Shown: in pieces, positions 1 through 64,000 of the stretch
How the letters are laid out: every line of letters begins with the position of its first letter
Numbering within the stretch: the first letter of the stretch is position 1
From: Planctomycetota bacterium
GTDB lineage: Bacteria; Planctomycetota; UBA8742; UBA2392
NCBI GenBank assembly: GCA_020845475.1
Contig: JADLFN010000046.1
Span: 138,997-202,996 of the forward strand
DNA length: 64,000 nucleotides
Reading direction: 5' to 3'
Notes under the pieces: model-generated
The model's input: only the letters and a program-made list of their open reading frames with translations
What the model was told of the DNA's origin: nothing
Databases searched by the model: none
Position numbers and translations under genes: made by a program

Positions 1-1
1 T

Positions 2-388
2 TCCTCGCCAACCATCGCGCCAGACGGCACGATTTACGTCGGCTCCGCCGACAAGAAGCTGCACGCCGTCAATGCCGACGGCACGCCCAAATGGAGCTAC
101 CTGACGGGCGACGTGGTCTGGTCCAGCGTAACGATCACGACAGATGGCACGCTGTACTTCGGCTCCAACGACAAGCACCTCTACGCGCTGGATGCGGCGG
201 GCAACCTGCTGTGGAAGTCGATCACCGGCAACTGGGTGCGCTCTTCGCCGGCCATTGGCCAGGACGGCACGATTTACGTCGGCTCCCACGACAAATCGTT
301 CTACGCCTTCTATGGCGCTAACGGAACCCTCGCCAATTCGCCCTGGCCCAAGTTCAGGGCCAATGACGCCAACACCGGCCGCCGTTGA
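2..388 (+). CDS. PQQ-like beta-propeller protein, C-terminal part
   Basis: This is the 3' end of a gene that begins before the window. The frame opens at base 2 and ends at TGA 386-388. It encodes three repeats of about 40 residues built on DGTIYVGS-DK-LYA-[DN]A-G---W, the outer-strand pattern of PQQ-type (quinoprotein/BamB-like) beta-propellers. Such repeats usually lie in secreted or periplasmic proteins. No catalytic residues are visible in the piece present, so enzyme and scaffold roles cannot be separated. The end (FRANDANTGRR) lacks a membrane or sorting tail. The next gene converges on it with about 50 bases between. Confidence 0.8.
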   Translation, partial: SSPTIAPDGTIYVGSADKKLHAVNADGTPKWSYLTGDVVWSSVTITTDGTLYFGSNDKHLYALDAAGNLLWKSITGNWVRSSPAIGQDGTIYVGSHDKSFYAFYGANGTLANSPWPKFRANDANTGRR

Positions 389-438
389 ACGCTGGTGGCA
401 GACTCAACAGCCAGGCGCCGCAGACACAGCAAGCCGCA

Positions 439-2058
439 CTACTTCCCATCCGCCCCGCGAAGCTCCTTGAGCTTCGCGGTCAGCGTCTTGGCGTTCGGTG
501 CCGCGCTTTCCCATACCTTCTTGCCGTCTTTGTCGAGCACGATAACGCACGGCGCGCGGCTGCCGATGGCGTAACGCTTCTTCACATCTTTGGGCAGCGC
601 ATCGTCAAGCGCCACGCGCACGCAAGCGCAGGAGTCGAGTTGCTCGCAAACCGCCGCGTCTTCGAACACCTCGCGCTCAAGCTTCTCGCAGGCTTCGAGC
701 GCGGCTTTGTTCTTGGCGTCGCGCGAGTAAACGTAAATCACGACGAGCTTGCCCGCCGCCATGCCTTGTTGAGCCGCGTCGATGATTTTCTCTCCGTTTT
801 CTTCGATGATGGCGCCTTCCTGCCAGCGGATTTTTTCGAGGCCGACACGGCGAAACGCTGCAACCGCGTGCACGGAGCCGAATTTTTTCTCGATGATCTC
901 GAGCAGCTCGGCCTGGCGTTTGGCGTGAATCTCGGGCGTGACGATCTCGTTTTTCTCGGCAACAACGCCTTTGTCGGCCTTGAGATCAAACGTGTACGCG
1001 TAGTTGCCTTTGACCGTATTGCCCTTCACCGGCCCCACATTCTTGGTGCCAAGCTGAACCCAGGGGCGAAGTTTCGTTTCCGTCCATTGCGTGTAGCACA
1101 CGTTGTTGAGGATTGAGCAATCCTGCGCATCGGACAGCGTCACGCCGTGCCAGTGGCTGGTGTTGATGACATTGCCTTCGACCGTGAAATTGATCAGCGG
1201 GCCATCGAAGAAGCCAATGCCCTGCATCGTGGCCTGCCACTTCTGGGCTTCGCTTTCGCGCATCACAATCAAGTTCTCGCGCACCGTCACGTTGCGCACC
1301 GTGCCCGTGCCCTTGTTGAACAGAAAACACTGAATCGCGTCATCGTGGTTTTTGTCGCCGTCTTCGTCGCTCACGTAGATGTTGCGGATCACGTTGTGCT
1401 GCACGACCTGCCCGTCGCGTGTGACGCGGATGCCGTCAGCCGAGAAGTGCGAAACCACGTTGCCCTCGCACAGCGAGTCTTCGCTGCAAAGCGCAATGCC
1501 AAAGCGCGTGTTGAACACGTAATTGTTGCGAAACACGTGGCCCTTGCCGTTGCGGCCCATGAACATGCCGGAGTTGGCGCCCATCCATTCCTTGGCCGTC
1601 CACTTGGAAGTGTCGAGCGCGGTGTAAACGAAGCAGTCCTCGACGATGATCTCGCCCGAGGGCCCGCCGTCAGCCACTTTCACCATCACGTCGTCGTAGG
1701 GTTTTTCCGCGAACGAAGCGCTGATCGTCAGGCCTTTGATGCGCCATTTGGTGCCCGCCGTGATTTCGAGATAACTCAGTTGCGGCTTGCAGCCTTTGTC
1801 CGCGGCGATCGTGATGAACTCGGCGTTATCGCCGGAAAACACCGCGCGCCCATGTTTGCCGCCGCGCAGCAACAGCGTGTCGCCACCCTTCAACTTCGCC
1901 AGCGCACCGCTGGACACAACTTCCTCCAACGTACCCCAGGGCGCCGCCTTGCTGCCGGGATTCCCCGCTTTGCCATTCACGGGGTCGGCGTAGTAAGTCT
2001 CGGCACATGCCGCCGAGCAACACAGGGCAAGCACAGTAATCGCGAGCTTCAGGCGCAT
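439..2058 (-). CDS. Secreted right-handed beta-helix protein with C-terminal thioredoxin-like domain
   Basis: 539 residues. Residues 1-19 form a signal peptide (hydrophobic core, CSAACA then ETYY). Residues about 25-370 show parallel beta-helix repeats (pectate-lyase-like superfamily): ADPVNGKAGNPGS-APWGTLEE at the start, then many short turns rich in GN, NN and VV such as NVVSHFSADGIRV. This fold usually binds or cleaves polysaccharides, but no specific lyase active site is recognised. Residues about 430-530 (KLVVIYVYS, then IGSRAPCVIVLDKDGKKVWE) look like a thioredoxin-fold domain without CxxC. Several Cys occur in it (EACEKLE, AVCEQLDSCACV). The combination is unusual; substrate unknown. 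TAG stop at 439-441. Confidence 0.75.
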   Translation of the reverse strand: MRLKLAITVLALCCSAACAETYYADPVNGKAGNPGSKAAPWGTLEEVVSSGALAKLKGGDTLLLRGGKHGRAVFSGDNAEFITIAADKGCKPQLSYLEITAGTKWRIKGLTISASFAEKPYDDVMVKVADGGPSGEIIVEDCFVYTALDTSKWTAKEWMGANSGMFMGRNGKGHVFRNNYVFNTRFGIALCSEDSLCEGNVVSHFSADGIRVTRDGQVVQHNVIRNIYVSDEDGDKNHDDAIQCFLFNKGTGTVRNVTVRENLIVMRESEAQKWQATMQGIGFFDGPLINFTVEGNVINTSHWHGVTLSDAQDCSILNNVCYTQWTETKLRPWVQLGTKNVGPVKGNTVKGNYAYTFDLKADKGVVAEKNEIVTPEIHAKRQAELLEIIEKKFGSVHAVAAFRRVGLEKIRWQEGAIIEENGEKIIDAAQQGMAAGKLVVIYVYSRDAKNKAALEACEKLEREVFEDAAVCEQLDSCACVRVALDDALPKDVKKRYAIGSRAPCVIVLDKDGKKVWESAAPNAKTLTAKLKELRGADGK

Positions 2059-2147
2059 GGGAACTCCCTGGGCGAAGACACCAATCTATTCCGCTCGGCA
2101 AACCACTCAAGCGTTGCACCGCGCCATAGCCGCGCGATACTGCTCGC

Positions 2148-2852
2148 ATGGACATACAACGATGGGAAACCATGCTGCGCCAGACTGCCGATGACGCCAA
2201 CCTTTCCGGCGGTGAGCGCGCGGCTTTGCGCGAGCATTTGAAGGAAGCCGCGCTCAATGAGCAGGCGCGCGGCGTGTTGCGGCACAAGGCCTTCGAGATC
2301 GCGCTCGATCGCAGTTATGCGCATCCGCCGCAAGCCGTGCTGGCGTGGCTGGAGGACGTGAACAAGCTCCTGCTGCCCCCCACAGGCAACGCGGGCGAGC
2401 ATTTTACGGAAGCGTTTTTCAGCCCGGGCGAGGCTTGCGTGGCGCGCATCATCAACGCGTTGCATGGTGCGCGCAATTCCGCCGACATCTGCGTGTTCAC
2501 GATCACCGACGACCGCATCACCAGCGCGATCATCGCGGCGCACAAGCGTGGCATCGAAGTGCGCGTGATGACCGATAACGAGAAAGCGTTCGATGAAGGC
2601 AGCGACGTGCGGCAACTGGCGCGCGCCGGCATTGAAGTGCGCGTGGACACCTCAACAAATCACATGCACCACAAGTTCGCAGTCTTCGACAGGGGCCTGC
2701 TGTTGACCGGCAGCTACAACTGGACGCTGAGCGCCTCGCGCCACAACCAGGAGAACATGATCAGCAGCAACGACGCCAAACTCCTGCGCGCATTTTCGCA
2801 GGAGTTTGAGCGCCTGTGGAAGCAATTCGCGCACAGCCCACTGCAGGGCTGA
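2148..2852 (+). CDS. PLD-like (HKD) phosphodiesterase/nuclease domain protein
   Basis: 234 residues. The second half carries the phospholipase D signature: HMHHKFAVFD followed by GSYNWT and ENM, the HxK(x4)D-(x6)-GSxN pattern. There is a single HKD motif, so the family norm is homodimerisation to build one active site, as in Nuc-type endonucleases and MitoPLD. Residues 1-80 are a helical N-terminal region with no motif I recognise; no signal peptide or membrane segment is seen, so a cytoplasmic location is likely. ATG 2148 is about 90 bp from the divergent beta-helix gene. It could act on DNA/RNA or phospholipid; the sequence alone does not decide. Confidence 0.82.
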   Translation: MDIQRWETMLRQTADDANLSGGERAALREHLKEAALNEQARGVLRHKAFEIALDRSYAHPPQAVLAWLEDVNKLLLPPTGNAGEHFTEAFFSPGEACVARIINALHGARNSADICVFTITDDRITSAIIAAHKRGIEVRVMTDNEKAFDEGSDVRQLARAGIEVRVDTSTNHMHHKFAVFDRGLLLTGSYNWTLSASRHNQENMISSNDAKLLRAFSQEFERLWKQFAHSPLQG

Positions 2853-2885
2853 CGCTAGGCCATCAGCCCGATAACATCTTTCCCG

Positions 2886-4518
2886 TGAACGCTGAAACCG
2901 CCTACCTTTTTCGGCACGCCTTGCTCCGCGATGCCGCGTATCAGCTGCAGCTTCCCGGCGACCGCGCACGGTTGCATGCACTGGCGCTCGACGTCATCGA
3001 GTCCGTGTTGGAGTGCCGAGCGCCGGAGGCGAACGGCGGGCCGGATCCTGAAACACACGTTGTTGACCCGTTCGCAATGGAACTGGCCGAGCATGCAGCG
3101 ATAAGCGCAAAAGAAGGCTCGACGTCGCATTCCATACGTGAACTTGACTACCTGCTTCGTGCCGCGAAATGGGCTAGACGGCAATCTGAACTCGCGTTAG
3201 CAGCAGAGTTGTACTCCAGAACGGCTTCGCACCAATGTGCGCAGAGCGCGTTGAGGTTGAAGGCTGGCCTCGCTGAGTTGCAGGTTCTGGTAGATGCAGG
3301 CACGCCTCAATCTGGAGTCGGAAAGGCCGTCTCCTGCACCGTTCTTGCACGCGAACTTGGTGACGCTCAAAGCGAGGCTCGCTCATGCCTGTTGCACGGC
3401 CTGCTGCTGCAGCAACTCGCGCGCTTCGATGAAGCAATGGCCGAGTTTGGACTCGCCAGGAACATCGCAGTGAATGCGAAGTCGCCCAGCCTGGAAGGTT
3501 CCGCACTGATGAACATGGCAAACGCGTTCGCACAGACGGGAGTTATGGATCGCGCCAAACAGTTCGCGCAAATGGCATGGATCGCTTCGAAGCAGCCTCG
3601 GACCAGGAAGGCCTCGCGCGAGGCCGTGCGACGATTGCATCGCTGCAACTTGAAACCGGCGAATTGGATCTCGCTGAAGCGGGCATATTACAGTCGATCG
3701 AGTACTGCCGCGCCGCCGGTGATTTGCGGCGGCTTTCCCACTCAATAGGAAACCTGGCGATCCTGCGTGACGTGCAGGGAAAGTACGACGAGGCGGCGCG
3801 AGTTTTCAGCGAGGCAATCCAGTTGTTTCAAGAACTTGGCGACAAAATGGGCGAAGCTATCGCGCGCGCCAACTTCTCTGGACTGCTCAGCGGGCTAGCG
3901 CGATATGACGACGCACGCGCCGAACTGCTGCGTGCGCTGGCGACGCACCGCGAAACAGGCAATCGCTTTTCGGAAGGCATTGTGGTGGGCATGCTTGGCT
4001 TTCTGGCCTATGAGCAAAAAGACCTCGCGGCCGCAGAGCGTCATCATCGACTTGCCATCGAGATCGCCGAATCGGTGAACAACTTGCCGTCGCTGGGGCG
4101 AGAGCTGGGAAACCTGGCCAACGTGTACGCGGATCTATCCCGGTTTGACGAGGCCGAGCAATGCTATGAAAAGTCCTTGGCCATCCATAGGCGCACTGGC
4201 CACCGTCGATCAGAAGCTGTGACCATCGGCGGCCTGGCGTCTCTTCAGTTACAACGAGGCAATCTGAAAGAGGCTCAGCAGCTGTTGCGCACAGCGCTGG
4301 AGATCGATGAAGCGACGCAGAATCGCCGTCCGGAAGGTTTCCACCGCTGCGAACTCGCCGTGTGTTTACTGAAGCACTGTGACCAAGCCGGTGCACGCGA
4401 AAGCTGGCGCAAGGGTATTGCCATCCTGCGTGAAATGGGCGAAGTGCTCGCGGCGCAAGAGAAATTGAAAGAGATGAGCGCCGCCTGCTGCGAAGCGGGC
4501 ATCACGCCATTTGAGTGA
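2886..4518 (+). pseudogene. Decayed AAA-ATPase/TPR regulator, 5'-truncated and frameshifted
   Basis: The recognisable part begins abruptly with YLFRHALLRDAAYQL, a motif normally found at the C-terminal edge of the STAND/AAA ATPase domain in large signalling proteins (LAL- and adenylate-cyclase-type regulators) that continue into TPRs. No ATPase domain lies upstream; the PLD gene ends 34 bases before. TPR-like helices run on, but the frame breaks near 3570-3577: one frame reads to QFAQM and the downstream homologous frame resumes with DRFEAASDQEGLARGRA, consistent with loss of one base. The second segment (to TGA 4518) holds about seven TPR-type repeats (GNLANVYADLSRFDEAEQCY). Missing N-terminus plus frameshift argue for a relic. 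Confidence 0.7.
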
Positions 4519-4550
4519 GGGCAAAAAGCTTAGAGCCGCAGGTGAACCTG

Positions 4551-4582
4551 GAGGTGGCGACGCCGCGACGCGCCGCCACCTC
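4551..4582. terminator. Inverted repeat between convergent genes
   Basis: GAGGTGGCG (4551-4559) pairs with CGCCACCTC (4574-4582) around a 14-nt loop, between the TPR relic and sodB, which converge here. It is placed as a two-way terminator but has no strong T-run. Confidence 0.45.
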
Positions 4583-4595
4583 AGAACATCAGAAC

Positions 4596-5189
4596 CTATT
4601 TCCCGCCGGCCTTTTCGTAGTTCTTGGCCGCGAAATCCCAGTTCGCCAATGAAGCCAGGAACGTATCGAGGAACTTGGCGCGCGCGTTGCGATAGTCGAT
4701 GTAGTACGCGTGCTCCCATACGTCGCAGCACAGCAGCGGCGTCGCGCCACCCTTGAGCGGGCATTCGGCGTTAGGCGTCTTGGTGATTTCCAGCTTGCCG
4801 CCCTTGAGCGACAGCCACGCCCAGCCGGAACCAAACTGCGTCATGCCGGCCTCATGGAACTTTTTCTTGAAGTCGTCGAAGCTGCCGAAGTCGCGCTTGA
4901 TCGCTTCTCCGATCGCGCCCGTCGGTGCACCGCCGCCGCCCGCCTTGAGGCAATTCCAGTAGAACGTGTGGTTCCACACCTGCGCGGCCTGATTGAAGAG
5001 CGGGCCTTCAGCCGTTTTGATCAGTTCTTCGAGGCTCTTGCTGCCCTCGGGCTTGCCGGCCGTGATCTCATTCAGCTTGTCCACGTAAGCTTTAAGGTGC
5101 TTGCCCCAGTGGTAATCGAAATGCTCAGCGGAAAGGTGCGGCACGAGCGCGTCCTTGGCGTAAGGAAGCGGCGAGTGTTCAAAAGGCAT
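4596..5189 (-). CDS. sodB: Superoxide dismutase, Fe/Mn family
   Basis: 197 residues, the normal size. It converts superoxide to oxygen and hydrogen peroxide. Family landmarks are all present: LPYAKDALVPHLSAEH with the first ligand His in YHWGKH, AAQVWNHTFYWN (second His), FGSGWAWL, and DVWEHAYYIDY (ligand Asp and His). The QVWNHTFYWN wording is closer to the iron-type enzyme, though metal choice cannot be fixed from sequence. There is no signal peptide, so it is cytoplasmic. It is single-gene, with its own candidate promoter upstream (5241-5269) and divergent from the selenoprotein cluster. Start ATG 5189 is preceded by a GGAG-type ribosome site (CTGGAGGAATCC). Confidence 0.95.
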   Translation of the reverse strand: MPFEHSPLPYAKDALVPHLSAEHFDYHWGKHLKAYVDKLNEITAGKPEGSKSLEELIKTAEGPLFNQAAQVWNHTFYWNCLKAGGGGAPTGAIGEAIKRDFGSFDDFKKKFHEAGMTQFGSGWAWLSLKGGKLEITKTPNAECPLKGGATPLLCCDVWEHAYYIDYRNARAKFLDTFLASLANWDFAAKNYEKAGGK

Positions 5190-5240
5190 GGATTCCTCCA
5201 GTAAGTTTGAGAAAGAAAGTCAAAGCCAGGCACCGGCATA

Positions 5241-5269
5241 TATATATAGATAATTCTTTCTAAATGCAA
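5241..5269 (-). promoter_or_regulatory. Candidate sigma-70 promoter of sodB
   Basis: Read on the minus strand: TTGCAT (5269-5264), 17-nt spacer, TATATA (5246-5241), about 50 nt before the sodB start. This matches the -35/-10 consensus with ideal spacing. Confidence 0.6.
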
Positions 5270-5400
5270 GTTTCTAAAAATAGTTCCGGTTCGAATGAAC
5301 TTGTTCGTCACACTAACGTTGAATGTGTTGTTGCGGGAAGGCAAAGGATAGCCCTCCGGGGCCGCGCTTCACGATTTCGATAAATTATCGCGCGGCGTGT

Positions 5401-5428
5401 TTGACGTCCTTGGCTTGTGGTGTAGTAT
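5401..5428 (+). promoter_or_regulatory. Candidate sigma-70 promoter of the selenoprotein cluster
   Basis: TTGACG (5401-5406), 16-nt spacer, TAGTAT (5423-5428), about 75 nt upstream of the ATG at 5504. The three selenoprotein genes all lie downstream on the same strand, though a terminator at 6378 separates the first from the others. Confidence 0.6.
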
Positions 5429-5503
5429 TAGTGTGGAAATCGGCTGGGCACTGTATCGCGATCCCATGGGGGAGCGCGTTCTTGGAACTTAAAGGAGCAA
5501 TCG

Positions 5504-6361
5504 ATGCGAACGCTTTCTTCAACGGTATTGACGCTGGCCATTGTGAGCCTGGCGTTTGTTACCGCGCAGAAGCTGCAGGCCGGCTGATGACCGAAGGGCG
5601 GACAAGGTGCGTCCCGTGTGGACAAGCCGCAAACGAAGCGAGTTGGAACCCCAGCCCAGCCTGCGACTCCCATTGCGTGGGAGAAGCCGGACAGCTCAGC
5701 GCTTGAGAATGCCCAGAATGGCGACAAGCCGGTGGTCATTTTCTTCCCCGGCGAGGCCGCTGACCAGAATTCGGACAGCTATCTCTCCGACCCGGCCGTG
5801 AAGGCTCTGGTGAACGACAAAGCCATTTTTGTCCGTGTTGCCTACACCAGCGACCGTGAGAAGGCCCCTTCGGCTTCGCCGGTTCCGACGTGCAAGCTGA
5901 CGGGTGACAACCCCACGCGCGATTACGGCGTGCGGACTTACCCGACGTTCATCATTGCGGACAAGTTCGGCAACGAATGCAACCGCATTGAGTCCAAGAA
6001 GCCGACGGCCAAAGAGTTTGAAGCGTTCTTCGAGAAAGTGTCTTCCAAGATGGAAGACAACAGCAAGAAGCTTCAGAAGAATCTGGACGCTGCGAACAAG
6101 GCTTGGACTGGCAAGGATCGCAAGAACGCCCTGGCCAGCGTAATGCGTAGTTTCAAGGAAGGCCTCGTCGGGTACGATCCTGTTGAACCGACTGTGCGCC
6201 TTTACAACGAGCTGCTCGAAGATGCCCGCGGCGAAATCAGCCGCCTCGCTGAAGCCAACGATGTCAAGGGCCTGAAGGCGCTCAAGGCCCAGCTCAAGGG
6301 CACCGACGCCGAAAAGGATGTTGACGAGGCCATCGCTGGCCCCTCCAACACCAGCAAGTAA
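5504..6361 (+). CDS. Secreted thioredoxin-fold selenoprotein A, tandem Sec (UU) at mature N-terminus
   Basis: 285 residues if UGA at 5585-5587 and 5588-5590 is read as Sec (U28, U29). Start ATG 5504 has a strong site (AAAGGAG at 5491-5497). Residues 1-27 are a signal peptide ending LQAG; cleavage after LQA would leave G-U-U. Then comes a Gly/Pro-rich linker with RVDKPQTKRVG, shared with the next gene (RVDKPQQAKKRVVG), which argues for translation across the UGAs. Residues about 60-165 resemble a thioredoxin fold (KPVVIFFPGE, RDYGVRTYPTFIIAD) with PGE where CxxC normally sits. One Cys remains at VPTCKL. The rest is helical. A strict reading starting after the UGAs would lose the signal peptide. 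Function unknown; likely a periplasmic or extracellular redox or metal-binding role. Confidence 0.88.
5596..5615 (+). promoter_or_regulatory. Possible SECIS hairpin of selenoprotein A
   Basis: Downstream of the double UGA, GGGCG (5596-5600) can pair with CG-t-CCC (5610-5615, T5612 bulged) around loop GACAAGGTG. The alternative is GGAC/GTCC around AAGGTGC (loop at 5604, 16 nt after the first UGA). Both expose GGU in the loop. This is the weakest of the six hairpins in the window. Confidence 0.45.
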
Positions 6362-6377
6362 GCTGTACGAATCGAAG

Positions 6378-6405
6378 AGCGCGGCTTAGGCCGCGCTTTT
6401 CTTTT
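6378..6405 (+). terminator. Rho-independent terminator after selenoprotein A
   Basis: AGCGCGGC (6378-6385) pairs with GCCGCGCT (6390-6397), loop TTAG, followed by TTTCTTTTT. It is a textbook intrinsic terminator 17 nt after the stop codon. Confidence 0.9.
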
Positions 6406-6821
6406 TGATTGGATCGAAATAGCGTCGTTGGGACGTAGAGATCCTGAAGGCAAAGGCACACAGATTTGACCCTGCGCCTTGGATGCTGTACTCTTGCACT
6501 GGCAACCAGCGTGATTGTGGTAGGTTTGCATCCGATTTTGGTACTTGGTATCCAATGGCAACTGCGTTGCCATTCATTACTGGACGACCATACTGTTCTC
6601 GGATTCTAGGGGCGACGATAGCCGGTCATCGTAACAGGTTTGCCGCAAAGGATTTGTGTTTCGCCATTTATTCTTCCACTGCCGCGGATTTTCTGAACCC
6701 ATTAGCGCTGAGTACGTTCTTACACCAACATCGCAAATCGTTTTAGGCTCGTAATTTGCTATGGACGGTCGGGATGTTCTTCTTCCGCAGTCAGGGTACT
6801 GGGCCCTAATCGGAGAAACGC
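6406..6821. other. Spacer between selenoprotein A and B genes
   Basis: About 415 bp of lower GC content than its surroundings with no convincing gene. A stop-free 87-codon stretch at 6483-6746 has no ribosome site and no recognisable domain. Because a terminator precedes it and a selenoprotein gene follows, it probably holds the promoter and leader of selenoprotein B, but I cannot place a promoter with confidence. Confidence 0.5.
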
Positions 6822-7727
6822 ATGACAGGTATGATCAGGACAGTCGGGCTCGCTGTGGCGTCCTTTGCGATGCTCGGCATTTCGGCTCAAGCTCTCAACG
6901 CCGGCTGATGCCCCGCCCCAGGCGGCGGTGGATCCGCTGGCACAGGTGGTACGGGCGCTCCAAGCGGTGGCAGCGCTGAACGTGTTGACAAGCCTCAGCA
7001 GGCCAAGAAGCGCGTAGTGGGCGCTCCGGCACCGGTCGAATCTCCCACGTTCCAGCGTCCGGGATCGGACGTCCTGGAGAACGCGGCAAACGGTCAACAG
7101 CCGATTTTCATCTTCTTCCCCGGCGAAAAGGACGACCCCAACACCTACTTCGGCGGGGCCGACTACAAAGCGCTGGAGGGCAAGGCCCAGTTCGTGACGG
7201 TGCCTTACAACTCCGACCGCGAGCCTTCGCCCGCGACCGAGGAATCCCTGGTTCCGACGTGCAAGCTCCTTTCGGATAACCCCTCGCGCGACTACGGCAT
7301 CAAGATGTACCCTGCCTTCATCATCGCCGACAGCTACGGCAACTCGATCCTGCTGCTCAGCGGCAAGAAGCCTGCGGCCAAGGACTTGGAGTCAGCCTTT
7401 GAAAAGGTTGGCGCCAAAATGGAGGACAACTCCAAGAAGCTGCAGAAGCGCCTCGACACCGCCAAGAAGTCTTGGGAAGCCAAGGACTCCACCAAGGCGA
7501 TGAACGAGATCCGCGGCAACTTCAAGGACGGCCTCGTGGGCTACGACGCCCAGAACGAAACCATCCGCGTTTACCACGAAGTCATCGAAGCCTCACGCGC
7601 TCAGGTTGAAAGCCTGAAAGCCGACGGCTCGGCGGAGGCGATGAAGTCGCTTAAGGCGATGAAGAACACGTTCAAGGGCACAGAGCTCGAAAAGTCAATC
7701 AACGAAGCCCTCAAGGGCTCGAAGTAA
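6822..7727 (+). CDS. Secreted thioredoxin-fold selenoprotein B, Sec-Cys (UC) at mature N-terminus
   Basis: 301 residues if UGA 6906-6908 is Sec (U29). ATG 6822 follows GGAGA (6812-6816); ATG 6831 in the same frame is a weaker alternative. The signal peptide ends ALNAG; cleavage after LNA would give G-U-C. U29-C30 aligns with U28-U29 of selenoprotein A, so Cys stands where A has its second Sec. A Gly/Ser/Pro linker follows, then the shared RVDKPQ element. Residues about 80-190 resemble a thioredoxin fold (QPIFIFFPGE, RDYGIKMYPAFIIAD) with no CxxC; a Cys occurs at VPTCKL. The C-terminal about 110 residues are charged helices. Role unknown; the U-C pair could form a selenenylsulfide. Confidence 0.88.
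6918..6940 (+). promoter_or_regulatory. SECIS-like hairpin of selenoprotein B
   Basis: CCA-g-GCGG (6918-6925) pairs with CCGC-TGG (6934-6940): seven pairs with one bulged G. Apical loop CGGTGGAT begins 17 nt after UGA 6906-6908 and has G at its second position. Size and spacing fit known bacterial SECIS elements. Confidence 0.65.
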
Positions 7728-7732
7728 TCCAC

Positions 7733-7766
7733 CCGTCCATGGGGCCACTTCCGGCCCCATGGACGG
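7733..7766 (+). terminator. Strong 14-bp hairpin between selenoprotein B and C genes
   Basis: CCGTCCATGGGGCC (7733-7746) pairs perfectly with GGCCCCATGGACGG (7753-7766) around ACTTCC, six bases after the stop codon. There is no T-run, so it may be an mRNA-stabilising or partial-termination structure. The ATG of selenoprotein C follows 24 nt later. Confidence 0.6.
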
Positions 7767-7790
7767 ACTCCATTAACTAGGAGTCTTTCC

Positions 7791-8681
7791 ATGTCAAAGT
7801 TCAACATCGTGCTCGTCGCGCTGGTGACAATTCTGATGTCCAGCGCGGCTTGGGGCCAGTGAGGCGGCGGTGGCGGCTGAGGTGGCGGCGGCGGCGCCGG
7901 TGGCGCCGGAGTGGGTGCGGGTGGCGGTGCGGGGCCAGTTGGGCCCGGTGGTGGTGGTGGCGGTCGGGGAGCCTTGAAAGCCGACGGCATTATCGGCTGG
8001 GAGCCCTCGACGCCCAAGACGCTCGAGAAGGCGGCAACAGACAGCAAGCCAATCTTGATTTACTTCCCGGGCGAGGGACCTGAGTACAACTACGATGGCT
8101 ACTTCTACGGCAAGGATCTGAAGGACCTTGCGGACAAGAAGGCCGTGTTCATTCGCGTGGCCTACACAAGCGACCGCGCACCGGTTCCGTACTCGGAACA
8201 GAGCCCGATTCCATTGAACAAGATCGCCGGCGACAACCCGTCGCGCGACTACGGGATCAAGAATTACCCGACGTTCATTATTGCTGACCAGAACGGCAAC
8301 CCGTACTTCCGTGTTGAGGGCAAGAAGCCGACGGCCAAGGATCTCGAAGCCTACTTTGACAAGGTTCCTGAAGCCGCGACCAAGGCCAACGAGAAGCTTC
8401 AGAAGAACCTCGACGAAGCCAAGAAACTCTGGGAGAAGAAGGACAGCAAGGGCGCCGTGGCCATGTTGATCAAGAATTTCAAGGATGGCGCGGTTGGCCT
8501 CGCGGCCGCCGAGGGCGGCATCAAGCTGTACCGCGAGTTGCTTGAAGATGCCAGGGCCAAGCTCAAAGATATTGGCGACAAGAGCAAGGCCGACAACGTC
8601 AAGAAGCTCAAGGCCATGCAGCGCGAGTGGGGCAAGGGCACCGAGATCTACTACGAGATTGAGGACATCCTGAAGTCCTAG
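7791..8681 (+). CDS. Secreted thioredoxin-fold selenoprotein C, U-GGGGG-U Gly-rich N-terminal tail
   Basis: 296 residues with UGA 7860-7862 and 7878-7880 read as Sec (U24, U30). ATG 7791 is preceded by a TAGGAG site (7778-7783). Residues 1-21 are a signal peptide (IVLVALVTILMSSAA). The predicted mature start is Q-U, then five Gly, a second U and a roughly 40-residue tail almost purely Gly, Ala, Val and Pro, ending at GRGALKADG. Residues about 75-185 are the thioredoxin-like domain of the two upstream paralogues (SKPILIYFPGE, RDYGIKNYPTFIIAD), again without CxxC and here without the VPTC cysteine (IPLNK instead). After the Secs the protein has no Cys, so any redox or metal chemistry must use the selenols. 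Function unknown. Confidence 0.86.
7892..7908 (+). promoter_or_regulatory. SECIS-like hairpin of selenoprotein C
   Basis: CGGCGCC (7892-7898) pairs perfectly with GGCGCCG (7902-7908) around a GGT loop. The loop is 18 nt after the second UGA (7878-7880) and 36 nt after the first (7860-7862), so one hairpin could in principle serve both. Confidence 0.72.
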
Positions 8682-8697
8682 TTGAAGCGTCAAACCG

Positions 8698-8727
8698 AAC
8701 GGTCGGCCTTGCGCCGGCCGTTTTCAT
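8698..8727 (+). terminator. Terminator after selenoprotein C, shared with convergent gtrA-like gene
   Basis: AACGGTCGGC (8698-8707) pairs with GCCGGCCGTT (8713-8722, one G-T wobble), loop CTTGC, then TTCATTTT. It lies 17 nt after the stop and overlaps the end of the gene on the other strand. Confidence 0.85.
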
Positions 8728-9176
8728 TTTGCTGCCAGCTGTTTGAGCGAACTTCTGAAGACCCACTTCCAGAGCGGGTAGCTGAAACCCGCGAACACAA
8801 CGAACGTACCCAACGGCCGCGCCAGCCAATAGGGCGCCTGCGCCAGCGTCACCAACAGGTGAAACGCGACACCATTGAGCGCCAACGTAGCAAGCTCAAC
8901 AACCGCAAATCCGGCCAGTTGACGGCCAAGATGGCCGCGCGCCGCCTGGAACACAAGGTGCCGGCAGCCGAGAAACTGCACGACAGCCCCCACGCAAAGC
9001 GCAGGCACGTTAGCGGTGGTTTCCCGCAGGTGGGCAACTTCCACGAGAAGCGCCAGTGCCGCGAAGTCGGCCACCGTTGCCACGCCCCCCACCAAAAGGC
9101 TCTTGGCGAAACGCCACAGACGTTCGGTCCACGTTGAAGGTTCTGCCGGCTTTTGAACGATGATTTCGTCGGCCAT
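8724..9176 (-). CDS. GtrA-family membrane protein
   Basis: 150 residues with four predicted membrane segments. Family features: FAKSLLVGGVATVADFAALALL at the first helix, the polar CVGAVVQFLGCRHLVF loop (normally about NF--N--WVF), and a last helix ending FSYPLWKWVFRSS. GtrA proteins are thought to flip or present lipid-linked sugars for glycosylation of surface polymers. A family-2 glycosyltransferase of the dolichyl-phosphate-mannose-synthase type lies 1.5 kb away (10634-11314), the usual GtrA partner. It converges on the selenoprotein genes and shares their terminator. Divergent from selA with 60 bp between. Confidence 0.8.
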   Translation of the reverse strand: MADEIIVQKPAEPSTWTERLWRFAKSLLVGGVATVADFAALALLVEVAHLRETTANVPALCVGAVVQFLGCRHLVFQAARGHLGRQLAGFAVVELATLALNGVAFHLLVTLAQAPYWLARPLGTFVVFAGFSYPLWKWVFRSSLKQLAAK

Positions 9177-9236
9177 AGGTCAGATTCAAGCGGCGTTACA
9201 GGTTCATGCCCGAGAATTCCGATGTAAACTCCTGTC

Positions 9237-10637
9237 GTGCCTGAAAAAACTACATCTCCGTCGTTGCGCGACCTGCCAAAGGTCGATGCACTGCTTTTGA
9301 CCACCGACTTCGAGGCGTTGGCCCAGCGCTACGGCCGCACTCCCGTGGCGCAAGAAACCCGCGCCGCGCTGGATTCATTGCGCCAGCGCCTGCGCGCCAA
9401 CAATGGCGTGAACACTACAGAGATTTCGCCTCACGGCCTCGCCTTGCGCGTGCGCGAATCACTGGAAAAACTCTTCGCGCCGCGCCAATGCCGCGTCATC
9501 AACGCCACAGGCGTGATCCTGCATACCTCGCTGGGCCGCGCGCCGCTTGCTCCGGCCGCCGTCGAGCAGGCCGTGCGCGAGGCTTCGGGCTACTCGCTGC
9601 TCGAACTCGACCGCGAAAGCGGCAAGCGCAGCGACCGCGACAAACTGGTAAACGATCTGATCTGCCGCGTGACGGGCGCGCAGGCCGCGACGGTCGTGAA
9701 CAATAACGCCGCGGCCACGATGATCATTCTGAACTCGCTTGCCGAGGGCCGCGAAGTCATCTGTTCACGCGCGCACATGGTGGAAATCGGCGGCAGCTAC
9801 CGCATGCCCGACGTCATGCGCAAGGCAGGCTGCAAGCTCGTCGAAATCGGCTGCACCAACAAGACGCACCCTCGCGATTACGAAGACGCCGTCACGCCGC
9901 AAACGGCGCTGCTGCTCAAGGTGCACACCAGCAATTACGCCGTCGTCGGCTTCACAGAAGAAGTCTCGCTGCCTGACCTGATGGCGATTGGCAAAAAACG
10001 TGAAGTGCCCGTTTTCTATGACCTCGGCTCCGGCTCATTGGTTGATCTCGCGAAGTACGGCATCTCGCGCGAGCCCAGCGTGCCCGAATTGCTCAAGCAT
10101 GAACTGGATGTGCTCTGCATCTCCGGCGACAAGCTGCTGGGCGGCCCGCAGGCGGGCATCATCATCGGCAAGCCGGAGATCGTGCAGCGCGTGAAAAAGA
10201 ATGCGCTCTTCCGCATGGTGCGCTGCGACAAATTCACGCTCTCGCTGCTCGAAGCCACGCTCAAGCTTTATCTCGATGAAGATTCGGCTCTCAAGCGCGT
10301 GCCAACACTCGCGGCAATCACGCGCGACGCTGGCGAGGTCAAGCTGAGCGCCGAACGCATCTGCGCTTCGCTCAAGAAAGCCGGTCTTGACGTGTCAACG
10401 GCCAGCGCCACAAGCCAGGTCGGTGGCGGCAGCACGCCCGGCGAGTTTCTGCCCACCACGGTCATCGTCTGGCGCGGCCCCTTCAAATCGGTCGATGACA
10501 TCGCGCGCCGCCTGCGCCTTGGCACGCCCTGCGTGTTTGCGCGCATCGAGGACAACGCCCTGCTCTTTGACCCCCGTTCGCTGCTGCCCGGCCAGGACGA
10601 CGAACTGGCCGCGGCCATTCTCGCGGTCAAGGCGTGA
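9237..10637 (+). CDS. selA: L-seryl-tRNA(Sec) selenium transferase
   Basis: 466 residues, full length. SelA is a PLP enzyme that converts Ser-tRNA(Sec) to Sec-tRNA(Sec) using selenophosphate. The N-terminal tRNA-binding domain starts LPKVDALL, then VINATGVILHTSLGRAPL, the standard SelA opening of the catalytic domain. The PLP lysine is in SGDKLLGGPQAG (about K299). GTG 9237 is the first good start. The gene sits 550 bp downstream of three selenoprotein genes and 730 bp upstream of tRNA-Sec, with a glycosyltransferase gene overlapping its stop (GTGA). It ends in TGA, showing that UGA also works as a stop here. selB and selD are not nearby. Confidence 0.97.
   Translation: MPEKTTSPSLRDLPKVDALLLTTDFEALAQRYGRTPVAQETRAALDSLRQRLRANNGVNTTEISPHGLALRVRESLEKLFAPRQCRVINATGVILHTSLGRAPLAPAAVEQAVREASGYSLLELDRESGKRSDRDKLVNDLICRVTGAQAATVVNNNAAATMIILNSLAEGREVICSRAHMVEIGGSYRMPDVMRKAGCKLVEIGCTNKTHPRDYEDAVTPQTALLLKVHTSNYAVVGFTEEVSLPDLMAIGKKREVPVFYDLGSGSLVDLAKYGISREPSVPELLKHELDVLCISGDKLLGGPQAGIIIGKPEIVQRVKKNALFRMVRCDKFTLSLLEATLKLYLDEDSALKRVPTLAAITRDAGEVKLSAERICASLKKAGLDVSTASATSQVGGGSTPGEFLPTTVIVWRGPFKSVDDIARRLRLGTPCVFARIEDNALLFDPRSLLPGQDDELAAAILAVKA
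10387..10398. repeat. TTGACNNGTCAA palindrome inside selA
   Basis: TTGACGTGTCAA, one of six copies of this palindrome in the window. Here it encodes part of GLDVSTAS near the C-terminal end of SelA. Confidence 0.6.
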
Positions 10638-11314
10638 GCGAAAGCCTCACCATCCTGCTATTGACGAAAAACGAGGCCGGCAATATCGGCCCGCTGATTG
10701 CTTCATTGCAGGGCGCGCTGACCGAGGCCGCGCCAACGTTCCTGGTCATTGATGCCAGCAGCGATGCCACGCCCGAGCAAGCCAGGTCCGCCGGCGCAAC
10801 CGTCATCGCTGACAAATCACCCTACGGCGTGGCCCTGACGCGCGGCCTGCGCGAAGCAGCAAGCGAATGGGTTTTGGTGCTCGATGCCGACGGCAGTCAC
10901 CTGGCTGGTGACGCGCGCAAACTCTGGGATGCACGCGAAAACGCCGACCTCGTGGTGGGTTCGCGCTTTGCGGCGGGTGCCGGCAGGAGTGCACAAGGCG
11001 CCTTTCGAGCCTGGCTCTCGCGCCGCCTCGCAGGCCTGTTTGCGGCCTTCGCGCGCCTGCCCGCACGCGACGTGAGTTCAGGCTTCAGGCTCTATCGAAG
11101 AGCGATGTTTGCCGAAGCAAAGCCCGCCGCCCAGTTCTTCAACGTGCAGCCCGAGCTGCTCGCCCACGCGGCAAACAAAGGCGCGCGCGTCAAGGAAATC
11201 GGCATCACCTATGCGCCAAGGGGCCAGGGCCAAAGCAAGGCCCGCGTGTTGAAGTATGGTTGGGCTTTTCTGAAGAGCACGTGGCGGATAAGACGGATGC
11301 TGCGCCGCAGGTAG
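10634..11314 (+). CDS. Family-2 glycosyltransferase
   Basis: 226 residues. GT-A fold of the dolichyl-phosphate mannose/glucose synthase type: LTILLLTKNEAGNIGPLI, VIDASSDATPE, and DADGSH as the metal-binding D-x-D, followed by VVGSRFAAG and the SSGFRLYRR acceptor loop. These enzymes move a sugar from a nucleotide donor to a lipid phosphate or surface glycan at the cytoplasmic membrane face. There is no C-terminal membrane pair. GTG 10634 overlaps the selA stop (GTGA), so it is translationally coupled to selA. A GtrA-like gene lies on the other side of selA. The TAG stop lies within a perfect palindrome. Confidence 0.85.
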   Translation: MSESLTILLLTKNEAGNIGPLIASLQGALTEAAPTFLVIDASSDATPEQARSAGATVIADKSPYGVALTRGLREAASEWVLVLDADGSHLAGDARKLWDARENADLVVGSRFAAGAGRSAQGAFRAWLSRRLAGLFAAFARLPARDVSSGFRLYRRAMFAEAKPAAQFFNVQPELLAHAANKGARVKEIGITYAPRGQGQSKARVLKYGWAFLKSTWRIRRMLRRR

Positions 11315-11338
11315 GGGCGACATATATGTCGCCCCTAC
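11311..11338. repeat. Perfect 28-bp palindrome, TAGGGGCGA family
   Basis: GTAGGGGCGACATA and its exact reverse complement abut. It overlaps the TAG of the glycosyltransferase gene and precedes tRNA-Sec by 26 bp. A related copy lies upstream of atpE (23478-23502). It may also end transcription. Confidence 0.75.
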
Positions 11339-11364
11339 GCGCAATCATCCGTATATTACGCTGT

Positions 11365-11457
11365 GGGAGCGGATGCATTCCTGGTGGATGCCCTGGTCTT
11401 CAAAACCATGGTGGGGCGCGAGTCCCAGGTCGGTTCGATTCCGATGCGCTCCCGCCA
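11365..11457 (+). tRNA. selC: tRNA-Sec (anticodon UCA)
   Basis: 93 nt including encoded CCA (11455-11457). The anticodon TCA is at 11400-11402 in loop CTTCAAA. It has the features that set tRNA-Sec apart: long acceptor (GGGAGCG pairs with CGCTCCC), a 6-bp D stem (GCATTC/GGATGC) with a short loop, a long variable arm (about TGGGGCGCGAGTCCCA), and T arm GTCGG-TTCGATT-CCGAT with discriminator G. The eighth acceptor pair would be G-G, a small departure from E. coli selC. It is charged with serine and converted by SelA, whose gene lies just upstream. Confidence 0.95.
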
Positions 11458-11486
11458 CTTCATTTGTCTGCACAGCGGAGCAAATG

Positions 11487-11813
11487 ATGGCACGAGACCA
11501 GCACCAGTCGCCTCTCGACGTGTTTCGCTCAACTCAAGAAGCGCGTCGCCAGATGCCTCCACCAAACGAGGAATTGCTGGCGGAGCGCTATGCCAGCGAA
11601 GCAACTCAAGCTGCTGTGTTGGCTGTAGTGCTTGCCTTCATCCCACTCGTGCCGGCCCTCATTTGCGCGTATGCAGGCGCAAAGTCAATTCGACACGCGC
11701 AGAGCTTTGACCAAAGAATCAAAGGGCATGTCGCGGAACTCGTGGCACTTCTTGTACTCTTGGGCCAGGTTGCTTTGCCTATGTTCTTCGTGTCGGCAGC
11801 GCATTGGCGCTGA
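11487..11813 (+). CDS. Small membrane protein, DUF4190-like
   Basis: 108 residues from ATG 11487, which follows GGAG at 11477-11480. The first 40 residues are polar (DQHQSPLDVFRSTQEARRQMPPP). Two hydrophobic helices follow: AAVLAVVLAFIPLVPALICAYAGAKS and ELVALLVLLGQVALPMFFVSA, separated by a basic loop (IRHAQSFDQRIKGH). This two-helix plan resembles DUF4190-type proteins, whose function is unknown. It starts 30 bp after tRNA-Sec. No link to Sec use is visible. Confidence 0.6.
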   Translation: MARDQHQSPLDVFRSTQEARRQMPPPNEELLAERYASEATQAAVLAVVLAFIPLVPALICAYAGAKSIRHAQSFDQRIKGHVAELVALLVLLGQVALPMFFVSAAHWR

Positions 11814-11840
11814 CCAGTGCAAACGCAGGAAGTCCAGAGG

Positions 11841-14291
11841 CTAACGCGCGATCACTATTCTGCGTCGAATCAAGAACAGTACCAGTCCAACCATGAGAAC
11901 CACTACCCACCCACCACGTTCCGAAGTGCTACAGCCCGATTCATCCTCGTCGCCATTCACTCGAAGCACGAATTCGCGCAGCGCATAGGCTCCGTTCGTG
12001 TCCGTCATCCGCACCTTGAACTTGAAGGTGCCCGATTGCGAAGGTTTGCCGCTCAGCATGCCGGCCGCAGAAAGCGTCACTCCGCTCGGAAGCACACCCG
12101 CGTCCAAAGACCAAACATAAGGTGCCGTGCCGCTGCCGCCGCTCAGCGCTTGCGAATAGCTCTTGCCTGATTGGCCCAACAGCAGCGCACTCGTCGTAAT
12201 CAACGGCGCGGCTGGCCCGCTTACGTTGATCGTGACGCTCGCGCGTGCCATCGAGCCTTCGTCGTCGGTCACATCCAGCCGCACGTCGTAGATTCCGGGC
12301 GTGACGAAGTGGTGCGTCGGTGCGCTTGCCGTTGACACGTTGGCGCCACTGATCGGGTCGTCGAAGCGCCAGAACAAGAACACGCTGCCGCCGTCGGGAT
12401 CGGCGCTGCCAATCGAACCAAACGTGATGTCCTGCCCCGGTAGAATGTTCAACGCACTGGCCGAAATCACCGCCGTGGGTGCCTGGCCCTGCGTGTGCAC
12501 CCGCACCCAATGCCGCGCTACCGCCTGCGCGCCAAGATTGTCAGTCACGGTCAACGTGACTGCGTAAACGCCTGCCGCAAACGTGTGTGAGGCGGTTACG
12601 GTGTTCGCGGTCGCGCCATCGCCGAAATCCCAGAGCCAAGAGGCAATGGTCCCGTCGGGGTCGCTTGAAGCCGCGCCACTGAAATTGGCCGTACCCGGCG
12701 CGTTGAGCGTATCGAGGTCAATTTCAAGATTCGCAGCCGGCGGCAGATTCGCCCCCGGTGCGGCCAGCGCGAACGTTAGCCGCGAGTTGGCAGCCAGCGT
12801 GTTAGGTGCAGCCGCGCGGTCGCGCACGTTGTTCACGGTTAACGTGTAGGCCGTGTTTGTCGTAAGCGCGCTGGTGCTCAAAAGAACAGTGCGTGCGTCG
12901 CTTTGCAGCGTGGCGGCGCTTATTGTGGCGCCGCCACTGAGCGCATAGTTCGCAGGATTCTCCGCACCGTTGGCACTGCTGCCTGCTTGCACTGGCTCAG
13001 AGAAAGTCACACGCACCAGTGCCGTCGAGAGCGCGTCGGCGCCCGTCAGCGTCGGCGGCGCGGCATCAACAGCCTTGCGCAGGTTGAACAGGTCCAGCCG
13101 CGCACCGTTGCTTTGCACGAAATAGCCGCGGCACTCGTCGAAGTTCACGTCGATGACGGTGTTGCCCGCGATGCTGCCCTGGGCGTAGGCCATGAGCGGA
13201 TGGTTCAGCGCGCCGCTGCCCGTTTCGCCGCCGCAACCCGTCACGATATAGATCGTGCCGTCCTGCGTCGCGATCTTGGTGTAATCGTTTAGACTGGATT
13301 GCAGCGCGGCATGGTTCTTCAACAGGTAGCTGCGCTCGTAAACGTGGCTGTGACCCGTCAGCACAAAATCCACGCCGCGGGCTTCCATGATCGGGTTCAG
13401 GTTGTTGCGCATCCACACCAGTTGCGCCTCGGCGTCGGAATCGTGCGTGCCCTTGCTGTAGGGCGGGTGGTGAAAGAACACGAATTTCCAGCGCGCGCCG
13501 TTGGCATTGGCAGCGTCGAGATCGGACGTGAGCCAGGCCAGCATCGCGTTGCGCTCGGCACTGCCCGCAAAATACGTAACCTGCGAATCTAGGCAGACGA
13601 AATGCGCGCTGCCGTAATCAAACGAGTAATACAACTCCGTCCCGCTGGCGGCGGGCAACACAAACGCATCGCGATAGGGCTTGCCATTTTGCGCAGCCGC
13701 GTCGTGATTGCCCATAGCGGGCCAGATCACCATGTTGCGCAGGAGCGGCGCGTAGGGCGTGAAGAATCGCGGGTCATAGTTCGCGGCCTCACCGTTTGGG
13801 TAAATCAGGTCGCCGATGCCAAGACCAAGCGCGGGCCGCGGCGCAAGCGCGTTCATCTGCGCCGCGACCGCGCCCTGGTAGGCGTCGCCCGTGCCGGAGT
13901 CGCCCCACGCGAGAAACGAAAACGCCTTTCTGCTGTTGATCGGCGGATAGGTGTCGAAGTAGCAGTCGCCGCCCGTGGCGACTACGGCGCCGTCGGCCTC
14001 GACTTCATAGAAGTAGCGCGTGTCAGGCCTGAGCGCAGTGAGCTCAACCACATGAACGCGCGAGGCTCCAAGCGATTGCACGTTCTCCCAATTCGGGCCG
14101 GGAAGCGTCCCCCACCGCAGCACGCAGGTTGCGCTGACGTCGAGATTCCACACCAGCGTCATCGTGCTCTGGCCCGCGGCCTGCAGGTAAGGGCCGCGCG
14201 TAAGCGAGGCGCTGCCCGCAGCCGAAAAGCGCGGCACAAATGCCACCAAAGCCAACAAGAGAAGCGGAACACACCGCAGGCCGTGCTTCAT
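11841..14291 (-). CDS. Secreted metallophosphatase with PKD domains and C-terminal membrane anchor
   Basis: 816 residues. Signal peptide 1-25. Residues about 28-120 look like the fibronectin-type domain of purple acid phosphatases. Residues about 125-400 are a calcineurin-like phosphoesterase: GDSGTGD, GIGDLIYP, MGNHDAA, FFHHPPYS and TGHSHVYERS supply the dimetal ligands. Next come a bacterial Ig-like segment (VRVTFSEPV), two PKD domains (SSDPDGTIASWLWDFGDGA and a second copy) and a putative Ig domain. The tail GCSTSERGG + hydrophobic helix + RRR resembles CTERM-type surface-sorting signals. Likely an exported phosphatase kept at the cell surface. It converges with the small membrane protein gene. 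Confidence 0.85.
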   Translation of the reverse strand: MKHGLRCVPLLLLALVAFVPRFSAAGSASLTRGPYLQAAGQSTMTLVWNLDVSATCVLRWGTLPGPNWENVQSLGASRVHVVELTALRPDTRYFYEVEADGAVVATGGDCYFDTYPPINSRKAFSFLAWGDSGTGDAYQGAVAAQMNALAPRPALGLGIGDLIYPNGEAANYDPRFFTPYAPLLRNMVIWPAMGNHDAAAQNGKPYRDAFVLPAASGTELYYSFDYGSAHFVCLDSQVTYFAGSAERNAMLAWLTSDLDAANANGARWKFVFFHHPPYSKGTHDSDAEAQLVWMRNNLNPIMEARGVDFVLTGHSHVYERSYLLKNHAALQSSLNDYTKIATQDGTIYIVTGCGGETGSGALNHPLMAYAQGSIAGNTVIDVNFDECRGYFVQSNGARLDLFNLRKAVDAAPPTLTGADALSTALVRVTFSEPVQAGSSANGAENPANYALSGGATISAATLQSDARTVLLSTSALTTNTAYTLTVNNVRDRAAAPNTLAANSRLTFALAAPGANLPPAANLEIDLDTLNAPGTANFSGAASSDPDGTIASWLWDFGDGATANTVTASHTFAAGVYAVTLTVTDNLGAQAVARHWVRVHTQGQAPTAVISASALNILPGQDITFGSIGSADPDGGSVFLFWRFDDPISGANVSTASAPTHHFVTPGIYDVRLDVTDDEGSMARASVTINVSGPAAPLITTSALLLGQSGKSYSQALSGGSGTAPYVWSLDAGVLPSGVTLSAAGMLSGKPSQSGTFKFKVRMTDTNGAYALREFVLRVNGDEDESGCSTSERGGWVVVLMVGLVLFLIRRRIVIAR

Positions 14292-14309
14292 GATGCTCTA
14301 TTCTAGCAG

Positions 14310-16520
14310 TCAGGTCGTTACGCGGCTGATTTTCAGCAGACGAGAGAGGCGGTCGATCACGACTGTAAGCGCGATGATGACAACCAGGTTCGTGGCCGCT
14401 TTGTGGTACTGGAAGTGCTCGAAATTGAAGGAAAACACAAAGCCGAGGCCCGCACTGCCGATGATGCCCAGCACCACACCCGCGCGCACGTTGCTCTCGA
14501 ACTGGAAGAACGAATATGTCATCCAGTCGCGCCAAGACAGCGGCACCGCGGCATAGCTGTAGGTCGCCAGCCTCGAACCGCCGAACGACTGTTCAAAGCG
14601 CCTGTATGGAATGTTGTCCACGGTTTCGCTGAATACGCGCGCCAGCAGCCCCAGCGTGTGCAGCGCCATGGCCGCCGCGCCAGCCACCACGCCCATGCCG
14701 AAAAACGCCACAAAGAACATCGCCCACATGACCTCGGGGATGCCGCGCGCCACAAGCGCAACAAAGCGCGAGAGTACGACAGAAAGCCAGCGCATGGCGC
14801 GCGCGATTAATGTGGGCGACTCGCCCGTGAAGTGCTGCGGCTCAATCTGGAAAGCCACCGAGTGCAGGAACGCCAGCCCCATGGCCAACAGCACGCCAAC
14901 AATCGTGCCAACCAGCGCCATGGCCACGGGGATGGTCGCACTCTTGAGGCTGATCGGCAGCGAGCCCTGCTCGATCTTGGTCGCGCGATAAAAGGGCGTC
15001 GTGTGCGCGAAATCGACGACGGTGTTGCGCCGTTTGCGATAGGGTGCCGTCTCAGGCCATTTGCGCGACTCGGCGTAAGAACCCCACTCAATCGCGCCGA
15101 TATCGGCCTCGCCTTTGGCAATCAGCAGAATCGTCTCCTTGTCACTGGAGGACACGATGACTTTGCTGAAAACCTCGTCGATGGGCTTGCCTGCGAGCTG
15201 TTCAAGGTAGCTGCGCGGCCCCTCGTGGGCGGGCTCGCGCCCGGCCGGCCCGAGCACCAGGCGCTTGCCGCGAATGCCCTCAAGGAACTTCGCGGCGTCC
15301 TCTTCGCGCGAGGGCCAGTCAGCGGCCTTGGCCATGAAATGAGTCTGCACCAGCGCGCCTTCGCGCTCGATGGTCCAGCCCAGTTCAGGCTCAAGCAGCT
15401 CTTTGAAATAGGCCATGTGCTGCCAGCCCTCGGGCTTGAACAGACCCGACAGGCGCTGCAGTTGCGGCTCGTTGACCGTCAGCGGGTGCGGCTGGAGCTG
15501 ATACCAGGCCGACCAGCCTACGAGCGCCAGCACGGTGCCCGCCGCGGCCCACTTGCCCGCAATCTGCGACGCGAGTGATTGGTTGCGAATCGCGCGCGGG
15601 TGATTGGGGTCCGTGCGCAGTTGCCGGCGGATGAAATTGGCCAGCAGGTCCACGGCCAGCGTGAGCGCAAGAGTGAAAATCACCATGGTAGCGACGCGGT
15701 CGTATTCGTCGTAGCCCAGGCGCAGCATGATTTCAGCGCCCACGCCGCCGCCGCCCACGGCGCCAATCACGGCCGCGTTGCGCACCGCGCATTCCGCGCG
15801 CATCAGCGTGTATGAAAGCATGCTGCGCGAAGCCAGCGGCCTGATGCCGTACATGAACGTGTGAATGCGCGAGCCGCCGGCGGCGCGGACGTTTTCGTAC
15901 TTCTGCGGGTCAATGCTGTCCCAGATCTCGCTGTAGATCTTGCCCAGGATGCCCGTGACCGAGATGGCCAGTGCGATCATGCCCGTCATGGGCCCAATGC
16001 CCAGCAGCGGCACGAGCATCACCGCCCACGCAAAATCCGGCACCGCGCGCAATACGTCGAGCACCAGGCGGCATACCGAGCACACCATTGCTGCCGGGCT
16101 GCGCAGCGGAAGCCAGCGCAGCCATGGGCCGGCGCGCTCTTCACCCACACACACCGAACGCGCGGCTCCCAGCGCCAAGAGGTAACCAAGCACGACGCCG
16201 ATGGCCGTGCCTAGAATTGCCGTTGATAACGTCTGCCAGACCAACTCCCAGGCGCGGGCAATGAACTCCGCGCTTGAATCAGGATTGCCAAAGGCGGCGA
16301 GGAACTGGCTCAAGCGCTCCATGCCGCGCTCGAATCTTGCGGGGTCCGTGAAGCTCGAGACATCCCAGACGCGGGAGTCGAAGGTCCAGAGGCTGCCCTC
16401 GTCCAGATCAACGGAGAAAAACGCGATGTAAAGCGAAAGCAGCACGCCAACCCACGCCAGGTAACTCCAAAGCGGGCGGCGCTGGGCGTATTTGGCGAGT
16501 TCAGGCGAAGGGCGGCTCAT
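14310..16520 (-). CDS. phnE: Phosphonate-type ABC permease, two fused PhnE-like modules with a periplasmic insert
   Basis: 736 residues. It joins two BPD-type permease domains. Module 1 spans residues about 85-315 (WQTLSTAILGTAIGVVLGY, conserved EAA-like loop AGGSRIHTFMYGI). Module 2 has its first membrane helix near 335 and its core at about 515-735 (EAA-like SFGGSRLATYSYAAVPL). In module 2 about 150 residues are inserted between the first and second helices. Part of the insert (IRGKRLVLGPAG, then KETILLIAKGEADIGAIEWGSY) resembles lobe 2 of phosphonate-binding proteins. ATG overlaps the phnC stop (ATGA). With phnC and phnD it forms an importer for phosphonate, phosphite or a similar anion. 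Confidence 0.82.
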   Translation of the reverse strand: MSRPSPELAKYAQRRPLWSYLAWVGVLLSLYIAFFSVDLDEGSLWTFDSRVWDVSSFTDPARFERGMERLSQFLAAFGNPDSSAEFIARAWELVWQTLSTAILGTAIGVVLGYLLALGAARSVCVGEERAGPWLRWLPLRSPAAMVCSVCRLVLDVLRAVPDFAWAVMLVPLLGIGPMTGMIALAISVTGILGKIYSEIWDSIDPQKYENVRAAGGSRIHTFMYGIRPLASRSMLSYTLMRAECAVRNAAVIGAVGGGGVGAEIMLRLGYDEYDRVATMVIFTLALTLAVDLLANFIRRQLRTDPNHPRAIRNQSLASQIAGKWAAAGTVLALVGWSAWYQLQPHPLTVNEPQLQRLSGLFKPEGWQHMAYFKELLEPELGWTIEREGALVQTHFMAKAADWPSREEDAAKFLEGIRGKRLVLGPAGREPAHEGPRSYLEQLAGKPIDEVFSKVIVSSSDKETILLIAKGEADIGAIEWGSYAESRKWPETAPYRKRRNTVVDFAHTTPFYRATKIEQGSLPISLKSATIPVAMALVGTIVGVLLAMGLAFLHSVAFQIEPQHFTGESPTLIARAMRWLSVVLSRFVALVARGIPEVMWAMFFVAFFGMGVVAGAAAMALHTLGLLARVFSETVDNIPYRRFEQSFGGSRLATYSYAAVPLSWRDWMTYSFFQFESNVRAGVVLGIIGSAGLGFVFSFNFEHFQYHKAATNLVVIIALTVVIDRLSRLLKISRVTT

Positions 16521-17359
16521 GGCGCCCCTTCCAGTTCAAGCTGATCGAGGTGTAATGCGCGGTACTCGGCGCCGTAAAGCTCCGCGAGCATCTGCCGACT
16601 CAGGCCTGCGGGCGGGCCGTCGTAGAACACGCGGCCCTCGCGCAGGGCGATCACGCGTTCGAAGTTGCCTTGCAACAGATCCAGCGTGTGCAAATTGACC
16701 AGCAACGTGGAGTGGCGCTGCCGCGCGAAACGCGTCAGCAGTTCAATCACTTCGCGGCCAAGGCGCAGATCAAGCTGGCTCACGGGCTCGTCGGCAAGCA
16801 CCACGCTCGGCTTCTGCACCAGCAGGCGGGCTATCGCCACGCGCTGCTGCTGTCCGCCCGAGAGTTCGCCGGGCATAGCCCAGAGCTTCTCTTCGATTTC
16901 AACCTCGCGCAAAGCCGCGCGCGCGCCTTCTAACTGCTGTGGCCAGAACAAACTGAGTAGCGCGCGGCCCAGCCACCAGTGGCCCAGCTTGCCCATCAGC
17001 ACATTGTGGACGACGCGCAGGCTGGGGATGAGATTGTCCGTCTGGTAAATCACGCCGATTTCGCGGCGCAACTCGCGCAGCCGCTTGCCGCGCAGGCCGC
17101 GCGTATCCTGACCGAGGCTGACAACAGTGCCGGATGTCGGCATCAAGAATGCCGAAAGCAGCCGGAACAGCGTTGTCTTGCCTGAGCCGGACGGCCCGAT
17201 CACCGCAACGTGCTCGCCACGCGCGATCTTGAGGTTGAGCCCCTTGAGCACCTCGTTGCGACCGTAGTTGAGCACGACATTTTCCAGAACAAAGGCCGGC
17301 TTGACCGGCTTTGCCGGCGGTGCCACGGCGCTAGAGATGTTCTCCGTCTGCGTCAGCAT
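16517..17359 (-). CDS. phnC: Phosphonate-type ABC transporter ATP-binding protein
   Basis: 280 residues. Walker A GPSGSGKTT (about residues 56-64), Q-loop in VIYQTDNLIPSLRVVHNVLMGKLG, signature LSGGQQQRVAIARLL, Walker B VVLADEP and switch-region His in LLVNLHTLDLL. The wording N-L-I--L-V--NVL-G-LG is typical of PhnC. It powers uptake through the fused permease encoded next (4-nt overlap). The first 25 residues (TENISSAVAPPAKPVKP) are a variable extension. A hairpin (17367-17393) separates it from the binding-protein gene upstream. Confidence 0.9.
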   Translation of the reverse strand: MLTQTENISSAVAPPAKPVKPAFVLENVVLNYGRNEVLKGLNLKIARGEHVAVIGPSGSGKTTLFRLLSAFLMPTSGTVVSLGQDTRGLRGKRLRELRREIGVIYQTDNLIPSLRVVHNVLMGKLGHWWLGRALLSLFWPQQLEGARAALREVEIEEKLWAMPGELSGGQQQRVAIARLLVQKPSVVLADEPVSQLDLRLGREVIELLTRFARQRHSTLLVNLHTLDLLQGNFERVIALREGRVFYDGPPAGLSRQMLAELYGAEYRALHLDQLELEGAP

Positions 17360-17366
17360 AGTTGTT

Positions 17367-17393
17367 GCGGGCGGGGCATCGCGCCCCGCCCGC
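17367..17393. repeat. 11-bp palindrome between phnD and phnC
   Basis: GCGGGCGGGGC (17367-17377) pairs with GCCCCGCCCGC (17383-17393) around ATCGC. Hairpins here often make the binding-protein message more abundant than the downstream genes; it may also be one of the palindromic repeats spread over the window. Confidence 0.65.
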
Positions 17394-17408
17394 TTGTCTT
17401 CCTACGGG

Positions 17409-18371
17409 TTAGCCAACGTCAACACCTGATTCCAACACCTTGCGGATGCCATCCCATTCCTTCTTTTCGCAGGCCACAAACTTGCTGCCCTTGGCGCCCC
17501 AGGCCGCGAGAATCTTGTTGTCGGCCTCCTTAGTGTGATCGAGCGCGAGGAACGCATCTTTGATCTTCTTGATGTTCTCCTCGCCAATGCCCGTGCGAGC
17601 GGCCCACACGTAGTCCACGTAGAAGGGCGTCGTATAAATCAATTCGCACTTCTCCTTGGCCTTCGCAAGCTCCTCCTTGGCGTTGTCCCAGTTCTTGAAG
17701 TTCAGCGCGCCCACCTGGGCCGTGCCTGCAGCTACGTTGCGCAGCGTGGCATCGTGGCTGCCGGAGTAGGCCACGTTGTCCTTGCCGAACACGTCTTCGG
17801 GCTTCTCGCCCGTCTGGTCCTGGAAGTAGTGGCGCGGCATGACGTGGCCCGAGGTGCTGCTCTTGGCGCCAAACGTGAACTTCATGCCTTCGGCCTTGGC
17901 GGCAAGGTCCTTGAGGTCCTTGACGGTGCCAATCTTGGCTTCTTTGTTAGCGATGAAATAGCTCTTGTATTGCTTGTCGGATTCGCGGCAGGCCACGAAC
18001 ACGCACTTGTCGCCCATTTTCTGGTCGGCCTGCACGCCCGTCACACCGCCAAACCACACCAGGTCAAGCTGGTCGGTTGCGAGACCCGTAACACACGCCG
18101 CATAGTTCTGTTGTGGCATGAACTTCACGGGAATACCCAACGCCTTGTTCAGCATCTCGCACACCAGGTTGCACTTCTCCTCGATGGCCTTGGCGTCGGA
18201 ATCCGGAATCGCGCTGATGCGCAGTTCTTTGATATCGCCATCGGCGATGGCCTGGTCGAGCGATTTTGTGCCGCGCCATTCTGATTTTCCGGCTGAAACC
18301 GGCAGACTGAAAACGACAAGCGCGGCTATCGCGCACAGCACTTTCATTGCGAGCAACGTACGGTTCAACAT
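17409..18371 (-). CDS. phnD: Phosphonate-type ABC transporter substrate-binding protein
   Basis: 320 residues from ATG 18371 (MKVLC at 18347 is an inner alternative). Signal peptide to about LPVSAGKS. It is a type II periplasmic binding fold of the PhnD family: LRISAIPDSDAKAIEE, LGIPVKFMPQQNYAACVTGLATDQLDLVWFGG, KSSTSGHVMPRHYF and VAYSGSHDATLRNVAAGTAQVGAL. In this family the SST-SG loop and GSHDA contact the phosphonate group. It is the first gene of a phnD-C-E cluster with no C-P lyase genes alongside, so the cluster is a stand-alone importer. Ligand (phosphonate, phosphite or phosphate) is not decided by the sequence. Confidence 0.88.
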   Translation of the reverse strand: MLNRTLLAMKVLCAIAALVVFSLPVSAGKSEWRGTKSLDQAIADGDIKELRISAIPDSDAKAIEEKCNLVCEMLNKALGIPVKFMPQQNYAACVTGLATDQLDLVWFGGVTGVQADQKMGDKCVFVACRESDKQYKSYFIANKEAKIGTVKDLKDLAAKAEGMKFTFGAKSSTSGHVMPRHYFQDQTGEKPEDVFGKDNVAYSGSHDATLRNVAAGTAQVGALNFKNWDNAKEELAKAKEKCELIYTTPFYVDYVWAARTGIGEENIKKIKDAFLALDHTKEADNKILAAWGAKGSKFVACEKKEWDGIRKVLESGVDVG

Positions 18372-18653
18372 GGATGGAATCCTGTTCAGTGCGGCCTGCA
18401 AAGCAGGAACGCGTTGGCCCCAGATTGAAAAAGAAATTGGCAGAGCGCGGAACTCGGGCTCATGCCGACCGGCATGGGTTACAGGACTCAGCCAAAGCCC
18501 GAAATCAGCGCGCGGCGCTGAAGGCTTTGAAGAACACACAGGTTGTTGAACCTGGCCATAGGTGCAGTTTATCGGCCGGCTTGCGGGCCGCAACGCTGAT
18601 TGCCGATAATTCATTCACTTTCGAACAAGTGACGGATTTGTGGCAGCGCCATG

Positions 18654-19109
18654 TCAATCGAAACGGCCGGGGCGAATCTCGGCGCGCACATAGTTCTCGG
18701 TCGCGACGGGCGAGCCCGCCAGGCGGCGCAAAAGCGCAATCTGGCCGACGTGCGTCATGCAATCGCACAACGGCCCTTGAAACAAGTGTTCCAGCGTCAT
18801 GGGCTTGCCGTTGAGCACACCCTTGAGCGGAAGCTCAAGCAGCGCGTGGTCCAGATCGCACAGTTGCTGCTTGAACACGTTCAACTCATCGACCCAGGTG
18901 CCCTTGGCAATGATCTGCGTGGCCTGCGCGCGGAAACGCCCATTGGCAAAGCGCAGCATGTCGTTGATGTGGTGCAGAACTTCCACGGGCGCGCGCGCTT
19001 CGCCCTGCTTGAACGCGCCGAAATTCTCGGGCGCGCCCGCAGCCGCTTTCGTCAGCCTGTAACTGAGCGTTGCAATGAAATGCCGGATCAACTCGCGTTG
19101 GTCGTCCAT
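18654..19109 (-). CDS. DinB-like four-helix-bundle protein
   Basis: 151 residues. It matches the DinB/YfiT bundle: a first metal His in LHHINDMLRFANG, then EHLFQGPLCDCMTHVGQIALLRRLAG holding the paired histidines of the last helix. Members bind a divalent metal; some are bacillithiol- or mycothiol-dependent transferases, most are uncharacterised. No partner is evident. It lies between phnD and a VOC protein on the same strand, 55 bp from the latter, and may be co-transcribed with it. Confidence 0.75.
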   Translation of the reverse strand: MDDQRELIRHFIATLSYRLTKAAAGAPENFGAFKQGEARAPVEVLHHINDMLRFANGRFRAQATQIIAKGTWVDELNVFKQQLCDLDHALLELPLKGVLNGKPMTLEHLFQGPLCDCMTHVGQIALLRRLAGSPVATENYVRAEIRPGRFD

Positions 19110-19163
19110 GACTTGCCCCTGTGTGCCCGGTGCAATGTTAGCACAGTCACGACGCGAAGGTGG

Positions 19164-19544
19164 TCAGCCGTTAACTACGAAAAACGTGAGGCAAACGCCT
19201 GCGGGGTCGAGTACCGCGAACTCGCGCGTGCCCCAGGGTTTGGCGGCGAGCTTTCCATTGGGGTGAATGACGCCTTGGTGTTTGCTGAACTCCTTGTAGA
19301 GCGCTTCTACATCTTCTACCAGAAAGCGGCACATGGTCTGGATGGCCACCAGCTTCGCGGTTTTCTCGGGCGTGACCTCGACCAGGTGAAGCATGACACC
19401 ATCACGCTCGATGCCGACGTACTTGGGCGCCTTGTCGTTGTCCCGGAACTTCTCGGAGAAGCCGAGCTTCTTGGTGTAAAACGCCAGCGCCGTGGCCATG
19501 TCATCGGCGGGCAGCACGGGGATGGCGGCTTCGAGTTTGGGCAT
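19164..19544 (-). CDS. VOC (glyoxalase/bleomycin-resistance) family protein
   Basis: 126 residues, one complete VOC module pair: PVLPADDMATALAFYTKKLGF at the N-terminus, then GVMLHLVEV, and the second half MCRFLVEDVEALYKEFSKHQ and EFAVLDPAGVCLTFF. The FRDNDKAPKYVGIERDGVMLHL pattern is typical of bleomycin-resistance-like proteins, but most such genes do other things. The metal-site residues are only partly recognisable. It sits just downstream of atpA on the same strand after a strong hairpin. Confidence 0.75.
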   Translation of the reverse strand: MPKLEAAIPVLPADDMATALAFYTKKLGFSEKFRDNDKAPKYVGIERDGVMLHLVEVTPEKTAKLVAIQTMCRFLVEDVEALYKEFSKHQGVIHPNGKLAAKPWGTREFAVLDPAGVCLTFFVVNG

Positions 19545-19558
19545 TGTTCACCTCATGA

Positions 19559-19586
19559 AATCGCGCCGGCAAATGCCGGCGCGATT
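19559..19586. terminator. 12-bp hairpin downstream of atpA
   Basis: AATCGCGCCGGC (19559-19570) pairs perfectly with GCCGGCGCGATT (19575-19586), loop AAAT. It lies 23 bp after the atpA stop on the minus strand and before the VOC gene. It probably ends the ATP synthase transcript. Confidence 0.65.
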
Positions 19587-19609
19587 GTGTTTGCGACTCT
19601 TCGCGCGAA

Positions 19610-21283
19610 CTACTTCGCCATGCGATCAAGAATGATCTTGGTGGCGTCGCGGAAGGCCTGCTCGGCTTCGGGCGAAGTCTCCTTCTTGGTGCGGATGCCT
19701 TCCATGATCGCGGCTTTGTTCGTGGTCATGTACTCGAGGAACTCTTTTTCGAATTTGCGGCACTGGTCCACGGCCAAGCCGTCAATCAAGCCGTTTGTGG
19801 CCACCCAGATGATTGCAACCTGGTTCTCGACGGGGAATGCGTCGTGCAATCCCTGCTTGAGAATCTCAACGAGGCGCGCACCGCGCGCAAGCTGAGCCTG
19901 GGTGGATTTATCCAGATCGGAGCCGAACTGGGCAAACGCTTCCAGTTCGCGGAATTGGGCCAGGTCAAGTTTCAAGCGACCGGCCACCTTCTTCATGGCC
20001 TTGATCTGCGCGTTGCCGCCTACGCGGCTGACTGAAATACCCACGTTCACGGCGGGGCGCACGTTGGCGTAGAACAAGTCGGGCTCGAGGTAGATCTGGC
20101 CGTCGGTAATCGAGATCACGTTCGTCGGAATGTAAGCCGACACGTCGCCGGCCTGCGTTTCAATAACCGGCAGCGCCGTGAGCGAGCCGCCCGTCTGCGG
20201 GTGCATACGCAGTTCGTGGCCCTCGCCCGCGGCCTTGAGCGCTTCCTTGGCGTGGTGCTGTTCTTCTTCCGTGATCATCCAATAGCGCTTGCCGTCGATG
20301 CCGTTGACGGTGTCCCAGGGCGCGTCCTTCTTGACGATGATGAACTCTTCGCGCAGTTTACTGGCGCGCTCGAGCAGGCGTGAGTGGCAGTAGAACACGT
20401 CGCCGGGATAAGCCTCGCGGCCCGGAGGGCGGCGCAGCAGCAGCGAAAGCTGGCGATAGGCCACGGCCTGCTTGGACAAGTCGTCATAGATGCACAGCGT
20501 GTCGCGGATCTTCTGCGGGCCCTTCTCGGCATACATGAAGTACTCGGCCAGCGCGGTGCCCGAGTAGGGCGCGAGATACTGCATGGGGGCCGGGTCCTGC
20601 GCGTTGGCGCTGACGATAATCGTGTAATCCATGGCGCCGTATTTCTCGAGCGTTGCCGCCACCTGGCGCACCGTCGAAGCCTTCTGGCCCACGGCAACGT
20701 ACACGCAAATCACGCCTTTGCCGGCCTGATTGATGATCGTGTCCACGGCGATCGTGGTCTTGCCCACTTCGCGGTCCCCGATGATCAGTTCGCGCTGGCC
20801 GCGCCCCACGGGAATCATGGAGTCAATGGCCTTGATGCCGGTCTGCAACGGAACTTTCACGGGCTGGCGCGCGGCAATGCCGGGCGCGGGGCTCTCAACG
20901 AGCCTGAAGCCGTCATTCTGGATCGGGCCCTTGCCGTCAATGGGCTGGGCGAGCGCGTTGACTACGCGGCCCAGGAACGCCGGGCCCACGGGCACAGACA
21001 AAATGCGGCCGGTGCGCTTGACCTGCTGGCCTTCTTTGATGGCGAGATAATCGCCCATGATCACGACGCCGACGCTGTCTTCTTCAAGGTTGAAGGCCAG
21101 CCCGAACACGCCGTTCTCAAACTCCACCATTTCGTTGGCCTGCACTTTTTCCAGGCCGTAGATGCGCGCGATACCGTCGCCGACTTCAAGCACGGTGCCG
21201 ACTTCTTCCATGCCAAGGTCAATGCCGAAGGTTTCAATCTGCTTGCGGATGACGGAAGTGATTTCGTCAGAACGGATGTCCAT
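19610..21283 (-). CDS. atpA: ATP synthase F1 subunit alpha
   Basis: 557 residues, slightly longer than usual (about 505-515). The P-loop is [11 protein letters not shown] (usual GDRQTGKT). Other landmarks: [40 protein letters not shown] and [15 protein letters not shown]-type [17 protein letters not shown]. It forms the alpha3beta3 hexamer of the F-type ATP synthase and binds nucleotide without catalysis. In most bacteria gamma, beta and epsilon genes follow alpha; here the next genes are a VOC and a DinB protein, so those subunits must be encoded elsewhere. A lipoprotein gene separates it from atpH. Confidence 0.97.
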
Positions 21284-21388
21284 GGTTGCTTGCCTTTATT
21301 GTTCGCCTGCTCTTGGAATTCTGCCTTCCAGTTTCTGAATGGAACCGAGCCCTCGCCCTTTGCCCATTCAGAACTCGGTACTCAGCTC

Positions 21389-21790
21389 TTATTGCGAAGC
21401 CACTTTGCTCCACTCGTCACGGGCCGCCTTGACGCGCGGGTCTTCGGCGGGCCCTGTGGTCTTTTTCCAGTCCATGAACAGCGTGCCGAACTCGCTCAGC
21501 CTTGGAAAGCCAGTCAGGTTGCCATTCTCGCGCTCGTGCATCACCTTGAACTTCTGGGCGCCGTAAATGCGCACGCCGGTCTCGATGTAATCGGCGTCGG
21601 ATTTCGATGCGCTATATTTGTCCCATGCAGCAAACGCGGCTTTCATTTCGCGCTCGTAATCGGCCTGGTAGCTCTTCTTGGGCGCGGCCTTGTTGGCGGC
21701 CGGCTGCGCATTGTTGGCCTTCTGCGCCGGACGCGAGCAACCCGCGCACAGCGCAATGACCGCAACACAGATGAGCGCCCAATTATGCAT
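21389..21790 (-). CDS. Small predicted lipoprotein inside the ATP synthase cluster
   Basis: 133 residues from ATG 21790. The N-terminus MHNWALICVAVIALCAGCSR is a lipoprotein signal with lipobox CAGC, then an Ala/Asn/Lys-rich spacer and a helical domain (YQADYEREMKAAFAAWDKYS, YIETGVRIYGAQKFK, VKAARDEWSKVASQ). No family is recognised. It starts 8 bp after the atpH stop and precedes atpA by about 105 bp, so it is almost certainly co-transcribed. A membrane-anchored protein in this position is not part of the standard atp operon; it may be a lineage-specific passenger or accessory. Confidence 0.75.
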   Translation of the reverse strand: MHNWALICVAVIALCAGCSRPAQKANNAQPAANKAAPKKSYQADYEREMKAAFAAWDKYSASKSDADYIETGVRIYGAQKFKVMHERENGNLTGFPRLSEFGTLFMDWKKTTGPAEDPRVKAARDEWSKVASQ

Positions 21791-21797
21791 GGTCGTC

Positions 21798-22340
21798 CTA
21801 GCCCACCTGCCGCGCCAGATTGGCCAGCCGGCGCTTGAGCGTCGTATCCACCAGCAAGTCGCCCATACGCACACGCGCGCCGCCAAGAAGCTCGGGCTTT
21901 TCCTCGTAATGCAGAACGATGTCCTTGCCGCCCGAGGCCTGGCGAAGTGCCTGCTTGAGCGCCTCTTTTTCGGCTTCGTCAAAGGGCGATCCGGCCTCGA
22001 CGAATGCGTGCGCGCGGCCCTCCGCTTCGTCTCGGTACTTCTCGAACTGGTTGACGATGTTGTCGAACACCGGCTCGCGGCGCTTCTTGATCAGCAGCAG
22101 CACGAAGTTCAGGAACTCCGGCACGACTTTGTCGCGCAGCACATCCACCAGCGCTTTGGCCTTCTGGTCCTTGTTCATGCGCGGGCTGGTGAAGAAGTCG
22201 CGAAACGAGGCATCGTTCCAGGCGCCACGCAAAAGCTGCAGCCCCTCGTGAATCTTGCCCACGCTGCCTTTCTCACGCCCGATCTCCAGCAGCGCGGCTG
22301 CGTACATGCGTGCAACAGGTTCAGATACGTTGGTCGCCAT
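21798..22340 (-). CDS. atpH: ATP synthase F1 subunit delta
   Basis: 180 residues from ATG 22340 (MATNVSEPVARMYAAALLEIG). The delta/OSCP fold is visible: RMYAAALLEIGREKG at the N-terminus, FRDFFTSPRMNKDQKAKALVDVLRDKVVPEFLNFVLLLIKKRR in the middle, and a C-terminal beta region with DLLVDTTLKRRLANLARQVG. It joins F1 to the b-subunit stalk. An in-frame upstream stretch reads through the ATTCAAAATT repeat and is not taken as coding. The downstream lipoprotein gene follows within 8 bp. Confidence 0.92.
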   Translation of the reverse strand: MATNVSEPVARMYAAALLEIGREKGSVGKIHEGLQLLRGAWNDASFRDFFTSPRMNKDQKAKALVDVLRDKVVPEFLNFVLLLIKKRREPVFDNIVNQFEKYRDEAEGRAHAFVEAGSPFDEAEKEALKQALRQASGGKDIVLHYEEKPELLGGARVRMGDLLVDTTLKRRLANLARQVG

Positions 22341-22359
22341 AACGCTCGCTTTGCGAGCG

Positions 22360-22391
22360 AATTCAAAATTCAAAATTCAAAATTCAAAATG
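22360..22391. repeat. ATTCAAA tandem word repeat
   Basis: Four copies of the 8-mer ATTCAAAA lie between atpF and atpH. The same word in reverse lies at 62093-62121, at the start of the phosphatase-like gene. Confidence 0.7.
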
Positions 22392-22438
22392 GCGCGTAAT
22401 CCATCTTGCATTTTTCATTCTGCATTTTGCGTTCGCGT

Positions 22439-23086
22439 TTAGTTCCTCATTGCCCCTGCGCGCTCGATGCTTTCGCGCGCGAGCTTGCGGTGGTCATCGC
22501 CGGTCAGTGAACGGCCAAGTACTTTGCCGGCAGCTTCGAGCGCGAGATCCACGGCCTTTTCACGCAGCTCGGCTTCGGCCTTGCGCGTGAGCAATTCGAC
22601 TTCTTTCTCGGCACGTGCCTTGATTTCACCCGCGGCCTGAGCCGCCGCCTGCTCAATGCGCTCGCGCGCCTGTTTGCCCGCCACCACCGCTTCGTCGGTG
22701 ATCTTCTTGGCGTCGTCGTTGGCGCGGCGCATCAGGTCTTCGTGCTTTTTCAAGAGCACTTCGGCCTCGGCGCGCACCTGGTCGGCTTTATCGAGCGCGT
22801 CTTTGATCGAGCTCTGGCGCTTGTCGAGCTGCTTAAACAGCTTGGGAAACACGCCCACGCCCAGAATGATCAGCACCAGGCCGAACGTGACGTACTCCCA
22901 GAACATCAGCGAGCCCATCAGGTCAAGCACGCTGGTCTGGCCGGTGGCGGCGTGGTGATCGCCAGGCTCACCGGCGGCGGGGCCGTGGCCGTGGGCATCG
23001 GCGGCAAACGCGACTTGCGCGAACAGCGCGCTGCACACAATGGCCAAAGCCGCGAACTGCAAGCGTTGAATCAAACGAGAGTTCAT
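22439..23086 (-). CDS. atpF: ATP synthase F0 subunit b with N-terminal signal-like extension
   Basis: 215 residues from ATG 23086. The usual b-subunit part is clear: membrane helix LMFWEYVTFGLVLIILGVGVFPKLF, then a long charged coiled coil (KRQSSIKDALDKADQVRAEAEVLLKKHED) and a delta-binding C-terminus. It differs from E. coli b in having about 55 extra N-terminal residues: a signal-peptide-like helix (FAALAIVCSALFAQVAFA) and a His/Gly-rich stretch (DAHGHGPAAGEPGDHHAATG) that would be periplasmic. Similar His-rich elements are in the a subunit. A hairpin (23116-23154) separates it from atpE. Confidence 0.92.
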   Translation of the reverse strand: MNSRLIQRLQFAALAIVCSALFAQVAFAADAHGHGPAAGEPGDHHAATGQTSVLDLMGSLMFWEYVTFGLVLIILGVGVFPKLFKQLDKRQSSIKDALDKADQVRAEAEVLLKKHEDLMRRANDDAKKITDEAVVAGKQARERIEQAAAQAAGEIKARAEKEVELLTRKAEAELREKAVDLALEAAGKVLGRSLTGDDHRKLARESIERAGAMRN

Positions 23087-23115
23087 GCGTGATTCCTGAA
23101 GTCGTAAAACCGGCA

Positions 23116-23154
23116 CCTGCCGGCGGCGGGCTTTCCGTCCCGCCGCCGGGCAGG
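23116..23154. repeat. 15-bp hairpin between atpE and atpF
   Basis: CCTGCCGGCGGCGGG (23116-23130) pairs with CCCGCCGCCGGgCAGG (23139-23154, one bulge). In atp operons a structure after atpE could help raise c-subunit output; it may equally be a mobile palindrome. Confidence 0.6.
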
Positions 23155-23161
23155 ATCATGG

Positions 23162-23461
23162 TTACTTCTTGTACTGCGCCTCAGCGGCAGCCTTGCCCGC
23201 GTTTTCCGCAGCTTCCGTAAGCTTGCCCGCGAAAATCGGGATCAGCAAGCACACCACGACCGCGAAGAGACACACGCCTTCAATGAAGGCCGAGGTCACG
23301 ATGGTCACGCCGCGGATGTCGCCCGCAGCCTGCGGCTGGCGAGCAATGCTCTCCGTGGCTGAACCGGCGATACGGCCGATGCCCAGGCCCGCGCCAATGG
23401 CGGCAATACCGGCGCCAATGCCGGCACCGAGATACGCCCAACCGAATGCTCCAATGTCCAT
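23162..23461 (-). CDS. atpE: ATP synthase F0 subunit c
   Basis: 99 residues from ATG 23461, which follows GGAAAG; longer upstream readings are ignored. Two helices: the Gly-rich GAGIGAGIAAIGAGLGIG, the polar loop ARQP, and TIVTSAFIEGVCLFAVVVCLLI with the ion-binding Glu in AFIEGV. The residue after Glu is Gly, not the Ser-Thr type seen in many sodium-binding rings, so a proton ring is more likely. A C-terminal extension (AGKLTEAAENAGKAAAEAQYKK) of about 20 residues is longer than usual. Confidence 0.95.
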   Translation of the reverse strand: MDIGAFGWAYLGAGIGAGIAAIGAGLGIGRIAGSATESIARQPQAAGDIRGVTIVTSAFIEGVCLFAVVVCLLIPIFAGKLTEAAENAGKAAAEAQYKK

Positions 23462-23477
23462 GTTTCTTTCCTTTTCA

Positions 23478-23502
23478 TAGGGCAAGGCATGCCTCGCCCC
23501 TA
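23478..23502. repeat. TAGGGGCGA-family palindrome upstream of atpE
   Basis: TAGGGCAAGGCAT / GCCTCGCCCCTA, an imperfect palindrome of the same family as 11311-11338. It lies 17 bp before the atpE start. Confidence 0.6.
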
Positions 23503-23606
23503 CATTCGTCATCCACTCGTCCCCTGCCCGTGAGCGCCCTCTCGGCATAACCCCCGCTCTGCGAGGGCGAGCGCTCCGCAAGCTGCAAGCAGCTTGCGCA
23601 CGCAGG

Positions 23607-24608
23607 TCAATGTTCCGGTACGAGATAGCTGCCGATAAAAATCGCCGAGAGATACGTAAAAATGTAGGCCTGAAGGATGGCCACAAAGATTTCGAGGCCG
23701 TAAATCGCGCAGCTCATGAGCACCGTGGGCACGCCCGTGCCAATGCGCCACACCGCGGCGCTGTCCGGAATCAGGGTGTTAATGAACAGCAGGCTCAAAA
23801 TGATGCAGTGGCCCGCCGTCATGTTCGCAAACAAACGCACCGTCAAGGCAAAGGGCTTGGCAAATAAGCCCACGACTTCAATGAACAAGAGCAGGCACCA
23901 GATGCCGAGATCCATGGGCTTGGTGCTGAAGTGGTAGGGCACCAGGTTCAAGACCCACGCCTTGGGGCCCTGCATCACGATTGCGCCGACCAGGTACGTC
24001 AGCAGCGTTAATGTTGCCAGACCAAGTGTTACGGTAATCGCGCTGGTGGCCGTCGTGCTGCCGGGAATCAGCCCCAGCAGGTTGTTCACCGCAATAAAGA
24101 AGAAGGCGCAGCAAAGAAACGGCGCAAACTTGTCAGCCAGCGAGTGCGGGTTGTTCTTGGGCGGCAGATCATGGCCGTCACCGTGGCCATGCCCGTCGCC
24201 GTGAAGCTCGGCTTTCGTGCCCACGCTGGTTTCCGCGACGATATCTTTGACCCCGTGCTCGTGGTCGTGGGTGTCATGGCCGTGCCCGTGGCCATGCGCG
24301 CCATGCGGGTTCTTGATATTCGGGCGCGCGATTTCGTTGCGCACGAACAGCGCGATGGGTTCAATGAAGTTGCGCAAGCCGCGCGGAATGCGCGAATTGC
24401 GGGCGTAGGTAACGTAGCTTACGGCGAGAATGCAGATCGCCGCGGATGCTATCATCATGATGGCGTGCTGAGAAAGCTTCATGAAGCCGGGCATGGTGGA
24501 GTTCCACTTCTCAATGAACTCCGCACCGTGCACGCCCCACAGGCTGACCCAGGCCGAGAAGCGGTCGTAAAGGTGTTCTACAGGATTGAAGGCTTCAGCG
24601 AGAAACAC
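23607..24608 (-). CDS. atpB: ATP synthase F0 subunit a with His-rich insert
   Basis: 333 residues from GTG 24608, preceded by GGAG at good spacing; GTG 24638 would add ten residues overlapping the upstream gene. The proton-channel core is conserved: PFALTVRLFANMTAGH carries the essential Arg, and the last helices read AILQAYIFTYLSAIFIGSYL. Unusual is an insert of about 55 residues after the first helix, rich in His, Gly and Asp (HGHGHGHDTHDHEHG and HGDGHGHGDGHD). It would lie outside the membrane and could bind metal. Order atpB-E-F-H is standard. Confidence 0.93.
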   Translation of the reverse strand: MFLAEAFNPVEHLYDRFSAWVSLWGVHGAEFIEKWNSTMPGFMKLSQHAIMMIASAAICILAVSYVTYARNSRIPRGLRNFIEPIALFVRNEIARPNIKNPHGAHGHGHGHDTHDHEHGVKDIVAETSVGTKAELHGDGHGHGDGHDLPPKNNPHSLADKFAPFLCCAFFFIAVNNLLGLIPGSTTATSAITVTLGLATLTLLTYLVGAIVMQGPKAWVLNLVPYHFSTKPMDLGIWCLLLFIEVVGLFAKPFALTVRLFANMTAGHCIILSLLFINTLIPDSAAVWRIGTGVPTVLMSCAIYGLEIFVAILQAYIFTYLSAIFIGSYLVPEH

Positions 24609-24618
24609 GGTTGCTCCA

Positions 24619-25023
24619 TTACTGCGGGCTGGCTTCACCCGGCGATTTCTTCAGTCGTAACGATGCGTCCACCCAATAAACCTGCACACCAAGGAACAGC
24701 AGAACCGCCGCAACGAACGTCAGGGCAAAGCCAATCGGATTTGCGTAACCGGTCTTGACCAGGGCAAACACCCCCACCGTCAAGATCACCAGCCGCAGCA
24801 AAAACCCGCCAAACACGTGGCCCAACGCCGCCGACTTGCTCTCTTCTTTCAGCGCGCGCTTCATGCCGGCCAGCGAAAGCAGCATCAACATCAGACCCAT
24901 GCCGCCGCCCAGCACACAGCCCAGCACCATCTTTTCATCCCAGCCCGTGAACTGGGCTGCAAACGCCAGCGTGCCGATCACCAGCACCGCCAGGGCCACA
25001 AGCGCATAGGGCTGCCACGTCAT
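24619..25023 (-). CDS. AtpI-like small membrane protein of the ATP synthase cluster
   Basis: 134 residues from ATG 25023, overlapping the upstream stop (ATGA). Four hydrophobic segments: ALVALAVLVIGTLAFAAQ, LGCVLGGGMGLMLMLLSLAGM, GFLLRLVILTVGVFAL and IGFALTFVAAVLLFLGVQVYWV. Position just before atpB and this topology match the AtpI/ATP synthase subunit I group, thought to assist c-ring assembly or magnesium uptake. Sequence similarity is weak, so the name rests mainly on context. Confidence 0.7.
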   Translation of the reverse strand: MTWQPYALVALAVLVIGTLAFAAQFTGWDEKMVLGCVLGGGMGLMLMLLSLAGMKRALKEESKSAALGHVFGGFLLRLVILTVGVFALVKTGYANPIGFALTFVAAVLLFLGVQVYWVDASLRLKKSPGEASPQ

Positions 25024-25382
25024 GAGCGCCCCTTGCCTTTGCCGTACTCGTCCGGGGCCTCCATGCGCAGCACGGTGCGCACGACAAACACCATGGCCGC
25101 CACAATTCCCAGCACCGCTCCTGCCGCCATCAGCCACGGGCGCGTGCCAACCAGCCCGTCAATCCACCAGCCCAGCGCCATGGGCATACCCATCATCACC
25201 ACAAACTGCATGCCCATGCCGGTGTAGCGCATGTACTTGTTCATCTCGCCCATCGACTGCGCGCGAGATTGCTGCGCCTTGCTCTCACCGCCCAGCTGCC
25301 TCAAATGCTCCGCTTCCCTGCGCAGTTTTTCGTACTCGTCAGGAGGCGGCAAACGCGGCTTGGAATCGCCGTTTTCGGGCAT
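25020..25382 (-). CDS. AtpZ/AtpI-type F0F1 accessory protein
   Basis: 120 residues from ATG 25382. A charged N-terminal half (PPPDEYEKLRREAEHLRQLGG) precedes two membrane helices: YTGMGMQFVVMMGMPMALGWWIDGLVGTRPW and LMAAGAVLGIVAAMVFVVRTVLR. The GW-[ILV]D---GT-PW--- motif is the mark of the AtpZ/putative F0F1-ATPase subunit family. It opens the cluster atpZ-atpI-atpB-E-F-H-lipoprotein-atpA. Transcription likely starts just upstream, divergent from a small plus-strand gene 110 bp away. Confidence 0.82.
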   Translation of the reverse strand: MPENGDSKPRLPPPDEYEKLRREAEHLRQLGGESKAQQSRAQSMGEMNKYMRYTGMGMQFVVMMGMPMALGWWIDGLVGTRPWLMAAGAVLGIVAAMVFVVRTVLRMEAPDEYGKGKGRS

Positions 25383-25491
25383 TCCAAAACCCTTTCTGGC
25401 ACGCTTTTCCCGGCGGGCGCGGAACGTTAACAGCGCGAACATGGGTATGCAACTGCTATGTGCGCGCCTTGCGCGCCGCTACAATGCGGCC

Positions 25492-25785
25492 ATGGACGAT
25501 GTGCTTGAATACCTTGCAAACGTGGACTGGCTGGCAGCGCTGATGACGCTGGTTTTGGTCACAGTTGCGCTGATCCTGGGCGTGTGGCTGCCGGGCAAGT
25601 ACATCGAGCGCCACACCAACCAGCCCGCGGCGCGCTACGTGTGGTACGGCGTGGGCACGTTCGTGCTGGTGATGGTGTACGTCGCGGCTTACGGCTACGG
25701 CCTGTTCTGGAACAACCTGGGCGAAAGCGAAAAGAAAGACCCCTACGTGTTTGAAGGCAAGAACCGGACTACTCATAGGCATTAG
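25492..25785 (+). CDS. Two-helix membrane protein of unknown function
   Basis: 97 residues from ATG 25492. Two hydrophobic helices, WLAALMTLVLVTVALILGVWL and YGVGTFVLVMVYVAAYGYGLFW, flank a short basic loop (GKYIERHTNQPAARYV). The C-terminus is charged (ESEKKDPYVFEGKNRT). No family is recognised. It is divergent from the atp cluster and stands alone, followed by word-like repeats. It is too short and plain to guess a role. Confidence 0.6.
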   Translation: MDDVLEYLANVDWLAALMTLVLVTVALILGVWLPGKYIERHTNQPAARYVWYGVGTFVLVMVYVAAYGYGLFWNNLGESEKKDPYVFEGKNRTTHRH

Positions 25786-25857
25786 CTGCCGATGCCTAGA
25801 AGCGAGGGCGCGAAGTTCGCGAAGACGTGCAACTTCAAGGCAGAAGCAAGAACGGAA

Positions 25858-25924
25858 ATCCACAGATAGCGCAGATGAATACAGATGAAAGCCAACAGAT
25901 CGTCATCTGTGAAATCTGTGGATA
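25858..25924. repeat. ACAGATGAA word repeat with inverted ends
   Basis: ATCCACAGATAG at the left is mirrored by ATCTGTGGAT at the right; CAGATGAATACAGATGAA and CATCTGTGAAATCTG lie between. A relative of this word lies before the Mrr gene (CACAGATGAACACGGATGG at 54920-54938). No coding potential. Confidence 0.7.
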
Positions 25925-25975
25925 GCTGTTTCTGTCGCTTCTTTCGCCGTTCCTTGCACCCTGCGCTTCACCTTT

Positions 25976-26974
25976 TTAGCTGATCATCGCTGAGCGCAGT
26001 TCCGGTGAAAGACGCTTTCCCAGATCCGCATACCTGTCCGGGGCGCCTTTGGGGCGGCCTTTGAAGCGCTTGTGCATCCAGAAGTACTGTTCAGGGTGTT
26101 CACGGATGCGCGCCTCGAGCCACTGGCGGTAAACCTCCATGATCTGCTCGGGCGCTGCTTCCGGGCCGAATTCATGCATCTCCGGCTCGTGAAAATCAAA
26201 CTCGAAGCGGTCGCCGCGCCTCACCGCATAGCCAAAGCCGACGCGGCCATCGGCTCGGGGCACCAGCCTTGAGAACTCGGTTTGCCAGCGCGCGGGCACA
26301 CCAAAGAACGGCATCACCGGCGCAAAGTCGCCGCCGTTCTGGTCGGCCAGCAGCGCCACGGGCTTGTTCTGGCGAATGCGATGCAGCAGCGCCTTGAGTG
26401 CGCCTTCCTTCTCAATCAACTCGCAACCCGCGAAGTTGCGGTAACGCTCAAGCCACCGGGCGACCAGCGGCAAGTTGGGCGGCCGCACAATGACGGAATA
26501 GCCCAGGCCGTGCTTGCCCGTGACGCCCAGCAGCAGCTCCCAATTGCCCAGGTGCGCGCTCATATTGAAAGAACTCTTCGGCTGCTTGAGCCACGCGAAA
26601 AACCTTTCGCAGTCCCCCACCATGTGCACGTAGTTGCGCCAGCGCTCGCCGCCGAAATAGCGCGGCACTAACAACAGATCGAGAAACGTGTAGACATTGT
26701 GCTTCAAACTCTCGCGGCCGATGCGCGTGCGCTCAGCTTCGCTCACTTCCGGCAGGCACAAATCGAGATTGCGCAGAATCACGCCGCGCACGCGCGGAAG
26801 CAGAGCCCAGCCGACGCGCGCCATCACGCGCGCCCAGAAATAGGCCCAGCGCGGCCCGGGCAGCGTCATGAACGTCGCCACACTCCAGACCCAGAGTTCA
26901 ATGAGCACGCGCGACGGCCACCATGTCAGAAGGCGCCGCCCCACCTTTTGCTTTTTCTTGCGTGTTGAACCCAT
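25976..26974 (-). CDS. LpxL/HtrB-family lipid A acyltransferase
   Basis: 332 residues. The acyltransferase motif HLGNWE (HX4E) is in FNMSAHLGNWELLLG; later blocks are VIVRPPNLPLVARWLERYR, ADQNGGDFAPVMPFFG and EQYFWMHKRFK, all standard for late lipid A acyltransferases. There is a membrane-anchoring stretch near residues 20-45. It transfers a secondary acyl chain from acyl-ACP to a lipid A precursor at the inner membrane. A second paralogue is at 44636-45574 next to lpxK; the two probably add different chains. The N-terminus GSTRKKKQKVGRR is basic. Confidence 0.87.
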   Translation of the reverse strand: MGSTRKKKQKVGRRLLTWWPSRVLIELWVWSVATFMTLPGPRWAYFWARVMARVGWALLPRVRGVILRNLDLCLPEVSEAERTRIGRESLKHNVYTFLDLLLVPRYFGGERWRNYVHMVGDCERFFAWLKQPKSSFNMSAHLGNWELLLGVTGKHGLGYSVIVRPPNLPLVARWLERYRNFAGCELIEKEGALKALLHRIRQNKPVALLADQNGGDFAPVMPFFGVPARWQTEFSRLVPRADGRVGFGYAVRRGDRFEFDFHEPEMHEFGPEAAPEQIMEVYRQWLEARIREHPEQYFWMHKRFKGRPKGAPDRYADLGKRLSPELRSAMIS

Positions 26975-27024
26975 CGCGAACGGAGTTTAGCAAGTGCTGC
27001 AGGCGCATTGGCGCGTTCACATGA

Positions 27025-28017
27025 TCAGCGTGTCACGCCATGCCACGCGAGTTCGCGCACGATCGCGGCTTCGAGGTCTGTTGCCGGTTCGTAGCCGAGT
27101 TCTTTGCGGGCTTTCTCGCACGAGTAATGCTGGCCGTAATGCAGGTGATAGAACGCGGTCAGTGAAACTGCGCCGGGGCCGCCTGTCAGCAGGCCCCAGT
27201 ACTCCGCACCGAGCGCGCCTAGATACATGAGTGCTCGCGGCAGGATTATCGGCCTGTGCCGGCCTGCGAGCTTGCAGATTTTCTCCGCCATCTCGCGCAG
27301 CGTGGTGTTCCAGCCGCTGAGGATGTAGCGCTCGCCGGGTTTGCCCCTTTGCAATGCAAGCACATGGCCTTTGGCGACGTCGCGCGTATCCACAAAATTC
27401 ATGGTCGCGTCCACCATGAACGCAGTGAGCCCCTGATAAAACACGCACACCGCGCTCAGAGCCGGGTTGCGGCTGCCCTCGCCCACGAGTCCTGTTGGGT
27501 TCACCAGCACCGTGGGCACGCCTTTGGCCGTTTCTTCGAGCACGGCGGCCTCCATGGCGGCCTTGACGGCGTAATAGTTGCCGCCGCTGGTGCGGCGCGG
27601 GTCGTAGGCGCATGTTTCGTCAGCGGGCGTGCCGCGCGGCGCAAGGCCGATGGTGGCCAGGCTGCTCGTGAACACCGCGCGTTCGATGCCGGCTTCTTTG
27701 GCCAGCGCGAAGTGGCGGCGCAGTTGCGGAATCCACTCACTCATCATGCGCTTTTGGCGCAGGTGCAGGCCGCTCCAGGGAAACGGCGCCGCCGAGTGCA
27801 CGAAGTATTTGCAATCCTTGAGCGCGCCCGCCAAAGCCGCGTCATCGTTCATGTCGCCAATGACGATTTCGGCGCCGCGATCAGCAGGCGCGGCCAGGTT
27901 GCGATGACCGCGCGAGCGCGAAAGGCAGCGCAGCGTGTAGCCGGCATCCAGCAGCGCAAGCGCGACTTGCGAGCCAACTGTTCCGGCGGCGCCGAGCAGT
28001 AACACACGATCAGCCAT
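27025..28017 (-). CDS. NAD-dependent epimerase/dehydratase (extended SDR)
   Basis: 330 residues. Rossmann motif LLGAAGTVGSQVA (GxxGxxG), then Asp at IGDMND, HSAAPF, and the active-site YxxxK as YAVKAAME. An SDR of the epimerase/reductase group acting on a nucleotide sugar, sterol-like or flavonoid-like substrate; the sequence does not choose. The Ser of the triad is in FTSSLATIG. Same strand as a second SDR (28121-29113) 100 bp upstream, suggesting a joint pathway. Confidence 0.82.
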   Translation of the reverse strand: MADRVLLLGAAGTVGSQVALALLDAGYTLRCLSRSRGHRNLAAPADRGAEIVIGDMNDDAALAGALKDCKYFVHSAAPFPWSGLHLRQKRMMSEWIPQLRRHFALAKEAGIERAVFTSSLATIGLAPRGTPADETCAYDPRRTSGGNYYAVKAAMEAAVLEETAKGVPTVLVNPTGLVGEGSRNPALSAVCVFYQGLTAFMVDATMNFVDTRDVAKGHVLALQRGKPGERYILSGWNTTLREMAEKICKLAGRHRPIILPRALMYLGALGAEYWGLLTGGPGAVSLTAFYHLHYGQHYSCEKARKELGYEPATDLEAAIVRELAWHGVTR

Positions 28018-28061
28018 GGTGGCGTTGTAATGGAAGCGCGGGTTTGGCGCTAGACATGTGG

Positions 28062-28118
28062 CTGGGCGCGCCTGCGCCCAGCGTGCTGGCGACAGGCGTT
28101 GCCAGCCACTGAATCAGC
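28062..28118. repeat. Nested hairpins between two SDR genes
   Basis: CTGGGCGC/GCGCCCAG and GTGCTGGC/GCCAGCCAC pair in the 100-bp spacer. They could attenuate transcription between the two SDR genes. Confidence 0.45.
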
Positions 28119-28120
28119 AC

Positions 28121-29113
28121 CTACCGCACCTTGATCCAGCCTTCTTTGATGTAGAACTCGGCCGTCTGTTTCAGGCCTTCTATGAACGGGATTTTCGTTT
28201 CGAAGCCGAACGTGGCCTTGGCCTTTTCCGGGCTGCACACCCAGTAGAGCGGCAGCAGTTCGCGCATTTTGTCGCTGTTGGGCAGCAGCGGCTTGCGCGT
28301 AATCCATTGCACGAAGTCGATCAGGCGCGCGTAACTCTTCGCCAGCCAGATCGGCGTCTTGAGCGTGCGGTTTTTGCTGGGCTTCAATATTTCGCGCAGC
28401 GCCGCCATGGTGTAACTCATCGGGTAGGGCTCTTTGTCCGCGAGGAAGAATGCCTCGCCAACAGTGCTCTCATGCAGCGCGGCCTCGACGATGCCGCGCG
28501 AGAGATCAAGGCCGTGGATCATCGAAAACACGTGCTCCTCGTTGCCCAACTGAATTGCCCAGCCCTTCGACATCCACTGGAAGAACTCCAGGATGCCGGT
28601 GTCGCGCGGGCCGTAAACGGCTGGCGGGCGCACGATGGTCAAGGGCATGTCGTAAAGCTTCGCGAACTTTTCGCCCAATAGTTTGCTGCGGCCATAGAAC
28701 GTTTGCGGGTGGGGGATGTCGTCCTCTTTGACGACGTGGCGTGAATCCTCGGCGGGGCCAATGGCTGCGAGCGAACTGACCAGTAGAAAGCGGAACACCT
28801 GCTGCTTGTTGAGTTTGATTGCCTCGCACAGGTTTTTTGTGCCGTAGGCGTTGACGCGGTCGAACTCTTTCTGCGTGCGGCCCTTGATCAATCCGGCCAC
28901 GTGAAAGATGTAGTCGCAGCCCTCGACGGCCTTTTGCAGCTTGTCAACGCTCGACGTGACGTCGCCTTTGACGATCTCGTAGCCCTGACGCAGCTCCGGG
29001 AACAGGCGCTTTTCGTCGCGCACCAGCAGGCGCACGTCATGGCCGCGCGCCTTGAGAATCTCGGCGACGTGCGAGCCAATAAAGCCAGTGGAGCCTGTAA
29101 CGAGCGATTTCAT
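28121..29113 (-). CDS. NAD-dependent epimerase/dehydratase (extended SDR)
   Basis: 330 residues from ATG 29113 (MKSLVTGSTGFIGSHVAEILKARGHDVRLLVR). Cofactor motif GSTGFIGSHV, IFHVAGL, SSLAAIGP for the catalytic Ser, and YGRSKLLGE (YxxxK). DIPHPQTFYGRSKLLGEKFA and IVRPPAVYGPRDTG are common in NDP-sugar epimerases and 3-beta-hydroxysteroid-dehydrogenase-like proteins. It lies between PBP2 and another SDR, all on the minus strand. Exact substrate unknown. Confidence 0.83.
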   Translation of the reverse strand: MKSLVTGSTGFIGSHVAEILKARGHDVRLLVRDEKRLFPELRQGYEIVKGDVTSSVDKLQKAVEGCDYIFHVAGLIKGRTQKEFDRVNAYGTKNLCEAIKLNKQQVFRFLLVSSLAAIGPAEDSRHVVKEDDIPHPQTFYGRSKLLGEKFAKLYDMPLTIVRPPAVYGPRDTGILEFFQWMSKGWAIQLGNEEHVFSMIHGLDLSRGIVEAALHESTVGEAFFLADKEPYPMSYTMAALREILKPSKNRTLKTPIWLAKSYARLIDFVQWITRKPLLPNSDKMRELLPLYWVCSPEKAKATFGFETKIPFIEGLKQTAEFYIKEGWIKVR

Positions 29114-29162
29114 GGCGCGAAACCTAGAACGAGCCGCGCGCGTAAGCAAGCGGTCCGGGGTT

Positions 29163-31826
29163 TCACTTGCGGCCGCGTTTGACTTCGCCATCAGGCGGCA
29201 GCACACCTTTGCGCTGCAAGTACCGCTTGATGCACTCGCCGATCACCGGGCTGATGTCGGCGCCGTAGAGATCGCTGTACTCGCCCAGAATCACGAACGC
29301 GACTTCCGGCTTGTCGCAGGGCGCATAGCCTGCAAACCAGGCGTGGTCGGGCACGCCCTTGCCGTTTTCCGCGGTGCCGGTCTTGCCCGCGCAGCGGATA
29401 TCGCGCAGTACCGGCGAGCCGATCTGCGATTGCCGCGCCGTTCCGTGCGCGCCGAAAACCACTTGCTTGAGCCCCGCGTGCAGCGTATCCCACGTTGACT
29501 CGCGGATCTCGACCTGCTGCGAAAAGTCCGTGGCATCATCGGTCAGGTGCGGCGAACTCAGTTTGCCGCGCGTGGCGATGCAGGCGTACAGCCGCGCCAG
29601 CTCCAGCGGCGTAACGAGGATCTTGCCCTGGCCAATGGCCATCGTGGAAATTTCCGCCTGGCCCACTGAGTTGATATCGGCCAGGTTGGCGCGGCGCGTG
29701 CCGGGCAGTTCAAAGCCGCTTTCCTGGCCGAATCCGAGGTTCTCGGCCCAATAGCGCATCGTATCCCAGTCCTGGGCGGCGCCTTCAGAATGCAGGTGGG
29801 GCGCGAAGAAATAGAAGAAACCATTCGAGCTCACTTCGAGCGCATCAGCAACGTTGATCGATCGTCCACTTACGTGGCCCGTGCGCAGCTTCACCGGGCC
29901 AATCTGCACCACGGCCTGATTGTCGTTGTAGCGCTCGTCGGGCGAGAGCCCCTCTTCGAGCAGCGCAATGCTCGTAACCGCCTTCCACGTTGAGCCGGGG
30001 TGATAGAGCGTGCCGCTGGCCCGATTCAACTGGCGCGTGCGCCGCGCCCAGTAGGGCAGCTTCGCGTCTTCCTCGGCTTCCTGCTTGAGCTGCCGCCGAT
30101 AGACGCGGTCATCGTCGCTGGCACCCGCCATGCGCCCGGGATCAAACGTGGGAAAACTGACCAGGGCAAGCACCGCGCCGGTGTTGACGTCGAGCACGAC
30201 AGCGGCGCCGCGGAAGCTCCAGCGATAACGCGCCCAGCGATCATTGGGAATCGCGCCCTTGAGCGCATCGCTGCTCGATTTCATGCGCGCCTTGGCCGCA
30301 AGCCTGGGCTCCCAGCGCGCCATGGTCTCAAGGATGTCGCGCTGTAACTCCAGATCAAGCGTGAGCGACAGCGGCTGCGGATTCACCGGCGCCTGCTCAA
30401 ACTCGATGCTGCGAATGCGGCCGCGCGCATCGTGCATGGAAACGCGCGCGCCGTATTCGCCCGATAGCCGCGCGTCGTAGGCGCGCTCGATGCCGAACAC
30501 GCCCACGACCTGCTGCGCAACCACGCCATCGGCAAAGCGATTGAATGCCTCGCGGTCGCCCTCGAACCAGTCCACGATGAAGCCCTCGAGGTTCTCGGCA
30601 AAATTCGGGCGCGACATGATTTCGTCCAGCCGCTCCGCGTCCGGCAGGCCCACGCCTCCGAGCACCGGCGCCAGCAATTCCGCATGCGCATAGGTGCGGC
30701 TTGCGCGCAGGCTGCACTCCAGGCCGGGCAGCAGGTCGGCATTGAGTTTGAGCAGTTCAACCACGTCGCGCGGAGCTTCGCGCATGAGCAAAAGCGGGTT
30801 TTGCTCGAAGCCGTAAGTGCTCCAGCGCTCTTTCCAGTCAGCCGCGTATTTCTCAATCGTGTCGCGTTTGAGCCGCAATGCGCGTTCCTCGAGGCCCGCA
30901 ATGCGCTGCGCAAGCGCGGCATGCGCTTTCACCAGCACTGCGCGGCCCTGATGCACGGTCGCGCTACAGGCTTCGTACAAGCGGCGCCAGGCTGCGTATT
31001 CTTCGCGCTTGGCGGCATCGAGCAGGGCTACAGCCTCGTCCGATCCGGCGATCTCGCGCGATTTCGCGTCGCAGTTGCGCGCGGCGCTGCCGCAAAGGTC
31101 GCGGACCGCGCGATCATCGCGAGCGCGCTCAAGCAGAATTGCGAGAAACTCCTGCTCGCGCCGGTTCCACGCTCCGCGCGCTTCGAGCACGGGCAGGAAC
31201 GCCACCGACTTGGGGTAACGCCGCACACGGTTCCAGTATTCAGGGTCGGTCAATGCCGGCTTGATGCGCAGCCAAGCGGCGTTGACCTGCGCGGCTTTGG
31301 CCGTGGCGGGGTCGAGGTCGCCCAGGATCGCGTCCACTTCGCGCGCCACGAGTTCAAAGCGCGCGGCTATCTCTTCACGCGGCACGCGGCTGAGCAGGCT
31401 GAGTTGCTCGATGGAGGCGGCGAGGTCGCGTTGGCTTTCTTCGCTCGCGCGCGCCTTCCAGTTGAGCAGGAAACGGCGGCGCGAAGCCGGCGCGGGCAGT
31501 GCGGGGTCTGGCTCCATTCTGCCGTCTTGTGGCAAAATGGTGCCTGACCCCTTTTGCTCGCGCATCGCTCGTGTTGCCGGCGCCGCAAACTCGTTCCAGT
31601 CAATAAACACATCCCACACGGTTTCCGTCTGCGCCACGAGCACGCCATCAGCCGTGTAAATGCGCGCGCGTGCAGGGCCAAGCAACTCCACGCGGCGACG
31701 CACCGCCTCGGCCTGTGCCTCGTGCTCGTCGTAATTCACGACCTGCATGTAGAAAAAGCGCCCCAGCAGGATCAGGAACGCCAAGGCAAAGCCGCACACG
31801 AGATAATTGAGCTTCGCATTGAACAA
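29163..31826 (-). CDS. mrdA: Penicillin-binding protein 2 (class B transpeptidase), enlarged
   Basis: 887 residues against about 630 in E. coli. One N-terminal membrane helix (LVCGFALAFLILLGRFFYMQVV). Transpeptidase motifs: STWK (Ser near residue 610), SSN (near 668) and KTGT (near 814), with the PBP2-like context YHPGSTWK and AGKTGTAENG. It cross-links peptidoglycan for cell elongation. The extra length is a helical region at about 120-450 between the pedestal and the catalytic domain. Residues about 90-108 (KGSGTI through EPDP) are encoded by a palindromic repeat that also occurs outside genes. No rodA follows here. Confidence 0.9.
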   Translation of the reverse strand: MFNAKLNYLVCGFALAFLILLGRFFYMQVVNYDEHEAQAEAVRRRVELLGPARARIYTADGVLVAQTETVWDVFIDWNEFAAPATRAMREQKGSGTILPQDGRMEPDPALPAPASRRRFLLNWKARASEESQRDLAASIEQLSLLSRVPREEIAARFELVAREVDAILGDLDPATAKAAQVNAAWLRIKPALTDPEYWNRVRRYPKSVAFLPVLEARGAWNRREQEFLAILLERARDDRAVRDLCGSAARNCDAKSREIAGSDEAVALLDAAKREEYAAWRRLYEACSATVHQGRAVLVKAHAALAQRIAGLEERALRLKRDTIEKYAADWKERWSTYGFEQNPLLLMREAPRDVVELLKLNADLLPGLECSLRASRTYAHAELLAPVLGGVGLPDAERLDEIMSRPNFAENLEGFIVDWFEGDREAFNRFADGVVAQQVVGVFGIERAYDARLSGEYGARVSMHDARGRIRSIEFEQAPVNPQPLSLTLDLELQRDILETMARWEPRLAAKARMKSSSDALKGAIPNDRWARYRWSFRGAAVVLDVNTGAVLALVSFPTFDPGRMAGASDDDRVYRRQLKQEAEEDAKLPYWARRTRQLNRASGTLYHPGSTWKAVTSIALLEEGLSPDERYNDNQAVVQIGPVKLRTGHVSGRSINVADALEVSSNGFFYFFAPHLHSEGAAQDWDTMRYWAENLGFGQESGFELPGTRRANLADINSVGQAEISTMAIGQGKILVTPLELARLYACIATRGKLSSPHLTDDATDFSQQVEIRESTWDTLHAGLKQVVFGAHGTARQSQIGSPVLRDIRCAGKTGTAENGKGVPDHAWFAGYAPCDKPEVAFVILGEYSDLYGADISPVIGECIKRYLQRKGVLPPDGEVKRGRK
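31503..31551. repeat. Palindromic repeat inserted in-frame in the PBP2 gene
   Basis: GGGGTCTGGCTCCATTCTGCC (31503-31523) and its near reverse complement (31531-31551). The same unit lies between genes at 59672-59718, with the same two asymmetric A/T positions. On the minus strand it encodes KGSGTILPQDGRMEPDP. Confidence 0.85.
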
Positions 31827-31857
31827 GGCGGCAATCTCGATTGCGGCAAAAGGCCGG

Positions 31858-31945
31858 ATTGCCGGGCAAAGCCCGTCAATCCGCCGGCCCGTGCAGCCGC
31901 GCGGGCCGGGCAGGCTGCCACGGGGCAGCCTGTCATCTGATATCG
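31858..31945. repeat. Palindromes in the leader of the PBP2 gene
   Basis: GGCCGGATTGCCGGGC pairs with GCCCGTCAATCCGCCGGCC, followed by GCCGCGCGGGCCGGG and GGCTGCCACGGGGCAGCC. They fill the spacer between the PBP2 start and the cytochrome-like gene. Confidence 0.55.
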
Positions 31946-31987
31946 GCAGATTGACGTCATTTCATGGAGCTTTTGTGGCCCAAACCG

Positions 31988-32860
31988 CTAGTCAAAAGGC
32001 ATGGGGTTGAGCACGGCCCTGGGCGGAGTCTTGGGATCTATGAAGGCTGCGTGCACCTGATGGCACTGGTGGCAGTGGGAGACCATTTCCTGGTAGGCCT
32101 GCCTCAGCTTCTCGCGCTCTTTGTTTGCCGCCAGTCTGGCCAGGGCGTCAGCCGCGATTTGCAAGTCGCGCCAGCGTTTGCCGCGCTTGGCTGCAATGTC
32201 CATGATGGCTTGAACGTGCGCGATAGCCGCGCTTGCGTCCTTGGCGATGATGGCGGCCTCGGTTTTGTCGTGGTGCACGAGCATGGCCTGCATGACGGCG
32301 CGGTTTTCCACGGCGGGCGGCGGCTCGCCTTCATTGAGCATGGAATCGTGCGCGCTGGGGATTTCGTTGCGCAGCCATTTGCCGATGATTTCTTTGGTGG
32401 CGTGCTGGTAGATCGGCGACCAGGTTTCGAGGTGGCAGCTATCGCAGGCCTTGCCGAAGGTTTCGTTCTCGGCGTTGGCGGATAGCCAGTCTTTGTCAGC
32501 AAGCGCCTCGACGACCGCTTTGCCCGGCGCGGCAAAGGCCTCCCAGCGCATGGCCAATCGATCGGCGCGGCTTGAGATGTCTTTGGCGTAGGCTTCAACG
32601 AGCGCGTAATCGGGAGCACCCTGGCCGCGGCTCATGGTCACGATCTTGGCGCAATCAAGCCAAAGCGTGCGCATGGTGGTTTTGTACTGGTTGCGATAGA
32701 TCCAGTTGTGATCCAGCTGGTCATCCCAGAACGGCGGAGCCTGTTTGGGTGCAGGTGGGCTGTTGTTGCCCGAACTGTTGCCCGTGCAGGCCGCCACGAA
32801 CAACGTCATCGAAGCGGTTGCGCACATCAGCGCAAAACACACAGCCGCGCGCCTGTTCAT
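31988..32860 (-). CDS. Predicted dihaem c-type cytochrome lipoprotein
   Basis: 290 residues from ATG 32860, which follows GGAG at proper spacing. Lipoprotein signal with lipobox VAAC (SMTLFVAACTGNSS). Two CxxCH haem sites: CDSCH in the middle and CHQCH near the C-terminus, the latter followed by VHAAFIDP. Between them are amphipathic helices (HHDKTEAAIIAKDASAAIAHVQAI). It resembles the four-helix cytochrome c' fold in part, repeated. An exported electron carrier is likely; partner unknown. It is transcribed just after selenoprotein D (72 bp apart, same strand), so the two may form a transcript. Confidence 0.75.
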   Translation of the reverse strand: MNRRAAVCFALMCATASMTLFVAACTGNSSGNNSPPAPKQAPPFWDDQLDHNWIYRNQYKTTMRTLWLDCAKIVTMSRGQGAPDYALVEAYAKDISSRADRLAMRWEAFAAPGKAVVEALADKDWLSANAENETFGKACDSCHLETWSPIYQHATKEIIGKWLRNEIPSAHDSMLNEGEPPPAVENRAVMQAMLVHHDKTEAAIIAKDASAAIAHVQAIMDIAAKRGKRWRDLQIAADALARLAANKEREKLRQAYQEMVSHCHQCHQVHAAFIDPKTPPRAVLNPMPFD

Positions 32861-32931
32861 CGTTGAACTCCGGTACCCAAAAGAAAGCGTGTGGCCGGCC
32901 TCAGCCTGCCACACGCGTCTGCTTGATGCGC

Positions 32932-33765
32932 CTACTTGCTGCCGGCCTTCGCCGCCAGCGCCTTGATGGCACTTTCGATTTCGGCGCTCACATCGGTGCC
33001 GGCATAGGTTGCCTGCAACTGCTTGAGTTTTGCGTCGTCCTCAAGGGCCGAAGCGAGCAGTTCGCGGGCGCGTGTCATGATGCTGTTGTAAAGCTTCGCG
33101 GCTTTCGTGGCTTCTTCCCAGTGGGTCAGCTTCAACTTGAAGCCTTCGAGCAACTGCTTGACCGCGGCGGCGTCATCGCTCGCGTCAACGTGCGATTGGG
33201 CCTGATCCACGAACTCGGCCAATTGGGCGCGCGCCGCCTTGATGGTCTTGCGCAGCGAGCTGACGGTTTTTTCGAGCTTCTTTTCCGTGGTGCGCGCAAA
33301 TTCGTTGCCGTATTCGTCGCACACTATGAACGTGCCGGCCTCGGGATTGTCGTAGGCCGCCCACAGGCTCGTGTTCGCAAGACGGCTCTGGGGCACGATA
33401 CTGGCCTTTGGCGCAACTGGGGCTTCGCCCTCTTTAGGGGCGCTCACGATTACGCAGGACACCAGAGCTTTCTTCTGCAAATCGCCAAGGTCAACATCGG
33501 CCGTCCACTTGGCGTCTTTGGACTTGTCCTCAAAGTAGAAGACAAGCGCCTTGCCGTTGCTGCGCGCATCCTGAAACACGTCTTTGCTGGCTGAAATCCA
33601 TGTTGTGGCCACCTGGCCACCGGCTTTCTGCCCTCACGTCTTGGTTCCACCGGAACCTTCGCCAGGCGCTCACGACGCTCAGGCAAAGGCGTCAAAGGGC
33701 GAAAGCAGGCCCGTTCCCAGTGTCAGGAACGAGGCCGCGGCAAATGTCAGCAGAGTCTTTTTCAT
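32932..33765 (-). CDS. Secreted thioredoxin-fold selenoprotein D with UASU plus a third Sec
   Basis: 277 residues if UGA at 33681-33679, 33672-33670 and 33636-33634 is Sec (U29, U32, U44). ATG 33765 follows AGAAGGG. Residues 1-28 are a signal peptide ending DAFA; cleavage after AFA makes Sec the first mature residue. The tail is U-A-S-U (CxxC with both Cys as Sec), then APGEGSGGTKT-U-GQ. The domain (KALVFYFEDKS, then GTFIVCDEYGNEFA) and helical C-terminus are related to selenoproteins A-C. Two hairpins follow the UGAs (listed). Starting at GTG 33612 would remove the signal peptide and all Secs. The dihaem gene follows on the same strand. Function unknown. Confidence 0.87.
33605..33620 (-). 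promoter_or_regulatory. SECIS-like hairpin after the third UGA of selenoprotein D
   Basis: On the minus strand GTGGCC (33620-33615) pairs with GGCCAC (33610-33605) around AGGT. The loop starts 19 nt after UGA 33636-33634 and has G at position two. Confidence 0.7.
33643..33657 (-). promoter_or_regulatory. SECIS-like hairpin after UASU of selenoprotein D
   Basis: On the minus strand GGTTCC (33657-33652) pairs with GGAACC (33648-33643) around GGT. The loop lies 18 nt after the second UGA and 27 nt after the first. Confidence 0.75.
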
Positions 33766-33946
33766 GTAATCCCTTCTTTGGGTTGCAGCTACCAACGGCA
33801 TAGCCGCCAAAAGGTGCGCGGCTAACACGGGCCATGATACGCACATCACGGCTACTTTCTTCCAAGAAAACGGGCCTGCTTGGTCTGCCACGGCGGCGCG
33901 GCTGGCCGCTACTGGACAAAATCAGTCCGCAATGCACCCTTCGCGC

Positions 33947-35011
33947 ATGGCAATCACTCGCGAAGCGATTCTGGCGGCGTTGAAGGGTGTGCAGGACCCG
34001 GACCTGCACAAAGACCTCGTTGACCTGGGCATGATCAAGGAGCCCAAGGCCGACGGCGTGAACATCGAACTTACGGTGGAACTGACCACGCCAGCTTGCC
34101 CGCTCAAGGATCAAATCGGCAACGAGATCACGGCGGCGCTCAAGAGCAAGCTGGGCGCGCAGGCCGTCAAACTCAACTGGACTTCGAACACCGCCGCCAC
34201 GAACGTGACCGCCAAAGACCTCATCCCCGGCGTGCGTAACGTAATCATGGTGGCCGCAGGCAAAGGCGGCGTGGGCAAGAGCACCGTGGCCGCGAATCTC
34301 GCCAACGCGCTGGCGCAACACGGCGCCGAAGTGGGCCTGCTCGACGCCGACATCTACGGGCCAAGCATGCCCACGATGTTCGGCATTCATGAGCAGCCGA
34401 TCGCGACCGAAGACCAGCGCATCATCCCGCACGTGAAATTCGGCGTCAAAGTGATGTCGATGGGGTTTCTGCTCGCCGAAGGCCAGGCCGTAGTCTGGCG
34501 CGGCCCCATGCTCGATAGCGCGATTCGCCAATTCCTGGGGCAAGTGGAGTGGGGCAACCTCGATTATCTCGTGGTGGACATGCCCCCCGGCACGGGCGAC
34601 GTGCAGCTATCGCTAACGCGCATGGTGCCGACGGCGCAGGCGGTGATCGTGACCACGCCGCAGGATGTCGCGCTGGCCGACGTGAAGCGCGCCATCGGCA
34701 TGTTCAACACAGTGAAAGTGAACGTGCTGGGCGTGGTCGAAAACATGTCCGGCTTTGTGTGCTCGCACTGCCAGAAGAAGACCGACATCTTCGGCAAGGG
34801 CGCTGGCAAACGCTGCGCCGACAAGTACGGCATCGCGTACTTCGGAGAAATACCGCTGACAGAAGAAGTCGTGAAATCCGGCGACAACGGCAAGCCGATC
34901 TTAGTGAGCCACCCGCAAGACCCCGCCAGCCTCGCGCTCAAAGATTTCGCCATGCGCGTAGCCCAGCAAGTCGCGATCACCGCCAACAAAGGTCAGCCGG
35001 TGACGGCTTAG
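33947..35011 (+). CDS. mrp: Mrp/ApbC-family iron-sulfur cluster carrier ATPase
   Basis: 354 residues from ATG 33947. Residues 1-85 are a MIP18/DUF59 domain (AILAALKGVQDPDLHKDLVDLGMIK, TTPACPLKDQ). The P-loop ATPase has the deviant Walker A GKGGVGKST (about 103-111), LLDADIYGPSMPTMFG, and the CxxC cluster site in FVCSHCQKK. Mrp proteins carry 4Fe-4S clusters to target enzymes. A decayed copy of its 3' end lies at 35825-35948, on the far side of a two-gene cassette. Confidence 0.95.
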   Translation: MAITREAILAALKGVQDPDLHKDLVDLGMIKEPKADGVNIELTVELTTPACPLKDQIGNEITAALKSKLGAQAVKLNWTSNTAATNVTAKDLIPGVRNVIMVAAGKGGVGKSTVAANLANALAQHGAEVGLLDADIYGPSMPTMFGIHEQPIATEDQRIIPHVKFGVKVMSMGFLLAEGQAVVWRGPMLDSAIRQFLGQVEWGNLDYLVVDMPPGTGDVQLSLTRMVPTAQAVIVTTPQDVALADVKRAIGMFNTVKVNVLGVVENMSGFVCSHCQKKTDIFGKGAGKRCADKYGIAYFGEIPLTEEVVKSGDNGKPILVSHPQDPASLALKDFAMRVAQQVAITANKGQPVTA

Positions 35012-35028
35012 CTTGGTAGAATTACCCC

Positions 35029-35298
35029 ATGGCCATACTCAGCAACTGGGACGCGGTTCGTGCCGTTGAGTCGAAGGAACTTCGTTCAATGACTCCAAGC
35101 GCTCGCCTGAAGACACTCAACCAGCTCATGAACTGGGCGCGGGAGATGGGCTGGGAGACGAAGATTCGCAAAAGCAATCGCGACAAGTGGGAAGCCTGGG
35201 CCGCGCTCAAGAGAAAACTCGATGCCACCAAGAAAACTCCCGCCCGCGGCAGTTCAGCTTCAAGCCACACTCAAAAGAGTCGTCGGGTGGCTGCGTGA
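35029..35298 (+). CDS. Small basic protein upstream of a nucleotidyltransferase
   Basis: 89 residues, unrecognised. Mostly helical and basic: LKTLNQLMNWAREMGWETKIRKSNRDKWEAWAALKRKLD. It starts 17 bp after the mrp stop and overlaps the following nucleotidyltransferase gene by 77 bp. Overlap and position suggest a two-gene toxin-antitoxin-like cassette in which this could be the partner or antitoxin. It belongs to the segment bounded by the intact mrp and the mrp remnant. Confidence 0.6.
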   Translation: MAILSNWDAVRAVESKELRSMTPSARLKTLNQLMNWAREMGWETKIRKSNRDKWEAWAALKRKLDATKKTPARGSSASSHTQKSRRVAA

Positions 35299-35824
35299 AG
35301 CCAAAGCCCCGATGGCCATCATCGGTGGTGTGGCGGTGGCATTCCATGGCAATCCTCGATTGACCAACGACGTTGATGCGGTCGTGTTCGTCGATGAGTC
35401 GAAACTCGTCGAGTTCCTGAAGCTGGCTTCGAAACACGGGATCATTCCGCGCATCGCGGGTGCGCTGGATTTTGCGCAAATCAACAGAGTGCTGCTCTTG
35501 AAAGACAAGGCCACGGGCACTGGCATCGACGTGGCTCTCGGTGCCCTCGCCTTTGAGCAGAGAATGCTGAAACGCGCCCGTCCTGTTCGTGCAGGCGGGT
35601 TGAACCTGCCGGTGGCCTGCGCTGAAGACATTACGGTCATGAAGGCCTTTGCCAATCGAGCCAAGGATCTGGCTGACATTGAGAGCATGCTCGGAGCGAA
35701 TCCGAAGCTCGACCTTAATTTGGTGCGCAGAGAACTGACCGAACTCGCCGAGCTGCGCGAGGCGCCCGAGATACTGGCGGCGTTCGAAACATTGCTGGCG
35801 AAATGGCGTAAGCGGGCCGGGTAG
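35222..35824 (+). CDS. Nucleotidyltransferase-fold protein (AbiEii/MNT-like)
   Basis: 200 residues. Motif I is IIGGVAVAFHGNPRLTNDVDAVVF: GG plus R-T-D-D-x-V, the Pol-beta-type nucleotidyltransferase signature with its Asp pair. TGIDVALGALAFEQRML supplies the third acidic position, and the C-terminal half (RAKDLADIESML, ELREAPEILAAFETLLAKW) fits the helical part of the nucleotidyltransferase AbiEii/DUF6036 group. Members act as toxins or tRNA/protein modifying enzymes. It forms a cassette with the overlapping upstream gene, inserted next to mrp. Confidence 0.72.
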   Translation: MPPRKLPPAAVQLQATLKRVVGWLREAKAPMAIIGGVAVAFHGNPRLTNDVDAVVFVDESKLVEFLKLASKHGIIPRIAGALDFAQINRVLLLKDKATGTGIDVALGALAFEQRMLKRARPVRAGGLNLPVACAEDITVMKAFANRAKDLADIESMLGANPKLDLNLVRRELTELAELREAPEILAAFETLLAKWRKRAG

Positions 35825-35948
35825 TGGCGAAACAGCAACTTGGCCGCACGCCGATAATCGTCAGCCATCCGAATGACCCTGCGAGCTAAGCGCGTGCCAG
35901 CAGCAAGTCGCAATCATGGCCAATAAGGGCCAACTAGTGACTGCGTAG
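35825..35948 (+). pseudogene. Decayed 3' fragment of mrp
   Basis: About 125 bp aligns with the last part of the mrp gene: ATAATCGTCAGCCATCCGAA matches ATCTTAGTGAGCCACCCGCA, and CAGCAAGTCGCAATCA matches CAGCAAGTCGCGATCA, ending in TAG like mrp. It has an internal deletion, in-frame stops and many third-position changes. It follows the nucleotidyltransferase stop directly, so the cassette lies exactly between intact mrp and this remnant. Confidence 0.85.
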
Positions 35949-37472
35949 TTACTCAAGCGTTGAGAGAACGGTGTCGATCTTGCCGCTGTCCACCACCGCC
36001 TGCACCTTTTCGAAGTCTTCGTACAGAGCGCGGTCGCGTTCGAGTGGCTCAGTTACTCTAGCCAGCGCGTCGTAGATGCCTTTGACGCCTTTGCCCGGTT
36101 TGAGCGGCTTGTGGTATTCGAGTGCCAACCTTGAGGCGAGCAGCTCGATGCTGAGGATGTTCTTGATGTTCTTCAGCACGTGGTCGGCTTTGAGCGCGGC
36201 CGTGACTCCCATGCTGACGTGGTCTTCTTTGTTCGCGCTTGTGGGAATGCTGTCCACGCTGGCCGGGTGGGCGTGGATTTTGTTTTCGCTGGCCAGCGCC
36301 GCGGCTACGACCTGGGCGATCATCAGGCCGCTGTTGAGGCCGCTGTCCTTGACGAGAAATGGGGGCAGATTGCTGAGGTCGGGATTCACCATCTGCTCCG
36401 TGCGGCGCTCGGAGATCGCGCCGATTTCGCTGAGCAAGATCGCGAGATAATCCAGCGCCTGCGCCAGCGGCTGGCCGTGGAAATTGCCCGCCGAAATCAC
36501 TTCGCCGTCCTCAGGGAACAGAATCGGGTTGTCCGTCACGGCGTTCAGCTCGCGCTCGAACACCTGTTCGATATGCGTGAACGCGTCGCGCGCCGCGCCG
36601 TGAACTTGCGGCACGCAGCGCAGGCTGTAGGCATCCTGCACGCGCGGGTCGTTGTCGCGGTGGCTCTCGCGAATCTCGCTCTTCTCCAGCATCTTGAGCA
36701 TGTTGCGCGCCACCAGCGCGTGGCCGGGGTGCGGCCGAATTTTCGCGACGCGCGGATCAAAGGGTGAATCGCTGCCGCGCAACGCTTCGAGCGAGCAGGC
36801 CGCAGCCGCATCGGCAACTTTGAGCCAGCGGCGCGATTGCACAATCGTGCGCAGGCCAATGGCCTGAATAATCTGCGTGCCGTTGACGAGAGCCAAGCCT
36901 TCTTTGGCTTGCAGCACAACGGGCTTGAGACCCGCCAGTTTCAGCGCCTCGCCACCGGCCATCAGCTTGCCCTTGAAATAGGCTTTGCCCTCGCCGAGCA
37001 GCACGAGCGCGATATGGCTCAAGGGCGCGAGATCGCCCGAAGCGCCCACGCTGCCCTTTCGAGGCACCCACGGAACCACGGGCGAATTCAGCAGCGCCAG
37101 CAGCGCGTCGATGACTTCCTCGCGCACCCCTGAATTGCCATGCACCAGCGAGTTGATCCGCAGCAGCATCGCAAGCCGCGTCGTGTTTTCGGGCAGGGGC
37201 TCGGCCACGCCGCAGGAGTGCGAGCGAATCAGGTTGAGCTGCAACTCGCCCAGCTTGTCGGCGCCAATGCGCACGTTGGCCATTTTGCCAAAACCCGTGT
37301 TCACGCCGTAAACGGGCTTGTCGGACTTGAGCAGCTGTTCAACGAAAGCGCGGCCTTTGCGGATGGCAACGCGGGCTTCTTTGCTCACGTTGACGGGCGC
37401 GTACTCGCCGTCGAGAAATTTCGCGATGGAATCAATGGTGAGGCAATCACCGGTCAGGGTCAGTTTGGGCAT
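35949..37472 (-). CDS. hutH: Histidine ammonia-lyase family (MIO) enzyme
   Basis: 507 residues from ATG 37472, the normal size. The MIO cofactor triad is in GSVGASGDLAPLSHIAL (ASG near residue 143). Other landmarks: VYGVNTGFGKMANVRI, LIRSHSCGVAEPL, QDAYSLRCVPQVHGAARD, NPILFPEDGEVISAGNFHGQP and SVDSIPTSANKEDHVSMG. These fit histidine ammonia-lyase, which deaminates L-His to urocanate as the first step of histidine breakdown. No hutU, hutI or hutG is near, so a related aromatic ammonia-lyase or aminomutase role is not excluded. Confidence 0.9.
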   Translation of the reverse strand: MPKLTLTGDCLTIDSIAKFLDGEYAPVNVSKEARVAIRKGRAFVEQLLKSDKPVYGVNTGFGKMANVRIGADKLGELQLNLIRSHSCGVAEPLPENTTRLAMLLRINSLVHGNSGVREEVIDALLALLNSPVVPWVPRKGSVGASGDLAPLSHIALVLLGEGKAYFKGKLMAGGEALKLAGLKPVVLQAKEGLALVNGTQIIQAIGLRTIVQSRRWLKVADAAAACSLEALRGSDSPFDPRVAKIRPHPGHALVARNMLKMLEKSEIRESHRDNDPRVQDAYSLRCVPQVHGAARDAFTHIEQVFERELNAVTDNPILFPEDGEVISAGNFHGQPLAQALDYLAILLSEIGAISERRTEQMVNPDLSNLPPFLVKDSGLNSGLMIAQVVAAALASENKIHAHPASVDSIPTSANKEDHVSMGVTAALKADHVLKNIKNILSIELLASRLALEYHKPLKPGKGVKGIYDALARVTEPLERDRALYEDFEKVQAVVDSGKIDTVLSTLE

Positions 37473-37537
37473 GGGCGGGAGAATAGAAACATCCGGCGAT
37501 GGCGCTATAATGGCGCGCCCCTGTACGACGCCCTGGG

Positions 37538-38875
37538 ATGCACGTGGTTTCACTTTTTCGCGATGACGGCACGGCCAACCCGGCCTATCTCAAGCTCGAC
37601 CTTTACTGCAAAGGCCTGCGCATCGATGCCTCGTGCGACCTGGGCGAGGACGCGCGCGACATCATTAGAAACCGCGCCGGCCTGGGTTCCGGCCTTGAAG
37701 TGATCATCGGCGACGACATGTTCACCAACGTGCCCGTGGTCGAGTGGTGGGTCAGCGTTTCGCCCTACGTGCTGGTGAAGAACGGTGCGAAATACGAGAT
37801 CTGGCAGGAAGGTGGCGCAGGCGCCCCGCCTGCGGGCTTGCAGGCGTCACGCCTGCAAGAACTGAAGAAAGACCCGCAATTCGCGCTCAAGCGCGGTCCG
37901 TTCAGCACCACTCTTGACAAGTCAAGAGCGCGGCTCGTTGATGCCGTCAAAATCCCGCCCGAGCCTGCCTGGTACAAGCAGAAAACCAGCAGCGGCAAGC
38001 TGATGCAGCGCATCGGCTGCCTGCAGGGCACCTATCTGGGCATTTATTGGGGGCCGCGCTGCCAGAACTGGGGCCCGCGCGGCGAAAACGAATTCTGCAA
38101 GTTCTGCACCGAGGGCCAGAACCTCGGCCGCGAAGAGGAAGCCGACAAGAGCATTCAAGACGTGATCGAGACGGTCAAAGCCGCGCGCGCCGAGAGCGGG
38201 ATCACGTTCGTGCACTTCAACACTGGCTTCATTGACAGCAACGATTACTGGGGCCTGTTCAAGGATGTCGTGGCCGCCGTGAAAAAGGAAACGGGCCTAT
38301 TGGTGGGCGTGCAGGCGCCGCCCGATGCGAACTTCTCGAACTACGTGAAGTTCAAGAGTCTCGGCGTGAACAACATTTCATTCTGCTTCGAGGTACTCGA
38401 CGAGGCGCTGTTCAAAGAAATCGGCCCCGGCAAAGCGCGGCGCTCAGGACTGAAGCGCTATCTCGATGCGATCGACTTCTGCGCCAACGAGGTGGGCTTC
38501 GACACGGTCAACGGCGAAATCATCGCGGGCCTTGAGCCCACGGAATCAAGCATGCGCGCCATCGACTGGATCTGCGAGCACAACGCCATTCCCACGGTAT
38601 GCGTGTTCCGCCCCGTATTCGGCGCGGCTTACGCCAAGAACGACCCGCCGGCAATCGAGGAGATGCTGCCGGTGTTTGCGCATTTCTACGAGCGCGTAAT
38701 GCAAAGCGGCCTGCCAATTGGCATCGCACCAAACGTCAAGGTCAGCCTCATCATGCTGCCGGAGGAATGCAGGGAGCTGACCGAGAACCCCAACGCCTAC
38801 AAGATCAACCGCACCAAGCTCTGGGTCATGAAAAAAGCCTTCGGCGCCTGGTTCAACGCGACGGTCAAGGCCTAG
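37538..38875 (+). CDS. Radical SAM protein with unusual CX11CX2C motif
   Basis: 445 residues. The likely cluster site is RCQNWGPRGENEFCKFCTEG: C-x11-C-x2-C rather than the canonical CX3CX2C. TIM-barrel features follow: ITFVHFNTGFIDSNDYWG, VGVQAPPDANFSNYVKFKSLGVNNISFCFEVLD and NGEIIAGLEPTESSMRAIDWI. About 160 residues precede the motif. A linker near residues 92-131 is encoded by two palindromic repeats (37817-37859 and 37911-37928). It is divergent from hutH by 65 bp. No substrate clue is visible. Confidence 0.75.
   Translation: MHVVSLFRDDGTANPAYLKLDLYCKGLRIDASCDLGEDARDIIRNRAGLGSGLEVIIGDDMFTNVPVVEWWVSVSPYVLVKNGAKYEIWQEGGAGAPPAGLQASRLQELKKDPQFALKRGPFSTTLDKSRARLVDAVKIPPEPAWYKQKTSSGKLMQRIGCLQGTYLGIYWGPRCQNWGPRGENEFCKFCTEGQNLGREEEADKSIQDVIETVKAARAESGITFVHFNTGFIDSNDYWGLFKDVVAAVKKETGLLVGVQAPPDANFSNYVKFKSLGVNNISFCFEVLDEALFKEIGPGKARRSGLKRYLDAIDFCANEVGFDTVNGEIIAGLEPTESSMRAIDWICEHNAIPTVCVFRPVFGAAYAKNDPPAIEEMLPVFAHFYERVMQSGLPIGIAPNVKVSLIMLPEECRELTENPNAYKINRTKLWVMKKAFGAWFNATVKA
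37817..37859. repeat. Double palindrome inside the radical SAM gene
   Basis: GCAGGCG-ccc-CGCCTGC (37817-37833), then CTTGCAGGCGT-c-ACGCCTGCAAG (37837-37859). It is read in-frame as part of a low-complexity linker (GAGAPPAGLQASRLQ). Confidence 0.75.
37911..37928. repeat. CTCTTGACNNGTCAAGAG palindrome inside the radical SAM gene
   Basis: CTCTTGACAAGTCAAGAG, a full 18-bp copy of the palindrome found six times in the window. It encodes part of TTLDKSRAR. Confidence 0.8.
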
Positions 38876-38909
38876 GGTGCGACTTGTCGATACAGTCACG
38901 GATGGAGTT

Positions 38910-39356
38910 ATGGCTTCAACACATGTCAACCTCGTTCGTGGCTCGCTCAACGCAATGCTCGCGTTGTTCCTCGTAGTCTCTTCACTTTTGTTTACATTCG
39001 CCTGGTGGATGCGCGAGCCAAGCACATCGTCGAATCCTTGGAATCCGGAATTTGCACAGGCCGTGCTGGACGAACACGGCGACGAGCTGAACAGGCTTGC
39101 AAGTTCGGCGAGGTCGCGCGAGAACATTGGTGACTGGGTTCACGCTGAAATCGAAACAGATAGTGAACCTCGCAAGTTCTCCGCCTGCGCCGACAAGAAC
39201 GGAAACGTTTTCGTCTTGATGGATTACAACGTGTTCGCGGAGTGCGGCATGCTCTTGAGGAATGGGCAAACACAGTTGCACTACGTGGGTTCACAACCGC
39301 GACTTACTCGGATCATCACAGTTCGGGGCGACTGGTGCTGGTTCAAGGCAAGTTAG
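38910..39356 (+). CDS. Single-pass membrane protein of unknown function
   Basis: 148 residues from ATG 38910, which has GGAG at 38904. One membrane helix near the N-terminus (LNAMLALFLVVSSLLFTFAWWM), then about 110 residues outside with two conserved-looking cysteines (FSACADKNGNVFVLMDYNVFAECGMLL). No family recognised. It follows the radical SAM gene by 34 bp on the same strand and could be in its transcript. Base composition is lower in GC than its neighbours, a hint of later arrival. Confidence 0.6.
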   Translation: MASTHVNLVRGSLNAMLALFLVVSSLLFTFAWWMREPSTSSNPWNPEFAQAVLDEHGDELNRLASSARSRENIGDWVHAEIETDSEPRKFSACADKNGNVFVLMDYNVFAECGMLLRNGQTQLHYVGSQPRLTRIITVRGDWCWFKAS

Positions 39357-39479
39357 CGTTCAAGGTGATATGGCAAGCAGTATTGTGCGACAGCCAGCTC
39401 GCGCTCACGGGCATTTGCGACCGAAATGACAGCGCACCGCGTCTGCCCTTGCCCGCAGTTGCGAATGGGTTTGGGCGAG

Positions 39480-39824
39480 TCAATGTATCTGCGGAATCTC
39501 AAGAACCGCGTCCGATTTGTGGTCCAGAAACTGTTCGATGGCCACAGCATTGTTGCGCAGCGACCTGGCGATTTCCGAGGTAGTCGCATCGCCAAGCCGA
39601 AGCCAAATTACCTTGGGTGGTGCGCCGTTTACGAAAGCCAGGTTGTTGAAGTCGCTGTCGTTCGAGACGATGCAATAGTCGTGCTCGCGCGCAAATCGCC
39701 AGACTTCGATGTCCGGCATGCCAAGCAAATTGAACTGAGTTACGTGAGCAATTCCTTGAAAAATGGAGCCCAATGTTGCGACAAGGGCTGGCGAGAGATT
39801 TTCATCTAGCAGAAGCGGTGTCAT
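39480..39824 (-). CDS. DUF5615 PIN-like toxin
   Basis: 114 residues. DUF5615 (Mut7-C/PIN-like) landmarks: LLLDENLSPALVATLG at the start, DIEVWRFAREHDYCIVSNDSDFNNLAF with the acidic cluster, and PPKVIWLRLGDATTSEIARSLRNN. The acidic residues would bind metal in an RNase active site. It is the second gene of a pair with the DUF433 gene (4-nt overlap ATGA), a well-known toxin-antitoxin arrangement. Confidence 0.85.
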   Translation of the reverse strand: MTPLLLDENLSPALVATLGSIFQGIAHVTQFNLLGMPDIEVWRFAREHDYCIVSNDSDFNNLAFVNGAPPKVIWLRLGDATTSEIARSLRNNAVAIEQFLDHKSDAVLEIPQIH

Positions 39825-40039
39825 GCGACGGCCAGTTTGCGCTCACGATCGGCGGCAAACGCTAGACAGGCGCGTACATCTTCAGTTTTGAGCGTTGGGA
39901 AATCAGCGACGACTTGCTCGACGCTCATGCCCGCCGCGAGATAGCCCAGCACATCATAAACGGTTATCCGCGTGCCTTTGACGCAGGGCTTTCCGCTGCG
40001 AATGGCCGGGTCGATGACGATGTGCTTGCGATAGTCCAT
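39821..40039 (-). CDS. DUF433 antitoxin
   Basis: 72 residues. The family pattern is complete: IVIDPAIRSGKPCVKGTRITVYDVLGYLAAGMSVEQVVADFPTL, then TEDVRACLAFAADRE. DUF433 proteins have a helix-turn-helix-like fold, repress their own operon and neutralise the paired DUF5615 toxin encoded downstream. The pair sits between a membrane-protein gene and the MshEN-type gene with no other partner. Confidence 0.87.
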   Translation of the reverse strand: MDYRKHIVIDPAIRSGKPCVKGTRITVYDVLGYLAAGMSVEQVVADFPTLKTEDVRACLAFAADRERKLAVA

Positions 40040-40265
40040 GCTCTACCTCACGTTCATTGTAGCCGGCGGATAGGCGCTGTAAATCGTGGCGCAGTTCGTT
40101 CAGCGTCTGCCCGCCCGAATTACGCGTTTGGAAAATACTGTTCGGCACCCGACAGGAACGGCTGCTAGACTGCTGCACCCAAAAGAACAGCGCAAAAGGC
40201 AATTTTACACTTTTTATTGTTTGCGTTCGCGCTAGGATGTGGCAGAAGCGAGTTGGAAACCACCG

Positions 40266-40955
40266 ATGACCACCACCAAGATCGAAGTGCTGTTCGGAAA
40301 AATCGCCGTCAGTTGCGGCTTCATTAATGAAGCGCAGCTGGCAAAGGCCGTTGAGGCGCAGGAGAAAGCGGCCAACGGTACGCACCTCGGCAAGATCATG
40401 GTGGAGCAGGGCTACCTCAATGAAGAAGAATTGATGACGGTGCTGGCCATCCAGCGCGAGAACCGTTCGCGCCTGGAGATGTCGCCTGCCGTGCGCAAGA
40501 TGGGCATGACGCTGGGGCGCCTGGCCATCGAGAAAGATTACTGCAACGAGCAGCAGGTGCACGAGTGCATCCGTGAGCAGGCCAAGCTCGAGCGTTTTAA
40601 TCTCTTCTTCCGTTTGGGCGAGGTCATGGTCTCGCGCGGCGTGCTGCGGCCTGAGCAGGTGCATGAGCTGCTGCAATCGCAGAACATCACGATCCTTGGC
40701 TGCCCTTCTTGCTTCAGCAAGTTCAACGTGCTGAACTTCAAGGAAGGCATGAGCATCGCCTGCCCCAAGTGCGGCCACCCGACGCTCGAGAAGCCCTCGA
40801 GCATGCCCGCACTCAAGGTCGATGGCGCCATCGACGAAGGTGCGCCGCAGAGCGAGCAAAAGGGCGCCGAGCCCAAGGTCACGCAGGAAAACGACCTGCC
40901 CGAGTCGCTCAAGGGCCTCTCTGAACCCGACTTCAAGCCGCCCGCCAAGGGTTGA
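40266..40955 (+). CDS. MshEN/GspE-N-like protein with zinc ribbon
   Basis: 229 residues from ATG 40266. Two helical repeats of the kind found at the N-terminus of GspE/PilB ATPases (LFGKIAVSCGFINEAQLAKAVEAQ ... LGKIMVEQGYLNEEELMTVLAIQ, then LGRLAIEKDYCNEQQVHECIREQ ... LGEVMVSRGVLRPEQVHELLQ). A zinc ribbon follows (CPSCFSKFNVLNF ... IACPKCGHP). The C-terminal 50 residues are acidic and Pro-rich. MshEN modules bind cyclic di-GMP in some proteins; the binding residues are not clear here. It precedes two pseudopilin genes, so a regulator of pilus or secretion assembly is plausible. Confidence 0.7.
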   Translation: MTTTKIEVLFGKIAVSCGFINEAQLAKAVEAQEKAANGTHLGKIMVEQGYLNEEELMTVLAIQRENRSRLEMSPAVRKMGMTLGRLAIEKDYCNEQQVHECIREQAKLERFNLFFRLGEVMVSRGVLRPEQVHELLQSQNITILGCPSCFSKFNVLNFKEGMSIACPKCGHPTLEKPSSMPALKVDGAIDEGAPQSEQKGAEPKVTQENDLPESLKGLSEPDFKPPAKG

Positions 40956-41038
40956 CAATCGCGCCGCCCCGCATAGCATGGGCTCTTGTCGGAACTTCCA
41001 AATCCTGCGCGCCATTCGTTCTTCAACGAGGGGAAGAA

Positions 41039-41689
41039 ATGTTTGTGAACAAGAATCGTGGCTTTACGCTCGTCGAGCTCATGGTGGTTATCGGCATTCT
41101 CGGCCTGCTCGTGGGCATTCTTGCCGTGGCGGTGCTGCCTAAGCTGATGTCGGCCAAGTCTGAACTCGAAAAGAAGCAGATGGGCGAGTTGAGGCAGGCG
41201 CTGGAGCTGGCCGGCAACGAAGGCAAGAACAAAGAGAAAATCAGGAACATGAAGGAAAAGGCCGGCCGCGCTTTCTGGAGCGACTGCTTCAAGCTGGGCG
41301 TGCTGGAAAAGGAAATGATCAAGAAGGTGGTCTGCCTGGGCTCGGAAGCGGGCGACTCGCCGGCCGACAGCTCCGTGTTTGAAGAAGGCGGCAAGGGCCT
41401 CGCGGAAAGCAACTGCTCCTACACTTCGCCCAAGGGCGGTGAACTGGGCGCGGTGATGAACCTCAAGGGCAGCAAGAAGGTCGTCATCTTCACCTTCGAC
41501 AGCCGCAACTGGAGCTCCTACAAGGACAAGGGCGTGCTGTGCGCGTGGTCCGAAGGCGACACCGATTACATGGACCAGCCCGGCGCCGAACAGCAATACA
41601 GGATCGACAAGGCCTCCTGGGATAAGCCTGAAAGCCAGATCTTCGGCTCCAAGAAGCCCTTTGACCGCACCTGGGAAGAGAAGAAGTAA
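41039..41689 (+). CDS. Type IV pilin/GspG-like pseudopilin 1
   Basis: 216 residues from ATG 41039. Short basic leader MFVNKNRG cleaved before FTLVELMVVIGILGLLVGILAVAVLP, the class III prepilin signal with Glu at +5. The C-terminal domain has the shared block NCSYTSPKGGELGAVMNLKGSKKVVIFTFDSRNW. It is a close paralogue of the next gene. Pseudopilins of this kind build type II secretion pseudopili or pili after cleavage by PilD, which is not in the window. It ends in a strong terminator. Confidence 0.87.
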   Translation: MFVNKNRGFTLVELMVVIGILGLLVGILAVAVLPKLMSAKSELEKKQMGELRQALELAGNEGKNKEKIRNMKEKAGRAFWSDCFKLGVLEKEMIKKVVCLGSEAGDSPADSSVFEEGGKGLAESNCSYTSPKGGELGAVMNLKGSKKVVIFTFDSRNWSSYKDKGVLCAWSEGDTDYMDQPGAEQQYRIDKASWDKPESQIFGSKKPFDRTWEEKK

Positions 41690-41707
41690 CCCGCAGGAAA
41701 CTCAAAG

Positions 41708-41731
41708 ACAGCCCCGGGAAACCGGGGCTGT
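41708..41731 (+). terminator. Rho-independent terminator between the pseudopilin genes
   Basis: ACAGCCCCGG (41708-41717) pairs with CCGGGGCTGT (41722-41731), loop GAAA, followed by TTCATTT. Confidence 0.88.
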
Positions 41732-41768
41732 TTCATTTCCAGGGTCTGCCATTACCCCGTGAACGCAC

Positions 41769-41780
41769 TTGACCTGTCAA
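41769..41780. repeat. TTGACNNGTCAA palindrome between the pseudopilin genes
   Basis: TTGACCTGTCAA. It is the only one of the six copies outside a gene. It lies about 140 bp before the second pseudopilin start. Confidence 0.6.
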
Positions 41781-41921
41781 CACCCGTGGCGCCCGATTTG
41801 GCCCGCCAGTTGCTTCCGCTTTGCGTCGGTTACCTTCACGGGGTGCGGGCCCCGCTGATTTCCCACAAGCGCGCCAATTTTGACCGGTCGCAGCCACGCT
41901 GCCCGGCCATGGAGCGCACGC

Positions 41922-42575
41922 ATGTTCACTCAAAACTGCCGCAGACGCGGCTTCACGCTGGTGGAGTTGATGGTGGTCATCGGGATTCTCGGTTTGCTCG
42001 TGGGCATTCTGGCCGTGGCCGTGCTGCCAAGGCTCAAAGAGGCGCGCCGGAATTCCGAGGTCATCAACCTGGGCAAAGTAACGCAAGTGCTGGAGCTGAA
42101 CGCCAACAGCGGCAAGAACAAGTCAAAGATCCGCAACCTCGGAGACGCAAGCGGTCGGGCCTTCTGGAACGGAATGTTCAGGATGGGCGTGCTTGAACAT
42201 GAGTACCTCGACAAAATCGTTTCGCTCGACTCCAAGGAAGACTCCGCCGTAGATTCCTCGGCCTTTGAGAACAACGGTCCGGGCCTGACCTCGACGAACT
42301 GCTCATACACTTCCCCCAAGGCGGGCGCCTATGCCGAGGTCGCGAACATGAAGGGCAGCAAGCGCACCGTCATGTTCACCTACGACACACGAAACTGGCA
42401 GAACTACGGCGACAAAGGCGTGATCGTCCAGTTCTCGGGAGCGGGAACGCCCGAGTTCCTCGACCTCGCCACGGCTGAAACCGAATTCGGAATTGCTGCC
42501 GGCGACTGGTCAAGGCCGGCTGGGCTTCTCGGCATCAAGAAGCCATTCGATCACACGTTCGAAGAGAAGAAGTAG
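41922..42575 (+). CDS. Type IV pilin/GspG-like pseudopilin 2
   Basis: 217 residues from ATG 41922, after GGAG at 41911. Leader MFTQNCRRRG, then FTLVELMVVIGILGLLVGILAVAVLPRL. It shares with pseudopilin 1 the blocks GKNKSKIRNLGDASGRAFWN, NCSYTSPKAGAYAEVANMKGSKRTVMFTYDTRNWQNYGDKGV and the ending KKPFDHTFEEKK, so the two arose by tandem duplication. Each gene has its own ribosome site and the first has a terminator, so they can be expressed separately. Confidence 0.87.
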   Translation: MFTQNCRRRGFTLVELMVVIGILGLLVGILAVAVLPRLKEARRNSEVINLGKVTQVLELNANSGKNKSKIRNLGDASGRAFWNGMFRMGVLEHEYLDKIVSLDSKEDSAVDSSAFENNGPGLTSTNCSYTSPKAGAYAEVANMKGSKRTVMFTYDTRNWQNYGDKGVIVQFSGAGTPEFLDLATAETEFGIAAGDWSRPAGLLGIKKPFDHTFEEKK

Positions 42576-42610
42576 CGGCGTCCGGCGGCACACCCTCGTA
42601 ACGCCGGCGC

Positions 42611-42642
42611 GGGGACGGTTTTCACTTGCGGGAACCGTCCCC
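42611..42642. repeat. GGGGACGGTT palindrome over the end of the TPR gene
   Basis: GGGGACGGTT (42611-42620) and AACCGTCCCC (42633-42642) flank a 12-nt loop holding the TPR gene stop codon (42622-42624). The last codons of that gene (GDGSRK) come from the repeat. Confidence 0.75.
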
Positions 42643-43368
42643 ACCGCCGCCGAACAATTCGCGCACGCGCTCATTTTCGTCCAGCACATGGAGCGGCGAG
42701 CCGGGCTCCGAAAGTTCCAGTTCCAGCATGGCCATCGCGCGCCCGGGATGCTCGTTGAGCAGCTTCTCGATGTCCTCAACCGCTTCATCGACGCGGCCAT
42801 CGAGGCACAGCGCCTTGATCAGCCAGATGCCGGCCGAGGCGCGCCCGGCGTCAAAGGCAAATGCCAGGTCTTCAACTGAAAGCTCGGCGTCGCCCGTTTG
42901 ATAAAGCACGCGGCCGCGCAGTTCGCGCAGCGCCGGATCCTGTGCGTTGCGGGTCAGCGCCTCCCCCACTGCATCCAGCGCGCCCTGGTACTCGCCCAGG
43001 GCCAGCGCCGCCGAAGCCAGGTTCTGCAAGACGGCCGGATTTTCCGGCGCGGCTTCGCGCGCGAGATGGAGCAGCGGGCGGGCCTGCTCAAATCGCGCCT
43101 CGCGCATGTGTTCCACGGCAAGCGCATTGAGCGCATCGGCGAAGTGCGTTGCCTCTGCTTGCACGAGGCCGCGCTTGCGTTCACGGAGCTGCCACAGGTC
43201 AGCCAGGGGTGCTGCCAAGCCGCGCTCGGCGAATGCCTGCGAAAGCTGGAGCATCGTTGCGGAGTCGCAATGCTCGGCCAGCTCGCGCGCGAGCTGGCGC
43301 GCGTGCGGCGTGTGGCCGGCATCGAGCGCGCGAATCACGGCGGCGGCGGGATTCTCGAAATCAGGCAT
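42622..43368 (-). CDS. TPR-repeat protein
   Basis: 248 residues from ATG 43368, which overlaps the nifS-type stop by 8 bp; longer readings run inside that gene and are rejected. It is all-helical with TPR-like units such as ALNALAVEHMREARFEQARPLLHLAREAAPENPAVLQNLASAALALGEYQGALDAVGEAL. No other domain. The overlap implies coupling to the desulfurase. TPRs serve as protein-binding scaffolds; partner unknown. The extreme C-terminus is encoded by a palindromic repeat. Confidence 0.75.
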   Translation of the reverse strand: MPDFENPAAAVIRALDAGHTPHARQLARELAEHCDSATMLQLSQAFAERGLAAPLADLWQLRERKRGLVQAEATHFADALNALAVEHMREARFEQARPLLHLAREAAPENPAVLQNLASAALALGEYQGALDAVGEALTRNAQDPALRELRGRVLYQTGDAELSVEDLAFAFDAGRASAGIWLIKALCLDGRVDEAVEDIEKLLNEHPGRAMAMLELELSEPGSPLHVLDENERVRELFGGGGDGSRK

Positions 43369-44581
43369 TGGCGAAATAGCGCTTGTGCTCGTCAAGATCG
43401 GCTTGAGTCGGCGCCTTGGACGGGCTGCCCTTGAACGGGCTGAGTTCGCGCAGGCGTTTGACCACTTTTGCCGTGCGCTCAATCAGCTCCAGCACTTCGG
43501 GCTCTGTTGAATAACGCGAAAGCGAAAACCGAATGCTGCCGCGAATCGCGCTCAGCGGCACCCCCATGGCCTTGAGCACGTGGCTGGGTTCGAGGCTGCC
43601 CGATTCGCAGGCGCTGCCCGCGCTGGCCGCGACGCCCGCGGCATCAAGCATCAGCAGCACGGCCTCGGCCTCCACGTAATCAAAGCCCACATTGAGCGTG
43701 TTGGGCACGCGCGGCTCGGCGCCATTGACGATCACGCCTTCAAGCTTGGCGCTCAGGCCCAGTTGCAGCGTGTCGCGCAGATGGGCCTCGCGCTTGATAT
43801 CGAGTTCCAGGCCCTTGTTCACCAGTTCGGCGGCCGCACCCATGCTGACGATACCGGGCACGTTTTCCGTGCCGGCGCGCTTGCCGCGCTCCTGCGGGCC
43901 GCCCAGAATCATTGGTTTGTACGGCGCACCCTTGCGCACGAACAACGCGCCAATGCCGGGCAGCGCGTGGAATTTGTGGCCGGAAATCGCGAGATAATCA
44001 ATGGCCGCCATCGCCTTCATATCGAGCTTGAGTTTGCCCGGGCACTGCACGGCATCCACTACGAACATCGCGCCCGCGCGCTTGGCGGCATCGCCGATTT
44101 CGGAGATCGGCGCGATCACGCCCGTTTCATTGTTGGCCCAGAGAGTGGCCACGAGTGCCGTTTCGGGGCCAATCTCATGGTTCAACTCGGCAAGATCAAT
44201 CCGGCCGTCCTTATCAACGCCGATCTCGCTCACGCGGTAGCCGCGCTTGAGCAGCGCGCGCACGGGCGCAGAAATCGCGCTGTGTTCGACGCGCGAGACA
44301 ATCACGTGCTTGCGCTGGGGCAGGGCCTCAAGCGCGCAGGCAATGGCGGTGTTCAAACCCTCGGTGCCGCCGGAGTTGAACGAGATCTCCGTGGGCGCGC
44401 CATTGAGCATGGCGGCCACGTGCTCGCGCGCTTTCTCGACCGCGTGCTGGATCTGCCCGCCGGCGCTGTGCGTGGAGCTGGGGTTGCCGACCAGCGTGCC
44501 CATAAAGGGCTCGATGGCGGCGCGGGCTTCGGGCGCGAGTTGCGTCGTTGCGTTGTTGTCAAAGTAGAGTGCTGTGGGCAT
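43361..44581 (-). CDS. Cysteine desulfurase, NifS/IscS family
   Basis: 406 residues. PLP lysine in DYLAISGHKFHALPGIGALF (near K203), active-site Cys in ASAGSACESGSLEPSHVL (near C324), plus YFDNNATTQLAPEA and NNETGVIAPI. It takes sulfur from cysteine to a Cys persulfide for Fe-S clusters or thiolation. NifS-like enzymes can also release selenium from selenocysteine, so in this organism it might feed selenophosphate synthesis, but nothing in the sequence shows that. No iscU/sufU neighbour; it overlaps a TPR gene and follows lpxL. Confidence 0.92.
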   Translation of the reverse strand: MPTALYFDNNATTQLAPEARAAIEPFMGTLVGNPSSTHSAGGQIQHAVEKAREHVAAMLNGAPTEISFNSGGTEGLNTAIACALEALPQRKHVIVSRVEHSAISAPVRALLKRGYRVSEIGVDKDGRIDLAELNHEIGPETALVATLWANNETGVIAPISEIGDAAKRAGAMFVVDAVQCPGKLKLDMKAMAAIDYLAISGHKFHALPGIGALFVRKGAPYKPMILGGPQERGKRAGTENVPGIVSMGAAAELVNKGLELDIKREAHLRDTLQLGLSAKLEGVIVNGAEPRVPNTLNVGFDYVEAEAVLLMLDAAGVAASAGSACESGSLEPSHVLKAMGVPLSAIRGSIRFSLSRYSTEPEVLELIERTAKVVKRLRELSPFKGSPSKAPTQADLDEHKRYFANA

Positions 44582-44635
44582 GGCGTGATTGTCGGAACTG
44601 TGAACGAGTTGTCGATTGGGTAGGCACCGCGGCCG

Positions 44636-45574
44636 TTACGCCACCAGCGCCTCGCGCTCCTGCGCGTTGACGCGCTTGCCGCCGTCCTTGTAGCGATCCT
44701 TGGCGCCCTTGCGCCTGTCTTTGAAACGCCGGTGCAGCCAGAAATATTGCTCGGGGTGATCGCGGATGATTTTCTCGATCGCGTCGGCGTAGAATTTCAC
44801 GACCTCTCCAAGCTCCGTGCCCTCGGGAAACTCCTTGATCGCCACGAGTGAATAGCGGAACTTGAACGAGTCGCCCTCGCGCACGGTTTTGCACACACAC
44901 ATTTTCATGCCGCGGCGCAAAAACACCTTGAACAGGTCGGCCTGCCAGCGCGTGGGAATACCGAAGAACGGGTACTCGTAGCCGGTGTCGCCGCCGTATT
45001 GGTCAAAGAGCCCGAGCACGGGCATGCCATCTTTCACGCAGCGCAGCATCTCGCGCAGGCCGCCCTCTTTCTCAATCGTGTGCACATTCGAAAACTTGCG
45101 CAACGCGCGCATCCAGCGATCCACAATCGGCAAATCGCCGGGCCGGATCAGCGCGGCTTGCTTGACGCCGCTCATGCCATTGACGTGCACGCCCATTTCC
45201 CAGCTTCCGTGGTGGGCCGCGGCCGTGAGCGGCGCCTTGCCCTGCTTCACGAAATCAAAGTACGGCGCCATGCTTTCATCGAGCGTGCACACCTGTTTCC
45301 ACTTGTCGCCGCCGAGATTCTTGGGAATCAGCACGAACTCGAAGAACACGTAGGCCACGTGGTCAAAACTCTTGCGCGCAATGCGCGTGCGCTCTTCCTG
45401 CGGCAGATCGGGCAGGCACATGTCCACGTTGCGCAGCGCCGTGTTGCGCAGCCGCGGCATGAACGTCCAGACGAACCAGCCCGCGCGCCGCGCACACCAA
45501 TAGCCCCAGCGCGTGCCGAACGAAAACATCACCAGCGAAGCCAGCCACATGTGCAGCTCAATGAAAACGCGCAC
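44636..45574 (-). CDS. LpxL/HtrB-family lipid A acyltransferase
   Basis: 312 residues. Motif HHGSWE (HX4E) in LTAAAHHGSWEMGVHVNG, then ALIRPGDLPIVDRWMRALRKF, LFDQYGGDTGYEYPFFGIPTRWQADL and HPEQYFWLHRRFKDRRKG. One N-terminal membrane stretch (WLASLVMFSFGTRWGYWCARRAGWF). It adds a secondary acyl chain to lipid A. It is downstream of lpxK on the same strand and is a paralogue of the gene at 25976-26974. Confidence 0.88.
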   Translation of the reverse strand: MRVFIELHMWLASLVMFSFGTRWGYWCARRAGWFVWTFMPRLRNTALRNVDMCLPDLPQEERTRIARKSFDHVAYVFFEFVLIPKNLGGDKWKQVCTLDESMAPYFDFVKQGKAPLTAAAHHGSWEMGVHVNGMSGVKQAALIRPGDLPIVDRWMRALRKFSNVHTIEKEGGLREMLRCVKDGMPVLGLFDQYGGDTGYEYPFFGIPTRWQADLFKVFLRRGMKMCVCKTVREGDSFKFRYSLVAIKEFPEGTELGEVVKFYADAIEKIIRDHPEQYFWLHRRFKDRRKGAKDRYKDGGKRVNAQEREALVA

Positions 45575-45681
45575 CGGCCAGAAGTGGAAAATCCGCTTGC
45601 CCAGCGTGCGCTTCTTCTTCTTTTTTGTGGTGACGTCGCTCGTGCTCGCTCCTGATCTACGGCGTTGCCCGCGCCGAGGGG

Positions 45682-46734
45682 TCAGAGCAGGGCCTTCATT
45701 TTATCGCGAAGTTCTTCTTCGCCGCGCAGAAATCTGAACTCAACACGCAATTCAAAGCACGGCAGGCCCGGACAAATGTCGCTTCCGCGCAGCTTCACGG
45801 CGTCCTTCTGTGTGCACACGGCCATTTGCGCGCCCTGCTCATGCCCGGCCTTCAGGAACGGTTGCACCTCGCGCGTGATCTCGCGCGAGTCCATGGCCGC
45901 GTGATCGGGCAGCGGCAGCGTGCCCAGCGGCGTGAAGCGCGCGCCCAGCTTTTCCAGCGTGCGTTCAAAGCCGCGCGGATTGCCAATGCCGCAGAATGCG
46001 ACGACGCACTGGTCTTTGAGTGAATCCAGCGGCGCCTCCGCACCCGTGGCGAGGTTGACCAGCTTCACGGGCACGTGCGCGGCGTGCAGCACGGGGCCGA
46101 TGAAGCCGTAGCAGCGCACGACATCTTCCACCTCGAGCAGCCGCGCGTCACTTGCCACGTCGGCGCGCGTGATCACGACTGCGCCTGCGCGCCGCACGCT
46201 GGAAAGCGGCTCGCGCATCAAGCCGCGCGGCAACATGCGCCCAAACCCAAATGGATTGAGCGCATCGAGCAAAAGCACGTCGAGATTGCGCCACAGCCGC
46301 AAATGCGAGAAACCGTCGTCGAGCACGATCGCCGTGGCGCCGGCCTGTATGGCCGTGCGCGCGCCCGCCACGCGGTCGGGGTTCTGCACATGGCGCACGC
46401 CGGGGCAGAGTTCCTCGAGCACTTTCATTTCATCGTTGCCGGCCTCGCCGCCGCGATAGCCGCGGCTGACAATCGCGGGCGTCGCGCCCAGATTGCGCAG
46501 CATCGAGGTTACGGCGGCGACGGCGGGCGTTTTGCCTGTGCCGCCGGTGGTGATGTTGCCCACGCAGATCACGGGCTTGTCCACGCGCCTGCGCGGCAGC
46601 ACGCGGTATGCGGCCAGTCGCAGCACGATTGCCAGCCAGTACCAGAACGAGGCCAGCCGCAGCATCAGGCGCAACGCGGCGGCAAACAGCCCCTGCCGCT
46701 TGCCGGAGATGATCTCGAGAAAGAAGCGTTCCAC
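45682..46734 (-). CDS. lpxK: Tetraacyldisaccharide 4'-kinase
   Basis: 350 residues. P-loop in VGNITTGGTGKTPAVAAV, followed by IVSRGYRGGEAGNDEMKVLEE, VLDDGFSHLRLWRNLDVLLLDALNPFGFGRMLPRG and FCGIGNPRGFERTLEKLGA, the full LpxK pattern. It phosphorylates the lipid A disaccharide precursor at the 4' position on the inner membrane. The N-terminus has the expected membrane stretch (LRLMLRLASFWYWLAIVLRLA). First gene of lpxK-lpxL-nifS-TPR on the minus strand. It indicates a true LPS outer membrane. Confidence 0.95.
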   Translation of the reverse strand: MERFFLEIISGKRQGLFAAALRLMLRLASFWYWLAIVLRLAAYRVLPRRRVDKPVICVGNITTGGTGKTPAVAAVTSMLRNLGATPAIVSRGYRGGEAGNDEMKVLEELCPGVRHVQNPDRVAGARTAIQAGATAIVLDDGFSHLRLWRNLDVLLLDALNPFGFGRMLPRGLMREPLSSVRRAGAVVITRADVASDARLLEVEDVVRCYGFIGPVLHAAHVPVKLVNLATGAEAPLDSLKDQCVVAFCGIGNPRGFERTLEKLGARFTPLGTLPLPDHAAMDSREITREVQPFLKAGHEQGAQMAVCTQKDAVKLRGSDICPGLPCFELRVEFRFLRGEEELRDKMKALL

Positions 46735-46797
46735 GACGAGGTTCTATCACAGTCGGAGTGATTTTGCGCCCGGCCCTCTTTGCAACGAAGGGATACA

Positions 46798-46977
46798 GTT
46801 TTGGGGAAGAATCGGGGAAAAGCGGGTGCTGGGTTTCAGGTTTTGGGAACTGCAAGACCTGCGTTGTGACACCCTGTTTGGCGAAATTCGGCAGCCGTTG
46901 CCTTTCCTAGAACCCACAACCCAAAACCCGGCACCTGTTTTTCCAGAATCTCCCCGCTCAACCTGTATCCCGTTGTT
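46798..46977. repeat. Long degenerate inverted repeat upstream of lpxK
   Basis: A roughly 50-nt left arm (about GGGGAAGAATCGGGGAAAA then GGTGCTGGGTTTCAGGTTT) matches the reverse complement of the right arm (GGTGCCGGGTTTTGGGTT). The 290-bp spacer 46735-47025 otherwise holds no gene. Confidence 0.7.
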
Positions 46978-47025
46978 GCAGGCATTGAGGGGGCGCATTT
47001 CGCGCCCTCACCCGTGGGTACAACC

Positions 47026-47577
47026 ATGACCTCTACTCAATACCGCGCCGAGCCGGCGCAACCCCAGCCTCAAGAGCAGACCCTGCCCTTTGATTCCGCC
47101 CAGGCTCAGCGCCGCCGTGAAATCGGCGTCGTGATCCAGCAATCCGCGCACGAGTATTACCGCCGGTTCGGCGGCGCCGAGATCGATAACGCCATTGCCC
47201 TGCTCAACGCCTTCGCGATCGATGGCGCGGCTTACGTCAAGAAAGTCATGAGCGATCAGGTCAGCGAAATCGACGCGCGCGCCCAGGAGCGCCAGCAGCC
47301 GCAGAAGCCCGAAGCCGAAAAGCTTCCCGAGGGCAGCGAAGCGCGCAAGCTGGTGAGCAAAGCCGCGCGCGCCAAACCGATCATCGACGCCGCCGCAGCC
47401 ACGCGCCTGAGCAAATTGTTGATGGAACTGGTCAACCTGCGGCGCACGGTTTACAAAACGGCGATCGAGAGCGTGACCGACCTGATGATGTATGCCAGCG
47501 ATGGCCAGGGATTCGACACGGCGCTTTCCGTGAACGAACTTGCGCGCCGCCTCAAAGCCGCGCTCGAAATGGTTTAG
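47026..47577 (+). CDS. Hypothetical cytoplasmic helical protein
   Basis: 183 residues from ATG 47026 (GTG 47014 possible). N-terminal Gln/Pro-rich tail (EPAQPQPQEQTLPFD), then helices: IGVVIQQSAHEYYRRFGGAEIDNAIALLNAFAIDG, and LSKLLMELVNLRRTVYKTAIESVTDLMMYASDGQG. No signal peptide, no membrane segment and no motif I recognise. Its stop overlaps the end of the convergent gene by 4 bp. Possibly a phage-terminase-small-subunit-like or structural protein, but the evidence is too thin to name. Confidence 0.6.
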   Translation: MTSTQYRAEPAQPQPQEQTLPFDSAQAQRRREIGVVIQQSAHEYYRRFGGAEIDNAIALLNAFAIDGAAYVKKVMSDQVSEIDARAQERQQPQKPEAEKLPEGSEARKLVSKAARAKPIIDAAAATRLSKLLMELVNLRRTVYKTAIESVTDLMMYASDGQGFDTALSVNELARRLKAALEMV

Positions 47578-48620
47578 CGCCCGACCTTGTTGAACCATTC
47601 CTCGAGCATTTTGCGCTCGCGGCTGGTGAGTTTCATGCGCGGGATGACGTCTTCGGCCTTTTCCTTCCAGTTGGGGCCGCTGCCTTCAACGCCCGGCTTG
47701 CGCTCGCCGTCGGGGTCGTACACGTGCTTGCTGGTTTCGCGGCTGCGGCGCTCGCCTTCGCCGGCTTCGGGCGTGATCGGGCGCTCGGCGGACTCCGGCG
47801 TTTTCTCGGGCTGCTCAGCTTCCGGCGGCTTGGGACCCTTGTTGTCGCCGATGCCGCGCTCTTTGCTGCTGCCTTCGGCGGGCGTGGGTTTGACGTCGCT
47901 GGGCGGCGCTTCGCCGGGTTTGTCGGAGGCGCGGCCCGAGGGCGCGGGCTGCGAGGCCCTGGTCTCACCGGGGTCGGCGGTGGCGCTTTCTCCGCCGTTG
48001 CCCTGGCTGCCGCTCTTTTTGGCCTTGCCGCCGCCGGCATCGCCTTTAGCGGGGGCGCCGGATGGCTGCACATCACGCCGCTGAGCGTTCTCGGGTGCGA
48101 CATTCGCAACCGCGTCGTCCTGCGGCGCGCGCGGCTGCGGCGACCAAAGCGCCAGCGGCATGAGCGCAAGCAGCAGGGCGATGACGAGCGCGCCCCAGTG
48201 CTTGCGGGGTGCGGCTTTGCGCGCCTTCGCTTCATCAAAGCCGCTCGCCACGCGGGCTTGCACGGCTTTGGCAAAGGGGCCGGCGCCGTCGAGCAACGTG
48301 ACGAGCGCGTCGTTGAGGCCAAGTTCGCGGTCGAGTTGCAGCGACCAGTCCGGCGCGCCAACACGGCGCGGGCGCGCAAAGGCTTGACGTGTCAAGAGCA
48401 GCGCCGCCGCCACGCCGCAAAGGCCCAGCGCGCTGAGCACGGCCAGCAGCACAAAGTCGCGCCAGCCGGCCAGCGCAAAGGCCAGCGCGGCGCCGAGCAC
48501 GGCCAGCGCCGGCAGCGCCGCCCAGCGCGAGCCGGCATTGATCATGGCCGCGTTGAGCCAGCGCTTGCGCGCGCGTTCAAGGGCGGGCTGAAGTGACAGT
48601 TTTTCGGCACTCTGGGTCAT
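47574..48620 (-). CDS. Membrane protein with long disordered charged region
   Basis: 348 residues. Two membrane helices near the N-terminus (WAALPALAVLGAALAFALAGWRDFVLLAVLSALGLCGVAAALLLT) and one at about 147-165 (WGALVIALLLALMPLALW). Then about 140 residues of Pro/Glu/Lys/Gly-rich low complexity and a short conserved-looking end (DVIPRMKLTSRERKMLEEWFNKVGR). The first third (LDRELGLNDALVTLLDG) recalls DUF4175-like proteins seen beside MoxR/VWA clusters; a MoxR gene is 1.2 kb away. Function unknown. Confidence 0.6.
   Translation of the reverse strand: MTQSAEKLSLQPALERARKRWLNAAMINAGSRWAALPALAVLGAALAFALAGWRDFVLLAVLSALGLCGVAAALLLTRQAFARPRRVGAPDWSLQLDRELGLNDALVTLLDGAGPFAKAVQARVASGFDEAKARKAAPRKHWGALVIALLLALMPLALWSPQPRAPQDDAVANVAPENAQRRDVQPSGAPAKGDAGGGKAKKSGSQGNGGESATADPGETRASQPAPSGRASDKPGEAPPSDVKPTPAEGSSKERGIGDNKGPKPPEAEQPEKTPESAERPITPEAGEGERRSRETSKHVYDPDGERKPGVEGSGPNWKEKAEDVIPRMKLTSRERKMLEEWFNKVGR
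48384..48395. repeat. TTGACNNGTCAA palindrome inside the disordered membrane protein gene
   Basis: TTGACGTGTCAA, extended to CTTGACGTGTCAAG (48383-48396). Confidence 0.65.
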
Positions 48621-48687
48621 TGGTGCTTCATTCCGATGCCATACAATATACGAAGCGCGCTGTGTGGTCGTTACAGGGCATCGCTGA

Positions 48688-48696
48688 TGTTATGAT
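48688..48696 (+). promoter_or_regulatory. Candidate extended -10 promoter of the thioredoxin selenoprotein
   Basis: TGTTATGAT (TGn-TATGAT) 25 bp before the ATG at 48721. A TTACAG at 48671 is too close (14 nt) for an ideal -35. Confidence 0.4.
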
Positions 48697-48720
48697 AACC
48701 CGCCTCACACGGAGACCGCC

Positions 48721-49749
48721 ATGCTCAAGTATGCCGCCCTGTTGCTGCTCCTGGCCGCGCCGCTTTGCGCGCAGGACCAAAAGCCCCTGCGCACGGGCGA
48801 TGTCGCGCCGGAACTTCGCATCACGTATTGGCTGGAAACGCCCGAGAAAACCACGCTGGCGGAAATGGCCGGCGACGTGGTCTTCATCAAGGCCTGGGGC
48901 ATGGGGTGAGGCCCGAGCATGGGGCAGTTGCCCCACATGAACGAGCTCTATGAGAAGTATTCGGCCAAGGGTTTGCACATCATCGGCCTGTACTCGCAGG
49001 GCGAGGCCATTGACGAAATTGCCAAGGTGGTGAAGGAAAAGAACATCAAGTATCCGCAGGCGCTTTCCTGGCTCGATGAAGACAATGCCTGGGACAACTC
49101 CTCGGTGCCGCGCGTGTGGATCGTGGGCGTGGACGGCAAGATCAAGTTTTCCGGCGTCAAGGGCTACGAGAAGATCCTTGAGTCGGAACTTGCCAAGGTG
49201 AAGCACCCCGGCCTGGGCGACATTGAAGTTGCGGCCGAACTCAAGGAAGCCGCGGCCGCCTTTGGCGCGCGCGAATACGGCAAGGCTTGGAAGCTGGCCG
49301 ACGCCGTGGCATCCAACAGCGAGGCCAGCGACGCCGCCCAGGACTCCGCCGCCAAGATCAAGGCCTGCGTGGACGAGCGCTTCCGCGTGCTGCGCAACAA
49401 AGCCGAAGTAGCCGAAGTCGAGAACGACTGGCGCCTCGTCGTCACCACCTGGCGGGCTATCGCCGAGCGCTTCACGGGCTACGAAGACGCGGCTGAAGCC
49501 CTGGAGAAGTGCGAGAAGCTGAAAGCGGACAAGAAGGTGCAGTTGGAGCTGGAAGCGGCCACGGCGATTCGCGTGATCGACCGCGAATTGAATGACAAGG
49601 GCGCAGGCCTTGAGGAGTGGATCAAGCGCTACAAGGAGTTCGCCACGAAGTACAAAGAGACGAGCTGGAACGAAAAGGTCAACGCGGCCATCGAGCGCAT
49701 GCAGCAGGAGTTGAAGGACGCCGAAGAAGCCGGCAAAGGCGGCAAGTAA
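48721..49749 (+). CDS. TlpA/AhpC-type thioredoxin selenoprotein with UGPS active site
   Basis: 342 residues with UGA 48907-48909 read as Sec (U63). ATG 48721 follows GGAG. Signal peptide MLKYAALLLLLAAPLCAQ. Residues about 20-165 are a TlpA/ResA-like thioredoxin domain: LRTGDVAPELRITYWLE, VVFIKAWGMG-U-GPS, MNELYEKYSAKGLHIIGLY, VPRVWIVGVDGKIKFSG with cis-Pro context. The site normally WCGPC is G-U-G-P-S: Sec for the first Cys, Ser for the second. After it come about 175 helical residues. Only one Cys remains, far away (KACVDERF). It probably works as a periplasmic selenol peroxidase or reductase. The frame is unbroken on both sides of the UGA. Confidence 0.93.
48920..48935 (+). promoter_or_regulatory. 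SECIS-like hairpin of the thioredoxin selenoprotein
   Basis: TGGGGC (48920-48925) pairs with GCCCCA (48930-48935) around AGTT. The loop starts 16 nt after UGA and has G at its second position. Confidence 0.72.
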
Positions 49750-49768
49750 CCAAGGCCAATCATCAGAG

Positions 49769-49788
49769 CCCCCTCGGTAACGAGGGGG
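49769..49788 (+). terminator. Terminator between the thioredoxin selenoprotein and MoxR genes
   Basis: CCCCCTCG (49769-49776) pairs with CGAGGGGG (49781-49788), loop GTAA, followed by ATTTA. It can serve both convergent genes. Confidence 0.8.
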
Positions 49789-49797
49789 ATTTACTCG

Positions 49798-51291
49798 CTA
49801 CCCCTCATACAGCGCGCCCAGCATGTCGCAGTAAAGGATGCCGCGGTCGAGGTCTTCTTTGGCGAGCAGGCTGGACTGGTGCAGTCCCTCGAGCACGAAC
49901 TCCATGGCGACGGCCAACTCATCGCCGCGCGTTTCCTTCAAGTGCGACTGCGCCAGTTCGCGCAGGCCGGGCACGGATTCAAGGCGGGCCGCGAAGTCCC
50001 TGTCGCTGAGATCGTCCGTGAGTTCGAGTTTGCGGCCCACGGCGAAGTAGTCGATGATCGGCTTGTAGGCGCCATCGCCCTTGGCGGCCGGTTTCTCGGC
50101 CTTCTGCGGCCGCTTTTGCGCGGGGTTCTTACCGCCAGCGTAAACGCCCGGGAACAGGCGTTCGAAGGTCTTGCGCACGGCGCTGCCCACCAGGTTCGTG
50201 CTGACCTTTTGCAGGCCTTCCTGCTCGCCTTCGTACACCAGTTCCAGCTTGCCGCTCATCGAGGGCACGGCGCTCTGCAAGTCGAGCACTCTCGCCGTGG
50301 TGTGCTCTTGACCTGTCAAGAGACAGCGCCGCTCGGCGTTGCTGATCACGTTCTCATAGATCGCAATCGTCATGCGCGCCGAAACGCCCGAGCCCTGGTC
50401 CACGAACTCGCTCTTGCGCGCCTCGAAGGCAATCTGCTCGATCGCGTCGCGGATGAACTGCGGTATGGCCACCTTCGGCCCGCCGCGTTTAGTCCAGCTT
50501 TCCTGATCCGTGATCGCCTTCGCGTCATCCAGCGAGATCGGGTAATGCGTCAACACCTGGCTCTCGATGCGGTCTTTCAGCGGCGTGATGATCGAGCCAC
50601 GATTCGTGTAATCCTCCGGGTTGGCGCTGAAGCACAGCATGATGTCGAGCGGAATGCGCACCGGAAAGCCGCGGATCTGGATGTCCTTCTCTTCAAGTAT
50701 GTTCAAAAGGCCCACCTGGATGCGCGGCTGCAAATCGGGCAGCTCATTGATCGCAAAGATGCCCCGGTTCGTGCGCGGGATGATGCCGAAGTGGATGACT
50801 TCTTCGTCGGCAAACGTCAGCTTGCGCGAGGCCGCCTTGATCGGGTCCACGTCGCCGATCAGGTCGGCAATGCTCACGTCGGGCGTGGCCAGCTTTTCGT
50901 TGTAGCGCGCATCGCGGGCAAGCCACTCAATGGGCGTGGCATCGCCCTTGCTTACGACCAACGCGCGCGCGTGCTTCGAGATCGGCGCAAAGGGGTCATC
51001 GTTGATTTCGCTGCCCGCCACCACGGGAATGAACTCATCGAGCAGCCCCACCATCGCGCGCAGGATGCGCGTCTTGGCCTGGCCGCGCAAGCCCAGCAGG
51101 ATGATGTTGTGCCGCGACAAAATGGCGTTGATCACCTGCGGCAGCACCGTGGCGTCATAGCCCACAATGCCCTCGAACACGGGCTGCTTGGCGCGTAGCC
51201 GCGCCATGAGATTGTCGCGCAGCTCATCCTTCACCAGACGCGGCTTGTAGCCGGCCTTGCGCAGTTCACCAAGCGTGGAGGGTCGTGCCAT
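49798..51291 (-). CDS. MoxR/Mg-chelatase-type AAA+ ATPase
   Basis: 497 residues. Walker A GLRGQAKT in LLGLRGQAKTRILRAM (about 66-73), Walker B region GIFAINELPDLQPRIQVGLLNILEEKDIQIRG, sensor FSANPEDYTNRGSIITPLKDRIES. This is the MoxR/ChlI clade, longer than usual, with a C-terminal helical region (DLSDRDFAARLESVPGLRELAQSHLKETRGDEL). Such ATPases act as chaperones, often with VWA-domain partners to insert metals or mature complexes. No VWA gene is adjacent in the window; a molybdenum hydroxylase operon lies 150 bp away, divergent, whose maturation is a possible job. Confidence 0.85.
   Translation of the reverse strand: MARPSTLGELRKAGYKPRLVKDELRDNLMARLRAKQPVFEGIVGYDATVLPQVINAILSRHNIILLGLRGQAKTRILRAMVGLLDEFIPVVAGSEINDDPFAPISKHARALVVSKGDATPIEWLARDARYNEKLATPDVSIADLIGDVDPIKAASRKLTFADEEVIHFGIIPRTNRGIFAINELPDLQPRIQVGLLNILEEKDIQIRGFPVRIPLDIMLCFSANPEDYTNRGSIITPLKDRIESQVLTHYPISLDDAKAITDQESWTKRGGPKVAIPQFIRDAIEQIAFEARKSEFVDQGSGVSARMTIAIYENVISNAERRCLLTGQEHTTARVLDLQSAVPSMSGKLELVYEGEQEGLQKVSTNLVGSAVRKTFERLFPGVYAGGKNPAQKRPQKAEKPAAKGDGAYKPIIDYFAVGRKLELTDDLSDRDFAARLESVPGLRELAQSHLKETRGDELAVAMEFVLEGLHQSSLLAKEDLDRGILYCDMLGALYEG
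50305..50322. repeat. CTCTTGACNNGTCAAGAG palindrome inside the MoxR gene
   Basis: CTCTTGACCTGTCAAGAG, a full 18-bp copy. It encodes part of LLTGQEHT. Confidence 0.8.
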
Positions 51292-51317
51292 GGGAGAAGA
51301 TTAGCGCGAGCCTCTTG

Positions 51318-51404
51318 AGGCGCTAGGCACTAGGCGTCAGGCGCTAGGAACAGTCCATTGTCGAATGCCTTTACTAACGCCTAGCGCCTAGTAACTAGCG
51401 CCTA
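51318..51404. repeat. GGCGCTAGG word repeat, inverted
   Basis: Left arm AGGCGCTAGGCACTAGGCG and right arm with reverse complement TAGGCGCTAGTTACTAGGCG, about 25 bp apart. It fills the spacer between the MoxR and Mo-hydroxylase genes. Confidence 0.75.
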
Positions 51405-51443
51405 CCCCGCGCCCAAATGTACACTTCCGCCTCGGGAGGAAAC

Positions 51444-51950
51444 GTGTCCAAAAAGCTATTGAAATTAACTGTCAACGGCCGCGCCGTCGAGATCGCCTGC
51501 GCACCTAATCAAACGCTCGCCAACGCGCTGCGCGATGAGCTCAACCTCACGGGCACCAAGATCGGCTGCGACATGGGCACCTGCGGCTGCTGCACCGTCG
51601 AGGTCAATGGCAAAGCCAAGCTGAGCTGCCTCACGCTGGCCCACGAGTGCGAGGGCGCGAGCATCACCACCATTGAGGGCCTGAACCAGTACCAGATGCA
51701 CCCGCTGCAGAAGGCCTTCGCCGAATGCGGAGGCTCCCAGTGCGGCTACTGCACGGCGGGCTTCGTGATGAAATCGCACGCGCTGCTGGCCGAGTGCCCC
51801 AATCCCACGCGCGAGCAGCTCAAAGAGGAACTCGCCGGCAACCTGTGCCGCTGCACCGGCTTCATCAAGATCTACGACGCCGTCGAGCGCGCCGCGAGCG
51901 AACTTCGCGAGAAAGCACCCGTGGAACCCGCACCGGCCACGGCGCGCTAA
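51444..51950 (+). CDS. Molybdenum hydroxylase 2Fe-2S subunit
   Basis: 168 residues from GTG 51444, chosen because GGGAGGA lies at 51434-51440. N-terminal plant-type ferredoxin domain: CDMGTCGCC ... LSCLTLA binds the first 2Fe-2S cluster. The helical second domain holds CGYCTAGF ... LCRCTGF for the cluster near the Mo cofactor. It is the small subunit (XdhC/CoxS/HcrC type) that relays electrons from Mo to FAD. The large and FAD subunits lie downstream, separated by inserted genes. The tail EKAPVEPAPATAR is variable. Confidence 0.93.
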   Translation: MSKKLLKLTVNGRAVEIACAPNQTLANALRDELNLTGTKIGCDMGTCGCCTVEVNGKAKLSCLTLAHECEGASITTIEGLNQYQMHPLQKAFAECGGSQCGYCTAGFVMKSHALLAECPNPTREQLKEELAGNLCRCTGFIKIYDAVERAASELREKAPVEPAPATAR

Positions 51951-51956
51951 CAGGAT

Positions 51957-52420
51957 TTACCGCCAAGGACGCCAAGTGCGCCAAGAACAACACACAAAGG
52001 AACCGGACGCCGAACTGGATCAACTTGCCCGTGAGGTCATCGGTGCGGCAATTGCCGTGCACAAGGAACTGGGCCCCGGCTTCCCAGAAAGCGTCTACGC
52101 GAAAGCGCTTGAAGTCGAACTTCGACAACGACGGATTTCGTTTGAGCGAGAGTACCCGGTCAGCGTGGTTTATCAGGGCCAGCTGGTAGGTGAAGGCAGA
52201 GCGGACTTCTTTATCGGAGGCCGGCTCGTTGTGGAATTGAAGGCAGTCGAGAAGGTTCTCAACATTCATCTGGGTCAGGTCATCGCGTACCTGAAGATGG
52301 TCCGCCAACCCTTGGGATTGCTGCTGAATTTTCACGTGTCCATGATGAAGGAAGGCATTCATAGGGTTGTGTATTCGCCGCAGTAGCTCTTGGCGATCTT
52401 GGCGTCCTTGGCGGTAGAGG
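51957..52420. mobile_element. GxxExxY element with inverted-repeat ends
   Basis: Ends are 31-nt inverted repeats (51958-51988 and 52386-52416), 28 of 31 identical, each built from CGCCAAGGA-type words: TACCGCCAAGGACGCCAAG then CGCCAAGA. They enclose only the GxxExxY gene. The unit sits between the 2Fe-2S and Mo subunit genes without damaging either. It has no transposase, so it would need outside help or another route. Confidence 0.75.
51976..52386 (+). CDS. GxxExxY protein (PD-(D/E)XK-like)
   Basis: 136 residues. The naming motif is GPGFPESVY; then VEYPVSVVYQG-type EREYPVSVVYQGQLVGEGRADFFIGGRLVVELKAVEKV, where D, E-K are the likely PD-(D/E)XK catalytic residues. The end VSMMKEGIHRVV is also typical. 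Function is unknown; the fold suggests a nuclease. The first codons (GTG 51976) lie within the left inverted repeat and the stop touches the right one, so gene and repeats form one unit. Confidence 0.85.
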   Translation: MRQEQHTKEPDAELDQLAREVIGAAIAVHKELGPGFPESVYAKALEVELRQRRISFEREYPVSVVYQGQLVGEGRADFFIGGRLVVELKAVEKVLNIHLGQVIAYLKMVRQPLGLLLNFHVSMMKEGIHRVVYSPQ

Positions 52421-52442
52421 TTTTCGAATCATCGGAGAAGCA

Positions 52443-54869
52443 ATGCCCATCGTCCGCACCAAAGGCAGCACCCGCAACGACCACCAGCTCAACAAGGGCA
52501 TCTGGGCCGACGGCGAAAGCCGCGCTGCCAATCCGCTGGCTCACACTGATGGCAACGAGCCCGGCTTCAACGTCGTCGGCAAGCGCATGCCGCTCAAGGA
52601 CGCCTACAAGAAAGTTACGGGCGAGGGCGTCTATGCCGACGACATGCGCCTGCCCGGCATGCTCTTTGCCCGCGTGCTGCACGCCACCAGGCCCCACGCG
52701 AAGATCAAGCGCCTTGACACGTCAAGGGCTGAAGCGCTGCCCGGCGTGCGCGCCGTGACGATCGGCGCCGATGCGCCCATCCGCTTTGGCGTGCTGCCCG
52801 TGAGCCAGGACGAAACGGCCATGGCCGTCGATAAGGTCATATTTGCCGGCGAGGCCGTGGCCGCCGTGGCCGCCGACAGCGAGGAGATCGCCGCCACGGC
52901 CTGCAACCTGATCGAGGTCGAATACGAAGAGATGCCCGCCTTCCTCAAGCCCCACGATTCACTCAAGAAAGTCGCGAGCCCCGAACACCAGATCCACGAC
53001 AAAGTGGACAAGAACTTCCCCGGCACCAACATCCACAAAGCCGTGGACCAGGAGTTCGGCGACGTCACGGCCGCCTTCAAAGCCGCGCGTTCAACGCCCA
53101 GTGGCACATTCATGTTCGAAGGTGTGAGCCACGGCTTCACCGAGCCGCACTCCGTGCTCGCGCACTGGGACGCCGACGACCGGCTGTTTTTGTACACGCC
53201 GCAGCAGGTGCCGCACTACACGCACCTGGCGCTGGCCAAAGTTCTTGAGATGGACCTGCACCGCATCAACGTGGTGCGCACCATGGTGGGCGGCGGGTTT
53301 GGCGGCAAGTCTGATCCGTTCCCGCACGAAGTTATCGCCTGTCTGCTGGCCAAGAAGACGCGCCGGCCCGTGAAGCTGACCATGGACCGCGAGGAGTGCT
53401 TTCTGGTCAATCGCGCGCGCCACCCCAGCGAAATCAAGATGGCGCTGGCCTTTGACCCGCAGGGCAAGCTGATCGGCATGGACTCTGACGCCCTGATCGA
53501 CGGCGGCGCCGCAGGCAGCTTTGGCGTGGTGAGCACCTACTACAACGGCGTGCTTTCCAACGGCCCCTATTACCTGCCCGCGTTCCGCTACAAAGGCCGC
53601 CGCGTTTACTCCAACCGCCCCGCCAGCGGCGCCATGCGCGGCCACGGCAGCGTGAACCCGCGCCATGCGATGGAAGTGCTCGTGGACATGGCGGCCGTCG
53701 AGCTTGGCCTGGATCCCTGCGAGCTGCGCCTGCGCAACTTTTTGCCTGAGCAATGCCTCACGCCTTTTCACAAGTTTCGCATCACGTCCAACGGCATCCG
53801 CGAGGGCCTTGAAGAAGTCATGCGCCTGAGCGACTGGAAGAACAAGTGGGGCAAGCTGCCCTACGGGCGCGGCATCGGCGTGGCGTGCAGCTTCTTCATC
53901 TCGGGCAGTGCGCTGCCGATTCACTGGAACAAGCTGCCGCAAAGCACGGTGCACCTGAAGATTGACATGGACGGCGGCATCGCCGTGCATTCGCTCGCCG
54001 CTGAAATCGGCCAGGGTTCTGACACCGTGCTCGCCCAGATGGTCGCCGAAGTGCTGGGCGTGAACATGGATCGCATCCATGTGCGCTCACAGGAAACCGA
54101 TCTGGCCCCAATCGACTTGGGCAGCTATAGCTCCCGCGTCACGTTCATGGCCGGCAACGCTGCGCGCGAAGCCGCCGAGAAGATCCGCGCCGACCTCGCG
54201 GCCGCCGCAGCGCGGCTTACGGGCCAGCCCGCGCAGTACTTTGATTTCGCGGGCGAAAAGCTCATCTGCCGCAGCAAGCCCAACATCGCGGTCACGTTCA
54301 TGGAGGCGCTGCACGAGGCACAGGTTGATCGCGGCGCGTTGTGCGCCAGCGGCTGCTACGTCAGCCCGCCGCTGGGCACGGAGTTCAAGGGCAGCAACGC
54401 GGGCCTTTCGCCGAGTTACAGCTTCAGCGCCTACATCTGCGAAGTGGACGTGGACCCCGAAACAGGCTTCGTGCAGCCCGTCCACGTGTGGGCCGCGCAC
54501 GACTGCGGTCGAGCACTCAACCCGCTCGCGGTCGAAGGCCAGATCGAGGGCAGCGTGCACATGGGCCTGGGCCAGGCGCTGACGGAAACCATGCGCTACA
54601 GAAACGGGCAACTGCTCAACGCCAACTTCCTCGACTACAAGATTCCCACGCCCTACGAAACGCCCGAAATGGACATCGTGATCGTCGAAAGCATCGACCC
54701 CGAAGGCCCCTTCGGCGCCAAAGAATGCGGCGAAGGCGGGCTCGCGCCGATCATCCCGGCCGTAGGCAACGCGATCTACGACGCCGTAGGCGTGCGCCTG
54801 TTCGAAGTGCCCATGACCCCCGACCGAGTCCTGCGCGCGATTGAAGAAAAGAAGCGAGCAGCCAAATAG
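52443..54869 (+). CDS. Molybdenum hydroxylase large (Mo-binding) subunit
   Basis: 808 residues. Xanthine-oxidase-family large subunit: KDAYKKVTGEGVYADDM, MVGGGFGGKSDPFPHEV (cofactor contact), SNRPASGAMRGHGSVNPRHAMEVL, and the catalytic Glu in GAKECGEGGLAPIIPAVGNA. It binds molybdopterin-cytosine dinucleotide or a close relative and hydroxylates (or reductively dehydroxylates) a substrate. Together with a FAD subunit bearing an extra Cys set (56809-57867) it looks closest to the 4-hydroxybenzoyl-CoA reductase/aldehyde-oxidase side of the family. A CCTTGACACGTCAAGG palindrome lies within. GGAG ribosome site before ATG 52443. Confidence 0.9.
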   Translation: MPIVRTKGSTRNDHQLNKGIWADGESRAANPLAHTDGNEPGFNVVGKRMPLKDAYKKVTGEGVYADDMRLPGMLFARVLHATRPHAKIKRLDTSRAEALPGVRAVTIGADAPIRFGVLPVSQDETAMAVDKVIFAGEAVAAVAADSEEIAATACNLIEVEYEEMPAFLKPHDSLKKVASPEHQIHDKVDKNFPGTNIHKAVDQEFGDVTAAFKAARSTPSGTFMFEGVSHGFTEPHSVLAHWDADDRLFLYTPQQVPHYTHLALAKVLEMDLHRINVVRTMVGGGFGGKSDPFPHEVIACLLAKKTRRPVKLTMDREECFLVNRARHPSEIKMALAFDPQGKLIGMDSDALIDGGAAGSFGVVSTYYNGVLSNGPYYLPAFRYKGRRVYSNRPASGAMRGHGSVNPRHAMEVLVDMAAVELGLDPCELRLRNFLPEQCLTPFHKFRITSNGIREGLEEVMRLSDWKNKWGKLPYGRGIGVACSFFISGSALPIHWNKLPQSTVHLKIDMDGGIAVHSLAAEIGQGSDTVLAQMVAEVLGVNMDRIHVRSQETDLAPIDLGSYSSRVTFMAGNAAREAAEKIRADLAAAAARLTGQPAQYFDFAGEKLICRSKPNIAVTFMEALHEAQVDRGALCASGCYVSPPLGTEFKGSNAGLSPSYSFSAYICEVDVDPETGFVQPVHVWAAHDCGRALNPLAVEGQIEGSVHMGLGQALTETMRYRNGQLLNANFLDYKIPTPYETPEMDIVIVESIDPEGPFGAKECGEGGLAPIIPAVGNAIYDAVGVRLFEVPMTPDRVLRAIEEKKRAAK
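52712..52727. repeat. CCTTGACACGTCAAGG palindrome inside the Mo subunit gene
   Basis: 16-bp palindrome of the TTGACNNGTCAA family; encodes part of RLDTSRAEA. Confidence 0.7.
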
Positions 54870-54946
54870 CATCAGAGCCCCGAGCGTAAGCGAGCGGGTC
54901 CGCCGTTACGGTTTGGAACCACAGATGAACACGGATGGACACGGAT

Positions 54947-55861
54947 ATGGCAATTCCTGATTTCCAGACGTTGATGCTACCCATCCTCCAGTTCTTTGGT
55001 GACGAGAAGGTTCATTCAAACGACGAAGTGAACGTCGCTCTTGTGAAGAAATATTCGCTCAGTGAGGCGGAAACAGACGAGCTGATTCCGAGCGGGCGAG
55101 CAAAACGCTTTCGAAACCGAGTGGCTTGGGCGCTCACATATCTCACCACGGCACGCTTGCTAGAGTCCGTGTCGCGTGGCCAAAGACAAATCACGGCGCG
55201 CGGCAAGGATGTACTCAAGTCCGCTCCTGCACGAATAGACCTGAAGTTCCTCAACCAGTTCGCAGAAATTCGGGAGCTGCGCAAGCCCAAAGAAGCTACG
55301 GAGGACGAAGATCCGCAGACGGCTTCGATTGCGGCTGAAACTCCAGATGAGATGCTCGCAACAGCATTTGAAGTCGCCCAAGGGCCGAAGCGATCGGAGA
55401 TTCTCAACGCGATCCTTGCTAAGCCTCCTGAGTTTTTTGAACAGCTAGTCCTCGACGTGATGACTGCGGCTGGGTACGGCGGTCGTATTGAGAACGGCGC
55501 TGAACATCTTGGCAAGTCCGGCGACGGCGGCGTGGATGGAGTTATCAAGGAGGACGCGCTCGGGCTTGAACTGATTTACGTTCAAGCAAAGCGATACGGT
55601 CTAGATCATGCGATCGGTCGCCAAGATGTTCAGCAGTTCGCTGGAAGTCTGGAGGGCTTTCGCGCACGCAAGGGTGTCTTCATAACGACCAGCTACTTCG
55701 CGGAAACCGCTAAGAAATACGCTCAACAGATTGAGAAGAAGATCGCGCTCATCGATGGACCCATGCTGGTCGACCTGATGCTCAAGTACAACGTCGGAGT
55801 CAGGACCATAAGGAAGTTCGAACTAAAGGATGTTGACCAAGACTATTTCAATAACGATTGA
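54947..55861 (+). CDS. mrr: Mrr-type restriction endonuclease
   Basis: 304 residues from ATG 54947. N-terminal winged-helix domain (DFQTLMLPILQFFGDEKVHSNDEVN) and a C-terminal Mrr catalytic domain: LVLDVMTAAGYGG, GKSGDGGVDGVIKEDALGLELIYVQAKRY (D and Q-x-K of the PD-(D/E)XK site), and FAGSLEGFRARKGVFITTSYF. Mrr cuts methylated foreign DNA. It interrupts the Mo-hydroxylase operon and has visibly lower GC than its neighbours. Repeats of the ACAGATGAACACGGATGG kind run into its start. No methylase or specificity subunit is present. Confidence 0.9.
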   Translation: MAIPDFQTLMLPILQFFGDEKVHSNDEVNVALVKKYSLSEAETDELIPSGRAKRFRNRVAWALTYLTTARLLESVSRGQRQITARGKDVLKSAPARIDLKFLNQFAEIRELRKPKEATEDEDPQTASIAAETPDEMLATAFEVAQGPKRSEILNAILAKPPEFFEQLVLDVMTAAGYGGRIENGAEHLGKSGDGGVDGVIKEDALGLELIYVQAKRYGLDHAIGRQDVQQFAGSLEGFRARKGVFITTSYFAETAKKYAQQIEKKIALIDGPMLVDLMLKYNVGVRTIRKFELKDVDQDYFNND

Positions 55862-55926
55862 ACCGTATGCTTCTCGTTGTGTTCGACCTCGTTGCCAGAT
55901 GTAGTCAACCGTAGGGCAGACAAACC

Positions 55927-56043
55927 ATGACCATGCTTCTCCCGCAGTTTGAATTGCACAAGCCTTCTACCCTAAAGGAAGCCGCGTCTTTGGCGGCCAA
56001 ATTCGGTGAGGATTTTGATTACCTCTCCGGCGGCGCAATCTGA
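55927..56043 (+). pseudogene. Decayed 5' fragment of the FAD-subunit gene
   Basis: 38 codons that match the start of the intact gene at 56809: MTMLLPQFELHKP is identical, and 29 of 38 residues agree up to FDYLSGG, where it stops with TGA. Base identity is lower, mostly third-position changes, so the two copies have diverged. The toxin-antitoxin pair lies exactly between this fragment and the intact gene. Confidence 0.88.
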
Positions 56044-56070
56044 AGCTAGAATGCTTGCAGAGGTGTAGCC

Positions 56071-56331
56071 ATGACCCATGAACTGACCATTGAGTACGGA
56101 GACGACCTGTTGCTTTCTCTTAACTTGTCAGCCAAGGAGTTTGACAAAGAAGCCCGCTTCGTGCTCTTTGCGAAACTCTATGAGATGGGCAAGATTTCTT
56201 CGGGCAAAGCTGCGCATTACTGCGGCATGGGGCGCGTAGACTTTCTGCTCTCTCTGGCGCGCATCGGCGTTCCGATGTCCAACCTTACTGCTGAAGACCT
56301 AGAAGAAGACCTGAAATTCGCCCGTGGCTGA
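56071..56331 (+). CDS. UPF0175-family antitoxin
   Basis: 86 residues. UPF0175 pattern: LNLSAKEFDKEARFVLFAKLYEMGKISSGKAAHYCGMGRVDFLLSLARIGVPM followed by DLEEDLKFA. The family has a ribbon/helix-type DNA-binding N-terminus and is the usual partner of DUF3368 PIN-like toxins, as here. It overlaps the toxin gene by 8 bp. Confidence 0.87.
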   Translation: MTHELTIEYGDDLLLSLNLSAKEFDKEARFVLFAKLYEMGKISSGKAAHYCGMGRVDFLLSLARIGVPMSNLTAEDLEEDLKFARG

Positions 56332-56812
56332 ACGAATCGTCATCAACACCGGTCCGCTGATCGCGCTGAACATGGGCGGCGTTCTGGGTGCCTGCCTCAA
56401 GCTTCCTTTTGAGTTTCATACAACCGCCGAAGTGCGAGCAGAACTCGAACGGGGAACTCTCCTCGGCAAGCCTTCGCCTGACCTTGGCCTGATTCGCATC
56501 ACTGCTTTCCCTCCGCCTATCAGCCCACTACTTCAAGCCGCGCTTGACCTTGGCGAGGCTTCTGTTATCCAACTTGCCGTGCAGATTAAGGCCGAGTGGG
56601 TTTGCATTGACGAATCGCTTGGACGCAGATATTCAAGAGCACTGGGCATGCGTCTGACTGGCTCAACTGGCTTGCTGGTCATGGCAAAGAAGCACAAGCT
56701 GATCTCCGAAATTCGCCCGACCCTCAAGATCATGCTGGCTGCAGGAGTTCATTTGTCCGATGACTTGATTGTGTCGATCTTGAAAGAGGCAGACGAAGGA
56801 AGCCAGCTATGA
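56324..56812 (+). CDS. DUF3368 PIN-like toxin
   Basis: 162 residues from GTG 56324. IVINTGPLIALNMGGV (usual NTSPLI), LDLGEASVIQLAVQ and VCIDESLGRRYSRALGMRLTGSTGLLVMAKKHKLI match the DUF3368 PIN fold, a predicted metal-dependent RNase. The first acidic residue is changed (NTG rather than NTS/DTS), so activity is uncertain. Its stop overlaps the ATG of the FAD-subunit gene (ATGA), which places the pair in the operon. Confidence 0.85.
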   Translation: MAERIVINTGPLIALNMGGVLGACLKLPFEFHTTAEVRAELERGTLLGKPSPDLGLIRITAFPPPISPLLQAALDLGEASVIQLAVQIKAEWVCIDESLGRRYSRALGMRLTGSTGLLVMAKKHKLISEIRPTLKIMLAAGVHLSDDLIVSILKEADEGSQL

Positions 56813-57867
56813 CGATGCTTCTTCCGCAGTTTGAGTTGCACAAGCCGACTTCTCTCAAAGAGGCGCTCGATCTGGCGCGCGGCTTTGGCGACGACTTTGA
56901 TTACCTCTCCGGCGGCACGGACCTTTTGCCCAATTACAAGTGCGGGCTCAATGCCAGCGCCAACGTGATCTCACTGGCGCACATTGCCGAACTCAAGGCC
57001 ATCACCCCTACCGAGATCGGCGCGGGGGTTTGCCTTCGTGACCTAGAACGCAGCAAAGAAATCCCCGCGAGTGTGGCCTATGCCGCGTCGCAGATTGCAT
57101 CGCCTTTGATCCGCGAATCCGCCACGCTGGGCGGCAACCTGATGCTCGACACGCGCTGCCACTTCTTCAACCAGAGCTATTTCTGGCGCCGCACGCTGGG
57201 GTATTGCCTCAAGGCCGATGGCGACGTGTGCCACGTCATTCCCAAGATCATGAAGGACGGCAAGAGCGTCACGAACTCCTTCACCTGCGTCGCTACTCAC
57301 TCCAGCGACCTTGCGCCACTGCTCGTGGCACTGGGCGCAACCTGCACGCTGGCGGGCCCCGCCGGCACGCGCACCCTCAAACTCAGCGAGTTTTATAGGG
57401 GCGACGGCATCGCACGCTTTGATTTGCAACGTGGCGAGATTTTCACGAAAGTGACGCTGCCCAAAGACGCGGCTTCACTCCGCAGCGGCTACAAGAAACT
57501 CGCGCCGCGCCGCAGCATTGATTTTCCCGTGCTTGGCGTCGCCGCCGCTCTTGGCCTTGGCAAAGATGGCCGCGTCGAGAGCCTGCGTATTGGCCTGGGC
57601 GCCTGCGAGACCATTCCGGTGCTCTACGATTTCTCGGGTAAAGACAAGCAAGCCGAGCGCGGCAACGCGATTTTCACGGAGCCCACCAAGGGCATGCCCG
57701 AGGTGATTGGCAAGAAGCTCGACGACGCGCTGATTCAAACGATCGCCGATCACGTCACGCGCACCGCCCAGCCCAAGCTCAACGTGCCCATGGAGCCCGC
57801 GTACCGCAAGAAGATGGCGGGCGTGCTCGCGCGCCGTTTGTTGACGGAACTGCGTACAACGAATTGA
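56809..57867 (+). CDS. Molybdenum hydroxylase FAD subunit with 4-Cys insert
   Basis: 352 residues. FAD-binding PCMH domain: DYLSGGTDLLPNYKCG (dinucleotide loop), ASPLIRESATLGGNLMLDTRC, then DLAPLLVALGA, and a CO-dehydrogenase flavoprotein C-terminal domain (GYKKLAPRRSIDFPVLGVAAAL). Between the two FAD motifs an insert has Cys at TRC, GYC (+16), DVC (+24) and FTC (+43). The first three spacings match the 4Fe-4S insert of 4-hydroxybenzoyl-CoA reductase beta subunit as I recall it. It passes electrons between FAD and the 2Fe-2S subunit. A decayed copy of its 5' end is at 55927. Confidence 0.9.
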   Translation: MTMLLPQFELHKPTSLKEALDLARGFGDDFDYLSGGTDLLPNYKCGLNASANVISLAHIAELKAITPTEIGAGVCLRDLERSKEIPASVAYAASQIASPLIRESATLGGNLMLDTRCHFFNQSYFWRRTLGYCLKADGDVCHVIPKIMKDGKSVTNSFTCVATHSSDLAPLLVALGATCTLAGPAGTRTLKLSEFYRGDGIARFDLQRGEIFTKVTLPKDAASLRSGYKKLAPRRSIDFPVLGVAAALGLGKDGRVESLRIGLGACETIPVLYDFSGKDKQAERGNAIFTEPTKGMPEVIGKKLDDALIQTIADHVTRTAQPKLNVPMEPAYRKKMAGVLARRLLTELRTTN

Positions 57868-57869
57868 GA

Positions 57870-58000
57870 GAAGGCGAAGGCCGGAGAGATTGAGAGTTGG
57901 AGAGATAGAGAGATTGCAACTGCTGTTGGTTGGCTATCTCTCGAACGTTCAATCTCTCCAACACTCAGCAGTGGCTGGCCATCTCTCCATCTCTCAGCAG
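57870..58000. repeat. GAGAGATTGAGAG word repeat, inverted
   Basis: GGAGAGATTGAGAGTTGGAG on the left is mirrored by CAATCTCTCCAAC and CCATCTCTCCATCTCTCAG on the right. It fills the spacer between two convergent genes and overlaps the stop of the phosphoesterase gene. Confidence 0.75.
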
Positions 58001-58629
58001 TCGATCACCACCGGCGCGTGGGTGGCCTCATAAAACTCCGTGCAACTGCTGGCGTTGACAAACTTCGTGCCGTTGCGTGTGTACGTGCCATAGCCTTCGT
58101 GGATGTGACCGAACACGTGCACCTTTGGCCGCAGGCGATTCTCCAACGCGGCCGCAAGCTCTTCGCAGCCCACGTTCCTGCCATGCCTCGTCAAATCGAG
58201 GATGCCGTGGGGTGGGCCGTGCGTGATCAGCACCTGCGTATCGCTTGGCACGCGGACCCACTTGTTGGCGAGTGGCAAGCCGCGCTTGAGGTTGAAGGCC
58301 CAGTTGAGAAAGAGCGGCGTCCAGGGTGAGCCCCAGAACTTGACGCCCTCGATTTCGACGCCGCTGTCCTGCAAGTAGTGCGCTGACGGGCAATGCAGCC
58401 CCAGCAACGCGCGGGCCTGCTCGTTGTCGCGCTCGAAGAGCCAGTCGTGGTTGCCTGCAATCAGAATCTTGTGCTTGTGAGGTTGCGCGCCAAACCAGCG
58501 CGCAAAGGTCTCGACTTCCCAGGGCCTGCCGCTTCCGGTCAGGTCACCGGCATGAACGAGCACGTCGCCGTCCGGCAAGCGCAGGGCGTCATGGCGATTG
58601 TGGGTGTCGGAAATGCAGACGAGGCGCAT
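57994..58629 (-). CDS. Metallophosphoesterase (calcineurin-like)
   Basis: 211 residues. All dimetal motifs are present in order: CISDTHNRH (DxH), VHAGDLTGSG (GD), IAGNHDWLF (GNHD), LITHGPP and VFGHIHEGYG (GHxH). Plain cytoplasmic protein with no signal peptide. It resembles the MPPED/UPF0046-like phosphoesterases that hydrolyse cyclic nucleotides or phosphodiesters. A word repeat starts at its ATG and another at its stop. Stand-alone. Confidence 0.87.
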   Translation of the reverse strand: MRLVCISDTHNRHDALRLPDGDVLVHAGDLTGSGRPWEVETFARWFGAQPHKHKILIAGNHDWLFERDNEQARALLGLHCPSAHYLQDSGVEIEGVKFWGSPWTPLFLNWAFNLKRGLPLANKWVRVPSDTQVLITHGPPHGILDLTRHGRNVGCEELAAALENRLRPKVHVFGHIHEGYGTYTRNGTKFVNASSCTEFYEATHAPVVIDC

Positions 58630-58705
58630 ATGTCCAATGTCGAATGCTCAATGTCGAATTACGAATGAATGACCCATTCGACCTTCGCAATTCGACATTC
58701 GAAAT
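58627..58705. repeat. AATGTCGAAT word repeat, inverted
   Basis: ATGTCCAATGTCGAATGCTCAATGTCGAATTACGAATG on the left arm region is mirrored by CATTCGACCTTCGCAATTCGACATTCG. It lies between the phosphoesterase start and the zinc-ribbon protein gene. Confidence 0.7.
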
Positions 58706-58709
58706 TGTC

Positions 58710-59453
58710 TTAAGTTTTCAATTCCGGCACCGGCACAAGCAGGTGCTTCTTGCAGTGGCGGCAGCGCAGCATTTCGCCCGCCTTGGCCAACTCCACTTTG
58801 TAGCGCTTTCCGCACTGGCACGTGAAAGTGAGCTTGCCATCGCGCTGAAACAGCAGGCGCGAGGGCACGATTTCTCCCTGCGTTTCACCAAGCACGGCCT
58901 CGCGCGCTTTCTTGGAAGACGCGGCTTGCACGCCGGCTGCCTTCACCGATGCAGGTGCGGGTTTCTGCGGCGTCGAGCCACCGACCTTTGGTGCAGGCTT
59001 CTCGAATTCGTCTTCGTCGGGCTCGGTGTCGAGGTCGTCATTTTCCAGCGGCGTCACTTTGCCCGCGCTCGCCGTTGAAAAGGGCATGGCCGTGATGCTG
59101 GCCAGGGCTTCCTGCACGTCCTTGTCATCCTTGAAAGCTTCGGTTGTTTGCGCCGGCAACTCGCCCTGCTGCGGCGCGGGAGCGTCTTTCTCTTTGTCTG
59201 GCATGTAGATCAGCGCGATCACGCCAAACACGCTCAACAGGCCCAGTAAGCCAAGTTCTCGGCGATAGCCCTTGCCCAACGCGTAATACATGCAGCCGAC
59301 GACAAGCAAAGCCGCGCCGATGACGAAGCAGGCCAGAGTGAGGCCCCAGTTGAACTCACGAAAGAACACCACAGGCACCATGTAACCGCCGATCTGCAGC
59401 AGTAGTCCGGCGCCGAGGAACGGAGTCGCTTTCTTCTGGAGGCTGGCGATCAT
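58710..59453 (-). CDS. Membrane protein with C-terminal zinc ribbon
   Basis: 247 residues. Three or four membrane helices in the first 95 residues (FLGAGLLLQIGGYMVPVVFF, LACFVIGAALLVVGCMYYAL, LGLLGLLSVFGVIALIYM). Then about 110 residues of charged, Pro-rich linker. The last 40 residues form a zinc ribbon: FTCQCGKRY ... MLRCRHCKKHLLVPVPE (CxC and CxxC). Function unknown. A 163-bp element with terminal inverted repeats begins four bases upstream of its start. Confidence 0.65.
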   Translation of the reverse strand: MIASLQKKATPFLGAGLLLQIGGYMVPVVFFREFNWGLTLACFVIGAALLVVGCMYYALGKGYRRELGLLGLLSVFGVIALIYMPDKEKDAPAPQQGELPAQTTEAFKDDKDVQEALASITAMPFSTASAGKVTPLENDDLDTEPDEDEFEKPAPKVGGSTPQKPAPASVKAAGVQAASSKKAREAVLGETQGEIVPSRLLFQRDGKLTFTCQCGKRYKVELAKAGEMLRCRHCKKHLLVPVPELKT

Positions 59454-59456
59454 TTA

Positions 59457-59619
59457 AGGCTGTTCCATAACCCCGTTCGCGGCCGATTTCGGGCGGCGAG
59501 CTTCGCAGGACTTCGTTCGGCTCGCCGCATGTGGCCGCCTGCCACACCTCGGCTCGCCTGCCTCGTCCCGCTCGCTCGGCGCTCCGAACTCGGCTCGCTC
59601 AGAGGTTATGGAACAGCCT
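59457..59619. mobile_element. 163-bp element with 16-bp terminal inverted repeats
   Basis: AGGCTGTTCCATAACC (59457-59472) and its exact reverse complement (59604-59619). The inside is GC-rich with words such as CGGCTCGC and GGCGAGC and no ORF. Its form is that of a MITE-like non-autonomous element; no target duplication is evident. Confidence 0.75.
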
Positions 59620-59671
59620 CTGCGCCGCGGGGCGGTCAGGGAAGGGCATTATAGCGCAGTGCACTGGAAAA

Positions 59672-59718
59672 GGGTCAGGCACCATTTCGTCAAACTGCGC
59701 CGAAATGGAGCCAGACCC
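59672..59718. repeat. Palindromic repeat, same family as the one inside PBP2
   Basis: GGGTCAGGCACCATTTCG (59672-59689) and CGAAATGGAGCCAGACCC (59701-59718), two mismatches. It ends at the stop codon of the phosphatase-like gene. The PBP2 copy keeps the same two asymmetric positions. Confidence 0.85.
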
Positions 59719-62120
59719 TAACGCACCTCCCACGCGCGGCCGTCGAACTTGCGGCGCTCTTCGCTGGGCGGTACGCCGAAATATTTGAGCACGGTGTCGC
59801 CGACATCGACAAGCCGGAACTTGTCGGCCTTCAGGCCGCGATTGGAGAACAGCACGCCCGGCACGACGTCGGGCGCAAACGTGCAGTGGTCGCCCGACCA
59901 ATTGCGCAAGTTGGGCATGATCACGTTCTCGTGCGCACCGCCCAGTGTGGTCTGCCACGAAATGCGATAGCCGTTTTCAAAGAGCACGACGAGATCGCAG
60001 TCGTTCTCCAGCAGCGGGCCGTCCCAGACCTCTTTGTTCAGCTTCACCTCGCGAATGACGCGGCCACCGTTGGCGTCGCGCAAATCCAGCAGCTTGCGGC
60101 GGATTTCTTCGCGCAGGTCGGCGGCCTCTTTGCCCTCATGCACGATGCCCTTGGGCTCGCGGCCCGCAATGTTGAGGTAAATCTTGCCCAGGCCCAGGCA
60201 ATAGGCGCGCGTGTTGGCCCAGTCGTAGGTGCCGAAGTAGCGGCCCTTGCCCGTGAACAGGTCGTCCATGCTCACGTCTTTGGTGGGCTTGTTGAGCTTG
60301 AGATAGCCGTAGTCGAGCAGCCAGCGGTTGAGGTTGACGCTGGCGTAATAGGGCGCAAAGCCGTGGTCGCTGACCACAAACAGCACGCAATTCGCGGGCA
60401 GCTTGGTCATCACTTCGCCCAGCAATTTGTCGGCGCGGATGTAGCCGTTTTCGATGGCCTTTTTGTAGGCCTCGGGCGCGGTGGGGTCATGGGCGGGATG
60501 TTTGGCGTCCATGTGGCGCCACATCATGTGGCAGACGCGATCCATCTCGTAGAAGAAGCACACGAGCAAATCCCACTCGCCGCGCTCGATCAGCGGCAGC
60601 AAATGCGCGCGGCGTTCTTCAAAGGCGTGCTCGCAGGTTTCGAGAAACGTCTGGTCGTCAATGTTGCCGTCCTGCAAGGCGCTCGTGGCCTCCACCCAGC
60701 CCAGCGTGTCATACAAGCCGAACTCTTCGGCCAGGTCTTCGCCAAACTTGCTCGGCGCGCTGACGGCGAAAACGTCGGGGGTATCGAGCGGGTCGAACTG
60801 CACGGGCTGGGCGTAGAGCCGCACGTTGTTGCCGCCTTCGAGCAACTTGAAGCGCACGGTGCCGTGGAGTTTGGCGAGCCCGCCGAGGGTATAGACAACG
60901 CGTAGGTGAGGCGTCCATTCACCCACTTTGAGCGATACGTCCCCCACCAATGCCTGATTTCCAAACGCCAGCGTCACGCCTTCACCGCTGCGGCTCACTT
61001 CAAACCCAATCGACTCTCGCGGCATCTCCACCATCTCGCCGCGCTCCCAGCGCTTCCATGTGGCCACGTCAAAGCGCGCGGGCGGGCCGAGCAGCCGCGC
61101 TTTCGCCACTCCATCCTTGAATTCCAGGCGCTCGACGCGGCCGCCCATTTCCGTGATCTCGCCGGCCTGCGCGTGCGGCGGTTCCGTGTAGAGCGTGTAG
61201 GTATGATGCGTGCCCATGACGTCGGGCGTGGCCAGGCCCGTCGTGAGCGAGACGTTGTCTTTGTTGCGCGCGGGCCATTCCACGGGGCCGCCCAGCACTT
61301 TCGCGCGCAGGCCCTGCTTGCCCATGGTCGCCCAGAAGCTTTCGCCCGCGCGCGCTGACTCCGGGCGCGGCAGCGTTTCCGGCAGGCGCATCATGAACGC
61401 GAACACGGCCACGCTCAGCCCCAGCCACGGGAAAAGCCACGTGCGCAGCGGCAAGCGCATTCTCACAGTGCCATAGCCCCAGATGGTCGAAAGCACCAGA
61501 ATGCCTCCGAACACGCCAAACAACGCCGGCGGGGCCAGAATGTTCGTCAATGGGCTCAGCATCAACACGCCAATGCAGGCCGCCGCCGGAATCGTGCCAT
61601 GCAGTGCGGGCGCGCGGCCCAGCTTCGAGGCCACAAAGCGCAGCGCCATGCCCAGTGCAATCGACAGGCCCAGCAGCATCAGGCCCACGCATAGCGCCAC
61701 CACGGCGCGCGTGGGCCGTGTCCCGCCCATGAAGGCGCTTTCGTTGGCTTTGACCAGATCAAGCTCGGGGTCATAGCTGCCCGGCGCGCGGCTGACGAAA
61801 CCCGAAATGCCGGTGCGGCCGGGGTTAAGGCCCGTGACCATGGTGCTCCAGGCCGCGGGTGACATGGGCGGGTAGCTGGTCTCAAGCTTCGAGTAATGGC
61901 CCTGCTCGCGCAGCTTCTTGAAGTTCGGCAGTTTGCCCTCGGCCATGTATTTTTCCATGAGCACAGGGTCGAGCGCGTCATAACCAAGCACGACGGCCTT
62001 CTTGTCTTCGGCGTGCAGCGGCGCGGCGAACAGCAGCGCAACACTCAAAACGCAAAACGCAACAAAGCACGATGATCCGCCTCCGAGCCAATCTTGAATA
62101 TTGAATTTTGAATTTTGCAT
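59718..62120 (-). CDS. Alkaline-phosphatase-superfamily protein (phosphodiesterase/pyrophosphatase-like) with membrane helices
   Basis: 800 residues from ATG 62120. Signal helix FVAFCVLSVALLFAAPLHA. Family signs: VVLGYDALDPVLMEKYM (first metal Asp), YPPMSPAAWSTMVTGLNPGRTGI with the nucleophile Ser/Thr region, FYEMDRVCHMMWRHMD (D, H) and FVVSDHGFAPYYASVNLNRWL (DHG). About four membrane helices sit at 120-240 inside the catalytic fold. The C-terminus has a GDHCTFAPDVVPGVLFSNRGL block. Likely a type I phosphodiesterase/nucleotide pyrophosphatase or phosphotransferase at the membrane. The first residues MQNSKFNIQD are encoded by the ATTCAAAATT word repeat. Confidence 0.8.
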   Translation of the reverse strand: MQNSKFNIQDWLGGGSSCFVAFCVLSVALLFAAPLHAEDKKAVVLGYDALDPVLMEKYMAEGKLPNFKKLREQGHYSKLETSYPPMSPAAWSTMVTGLNPGRTGISGFVSRAPGSYDPELDLVKANESAFMGGTRPTRAVVALCVGLMLLGLSIALGMALRFVASKLGRAPALHGTIPAAACIGVLMLSPLTNILAPPALFGVFGGILVLSTIWGYGTVRMRLPLRTWLFPWLGLSVAVFAFMMRLPETLPRPESARAGESFWATMGKQGLRAKVLGGPVEWPARNKDNVSLTTGLATPDVMGTHHTYTLYTEPPHAQAGEITEMGGRVERLEFKDGVAKARLLGPPARFDVATWKRWERGEMVEMPRESIGFEVSRSGEGVTLAFGNQALVGDVSLKVGEWTPHLRVVYTLGGLAKLHGTVRFKLLEGGNNVRLYAQPVQFDPLDTPDVFAVSAPSKFGEDLAEEFGLYDTLGWVEATSALQDGNIDDQTFLETCEHAFEERRAHLLPLIERGEWDLLVCFFYEMDRVCHMMWRHMDAKHPAHDPTAPEAYKKAIENGYIRADKLLGEVMTKLPANCVLFVVSDHGFAPYYASVNLNRWLLDYGYLKLNKPTKDVSMDDLFTGKGRYFGTYDWANTRAYCLGLGKIYLNIAGREPKGIVHEGKEAADLREEIRRKLLDLRDANGGRVIREVKLNKEVWDGPLLENDCDLVVLFENGYRISWQTTLGGAHENVIMPNLRNWSGDHCTFAPDVVPGVLFSNRGLKADKFRLVDVGDTVLKYFGVPPSEERRKFDGRAWEVR

Positions 62121-62193
62121 TGCGGGCGGCGGCGCGGCTGGAATCTCGTGCAGGGAAACGCGAATCAAGACAAAGGGAAGGAGTCACGTTATC

Positions 62194-63213
62194 ATGCTGC
62201 CCGCGATGGAACAGCCAACGATTACCAGCGCCTACCGTAGCGTGGGCATCACCTTTGACTCGCTCGTGTTCAAGAGCGCGGTCATGCGTGAGTGTCTGCG
62301 TCTTGCGGCTTCCGCAGCGGCGCGCGACGTAGCCGTGCTGCTGCTGGGTGAAACGGGCACGGGCAAGAATCTGATAGCCCAGAGCATTCACAACGCCAGC
62401 CCGCGTGCGCGCGGCCCGTTTGTGAGCGTGAATTGCTCGGCCATTCCGGACACGCTTCTGGAAGCCGAGTTGTTTGGCGCCGAGAAAGGTGCCTATACGA
62501 GCAGTGACCGCCTGCGCAAAGGCAAGTTCGAACTGGCCGACAAGGGCACGCTGTTTCTGGACGAAATCGGCGATATGAGCCACGTCTCGCAGGCCAAGAT
62601 CCTGCGCGCTTTTGAATACAAAGAGTTCGAGCGCGTCGGCGGCGAAAGCACGCTGCACGCTGACGTGCGCATCATTGCCGCCACCAATCGCCCGCTCGAA
62701 GAGCTGTTGCAGAGCGGCAAGTTCCGCACGGACCTGTTTTATCGCCTCAACGAGTTCACGATTCACGTGCCACCGCTGCGCGCCCGCAAAGAAGAAATCA
62801 AGGCGCTGTGCGATCGCTTCATTGCCGAGTGCAACGAGCGATTCGGGACCAAGATCAAGAATCTCGATGCCGAGGCGCTGAGCAAACTCGAGGGCCACAA
62901 CTGGCCCGGCAACGTGCGCGAGCTGCGCGCCGTCATCAAACGCGCCTGCGTCAGCGCGCAGGGCGAGACTATTCGCGCCATCGACCTGCTGCTCACGGCC
63001 GGCGCTGACACCGGCAAGCTCAGCCCCGGCGCGACGCTGGCGGGCGACTTGTCGCTGGCCGCGCTTGAGAAGAAACACATCGAGCAGGTGCTGGCCCAGA
63101 CCCAGTGGAACAAGAAGGAATCCAGCAACCTGCTGGGCATCTCGCGCCCCACACTGGATCGCAAGATCCAGGATTACGGGCTGATCCGCCCCAACGGTGC
63201 GCGGGACGAGTAG
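62194..63213 (+). CDS. AAA+ enhancer-binding-type regulator lacking a canonical GAFTGA
   Basis: 339 residues from ATG 62194 (GGAAGGAG at 62175; ATG 62206 possible). NtrC-type AAA+ domain: LLGETGTGKNLIAQSIH (Walker A), FVSVNCSAIPDTLLEAELFGAEKGAYTSS, GTLFLDEIGDM (Walker B), ATNRPLEELLQSGKFRTDLFYRLNEFTIHVPPLR, WPGNVRELRAVIKRA. A Fis-type HTH ends it (SSNLLGISRPTLDRKIQDYGL). There is no receiver or other sensor domain. The sigma-54 contact loop GAFTGA is GAYTSS, so activation of sigma-54 RNA polymerase is doubtful. Confidence 0.87.
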   Translation: MLPAMEQPTITSAYRSVGITFDSLVFKSAVMRECLRLAASAAARDVAVLLLGETGTGKNLIAQSIHNASPRARGPFVSVNCSAIPDTLLEAELFGAEKGAYTSSDRLRKGKFELADKGTLFLDEIGDMSHVSQAKILRAFEYKEFERVGGESTLHADVRIIAATNRPLEELLQSGKFRTDLFYRLNEFTIHVPPLRARKEEIKALCDRFIAECNERFGTKIKNLDAEALSKLEGHNWPGNVRELRAVIKRACVSAQGETIRAIDLLLTAGADTGKLSPGATLAGDLSLAALEKKHIEQVLAQTQWNKKESSNLLGISRPTLDRKIQDYGLIRPNGARDE

Positions 63214-63274
63214 CAAGGCGGAATATCGCCGCAAATCCAACCGTTCATTAGTAAAGTAAGACCTTTACAAAGAA

Positions 63275-63294
63275 CACGGGCCGGGAGGCCCGTG
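63275..63294. repeat. Hairpin before the reductase gene
   Basis: CACGGGCC (63275-63282) pairs with GGCCCGTG (63287-63294), loop GGGA; a second small stem GTAAAG/CTTTAC (63251-63268) precedes it. Confidence 0.6.
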
Positions 63295-63298
63295 CTGC

Positions 63299-64000
63299 AT
63301 GACTGACTGGCAAACCATCTATCGATCCTGCACGGTCGTCGAAAACCGCGAAATCGCGCGCGGCTCGCGCTGGATCAAGCTGCATGCCGATGACGAACAC
63401 CCCGTGCCCTACGAGCCCGGCCACGTGCTCTCACTTCGCATGACGCAGGGCGAATGGCAGATGCGCCACGCTTACACGATCACATGGGCCGATGCCGACG
63501 AACGCACGTTCAACATCATCTATCGCGTGATTCCCAACGGGCGCATGACGCCGAAACTTGCGCTGCTTGAAGCGGGCGCGAAGCTGGAGTTTTCCGGCGT
63601 GCATCACAATCCCATTCGCCATGAGGTGAACGCGGGCGCGCGCCATTGTCGGCATCGCCACGGGCACGGGCGTTGGCCCGCTCTATGGCTACTTCCGCTA
63701 CGTGCTTGAGCGCGGCTTGGAGGCTCGCCCCTGTTCGCTCTACATTGGTTTTCGCGAAGAAGCTGACATCGGCCCGCGCCCGGAGCTGGACGCGCTTGCG
63801 GCGGCTTATCCGAATTTCAAATGGGCGCCGACGCTCACGCAACCCTCGCCGGCTTGGAACGGCTTGCGAGGCCGTGTCACGGAGAGCGTGCCGCCGCTGA
63901 TCGAGAAGCCGCGCGAGACGCATTTTCACCTTGTGGGCAACGGCGCGATGATTGTGGAGATGGAAGCCGCGCTGACGAAGGTGGGCGTGCCAAACGAGCA
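63299..64000 (+). pseudogene. Ferredoxin-NADP reductase-like gene with a frameshift, cut by the window edge
   Basis: FAD-binding half: YEPGHVLSLRM, RHAYTITWADA and the NPIRHEV segment. In the first frame translation then turns to nonsense (ARHCRHRHGHGRW), while the next frame continues the family pattern AIVGIATGTGVGPLYGYFRYVLERG (NAD-binding), SLYIGFREEADIG and FHLVGNGAMI. The break is near 63636-63642 in a GCGGGCGCGCGCC run and equals one extra base (or two lost). It may be a sequencing or assembly error rather than true decay. The 3' end is beyond 64000. Confidence 0.75.

What the first reader, a model, noticed from the sequence alone, without database searches (positions are those of the whole stretch)
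5504..8681. Three tandem secreted selenoproteins with Sec at the mature N-terminus, a family I do not know
Seen: three consecutive genes each begin with a good ribosome site and a signal peptide, hit one or two in-frame UGAs exactly at the end of the signal peptide, and continue in the same frame into paralogous thioredoxin-like domains (FPGE, RDYGI--YP-FIIAD). Reading UGA as stop leaves bare signal peptides and headless domains, three times over. Known: Sec is inserted by SelA/tRNA-Sec, both encoded 0.6-2.8 kb downstream. Inference: these are real selenoproteins, and the family is built around a Sec-tipped tail, not around a CxxC in the fold.
Basis: partly seen in the sequence, partly recalled or inferred. 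Interest (0 to 1): 0.96.

Follow-up and report, generated by a model that had tools for sequence, protein, structure and literature searches.

The report
Secreted Sec-tipped thioredoxin-like selenoprotein family
A family of uncultured Planctomycetota bacteria makes many secreted proteins whose flexible N-terminal tail starts with a pair of selenocysteines (or selenocysteine plus cysteine); the evidence that UGA is read as selenocysteine here is very strong, and the family is in neither curated catalogue checked.

Summary
The three tandem genes are genuine selenoprotein genes, and the genome carries two more paralogs, one inside the window (32932-33765, minus strand, three UGAs). All 16 genomes of this Planctomycetota family carry the gene family; 67 of 82 proteins extracted have UGA within residues 22-63 and none has it later (122 UGAs). 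The U column is U in 64 and C in 8; Cys-type relatives (A|TCGGGGG tails) occur in six other Planctomycetota families. Every Sec-bearing tail has at least two Sec/Cys residues (UU, UC, UxxU). Downstream of the UGAs lies a SECIS hairpin, often with a GGU loop at nt +19, the same spacing as E. coli fdhF, far beyond a synonymous-codon null and supported by covariation. selA, tRNA-Sec, selB and a Sec-type selD are present; selA adjoins the cluster in 15 of 16 genomes. The downstream domain is thioredoxin-like without CxxC. Best reading: a secreted redox protein whose reactive chalcogen pair sits on a disordered N-terminal arm. The Sec call is near certain; the redox-arm mechanism is inferred (about 0.65), metal binding the main rival. 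No NCBIfam model and no entry of a 2026 catalogue of 119 prokaryotic selenoprotein families fits.

The parts
5504..6361 (+). Selenoprotein gene 1 (P0001, 285 aa): signal peptide, U28 U29, tail, Trx-like domain, C-terminal helices
   Evidence: nearest relative 71% identical in the domain
5585..5590 (+). Adjacent UGA UGA, codons 28-29 of gene 1 (Sec-Sec)
5600..5614 (+). Weak SECIS candidate of gene 1, GGAC-AAGGTGC-GTCC; GGT at nt +16 to +18 after the second UGA
   Evidence: read by eye; weaker than in most relatives
6822..7727 (+). Selenoprotein gene 2 (P0002, 301 aa): signal peptide, U29 C30, Gly-rich tail, Trx-like domain, helices
6906..6911 (+). UGA UGC (Sec-Cys), codons 29-30 of gene 2
6923..6939 (+). 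SECIS candidate hairpin of gene 2: CGGCGG-TGGAT-CCGCTG
7791..8681 (+). Selenoprotein gene 3 (P0003, 296 aa): signal peptide, U24, U30, Gly-rich tail, Trx-like domain, helices
7860..7862 (+). First UGA (U24) of gene 3
7878..7880 (+). Second UGA (U30) of gene 3
7892..7908 (+). SECIS hairpin of gene 3: CGGCGCC-GGT-GGCGCCG, loop at nt +19 after U30
32932..33765 (-). Further paralog in the window (P0005, 277 aa), three UGAs (U29, U32, U44; FAUASU..TUGQ), a pattern conserved in orthologs of other genomes
33643..33657 (-). SECIS hairpin of P0005 after U32: GGTTCC-GGT-GGAACC, loop at nt +19
9237..10637 (+). selA, selenocysteine synthase; its own stop codon is TGA
   Evidence: PF03841 464 bits
11365..11457 (+). 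selC, tRNA-Sec (anticodon TCA)
   Evidence: RF01852, 73.5 bits
4596..5189 (-). Fe/Mn superoxide dismutase, divergent neighbour found next to the cluster in 14 of 16 genomes
6374..6401 (+). Terminator-like hairpin after gene 1
   Evidence: consensus match only
8697..8723 (+). Terminator-like hairpin after gene 3
   Evidence: consensus match only

Best explanation
The three genes belong to an apparently undescribed selenoprotein family of one Planctomycetota family. Each makes a precursor with a signal peptide for export; UGA is read as Sec by SelA/SelB/SelD/tRNA-Sec with the help of a SECIS hairpin just downstream. Cleavage of the signal peptide leaves a disordered, often Gly-rich N-terminal arm with a chalcogen pair at or near its tip (mostly UU, UC or UxxU), attached to a thioredoxin-like domain without CxxC and a C-terminal helical domain. 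Inferred mechanism: the pair cycles between reduced selenol/thiol and a diselenide or selenenylsulfide, so the redox centre sits on a mobile arm rather than in the thioredoxin active site; the fold may dock partner or arm. Gene neighbours (superoxide dismutase, c-type cytochromes) suggest extracytoplasmic oxidant handling. Shown by sequence: family, frames, U/C exchange, SECIS, Sec machinery, synteny. Inferred: export, cleavage site, redox cycling, substrate. My separate estimates: UGA read as Sec 0.98; redox arm 0.65; peroxide or other oxidant as the substrate 0.3.
For: UGA as Sec: 122 UGAs in 67 proteins, all within residues 22-63, none later; U/C exchange at the same columns, about three switches, Cys-type relatives in six other families. 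SECIS: hairpin with stem of 6 or more bp after 55 of 82 UGA anchors against a synonymous-codon null of mean 13, maximum 25 in 1000; GG exactly at nt +19 with such a stem in 29 against mean 1.5, maximum 6; arms covary, 75% paired against 56% with swapped arms, 0 of 2000 as high; same GGT spacing in E. coli fdhF. Coding constraint on both sides of the UGA: dN/dS 0.24 signal peptide, 0.19-0.20 tail, 0.145 domain. selA and tRNA-Sec in the window, selB and selD in the genome, selD with one in-frame TGA. selA adjoins the cluster in 15 of 16 genomes. UGA is a normal stop nearby (selA 11 of 14, GtrA 9 of 11) but rare as the family's own stop (5 of 81; this count is biased, see the full report). Redox arm: all 67 Sec tails hold at least two Sec/Cys; residues 1-65 of the model have pLDDT below 50 while the rest is well predicted; thioredoxin fold; CxxC position without Cys; SOD and cytochrome neighbours.
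Against: No biochemistry: reduction, substrate and partner are unknown. The SOD has no obvious signal peptide, so its neighbourhood may reflect shared regulation only. Cys-type relatives outside the family have a single tail Cys, and several paralogs inside it have neither Sec nor Cys in the tail, so the domain may have a function without the tail. The SECIS of window gene 1 is weak, and how one hairpin serves two adjacent UGAs is not explained. Low pLDDT shows lack of prediction, not proven disorder. The C-terminal helical domain has no assigned role.
Confidence: 0.8

Rival explanations
1. Sec-encoded as above, but the tail chalcogens bind or trap metals or metalloids (Hg, Cu, Ag, As, Se) or serve as a selenium store, rather than turning over electrons.
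For: Pairs UU/UC/UxxU are good soft-metal ligands (general knowledge); the in-family Cys variants have 4-6 tail Cys in Gly-rich repeats; no domain Cys is conserved in all members.
Against: Thioredoxin-like scaffold; conserved neighbours are SOD and cytochromes, and no metal transporter or regulator was recognised among them; only 2-4 chalcogens per Sec tail.
Confidence: 0.2
2. Sec-encoded, but the tail makes intermolecular diselenide or disulfide links that build a cell-surface layer or anchor the domain.
For: Signal peptide, several copies per genome, flexible arm with reactive tip; Cys-rich variants in the same clusters.
Against: No lipobox or known surface-anchor motif was recognised by eye; Sec is an expensive choice for a purely structural bond (general knowledge).
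Confidence: 0.08
3. The UGAs are true stops: short signal-peptide ORFs followed by separate headless domains with their own starts.
For: Table 11 gives open frames starting after the UGA.
Against: Frame kept across the UGA in 67 proteins with 122 UGAs, coding constraint upstream, SECIS, U/C exchange.
Confidence: 0.01
4. UGA is reassigned in the genetic code of this organism (to Trp, Gly or another residue).
For: UGA lies in Gly-rich stretches.
Against: UGA is the usual stop of selA and GtrA in the same loci; internal UGAs confined to tails and replaced by Cys; tRNA-Sec, SelA, SelB, SelD present.
Confidence: 0.01

Closest known systems
Thioredoxin-like oxidoreductases of the DsbH / Thioredoxin_7 / Thioredoxin_2 group (PDB 2ju5, PF13899, PF13098)
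   Same: Thioredoxin fold; weak sequence similarity (PDB profile E 0.048, Pfam below cut-off)
   Different: No CxxC at the active-site position; reactive residues on an N-terminal arm; extra C-terminal helices
Bacterial selenoproteins with a thioredoxin fold (UxxC/CxxU types)
   Same: Sec encoded by UGA plus SECIS, presumably redox
   Different: Sec lies outside the folded domain, next to the signal-peptide cleavage site, usually as a vicinal pair
Mammalian thioredoxin reductase C-terminal arm (GCUG), from general knowledge
   Same: Vicinal Cys/Sec pair on a flexible Gly-containing arm
   Different: Opposite terminus, no flavoprotein, different fold; an analogy only
E. coli fdhF SECIS
   Same: Hairpin with GGU in the loop at codon +7 after UGA
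   Different: Stem sequence differs; here often one hairpin follows two UGAs

Membership tests
Bacterial selenoprotein | In-frame UGA with coding constraint on both sides | tested here: met
Bacterial selenoprotein | Cys (or Sec) in homologues at the UGA column | tested here: met
Bacterial selenoprotein | SECIS element downstream of the UGA | tested here: met
   for the family; weak for window gene 1
Bacterial selenoprotein | SelA, SelB, SelD and tRNA-Sec in the genome | tested here: met
Bacterial selenoprotein | Selenium in the purified protein | not testable with these tools
   needs labelling or mass spectrometry
Thioredoxin / DsbH oxidoreductase | Thioredoxin fold | tested here: met
   predicted model only: (Foldseek prob 1.00; TM normalised by target about 0.6)
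Thioredoxin / DsbH oxidoreductase | CxxC (or UxxC) active site in the fold | tested here: not met
Thioredoxin / DsbH oxidoreductase | Pfam/NCBIfam curated cut-off reached | tested here: not met
Known selenoprotein families (2026 catalogue; NCBIfam June 2026) | Match to a described family | tested here: not met
   catalogue table read; five paralogs scanned
UGA-reassigned genetic code | UGA not used as a stop | tested here: not met
Lipoprotein | Lipobox with Cys at +1 | tested here: not met
   residues before the first U are mostly LSAG, LAAQ, LKAG, read against the lipobox rule from memory; no predictor was run

The most novel reading that the evidence does not exclude
A new class of extracytoplasmic redox enzyme in which the catalytic Sec-Sec or Sec-Cys pair has left the thioredoxin active site and sits at the tip of a disordered N-terminal arm, expanded into several paralogs per genome, with tandem UGA UGA decoded from a single SECIS hairpin.
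Probability: 0.5. Interest if true: 0.9.

Novelty: new variant of a known kind. Interest (0 to 1): 0.85.

Why it matters
It would add a selenoprotein family of unusual layout, with 3-8 copies per genome, to the known set, and it explains why annotation by table 11 breaks these genes. Adjacent UGA UGA pairs conserved across genera give a natural system for asking how one SECIS serves two Sec codons. Exported proteins with a Sec pair on a mobile arm pose a direct question about extracytoplasmic selenium chemistry in Planctomycetota.

Tried and rejected
The search for related loci with the five-paralog alignment failed for lack of a conserved stretch; with the three-gene alignment it named three Planctomycetota MAGs, plus one weak partial hit in Phocaeicola that was not followed up. 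MAFFT misaligned the SECIS hairpins, so covariation was counted on ungapped, loop-anchored arms chosen only for GG at nt +19/+20. Literature searches for adjacent Sec codons and for N-terminal Sec found nothing on such a family; only open-licence papers are held. Stop and code-reassignment readings were considered and rejected. The second structure job and the viral structure library were not used.

Full report
1. What is there. They are paralogs (42-52% identity to gene 1). The window's genome has two more: 32932-33765 on the minus strand with U29, U32 and U44 and one on contig C72 with U29 U30.

2. Distribution. A protein search of 99 genomes (the window's own and its relatives) found 3-8 members in each of the 16 genomes of this family. 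The loci were fetched and the reading frames rebuilt with UGA kept as U; start codons were chosen by a simple score for SD site and hydrophobic stretch. 82 distinct proteins remained; 67 have U, 122 UGAs in all, every one between residues 22 and 63. By construction the frames were split only at TAA/TAG, so a family gene broken by TAA or TAG in its tail would have been missed, and the count of UGA as the family's own stop is biased low. The organism is Planctomycetota: three of the four records found in genome contigs are Planctomycetota MAGs.

3. Sec or Cys at the same place. Column 39 is U in 64, C in 8; column 44 is U in 30, C in 23. On a tree built from the domain alone, in-family C forms appear in three places (genera g2, g4, g6) and the U/C/none label needs 12 changes (quick method, several long branches unsure). 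A profile search of 294 Planctomycetota genomes shows Cys-type relatives in six other families with tails such as A|TCGGGGGGG, without CxxC. Seven to eight in-family paralogs have neither Sec nor Cys in the tail.

4. SECIS. Against a null that redraws synonymous codons, the 11-codon window starting two codons after the leading UGA(s) is more stable (mean z -0.92, p 1e-6, 58 non-redundant genes); windows before the UGA and 14 or more codons after it show no such signal, and those 8-12 codons after it are less stable than the null. Hairpins with a stem of at least 6 bp follow 55 of 82 anchors (null mean 13, maximum 25 in 1000); with GG exactly at nt +19, 29 (null mean 1.5, maximum 6). Arms chosen without regard to pairing pair at 75% against 56% when swapped between sequences, 0 of 2000 as high. 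E. coli fdhF has GGT at the same distance. The genes are related, so the p-values are not those of independent samples.

5. Coding and stops. dN/dS is below 0.25 upstream of the UGA, in the tail and in the domain over 20 pairs of close relatives. UGA is the usual stop of neighbouring selA (11 of 14) and GtrA (9 of 11) but ends only 5 of 81 family genes (biased as said above). selA, tRNA-Sec, selB and a selD with one in-frame TGA are present. An 805 kb survey found no unrelated gene with the same signature.

6. Neighbourhood. Order SOD(-), family genes(+), GtrA(-), SelA(+), GT2(+), tRNA-Sec(+) is widely kept; selA adjoins the cluster in 15 of 16 genomes; SOD lies by it in 14, and in the two others the fetched stretch may end too soon. 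The C72-type paralog sits by a cytochrome c protein, the three-UGA type by a CxxCH protein weakly like cytochrome c'.

7. Structure and function. The model of gene 2's protein has residues 1-65 at pLDDT below 50 and a well predicted remainder; Foldseek places it with thioredoxins and DsbH. The DsbH CxxC aligns with non-Cys residues. All 67 Sec tails hold two or more Sec/Cys, mainly UU (25), UC (23) and UxxU (13). I infer a redox pair on a mobile N-terminal arm; metal binding is the main rival.

8. Known or new. Five paralogs match no NCBIfam model above cut-off. A 2026 review (PMC13188914) listing 119 prokaryotic selenoprotein families/subfamilies has no entry that fits, judged from its table of domains and motifs. 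Two further literature searches found nothing. This does not exclude a description elsewhere.

Noticed in passing
window 32932-33765 (-): Further family paralog, with three UGAs (UASU..TUGQ), conserved in orthologs of other genomes.
   Followed up: yes
L049:11949-12046 (+): ARAGORN reports an odd tRNA-like gene with a four-base anticodon (ctgc) just after tRNA-Sec.
   Followed up: no
window 10634-10637: The selA stop TGA overlaps the GTG start of a glycosyltransferase gene (GTGA).
   Followed up: partly
L123, L126, L129, L131: These Cys-type relatives outside the family are about 540 aa long, so they carry an additional C-terminal region that was not examined.
   Followed up: no
column 255 of the family alignment: A second, partly conserved Cys (33 of 82), apparently just before the D..GN turn; a possible resolving residue.
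   Followed up: no
L137 (G000:C58:24325-25248): selD itself has one in-frame TGA, consistent with a Sec-type SelD.
   Followed up: no
L085: A weak partial match to the family in a Phocaeicola genome (38% over about 50 residues), probably a thioredoxin-like stretch by chance.
   Followed up: no

Follow-up and report, generated by a model that had tools for sequence, protein, structure and literature searches.

A glycine-rich arm bearing a pair of selenocysteine or cysteine residues in a family of predicted exported thioredoxin-fold selenoproteins from uncultured Planctomycetota

What kind of protein places two in-frame UGA codons, exactly five glycine codons apart, at the head of a long glycine-rich stretch, and are both of them read as selenocysteine (Sec)? 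The question is raised by a gene, here called C, in a 64,000-nucleotide stretch of a Planctomycetota genome (hereafter the window; the source assembly is 4.27 Mb and 76.8% complete). With TGA read as U, C (7791..8681, + strand) runs from an ATG at 7791 through 296 codons to a TAG at 8679-8681, and its product begins MSKFNIVLVALVTILMSSAAWGQ-U-GGGGG-U-GGGGGAGGAGVGAGGG... (features of the locus are collected in Table 1). The open reading frame list, made without read-through, opens the gene at GTG 7911 and misses both UGAs. A first-pass annotation of this DNA had noticed the two UGAs and the five Gly codons between them (GGC GGC GGT GGC GGC) and was right about both, as it was about the lack of Cys after the Secs, there being no Cys among all 296 residues. 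It overcounted the Gly/Ala/Val/Pro residues that follow, which it put at more than 40: the pure G/A/V/P run after Sec30 is 28 residues long, and the whole arm from U24 to K63 amounts to 40. The predicted signal peptide is probably cleaved after AAWG. A lipoprotein reading of the family's N-termini was ruled out by eye, the residue at -1 being Gln in many members.

Table 1. Positions of the features discussed, numbered from the first nucleotide of the window
Feature	Position	Strand	Basis or detail
Fe/Mn superoxide dismutase, divergent from the cluster	4596..5189	-	
Paralogue A	5504..6361	+	arm AG-UU-PKGG
Paralogue B	6822..7727	+	arm AG-UC-PAPGGGG
C: predicted signal peptide, residues 1-22	7791..7856	+	hydrophobicity rule
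C: flexible Gly-rich arm, residues 24-63 (26 Gly of 40)	7860..7979	+	AlphaFold2 and composition
C: first UGA, Sec24	7860-7862	+	family's conserved first Sec position
C: second UGA, Sec30	7878-7880	+	
C: SECIS-like hairpin, 7 bp, GGU loop at 7899-7901	7892..7908	+	register, DNA alignment and covariation
C: predicted thioredoxin-fold domain without CXXC, residues 64-194	7980..8372	+	predicted structure and fold comparison
C: C-terminal helical part, residues 195-296	8373..8678	+	predicted structure
selA, selenocysteine synthase	9237..10637	+	Pfam SelA 3.4e-139
Glycosyltransferase family 2 gene, between selA and tRNA-Sec	10634..11314	+	
tRNA-Sec, anticodon TCA	11365..11457	+	
Two-CXXCH cytochrome c'-like protein, directly 3' of E	31988..32914	-	Cytochrom_C_2 26.1 bits vs 26.5 cut-off
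Paralogue E, three-Sec subfamily	32932..33765	-	arm A-UAS-U-(11)-U

We searched for relatives of C in 199 genomes and found matches in 17, which comprise all 16 genomes of its own family (hereafter f1), with 3-8 genes each, and a weak match in G067, a member of another Planctomycetota family. The named relatives (8 loci) are Planctomycetota MAGs, and the genome of C itself holds, besides A, B and E, a paralogue D on another contig with the arm UU-GGGGGGG. Of 87 profile hits in f1 loci, 83 were retained after removal of a duplicate (L002, of L078), a contig-end fragment (L045), a shadow frame (L041) and a frameshifted gene (L071), and 82 have a readable arm, another frameshifted gene (L073) being left out of the arm counts. 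Read by eye, L071 is UC and L073 is UUU; neither is in the totals, except that L073 is included below, as number twelve, among the three-Sec genes checked for a cytochrome neighbor. In the assembly from which these two and L070 come (G014), frameshifts affect Gly-rich and other family genes and are probably sequencing errors.

The arms follow a simple rule. Sec is present in 67 of the 82 members, as UU (28), UC (22), UUU (11), UUC (3), UCU (2) or CU (1), and the arms without Sec read CCCC (3), CCCCCC (3), CCCCC (1) or have neither residue (8). There are therefore at least two Sec/Cys in 74 arms, none in 8 and exactly one in 0, and at least two arm UGAs in 44 of the 67 Sec-bearing members (16 genomes). 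The seven Sec-less members with 4-6 Gly-spaced Cys (L049:6428-7381, L059:6347-7297, L070:6859-7782 and four more) always occur in genomes that also hold Sec members. Spacing is far less uniform: among the 66 members whose arm opens with U, the next Sec/Cys follows at once in 48 (gap 0), after a gap of 2 in 13 and of 18 in 2, with one case each of 3, 4 and 5, so that C is the only one of the 82 with a five-Gly gap (U-G5-U). In the tree, C groups with the genes from G001 and G002 (both UC; 100/95) and next with that from G004 (U-GGG-C; 100/97), and Sec and Cys have been exchanged repeatedly. These three nearest orthologues thus keep the arm and the Sec/Cys pair, as the first-pass annotation would have it, and depart from its five-Gly spacing (UC, UC and U-GGG-C). 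None of the three lacks the tail or has lost Sec/Cys from both positions, a loss seen in 8/82 members. Because the five-Gly spacing is not conserved, the diselenide ring once proposed for U-G5-U is not the selected feature; selection acts instead on the Sec/Cys pair, whose spacing drifts.

Part of the Gly run also encodes a SECIS-like hairpin, which accounts for part of the Gly/Ala make-up of the arm. In C, GGCGCC-GGU-GGCGCC and one further pair form a stem of seven pairs, whose loop occupies nt 19-21 downstream of the second UGA; counted from the first, these positions are nt 37-39, and no hairpin of the first UGA's own was found at the usual distance. The SECIS of E. coli fdhF likewise has a GGU loop at nt 19-21 after the UGA; in the family, by contrast, Gly codons supply the loop and one hairpin seems to serve two UGAs. 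The distance from the first UGA to the loop is 28-30 nt in U-GG-U genes and in paralogue E, and we infer that the single hairpin of C probably serves both of its UGAs.

Two properties of this hairpin recur across the family. First, its position is constrained: for 51 of 90 UGAs with a stem of at least 6 pairs and a 3-nt loop, the loop is at nt 19 (33) or nt 22 (18), out of 49 offsets tried. Second, its stem covaries. In a 16-row alignment (A5, which replaced the gapped A4, with rows L035 and L037 and the last three bases left out), whose rows were picked by amino-acid motif and distance and not by the hairpin, 96.9% of 128 cells are paired, and 4/8 pairs have changes on both sides. The covariation score is 0.490, against 0.186 for shuffles, none of 500 reaching the observed value, and no more than 0.146 for stems moved out of register. 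Synonymous-codon shuffles gave a mean z of 2.04 in the 67 Sec members (p <=0.05 in 32/67), against 0.21 in the 15 non-Sec members (2/15) and 0.37 in 82 domain windows (9/82); in rank tests Sec members differ from non-Sec members at 5e-5 and from domain windows at 3e-11, p values that are optimistic because the rows are related. Taken singly, the hairpin of C is not stronger than its synonymous shuffles (z 0.97, p 0.215), because Gly codons alone give strong hairpins, and its case therefore rests on register and family covariation. In 11/67 Sec members (e.g., L041_2177, L063_2778 and L065_2453), the best hairpin has at most 5 pairs and shows no notable excess over shuffles. Since the folding energy of the whole 54 nt, scored against dinucleotide shuffles, set the Sec members apart only weakly (mean z -0.58 for Sec members vs -0.20 for domain windows, p 0.04; Sec vs non-Sec members, p 0.21), we used register, synonymous shuffles and covariation instead.

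These findings bear on whether the second UGA of C might be a chance GGA-to-TGA change, or an assembly error in the Gly run, with the first alone a selected Sec. The spacing unique among 82 members, and the use of GGA at 2 of the 26 Gly codons of the arm, would suit such an accident, which we nevertheless regard as very unlikely: the hairpin is in exact register with the second UGA and not with the first, C would, without its second Sec, stand alone among the members in having one Sec/Cys in its arm, and the nearest outgroup carries U-GGG-C.

The genomic setting and the coding pattern of the UGAs agree with selenocysteine. The family cluster adjoins tRNA-Sec in 15/16 f1 genomes and selA in 15/16, G012 being the exception for both, and all 16 have a tRNA-Sec of at least 69 bits. 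selB was above cut-off in 13/13 f1 genomes examined (16/21 of all genomes searched) and is present in the genome of C. The in-frame UGA aligns with Cys at the same place in relatives. Within their first 75 codons, the 83 retained members have 122 TGAs between them, whereas TGA stands at 1 of 17,595 codons in the folded part of the 82 clean members, a figure that rules out a global reassignment of UGA. Downstream of both UGAs of C, dN/dS is 0.23 and 0.26 relative to two same-genus orthologues, like that of the neighbouring A (0.22) and B (0.24), and this purifying selection means that both UGAs must be read through. From this evidence, the UGAs of the family almost certainly encode selenocysteine, and both positions of C very probably do. 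Although UGA sits amid Gly codons, its decoding as Gly or some other amino acid, like decay of the genes, is hardly credible in view of the near absence of TGA from the domain, the Cys opposite UGA in relatives, the presence of selA, selB and tRNA-Sec, and the dN/dS of 0.23-0.26.

We then asked what protein carries the arm. AlphaFold2 (24 sequences) gave a mean pLDDT of 82 and a pTM of 0.73, predicting a thioredoxin fold followed by helices; residues 1-58 have a pLDDT below 50, in line with the earlier suggestion of two Secs on a flexible arm. The best match among solved structures is DsbH 2ju5 (Foldseek E 6.7e-5), and VIA-align gave Thioredox_DsbH 7tkv a Z of 10.9, with thioredoxins and DsbD-gamma tied at about 10. 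There is no CXXC in the thioredoxin fold: C has no Cys with which to form one, and alignment A1 shows none at the place of the motif. Searching solved structures by sequence returned no real relative, the Pfam cut-offs for Thioredoxin_2 and Thioredoxin_7 were not reached (best 17.2 bits, for paralogue A, vs 27), and no NCBIfam selenoprotein model was over its cut-off (TsoB 0.023 in 1/22). The family thus shares with DsbH, Thioredoxin_2, Thioredoxin_7 and DsbD-gamma a thioredoxin fold and the context of exported oxidoreductases, but it has no CXXC in the fold, falls below every Pfam cut-off and bears its Sec/Cys pair on a disordered N-terminal arm, close to where the signal peptide is expected to be cleaved. 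Judged from sequence and predicted structure, C is a member of a selenoprotein family of exported thioredoxin-fold proteins that is largely confined to one uncultured Planctomycetota family.

Two kinds of neighbor are conserved. An Fe/Mn superoxide dismutase (SOD) gene adjoins the cluster in 14/16 f1 genomes by ORF list and tblastn (the contig of G006 ends inside the cluster, and G010 has none within the fetched stretches), and the SOD ORFs, full or partial, match both Pfam halves in 13/13 scanned. A two-CXXCH protein follows 12/12 three-Sec genes (that of the window, those of ten fetched loci and L073, the last by its first residues); 3/4 of those scanned are above the Pfam Cytochrom_C_2 cut-off, and the one in the window is just under it. 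These SOD and cytochrome c'-like neighbors point to oxidant or electron-transfer chemistry rather than prove it, and the SOD gene may have kept its place by descent alone, with no link in function. A CusA/CzcA-like RND efflux frame, named by eye, lies beyond tRNA-Sec in two genomes alone, G001 and G002 (L034:7877-11338(-) and L036:263-3928(+)).

When 392 genomes of the phylum were searched with a profile, matches came from 29, the 16 of f1 and 13 others, and the matches of these 13, which are weak homologues, contain no TGA. Among 11 non-f1 stretches fetched, four homologues (L155, L156, L157 and L159) begin ...AT-C-GGGGGGG, the signal peptide being followed by one Cys and, immediately after it, 7-10 Gly; the rest have no such Cys. 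Since distant homologues can have a single Cys, the rule of two or none is local to f1, and we conclude from these homologues that the Gly arm predates the Sec pair. A pattern search brought up 35/392 genomes, mostly noise once translated, from which three C-terminal tails and G067 were taken further. In G067, L124:1426-2061 encodes a secreted protein with ...GRG-U-GGGG-C-GGGGG beside selB, and neither a selA over cut-off nor a strong tRNA-Sec was found in that assembly. The three tails belong to exported proteins (L125 in G144, L123 in G055 and L126 in G256) ending in U-GGGG-U-GGGG-U-GGGK, U-GGGG-U-GGGS-U-GGGR and U-GGGSG-U-GGGR, from genomes with selA, the tRNA-Sec matches being weak in G144 and G256; relatives carry Cys at the corresponding places, and such Cys forms occur in L148 and L151. 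One of these Sec-Gly repeat proteins matches the HMA heavy-metal domain weakly, at 0.0012, which does not reach the cut-off.

What might such an arm do? On balance, we favor, at somewhat better than even odds, a redox role for C: the protein would be exported, its active site would sit on the flexible selenol arm instead of in the fold, and it would probably reduce oxidants. The redox centre, which a thioredoxin holds in its CXXC, would have been relocated to the arm, where an oxidant, most likely a peroxide or an oxidised thiol, would be attacked by the first Sec. Resolution by the second Sec/Cys would leave a diselenide or selenenylsulfide, which in C would close a loop of seven residues (U-G5-U), and a partner in the periplasm, either a thiol or a cytochrome, would then reduce the arm again. 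As C is devoid of Cys, only an Se-Se bond is possible within it. Against a mechanism based on a pair stand the four distant homologues with one Cys and poly-Gly, which two chalcogens do not explain.

Alternatively, the arm might be a trap for soft metals (Hg, Ag, Cu or As), in which a Gly tether holds two selenols that clamp an ion in the periplasm and the thioredoxin fold is no more than a carrier. The seven Cys-only paralogues (7/82), whose Gly-spaced Cys are like metal-binding repeats, look as much like metal binders as redox proteins, and the C-terminal U-Gly repeat proteins of three other selA-positive Planctomycetota genomes, with their one sub-threshold HMA match, and the efflux-like frame of G001 and G002 would fit as well. 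We still consider a metal trap unlikely, because that frame is in only 2/15 neighborhoods, where the conserved neighbors are SOD and, for the three-Sec subfamily, the cytochrome c'-like protein, and because a spacing that ranges from 0 to 18 residues is more easily reconciled with a flexible dithiol than with a fixed metal site. Less probable again is a thiol-disulfide or selenenyl oxidoreductase for the folding or repair of exported proteins, similar to DsbH or DsbD-gamma, with the arm dithiol docking via the thioredoxin groove. The closest solved folds are indeed DsbH, Thioredox_DsbH, DsbD-gamma and thioredoxins (2ju5 at E 6.7e-5; VIA-align Z 10-11), but many thioredoxins score equally, so that the fold does not choose, and no dsb gene turned up among the conserved neighbors.

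How new is the layout? The first-pass annotation knew of no protein like it, and none was found in print, but close variants exist in genomes: U-GG-U, U-GGG-C, UU and UC within the f1 family, U-GGGG-C elsewhere in the phylum, and the C-terminal U-GGGG-U-GGGG-U tails. Mammalian thioredoxin reductase has a flexible C-terminal GCUG arm whose neighboring Sec and Cys shuttle electrons; that arm is C-terminal and belongs to an unrelated flavoenzyme, whereas the C family has GUC/QUU at the N terminus, after the signal peptide. Our literature search, which was confined to published papers available without subscription, preprints aside, found no UU motif and no such family. The surveyed part of an inventory of 119 prokaryotic selenoprotein families (PMC13188914) lists neither a UU motif nor a family whose thioredoxin fold carries a Gly arm. 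Its Table 1 includes thioredoxin-like and double selenoproteins, such as TsoB (UxxxxU), MbdU (CU x2), UxxU proteins and the selenobacteriocin SGUG (PMC13188914); as far as this portion of the inventory goes, its entries are, like the C family, bacterial Sec proteins, a few of them with 2-3 Sec.

More broadly, we tentatively suggest, at slightly less than even chances, that Planctomycetota reuse selenium on a glycine tether: Gly arms at either terminus of folds without CXXC (thioredoxin and possibly HMA-like) would bear Sec in pairs or repeats, their Gly codons would at the same time form the SECIS, and a single SECIS could decode two UGAs even 18 nt apart. Against so wide a device speak the search of G067, which yielded neither a selA over cut-off nor a strong tRNA-Sec, the weak tRNA-Sec matches of G144 and G256, and the matches in the 13 genomes outside f1, which contain no TGA. 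If the suggestion is true, a thioredoxin fold can pass its chemistry to a detached selenol arm, whose reach and spacing evolve freely. The reach of a SECIS and the decoding of two UGAs have usually been approached with engineered constructs, and the natural spacings seen here (UU, U-GG-U and U-G5-U) offer material on the reach of one bacterial SECIS and on two-UGA decoding. The family also adds to the known selenoproteins one that current annotation misses because gene callers start the genes after the UGAs.

Finally, when codon usage served to look for more Sec UGAs across the 64 kb window, one was found; as A, B, C and E all escaped it, the scan is insensitive near gene starts. At 48700-49749(+) the window encodes a redoxin/TlpA-like protein with a Sec (UGA 48907) in ...GMG-U-GPS-MGQLP..., at the place of CXXC in such proteins.

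Follow-up and report, generated by a model that had tools for sequence, protein, structure and literature searches.

The best-known examples of mobile DNA contributing peptides to conserved proteins are the palindromes of Rickettsia, for which we know of no associated transposase. The repeat described here, which lies in a PBP2-like gene and between genes of a planctomycete, is like them in being palindromic, in having both intergenic and coding copies, and in being translated in frame within conserved proteins. It belongs to another taxon and is linked to a transposase, and the two kinds of repeats are set apart by their descriptions, not by sequence. The initial annotation had likened our repeat to the Rickettsia elements. 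The likeness holds for the way it works, in frame in conserved ORFs, but the repeat itself is of the TIR type linked to Y1.

TIR repeats with the motif GGGGWSAS have been described around the Y1 genes named TIRYT, and GTAG and CGTC REPs have been described inside ORFs, notably in repair genes (Di Nocera et al. 2013, PMC3733652, main text). The main text of Quentin et al. (2018, PMC6006769) places TIRYTs mainly in subclass 2.1 of TnpA-Y1, characterized by NH[VYF]H, Y[IV](E/H)LNP, and a C-terminal HTH-like extension; it reports no REP-like sequence adjoining this subclass, and in-frame REPs inside the transposases of subclass 2.4.

The repeat shares with the TIRs and TIRtrons of TIRYT the palindromic or inverted structure, the GGGGWSAS motif (here GGGGTCAG), the Y1 genes, a moderate copy number, and a presence in several phyla. 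The motif is found as AAAAGGGGTCAGG in the PBP2 and RecQ copies, the repeat flanks a Y1_Tnp gene, and its 15 copies are dispersed. However, the Y motif of subclass 2.1 is Y[IV](E/H)LNP and the one found here is YVERNP, and we found no description in these two papers of TIRs translated within host genes or their own transposase. The GTAG REPs (RAYT/TnpAREP) resemble our repeat in the imperfect hairpin, the link to Y1, the intragenic copies (including ones in repair genes), and the in-frame position in the transposase. Their arms are different, and the transposase is NHFH/YVERNP here, in contrast to the YIxNNP of subclass 2.4. No GTAG or GTGG foot is present on the PBP2 copy (GCAAAAG / CGCGGGG) or on the RecQ copy, and the second copy in the window has GCGTTAGGG; the GT[AG]G tetranucleotide that GTAG REPs have at the foot of the hairpin is missing. 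TIRs and intragenic REPs are known already, whereas for in-frame TIR copies in host genes and in the transposase itself we found no earlier description.

The Palindrome in the Window

The window, i.e., the whole stretch of 64,000 nucleotides that was analyzed, contains two copies of a 47-bp imperfect palindrome with the consensus GGGTC[A/T]GGC[A/T]CC…GG[A/T]GCC[A/T]GACCC (31504-31550 and 59672-59718; Table 1). The initial annotation had reported the same unit at these places, in frame in mrdA as KGSGTI...EPDP, and both its sequence and its coordinates are right. On the minus (gene) strand, copy 1 reads CAAAAGGGGTCAGGCACC ATTTTGCCACAAGACGGCAGAAT GGAGCCAGACCCC, and its start on this strand, AAAAGGGGTCAGG, matches GGGGWSAS.

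Table 1. Features of the palindrome and of the genes concerned (window coordinates, except where a contig of the host assembly is given)
Feature	Position	Strand	Description
PBP2/MrdA-like class B penicillin-binding protein, 887 aa	29163..31826	-	dimerisation and transpeptidase domains C-terminal to the repeat segment
Palindrome copy 1	31503..31551	-	core 31504-31550 plus G/C extension; in frame in the PBP2-like ORF; with flanking bases encodes KGSGTILPQDGRMEPDP
Copy 1 arm GGGTCTGGCTCC	31504..31515		gene strand GGAGCCAGACCC, read in the EPDP frame
Copy 1 arm GGTGCCTGACCC	31539..31550		gene strand GGGTCAGGCACC, read GSGT; then CTTTT
Palindrome copy 2	59672..59718		intergenic; arms same as copy 1, core different
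Type I phosphodiesterase/nucleotide pyrophosphatase family (PF01663) gene, 816 aa	59718..62168	-	ends on copy 2
RecQ palindrome copy	C40:57256-57302		in frame in recQ (host genome)
Predicted tryptic peptides across repeat segment, PBP2-like			GSGTILPQDGR / MEPDPALPAPASR
Predicted tryptic peptides across repeat segment, RecQ			GSGTVLAK / TEPDPK
Palindrome family GGGGTCAGGC			with YVERNP-type Y1
Palindrome family GGGGACTGTCCCC			with YIERNP-type Y1

When folded as single-stranded DNA, both strands of both copies give one long hairpin with two unpaired positions, and the DNA folds of the two window copies are far more stable than those of shuffled sequences (z about -5.5 to -6.5). The arm motif, allowing at most one mismatch, is observed 4 times in the window for 0.33 expected, and the full palindrome pattern is absent from 200 first-order Markov copies of the window. 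The palindrome in the window is not due to chance. Rfam gives no known RNA at either window copy, and a literature search for the arm sequence returned only unrelated primers and probes, as judged by their titles.

Both window copies carry both mismatched positions, from which the initial annotation had deduced descent from one source. The shared mismatches are indeed there, but asymmetric A/T positions characterize the repeat family as a whole across the bacterial family, and the window copies are not sisters: the copy at 59672 is nearest to one on contig C2.

A Replaced Segment in the PBP2-Like Protein

The PBP2-like ORF has 887 codons from the listed TTG, and its frame is open through the palindrome, around which the protein reads ...REQ KGSGTILPQDGRMEPDP ALPAPASRRR... 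The repeat-encoded segment corresponds to about residues 92-109, and both Pfam domains are C-terminal to it. The protein retains intact STWK, SSN, and KTGT motifs of a transpeptidase and has 65% identity to those of congeners overall. Its best profile score is for MrdA/PBP2 (TIGR03423), with 281 against a curated cut-off of 455; because this is under the cut-off, PBP2-like is the safe name. The gene is probably essential, and its function has probably been kept.

In all 14 relatives compared, from genus to order, a different segment of 26-27 residues occupies the place where the host has 18 repeat-encoded ones. It mostly follows (A/S)PxxYDxxxVxxFxxxxLxxxxxA and lies between the conserved blocks ..RxxA and ..L..P..RRRF. 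The segment of congeners has 26 residues; it is absent in the host, which has instead 18 residues stemming from the repeat and its edges. Hence, the event in PBP2 is, judging from these alignments, a replacement of about 26 codons and not a plain insertion. The expectation that relatives have a PBP2 free of the insert is thus borne out for the peptide, missing in 14 of 14, but the site in these proteins is not empty. Similarly, the idea that the repeat entered an essential cell-wall gene without breaking it agrees with the open frame and the three intact motifs, with the reservations that about 26 conserved codons were replaced and that the function is deduced.

A Sister Copy in RecQ

A second translated copy of the host genome is found in recQ. 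The protein reads ..KLLAQKGSGTVLAKDAKTEPDPKLPAIVYV.., with QKGSGTVLAKDAKTEPDPK inserted between the RecA-like helicase lobes. The RecQ orthologs of seven family genomes have 0-13 unrelated residues in that linker, and the inserted peptide is absent from E. coli RecQ (1OYW). By this comparison recQ has undergone a clean in-frame insertion, in the same KGSGT…EPDP frame as PBP2. This is another ORF with the peptide, as the initial annotation had predicted. The RecQ orthologs supply the empty site for a reading in terms of a mobile element, whereas mrdA has an alternative segment.

Among all copies, the one closest to the PBP2 copy is this RecQ copy, with 60 of 74 bases identical in an ungapped alignment that includes the flanks. 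Outside the palindrome, both have CAAAAG on the left and the nine bases CTGCCCGCG on the right, at the same offset. Because they share these 60 of 74 bases, including the nine flanking ones, the two copies are regarded as sisters, and one of them may derive from the other.

Distribution of the Repeat

Genomes were searched for GGGTCWGGCWCC-N10-40-GGWGCCWGACCC, with the reversed pattern as a control. The host assembly (4.27 Mb, 94 contigs, 77% complete) has 15 palindrome copies and no match to the control, in line with the earlier proposal of a dispersed palindromic repeat. The distribution is sporadic: the copies number 0 in two genomes of the same genus, 1-10 in each of nine further members of the family, and 0 in 25 genomes outside the family. 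Besides the PBP2 and RecQ copies, none of the 13 other copies of the host genome is within a recognizable gene. Those that fall in long frames are upstream of likely starts (aminopeptidase M17, DUF6935, and a sliding-clamp-like gene) or in frames without family. In GC-rich contigs, a number of long frames that span copies were set aside as spurious for lack of a family match.

Among the GTDB matches listed, the same arms are found in Bacilli, Betaproteobacteria, Clostridia, Coriobacteriia, Acidobacteria, Omnitrophica, Verrucomicrobia, Actinomycetota, and others. Fourteen genomes among these listed matches have 1-13 copies each; in most of them, the core that separates the shared arms is typical of the genome.

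A variant, AAAAAGGGGTCAGGCTACTTTT, recurs near contig ends of the host assembly (G000 C1:724, C14:49723, C55:501, C56:271, C76:289, and C83:586), as would be seen if an element in many copies interrupted the assembly.

Association with a Y1 Transposase Lineage

In the family genomes, the genes matching Pfam Y1_Tnp were compared together with their flanks. All six genes with NHFH and YVERNP (in G005, G007, G009 twice, G011, and G012) have GGGTCAGGC nearby, and in five of the six it is about 85-93 nt upstream of the core. Elsewhere the motif is rare: 2 of the remaining 55 Y1 genes have it nearby, and the 20 IS200-like genes all lack it. The association with the YVERNP type gives 7e-8 in a Fisher test for groups that were defined after looking. 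The YVERNP-type genes also contain within their coding frame, after the catalytic tyrosine and before the C-terminal part, 1-3 palindromes or arm pairs, which are translated as KGSGT..., EPDP, and similar peptides; in G014, three palindromes in one transposase gene show the same arrangement. Two sister YIERNP genes have GGGGACTGTCCCC repeats upstream instead. In the host, the start of a YVERNP-type gene lies truncated at the edge of contig C76, with the motif 92 nt upstream, on one side only.

Outside the family, the motif is on both sides of Y1 genes in four genomes: an acidobacterium, Mesobacillus foraminis, a betaproteobacterium, and an actinomycetote. In the Coriobacteriia genome G043, which has 11 copies, the search gave no Y1 gene. 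The YVERNP-type protein scores 70-73 bits with NF047646, below the cut-off of 80, and has no HTH domain match; NHFH and a C-terminal extension are present. As far as can be read from genomes, the palindrome is linked to one Y1 transposase lineage, and this transposase probably mobilizes it.

The two palindrome families also meet at the same intergenic site, where G009 (L291) has a GGGGACTGTCCCC palindrome and G013 and G014 have a GGGTC palindrome.

Intergenic Copies

In several cases in the family, the first base of the repeat falls on a stop codon or beside one. The final base of copy 2 (59718) is the G of the TAG stop of the 816-aa gene, and on the strand of that gene the hairpin is followed by TTTT. 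A role as a 3′-end hairpin is plausible. A terminator scan called none, copy 2 included; since the scan is silent on this copy, a terminator role is suggested only.

Many intergenic copies have complementary outer flanks that are specific to the locus, and the flanks of intragenic copies are not complementary. At one site with three orthologs (L307 G013:C83, L323 G014:C2, and L291 G009:C58), one arm is the conserved end of the gene, GAGTTCTAA, and the other has the same sequence inverted, a pattern that suggests fold-back copying at that intergenic site, either in the course of the insertion or later. For the complementary flanks, the alternative of an insertion at the tips of hairpins already present in the host was weighed, and the three-ortholog site favors fold-back copying.

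Copy 2 is adjoined by a MITE-like structure at 59457-59619, a perfect 16-bp inverted repeat (AGGCTGTTCCATAACC/GGTTATGGAACAGCCT) around 131 bp, the arms of which have no other occurrence in the genome.

Origin of the Intragenic Copies

The explanation that we favor, with a probability of roughly 0.8, is that the unit is a non-autonomous palindrome of the TIR/REP kind with Y1 arms, mostly intergenic and tolerated in genes when in loops and in a stop-free frame, which was inserted in recQ and replaced a segment in PBP2. It would be a small repeat, matching in its arms the terminal repeats of a transposase lineage of the Y1 kind (HUH, IS200-like), and it would be moved by the transposase as single-stranded DNA. 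Landing sites would be mostly between genes, several of them right on the stop codon of a gene. Intragenic copies would survive when the arms read stop-free, mostly as Gly-Ser-Gly-Thr ... (Glu/Val)-Pro-Asp-Pro, and sit in a loop or linker. Thus, one host copy would have entered RecQ between the two helicase lobes, and a sister copy would have taken, in frame, the place of the 26 residues now missing from the PBP2-like protein. We infer that both proteins are made and working, and likewise the route by which the PBP2 segment was lost. Four observations fit this explanation less well: the host transposase is a fragment at a contig edge in a 77%-complete assembly, a simple insertion does not yield the replacement in PBP2, the flanking bases common to the PBP2 and RecQ copies may reflect recombination instead of two transpositions, and G043 combines 11 copies with no Y1 gene found.

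The replacement speaks for another origin, in which the PBP2 copy was not transposed and recombination or gene conversion carried part of the recQ copy, together with some bases of its flanks, into mrdA, displacing the resident segment. The ungapped similarity between the two copies, extending to CAAAAG and CTGCCCGCG outside the palindrome, is as such a transfer would leave it. However, in a GC-rich genome the agreement in nine bases that spell Leu-Pro-Ala may be a coincidence, and the host sequences of mrdA and recQ have no longer homology, so that we regard this origin as possible but rather unlikely. A still smaller chance is given to the repeat being mainly a host regulatory hairpin, i.e., a 3′-end stabilizer or terminator, spread by recombination with no transposase and only incidentally placed in genes. 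The position of copy 2 on the stop codon of its neighbor, the TTTT that follows, and the several family copies similarly placed on or next to a stop speak for such a hairpin, but no terminator passed the scan, the repeat is sporadic between congeners and tightly tied to one Y1 lineage, inside whose gene it is also present, and repeats flank Y1 genes in other phyla.

The two other explanations concern the PBP2 gene itself. A broken or misassembled mrdA copy might be suspected in an assembly of 94 contigs that is 77% complete; it is very improbable given the frame of 887 codons, the three intact active-site motifs, the 65% identity to congeners, and the independent case of recQ. The open frame through the unit would also be seen if the peptide were native to PBP2 and conserved at the protein level, the DNA palindrome being a by-product. 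Here the relatives are decisive. The initial annotation had named the same peptide encoded by unrelated bases in relatives as evidence for such conservation, and the relatives are without the peptide in both PBP2 (0 of 14) and RecQ, and the same DNA is intergenic and in RecQ; this explanation is refuted by the relatives and has a negligible probability.

Translated Copies in Other Genomes

In-frame copies are also found in other genes. In the family genomes, these are TrpE, a histidine phosphatase, and an AAT-family enzyme; in Coriobacteriia, CoaX, glucose-6-phosphate isomerase (PGI), CarA, and the helicase PcrA; in Omnitrophica, an AIRS-family enzyme and a long ORF without family assignment; in Clostridiales, HydF; and in a planctomycete, HydE. 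The solved homologs of HydF and CoaX are without the peptide. The first arm is read Gly-Ser-Gly in 11 of 13 genes by hand count, the list being small, drawn from an open-frame scan and not from a peptide search, and excluding transposases. With three equally likely frames this preference has p = 2e-4, and with only two open frames 0.011. The simplest reading of the bias is selection, the GSGT/GSGS frame giving a flexible, hydrophilic linker free of stops.

We tentatively extend this, at somewhat less than even odds, to "translation-safe" Y1 palindromes throughout bacteria, whose GSGT/GSGS ... PDP linkers would settle in the loops of essential enzymes and helicases across phyla and in their own possible transposase. 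If this is true, such palindromes add new protein segments. With an identifiable Y1 lineage, a presence in many phyla, and a place in the transposase frame, the entry of a repeat into coding sequence becomes testable at the bench. For annotation, a word of caution is that a KGSGT...EPDP insert without explanation in a conserved enzyme can turn out to be repeat DNA.

Two further features of the window were noted. Related simple repeats of the AATTCAAAATTC type lie at 22360-22390 and 62091-62121, in inverted orientation, and the plus strand encodes a selenocysteine tRNA at 11365-11453 (Rfam RF01852, 73.5 bits), so that the organism probably makes selenoproteins.
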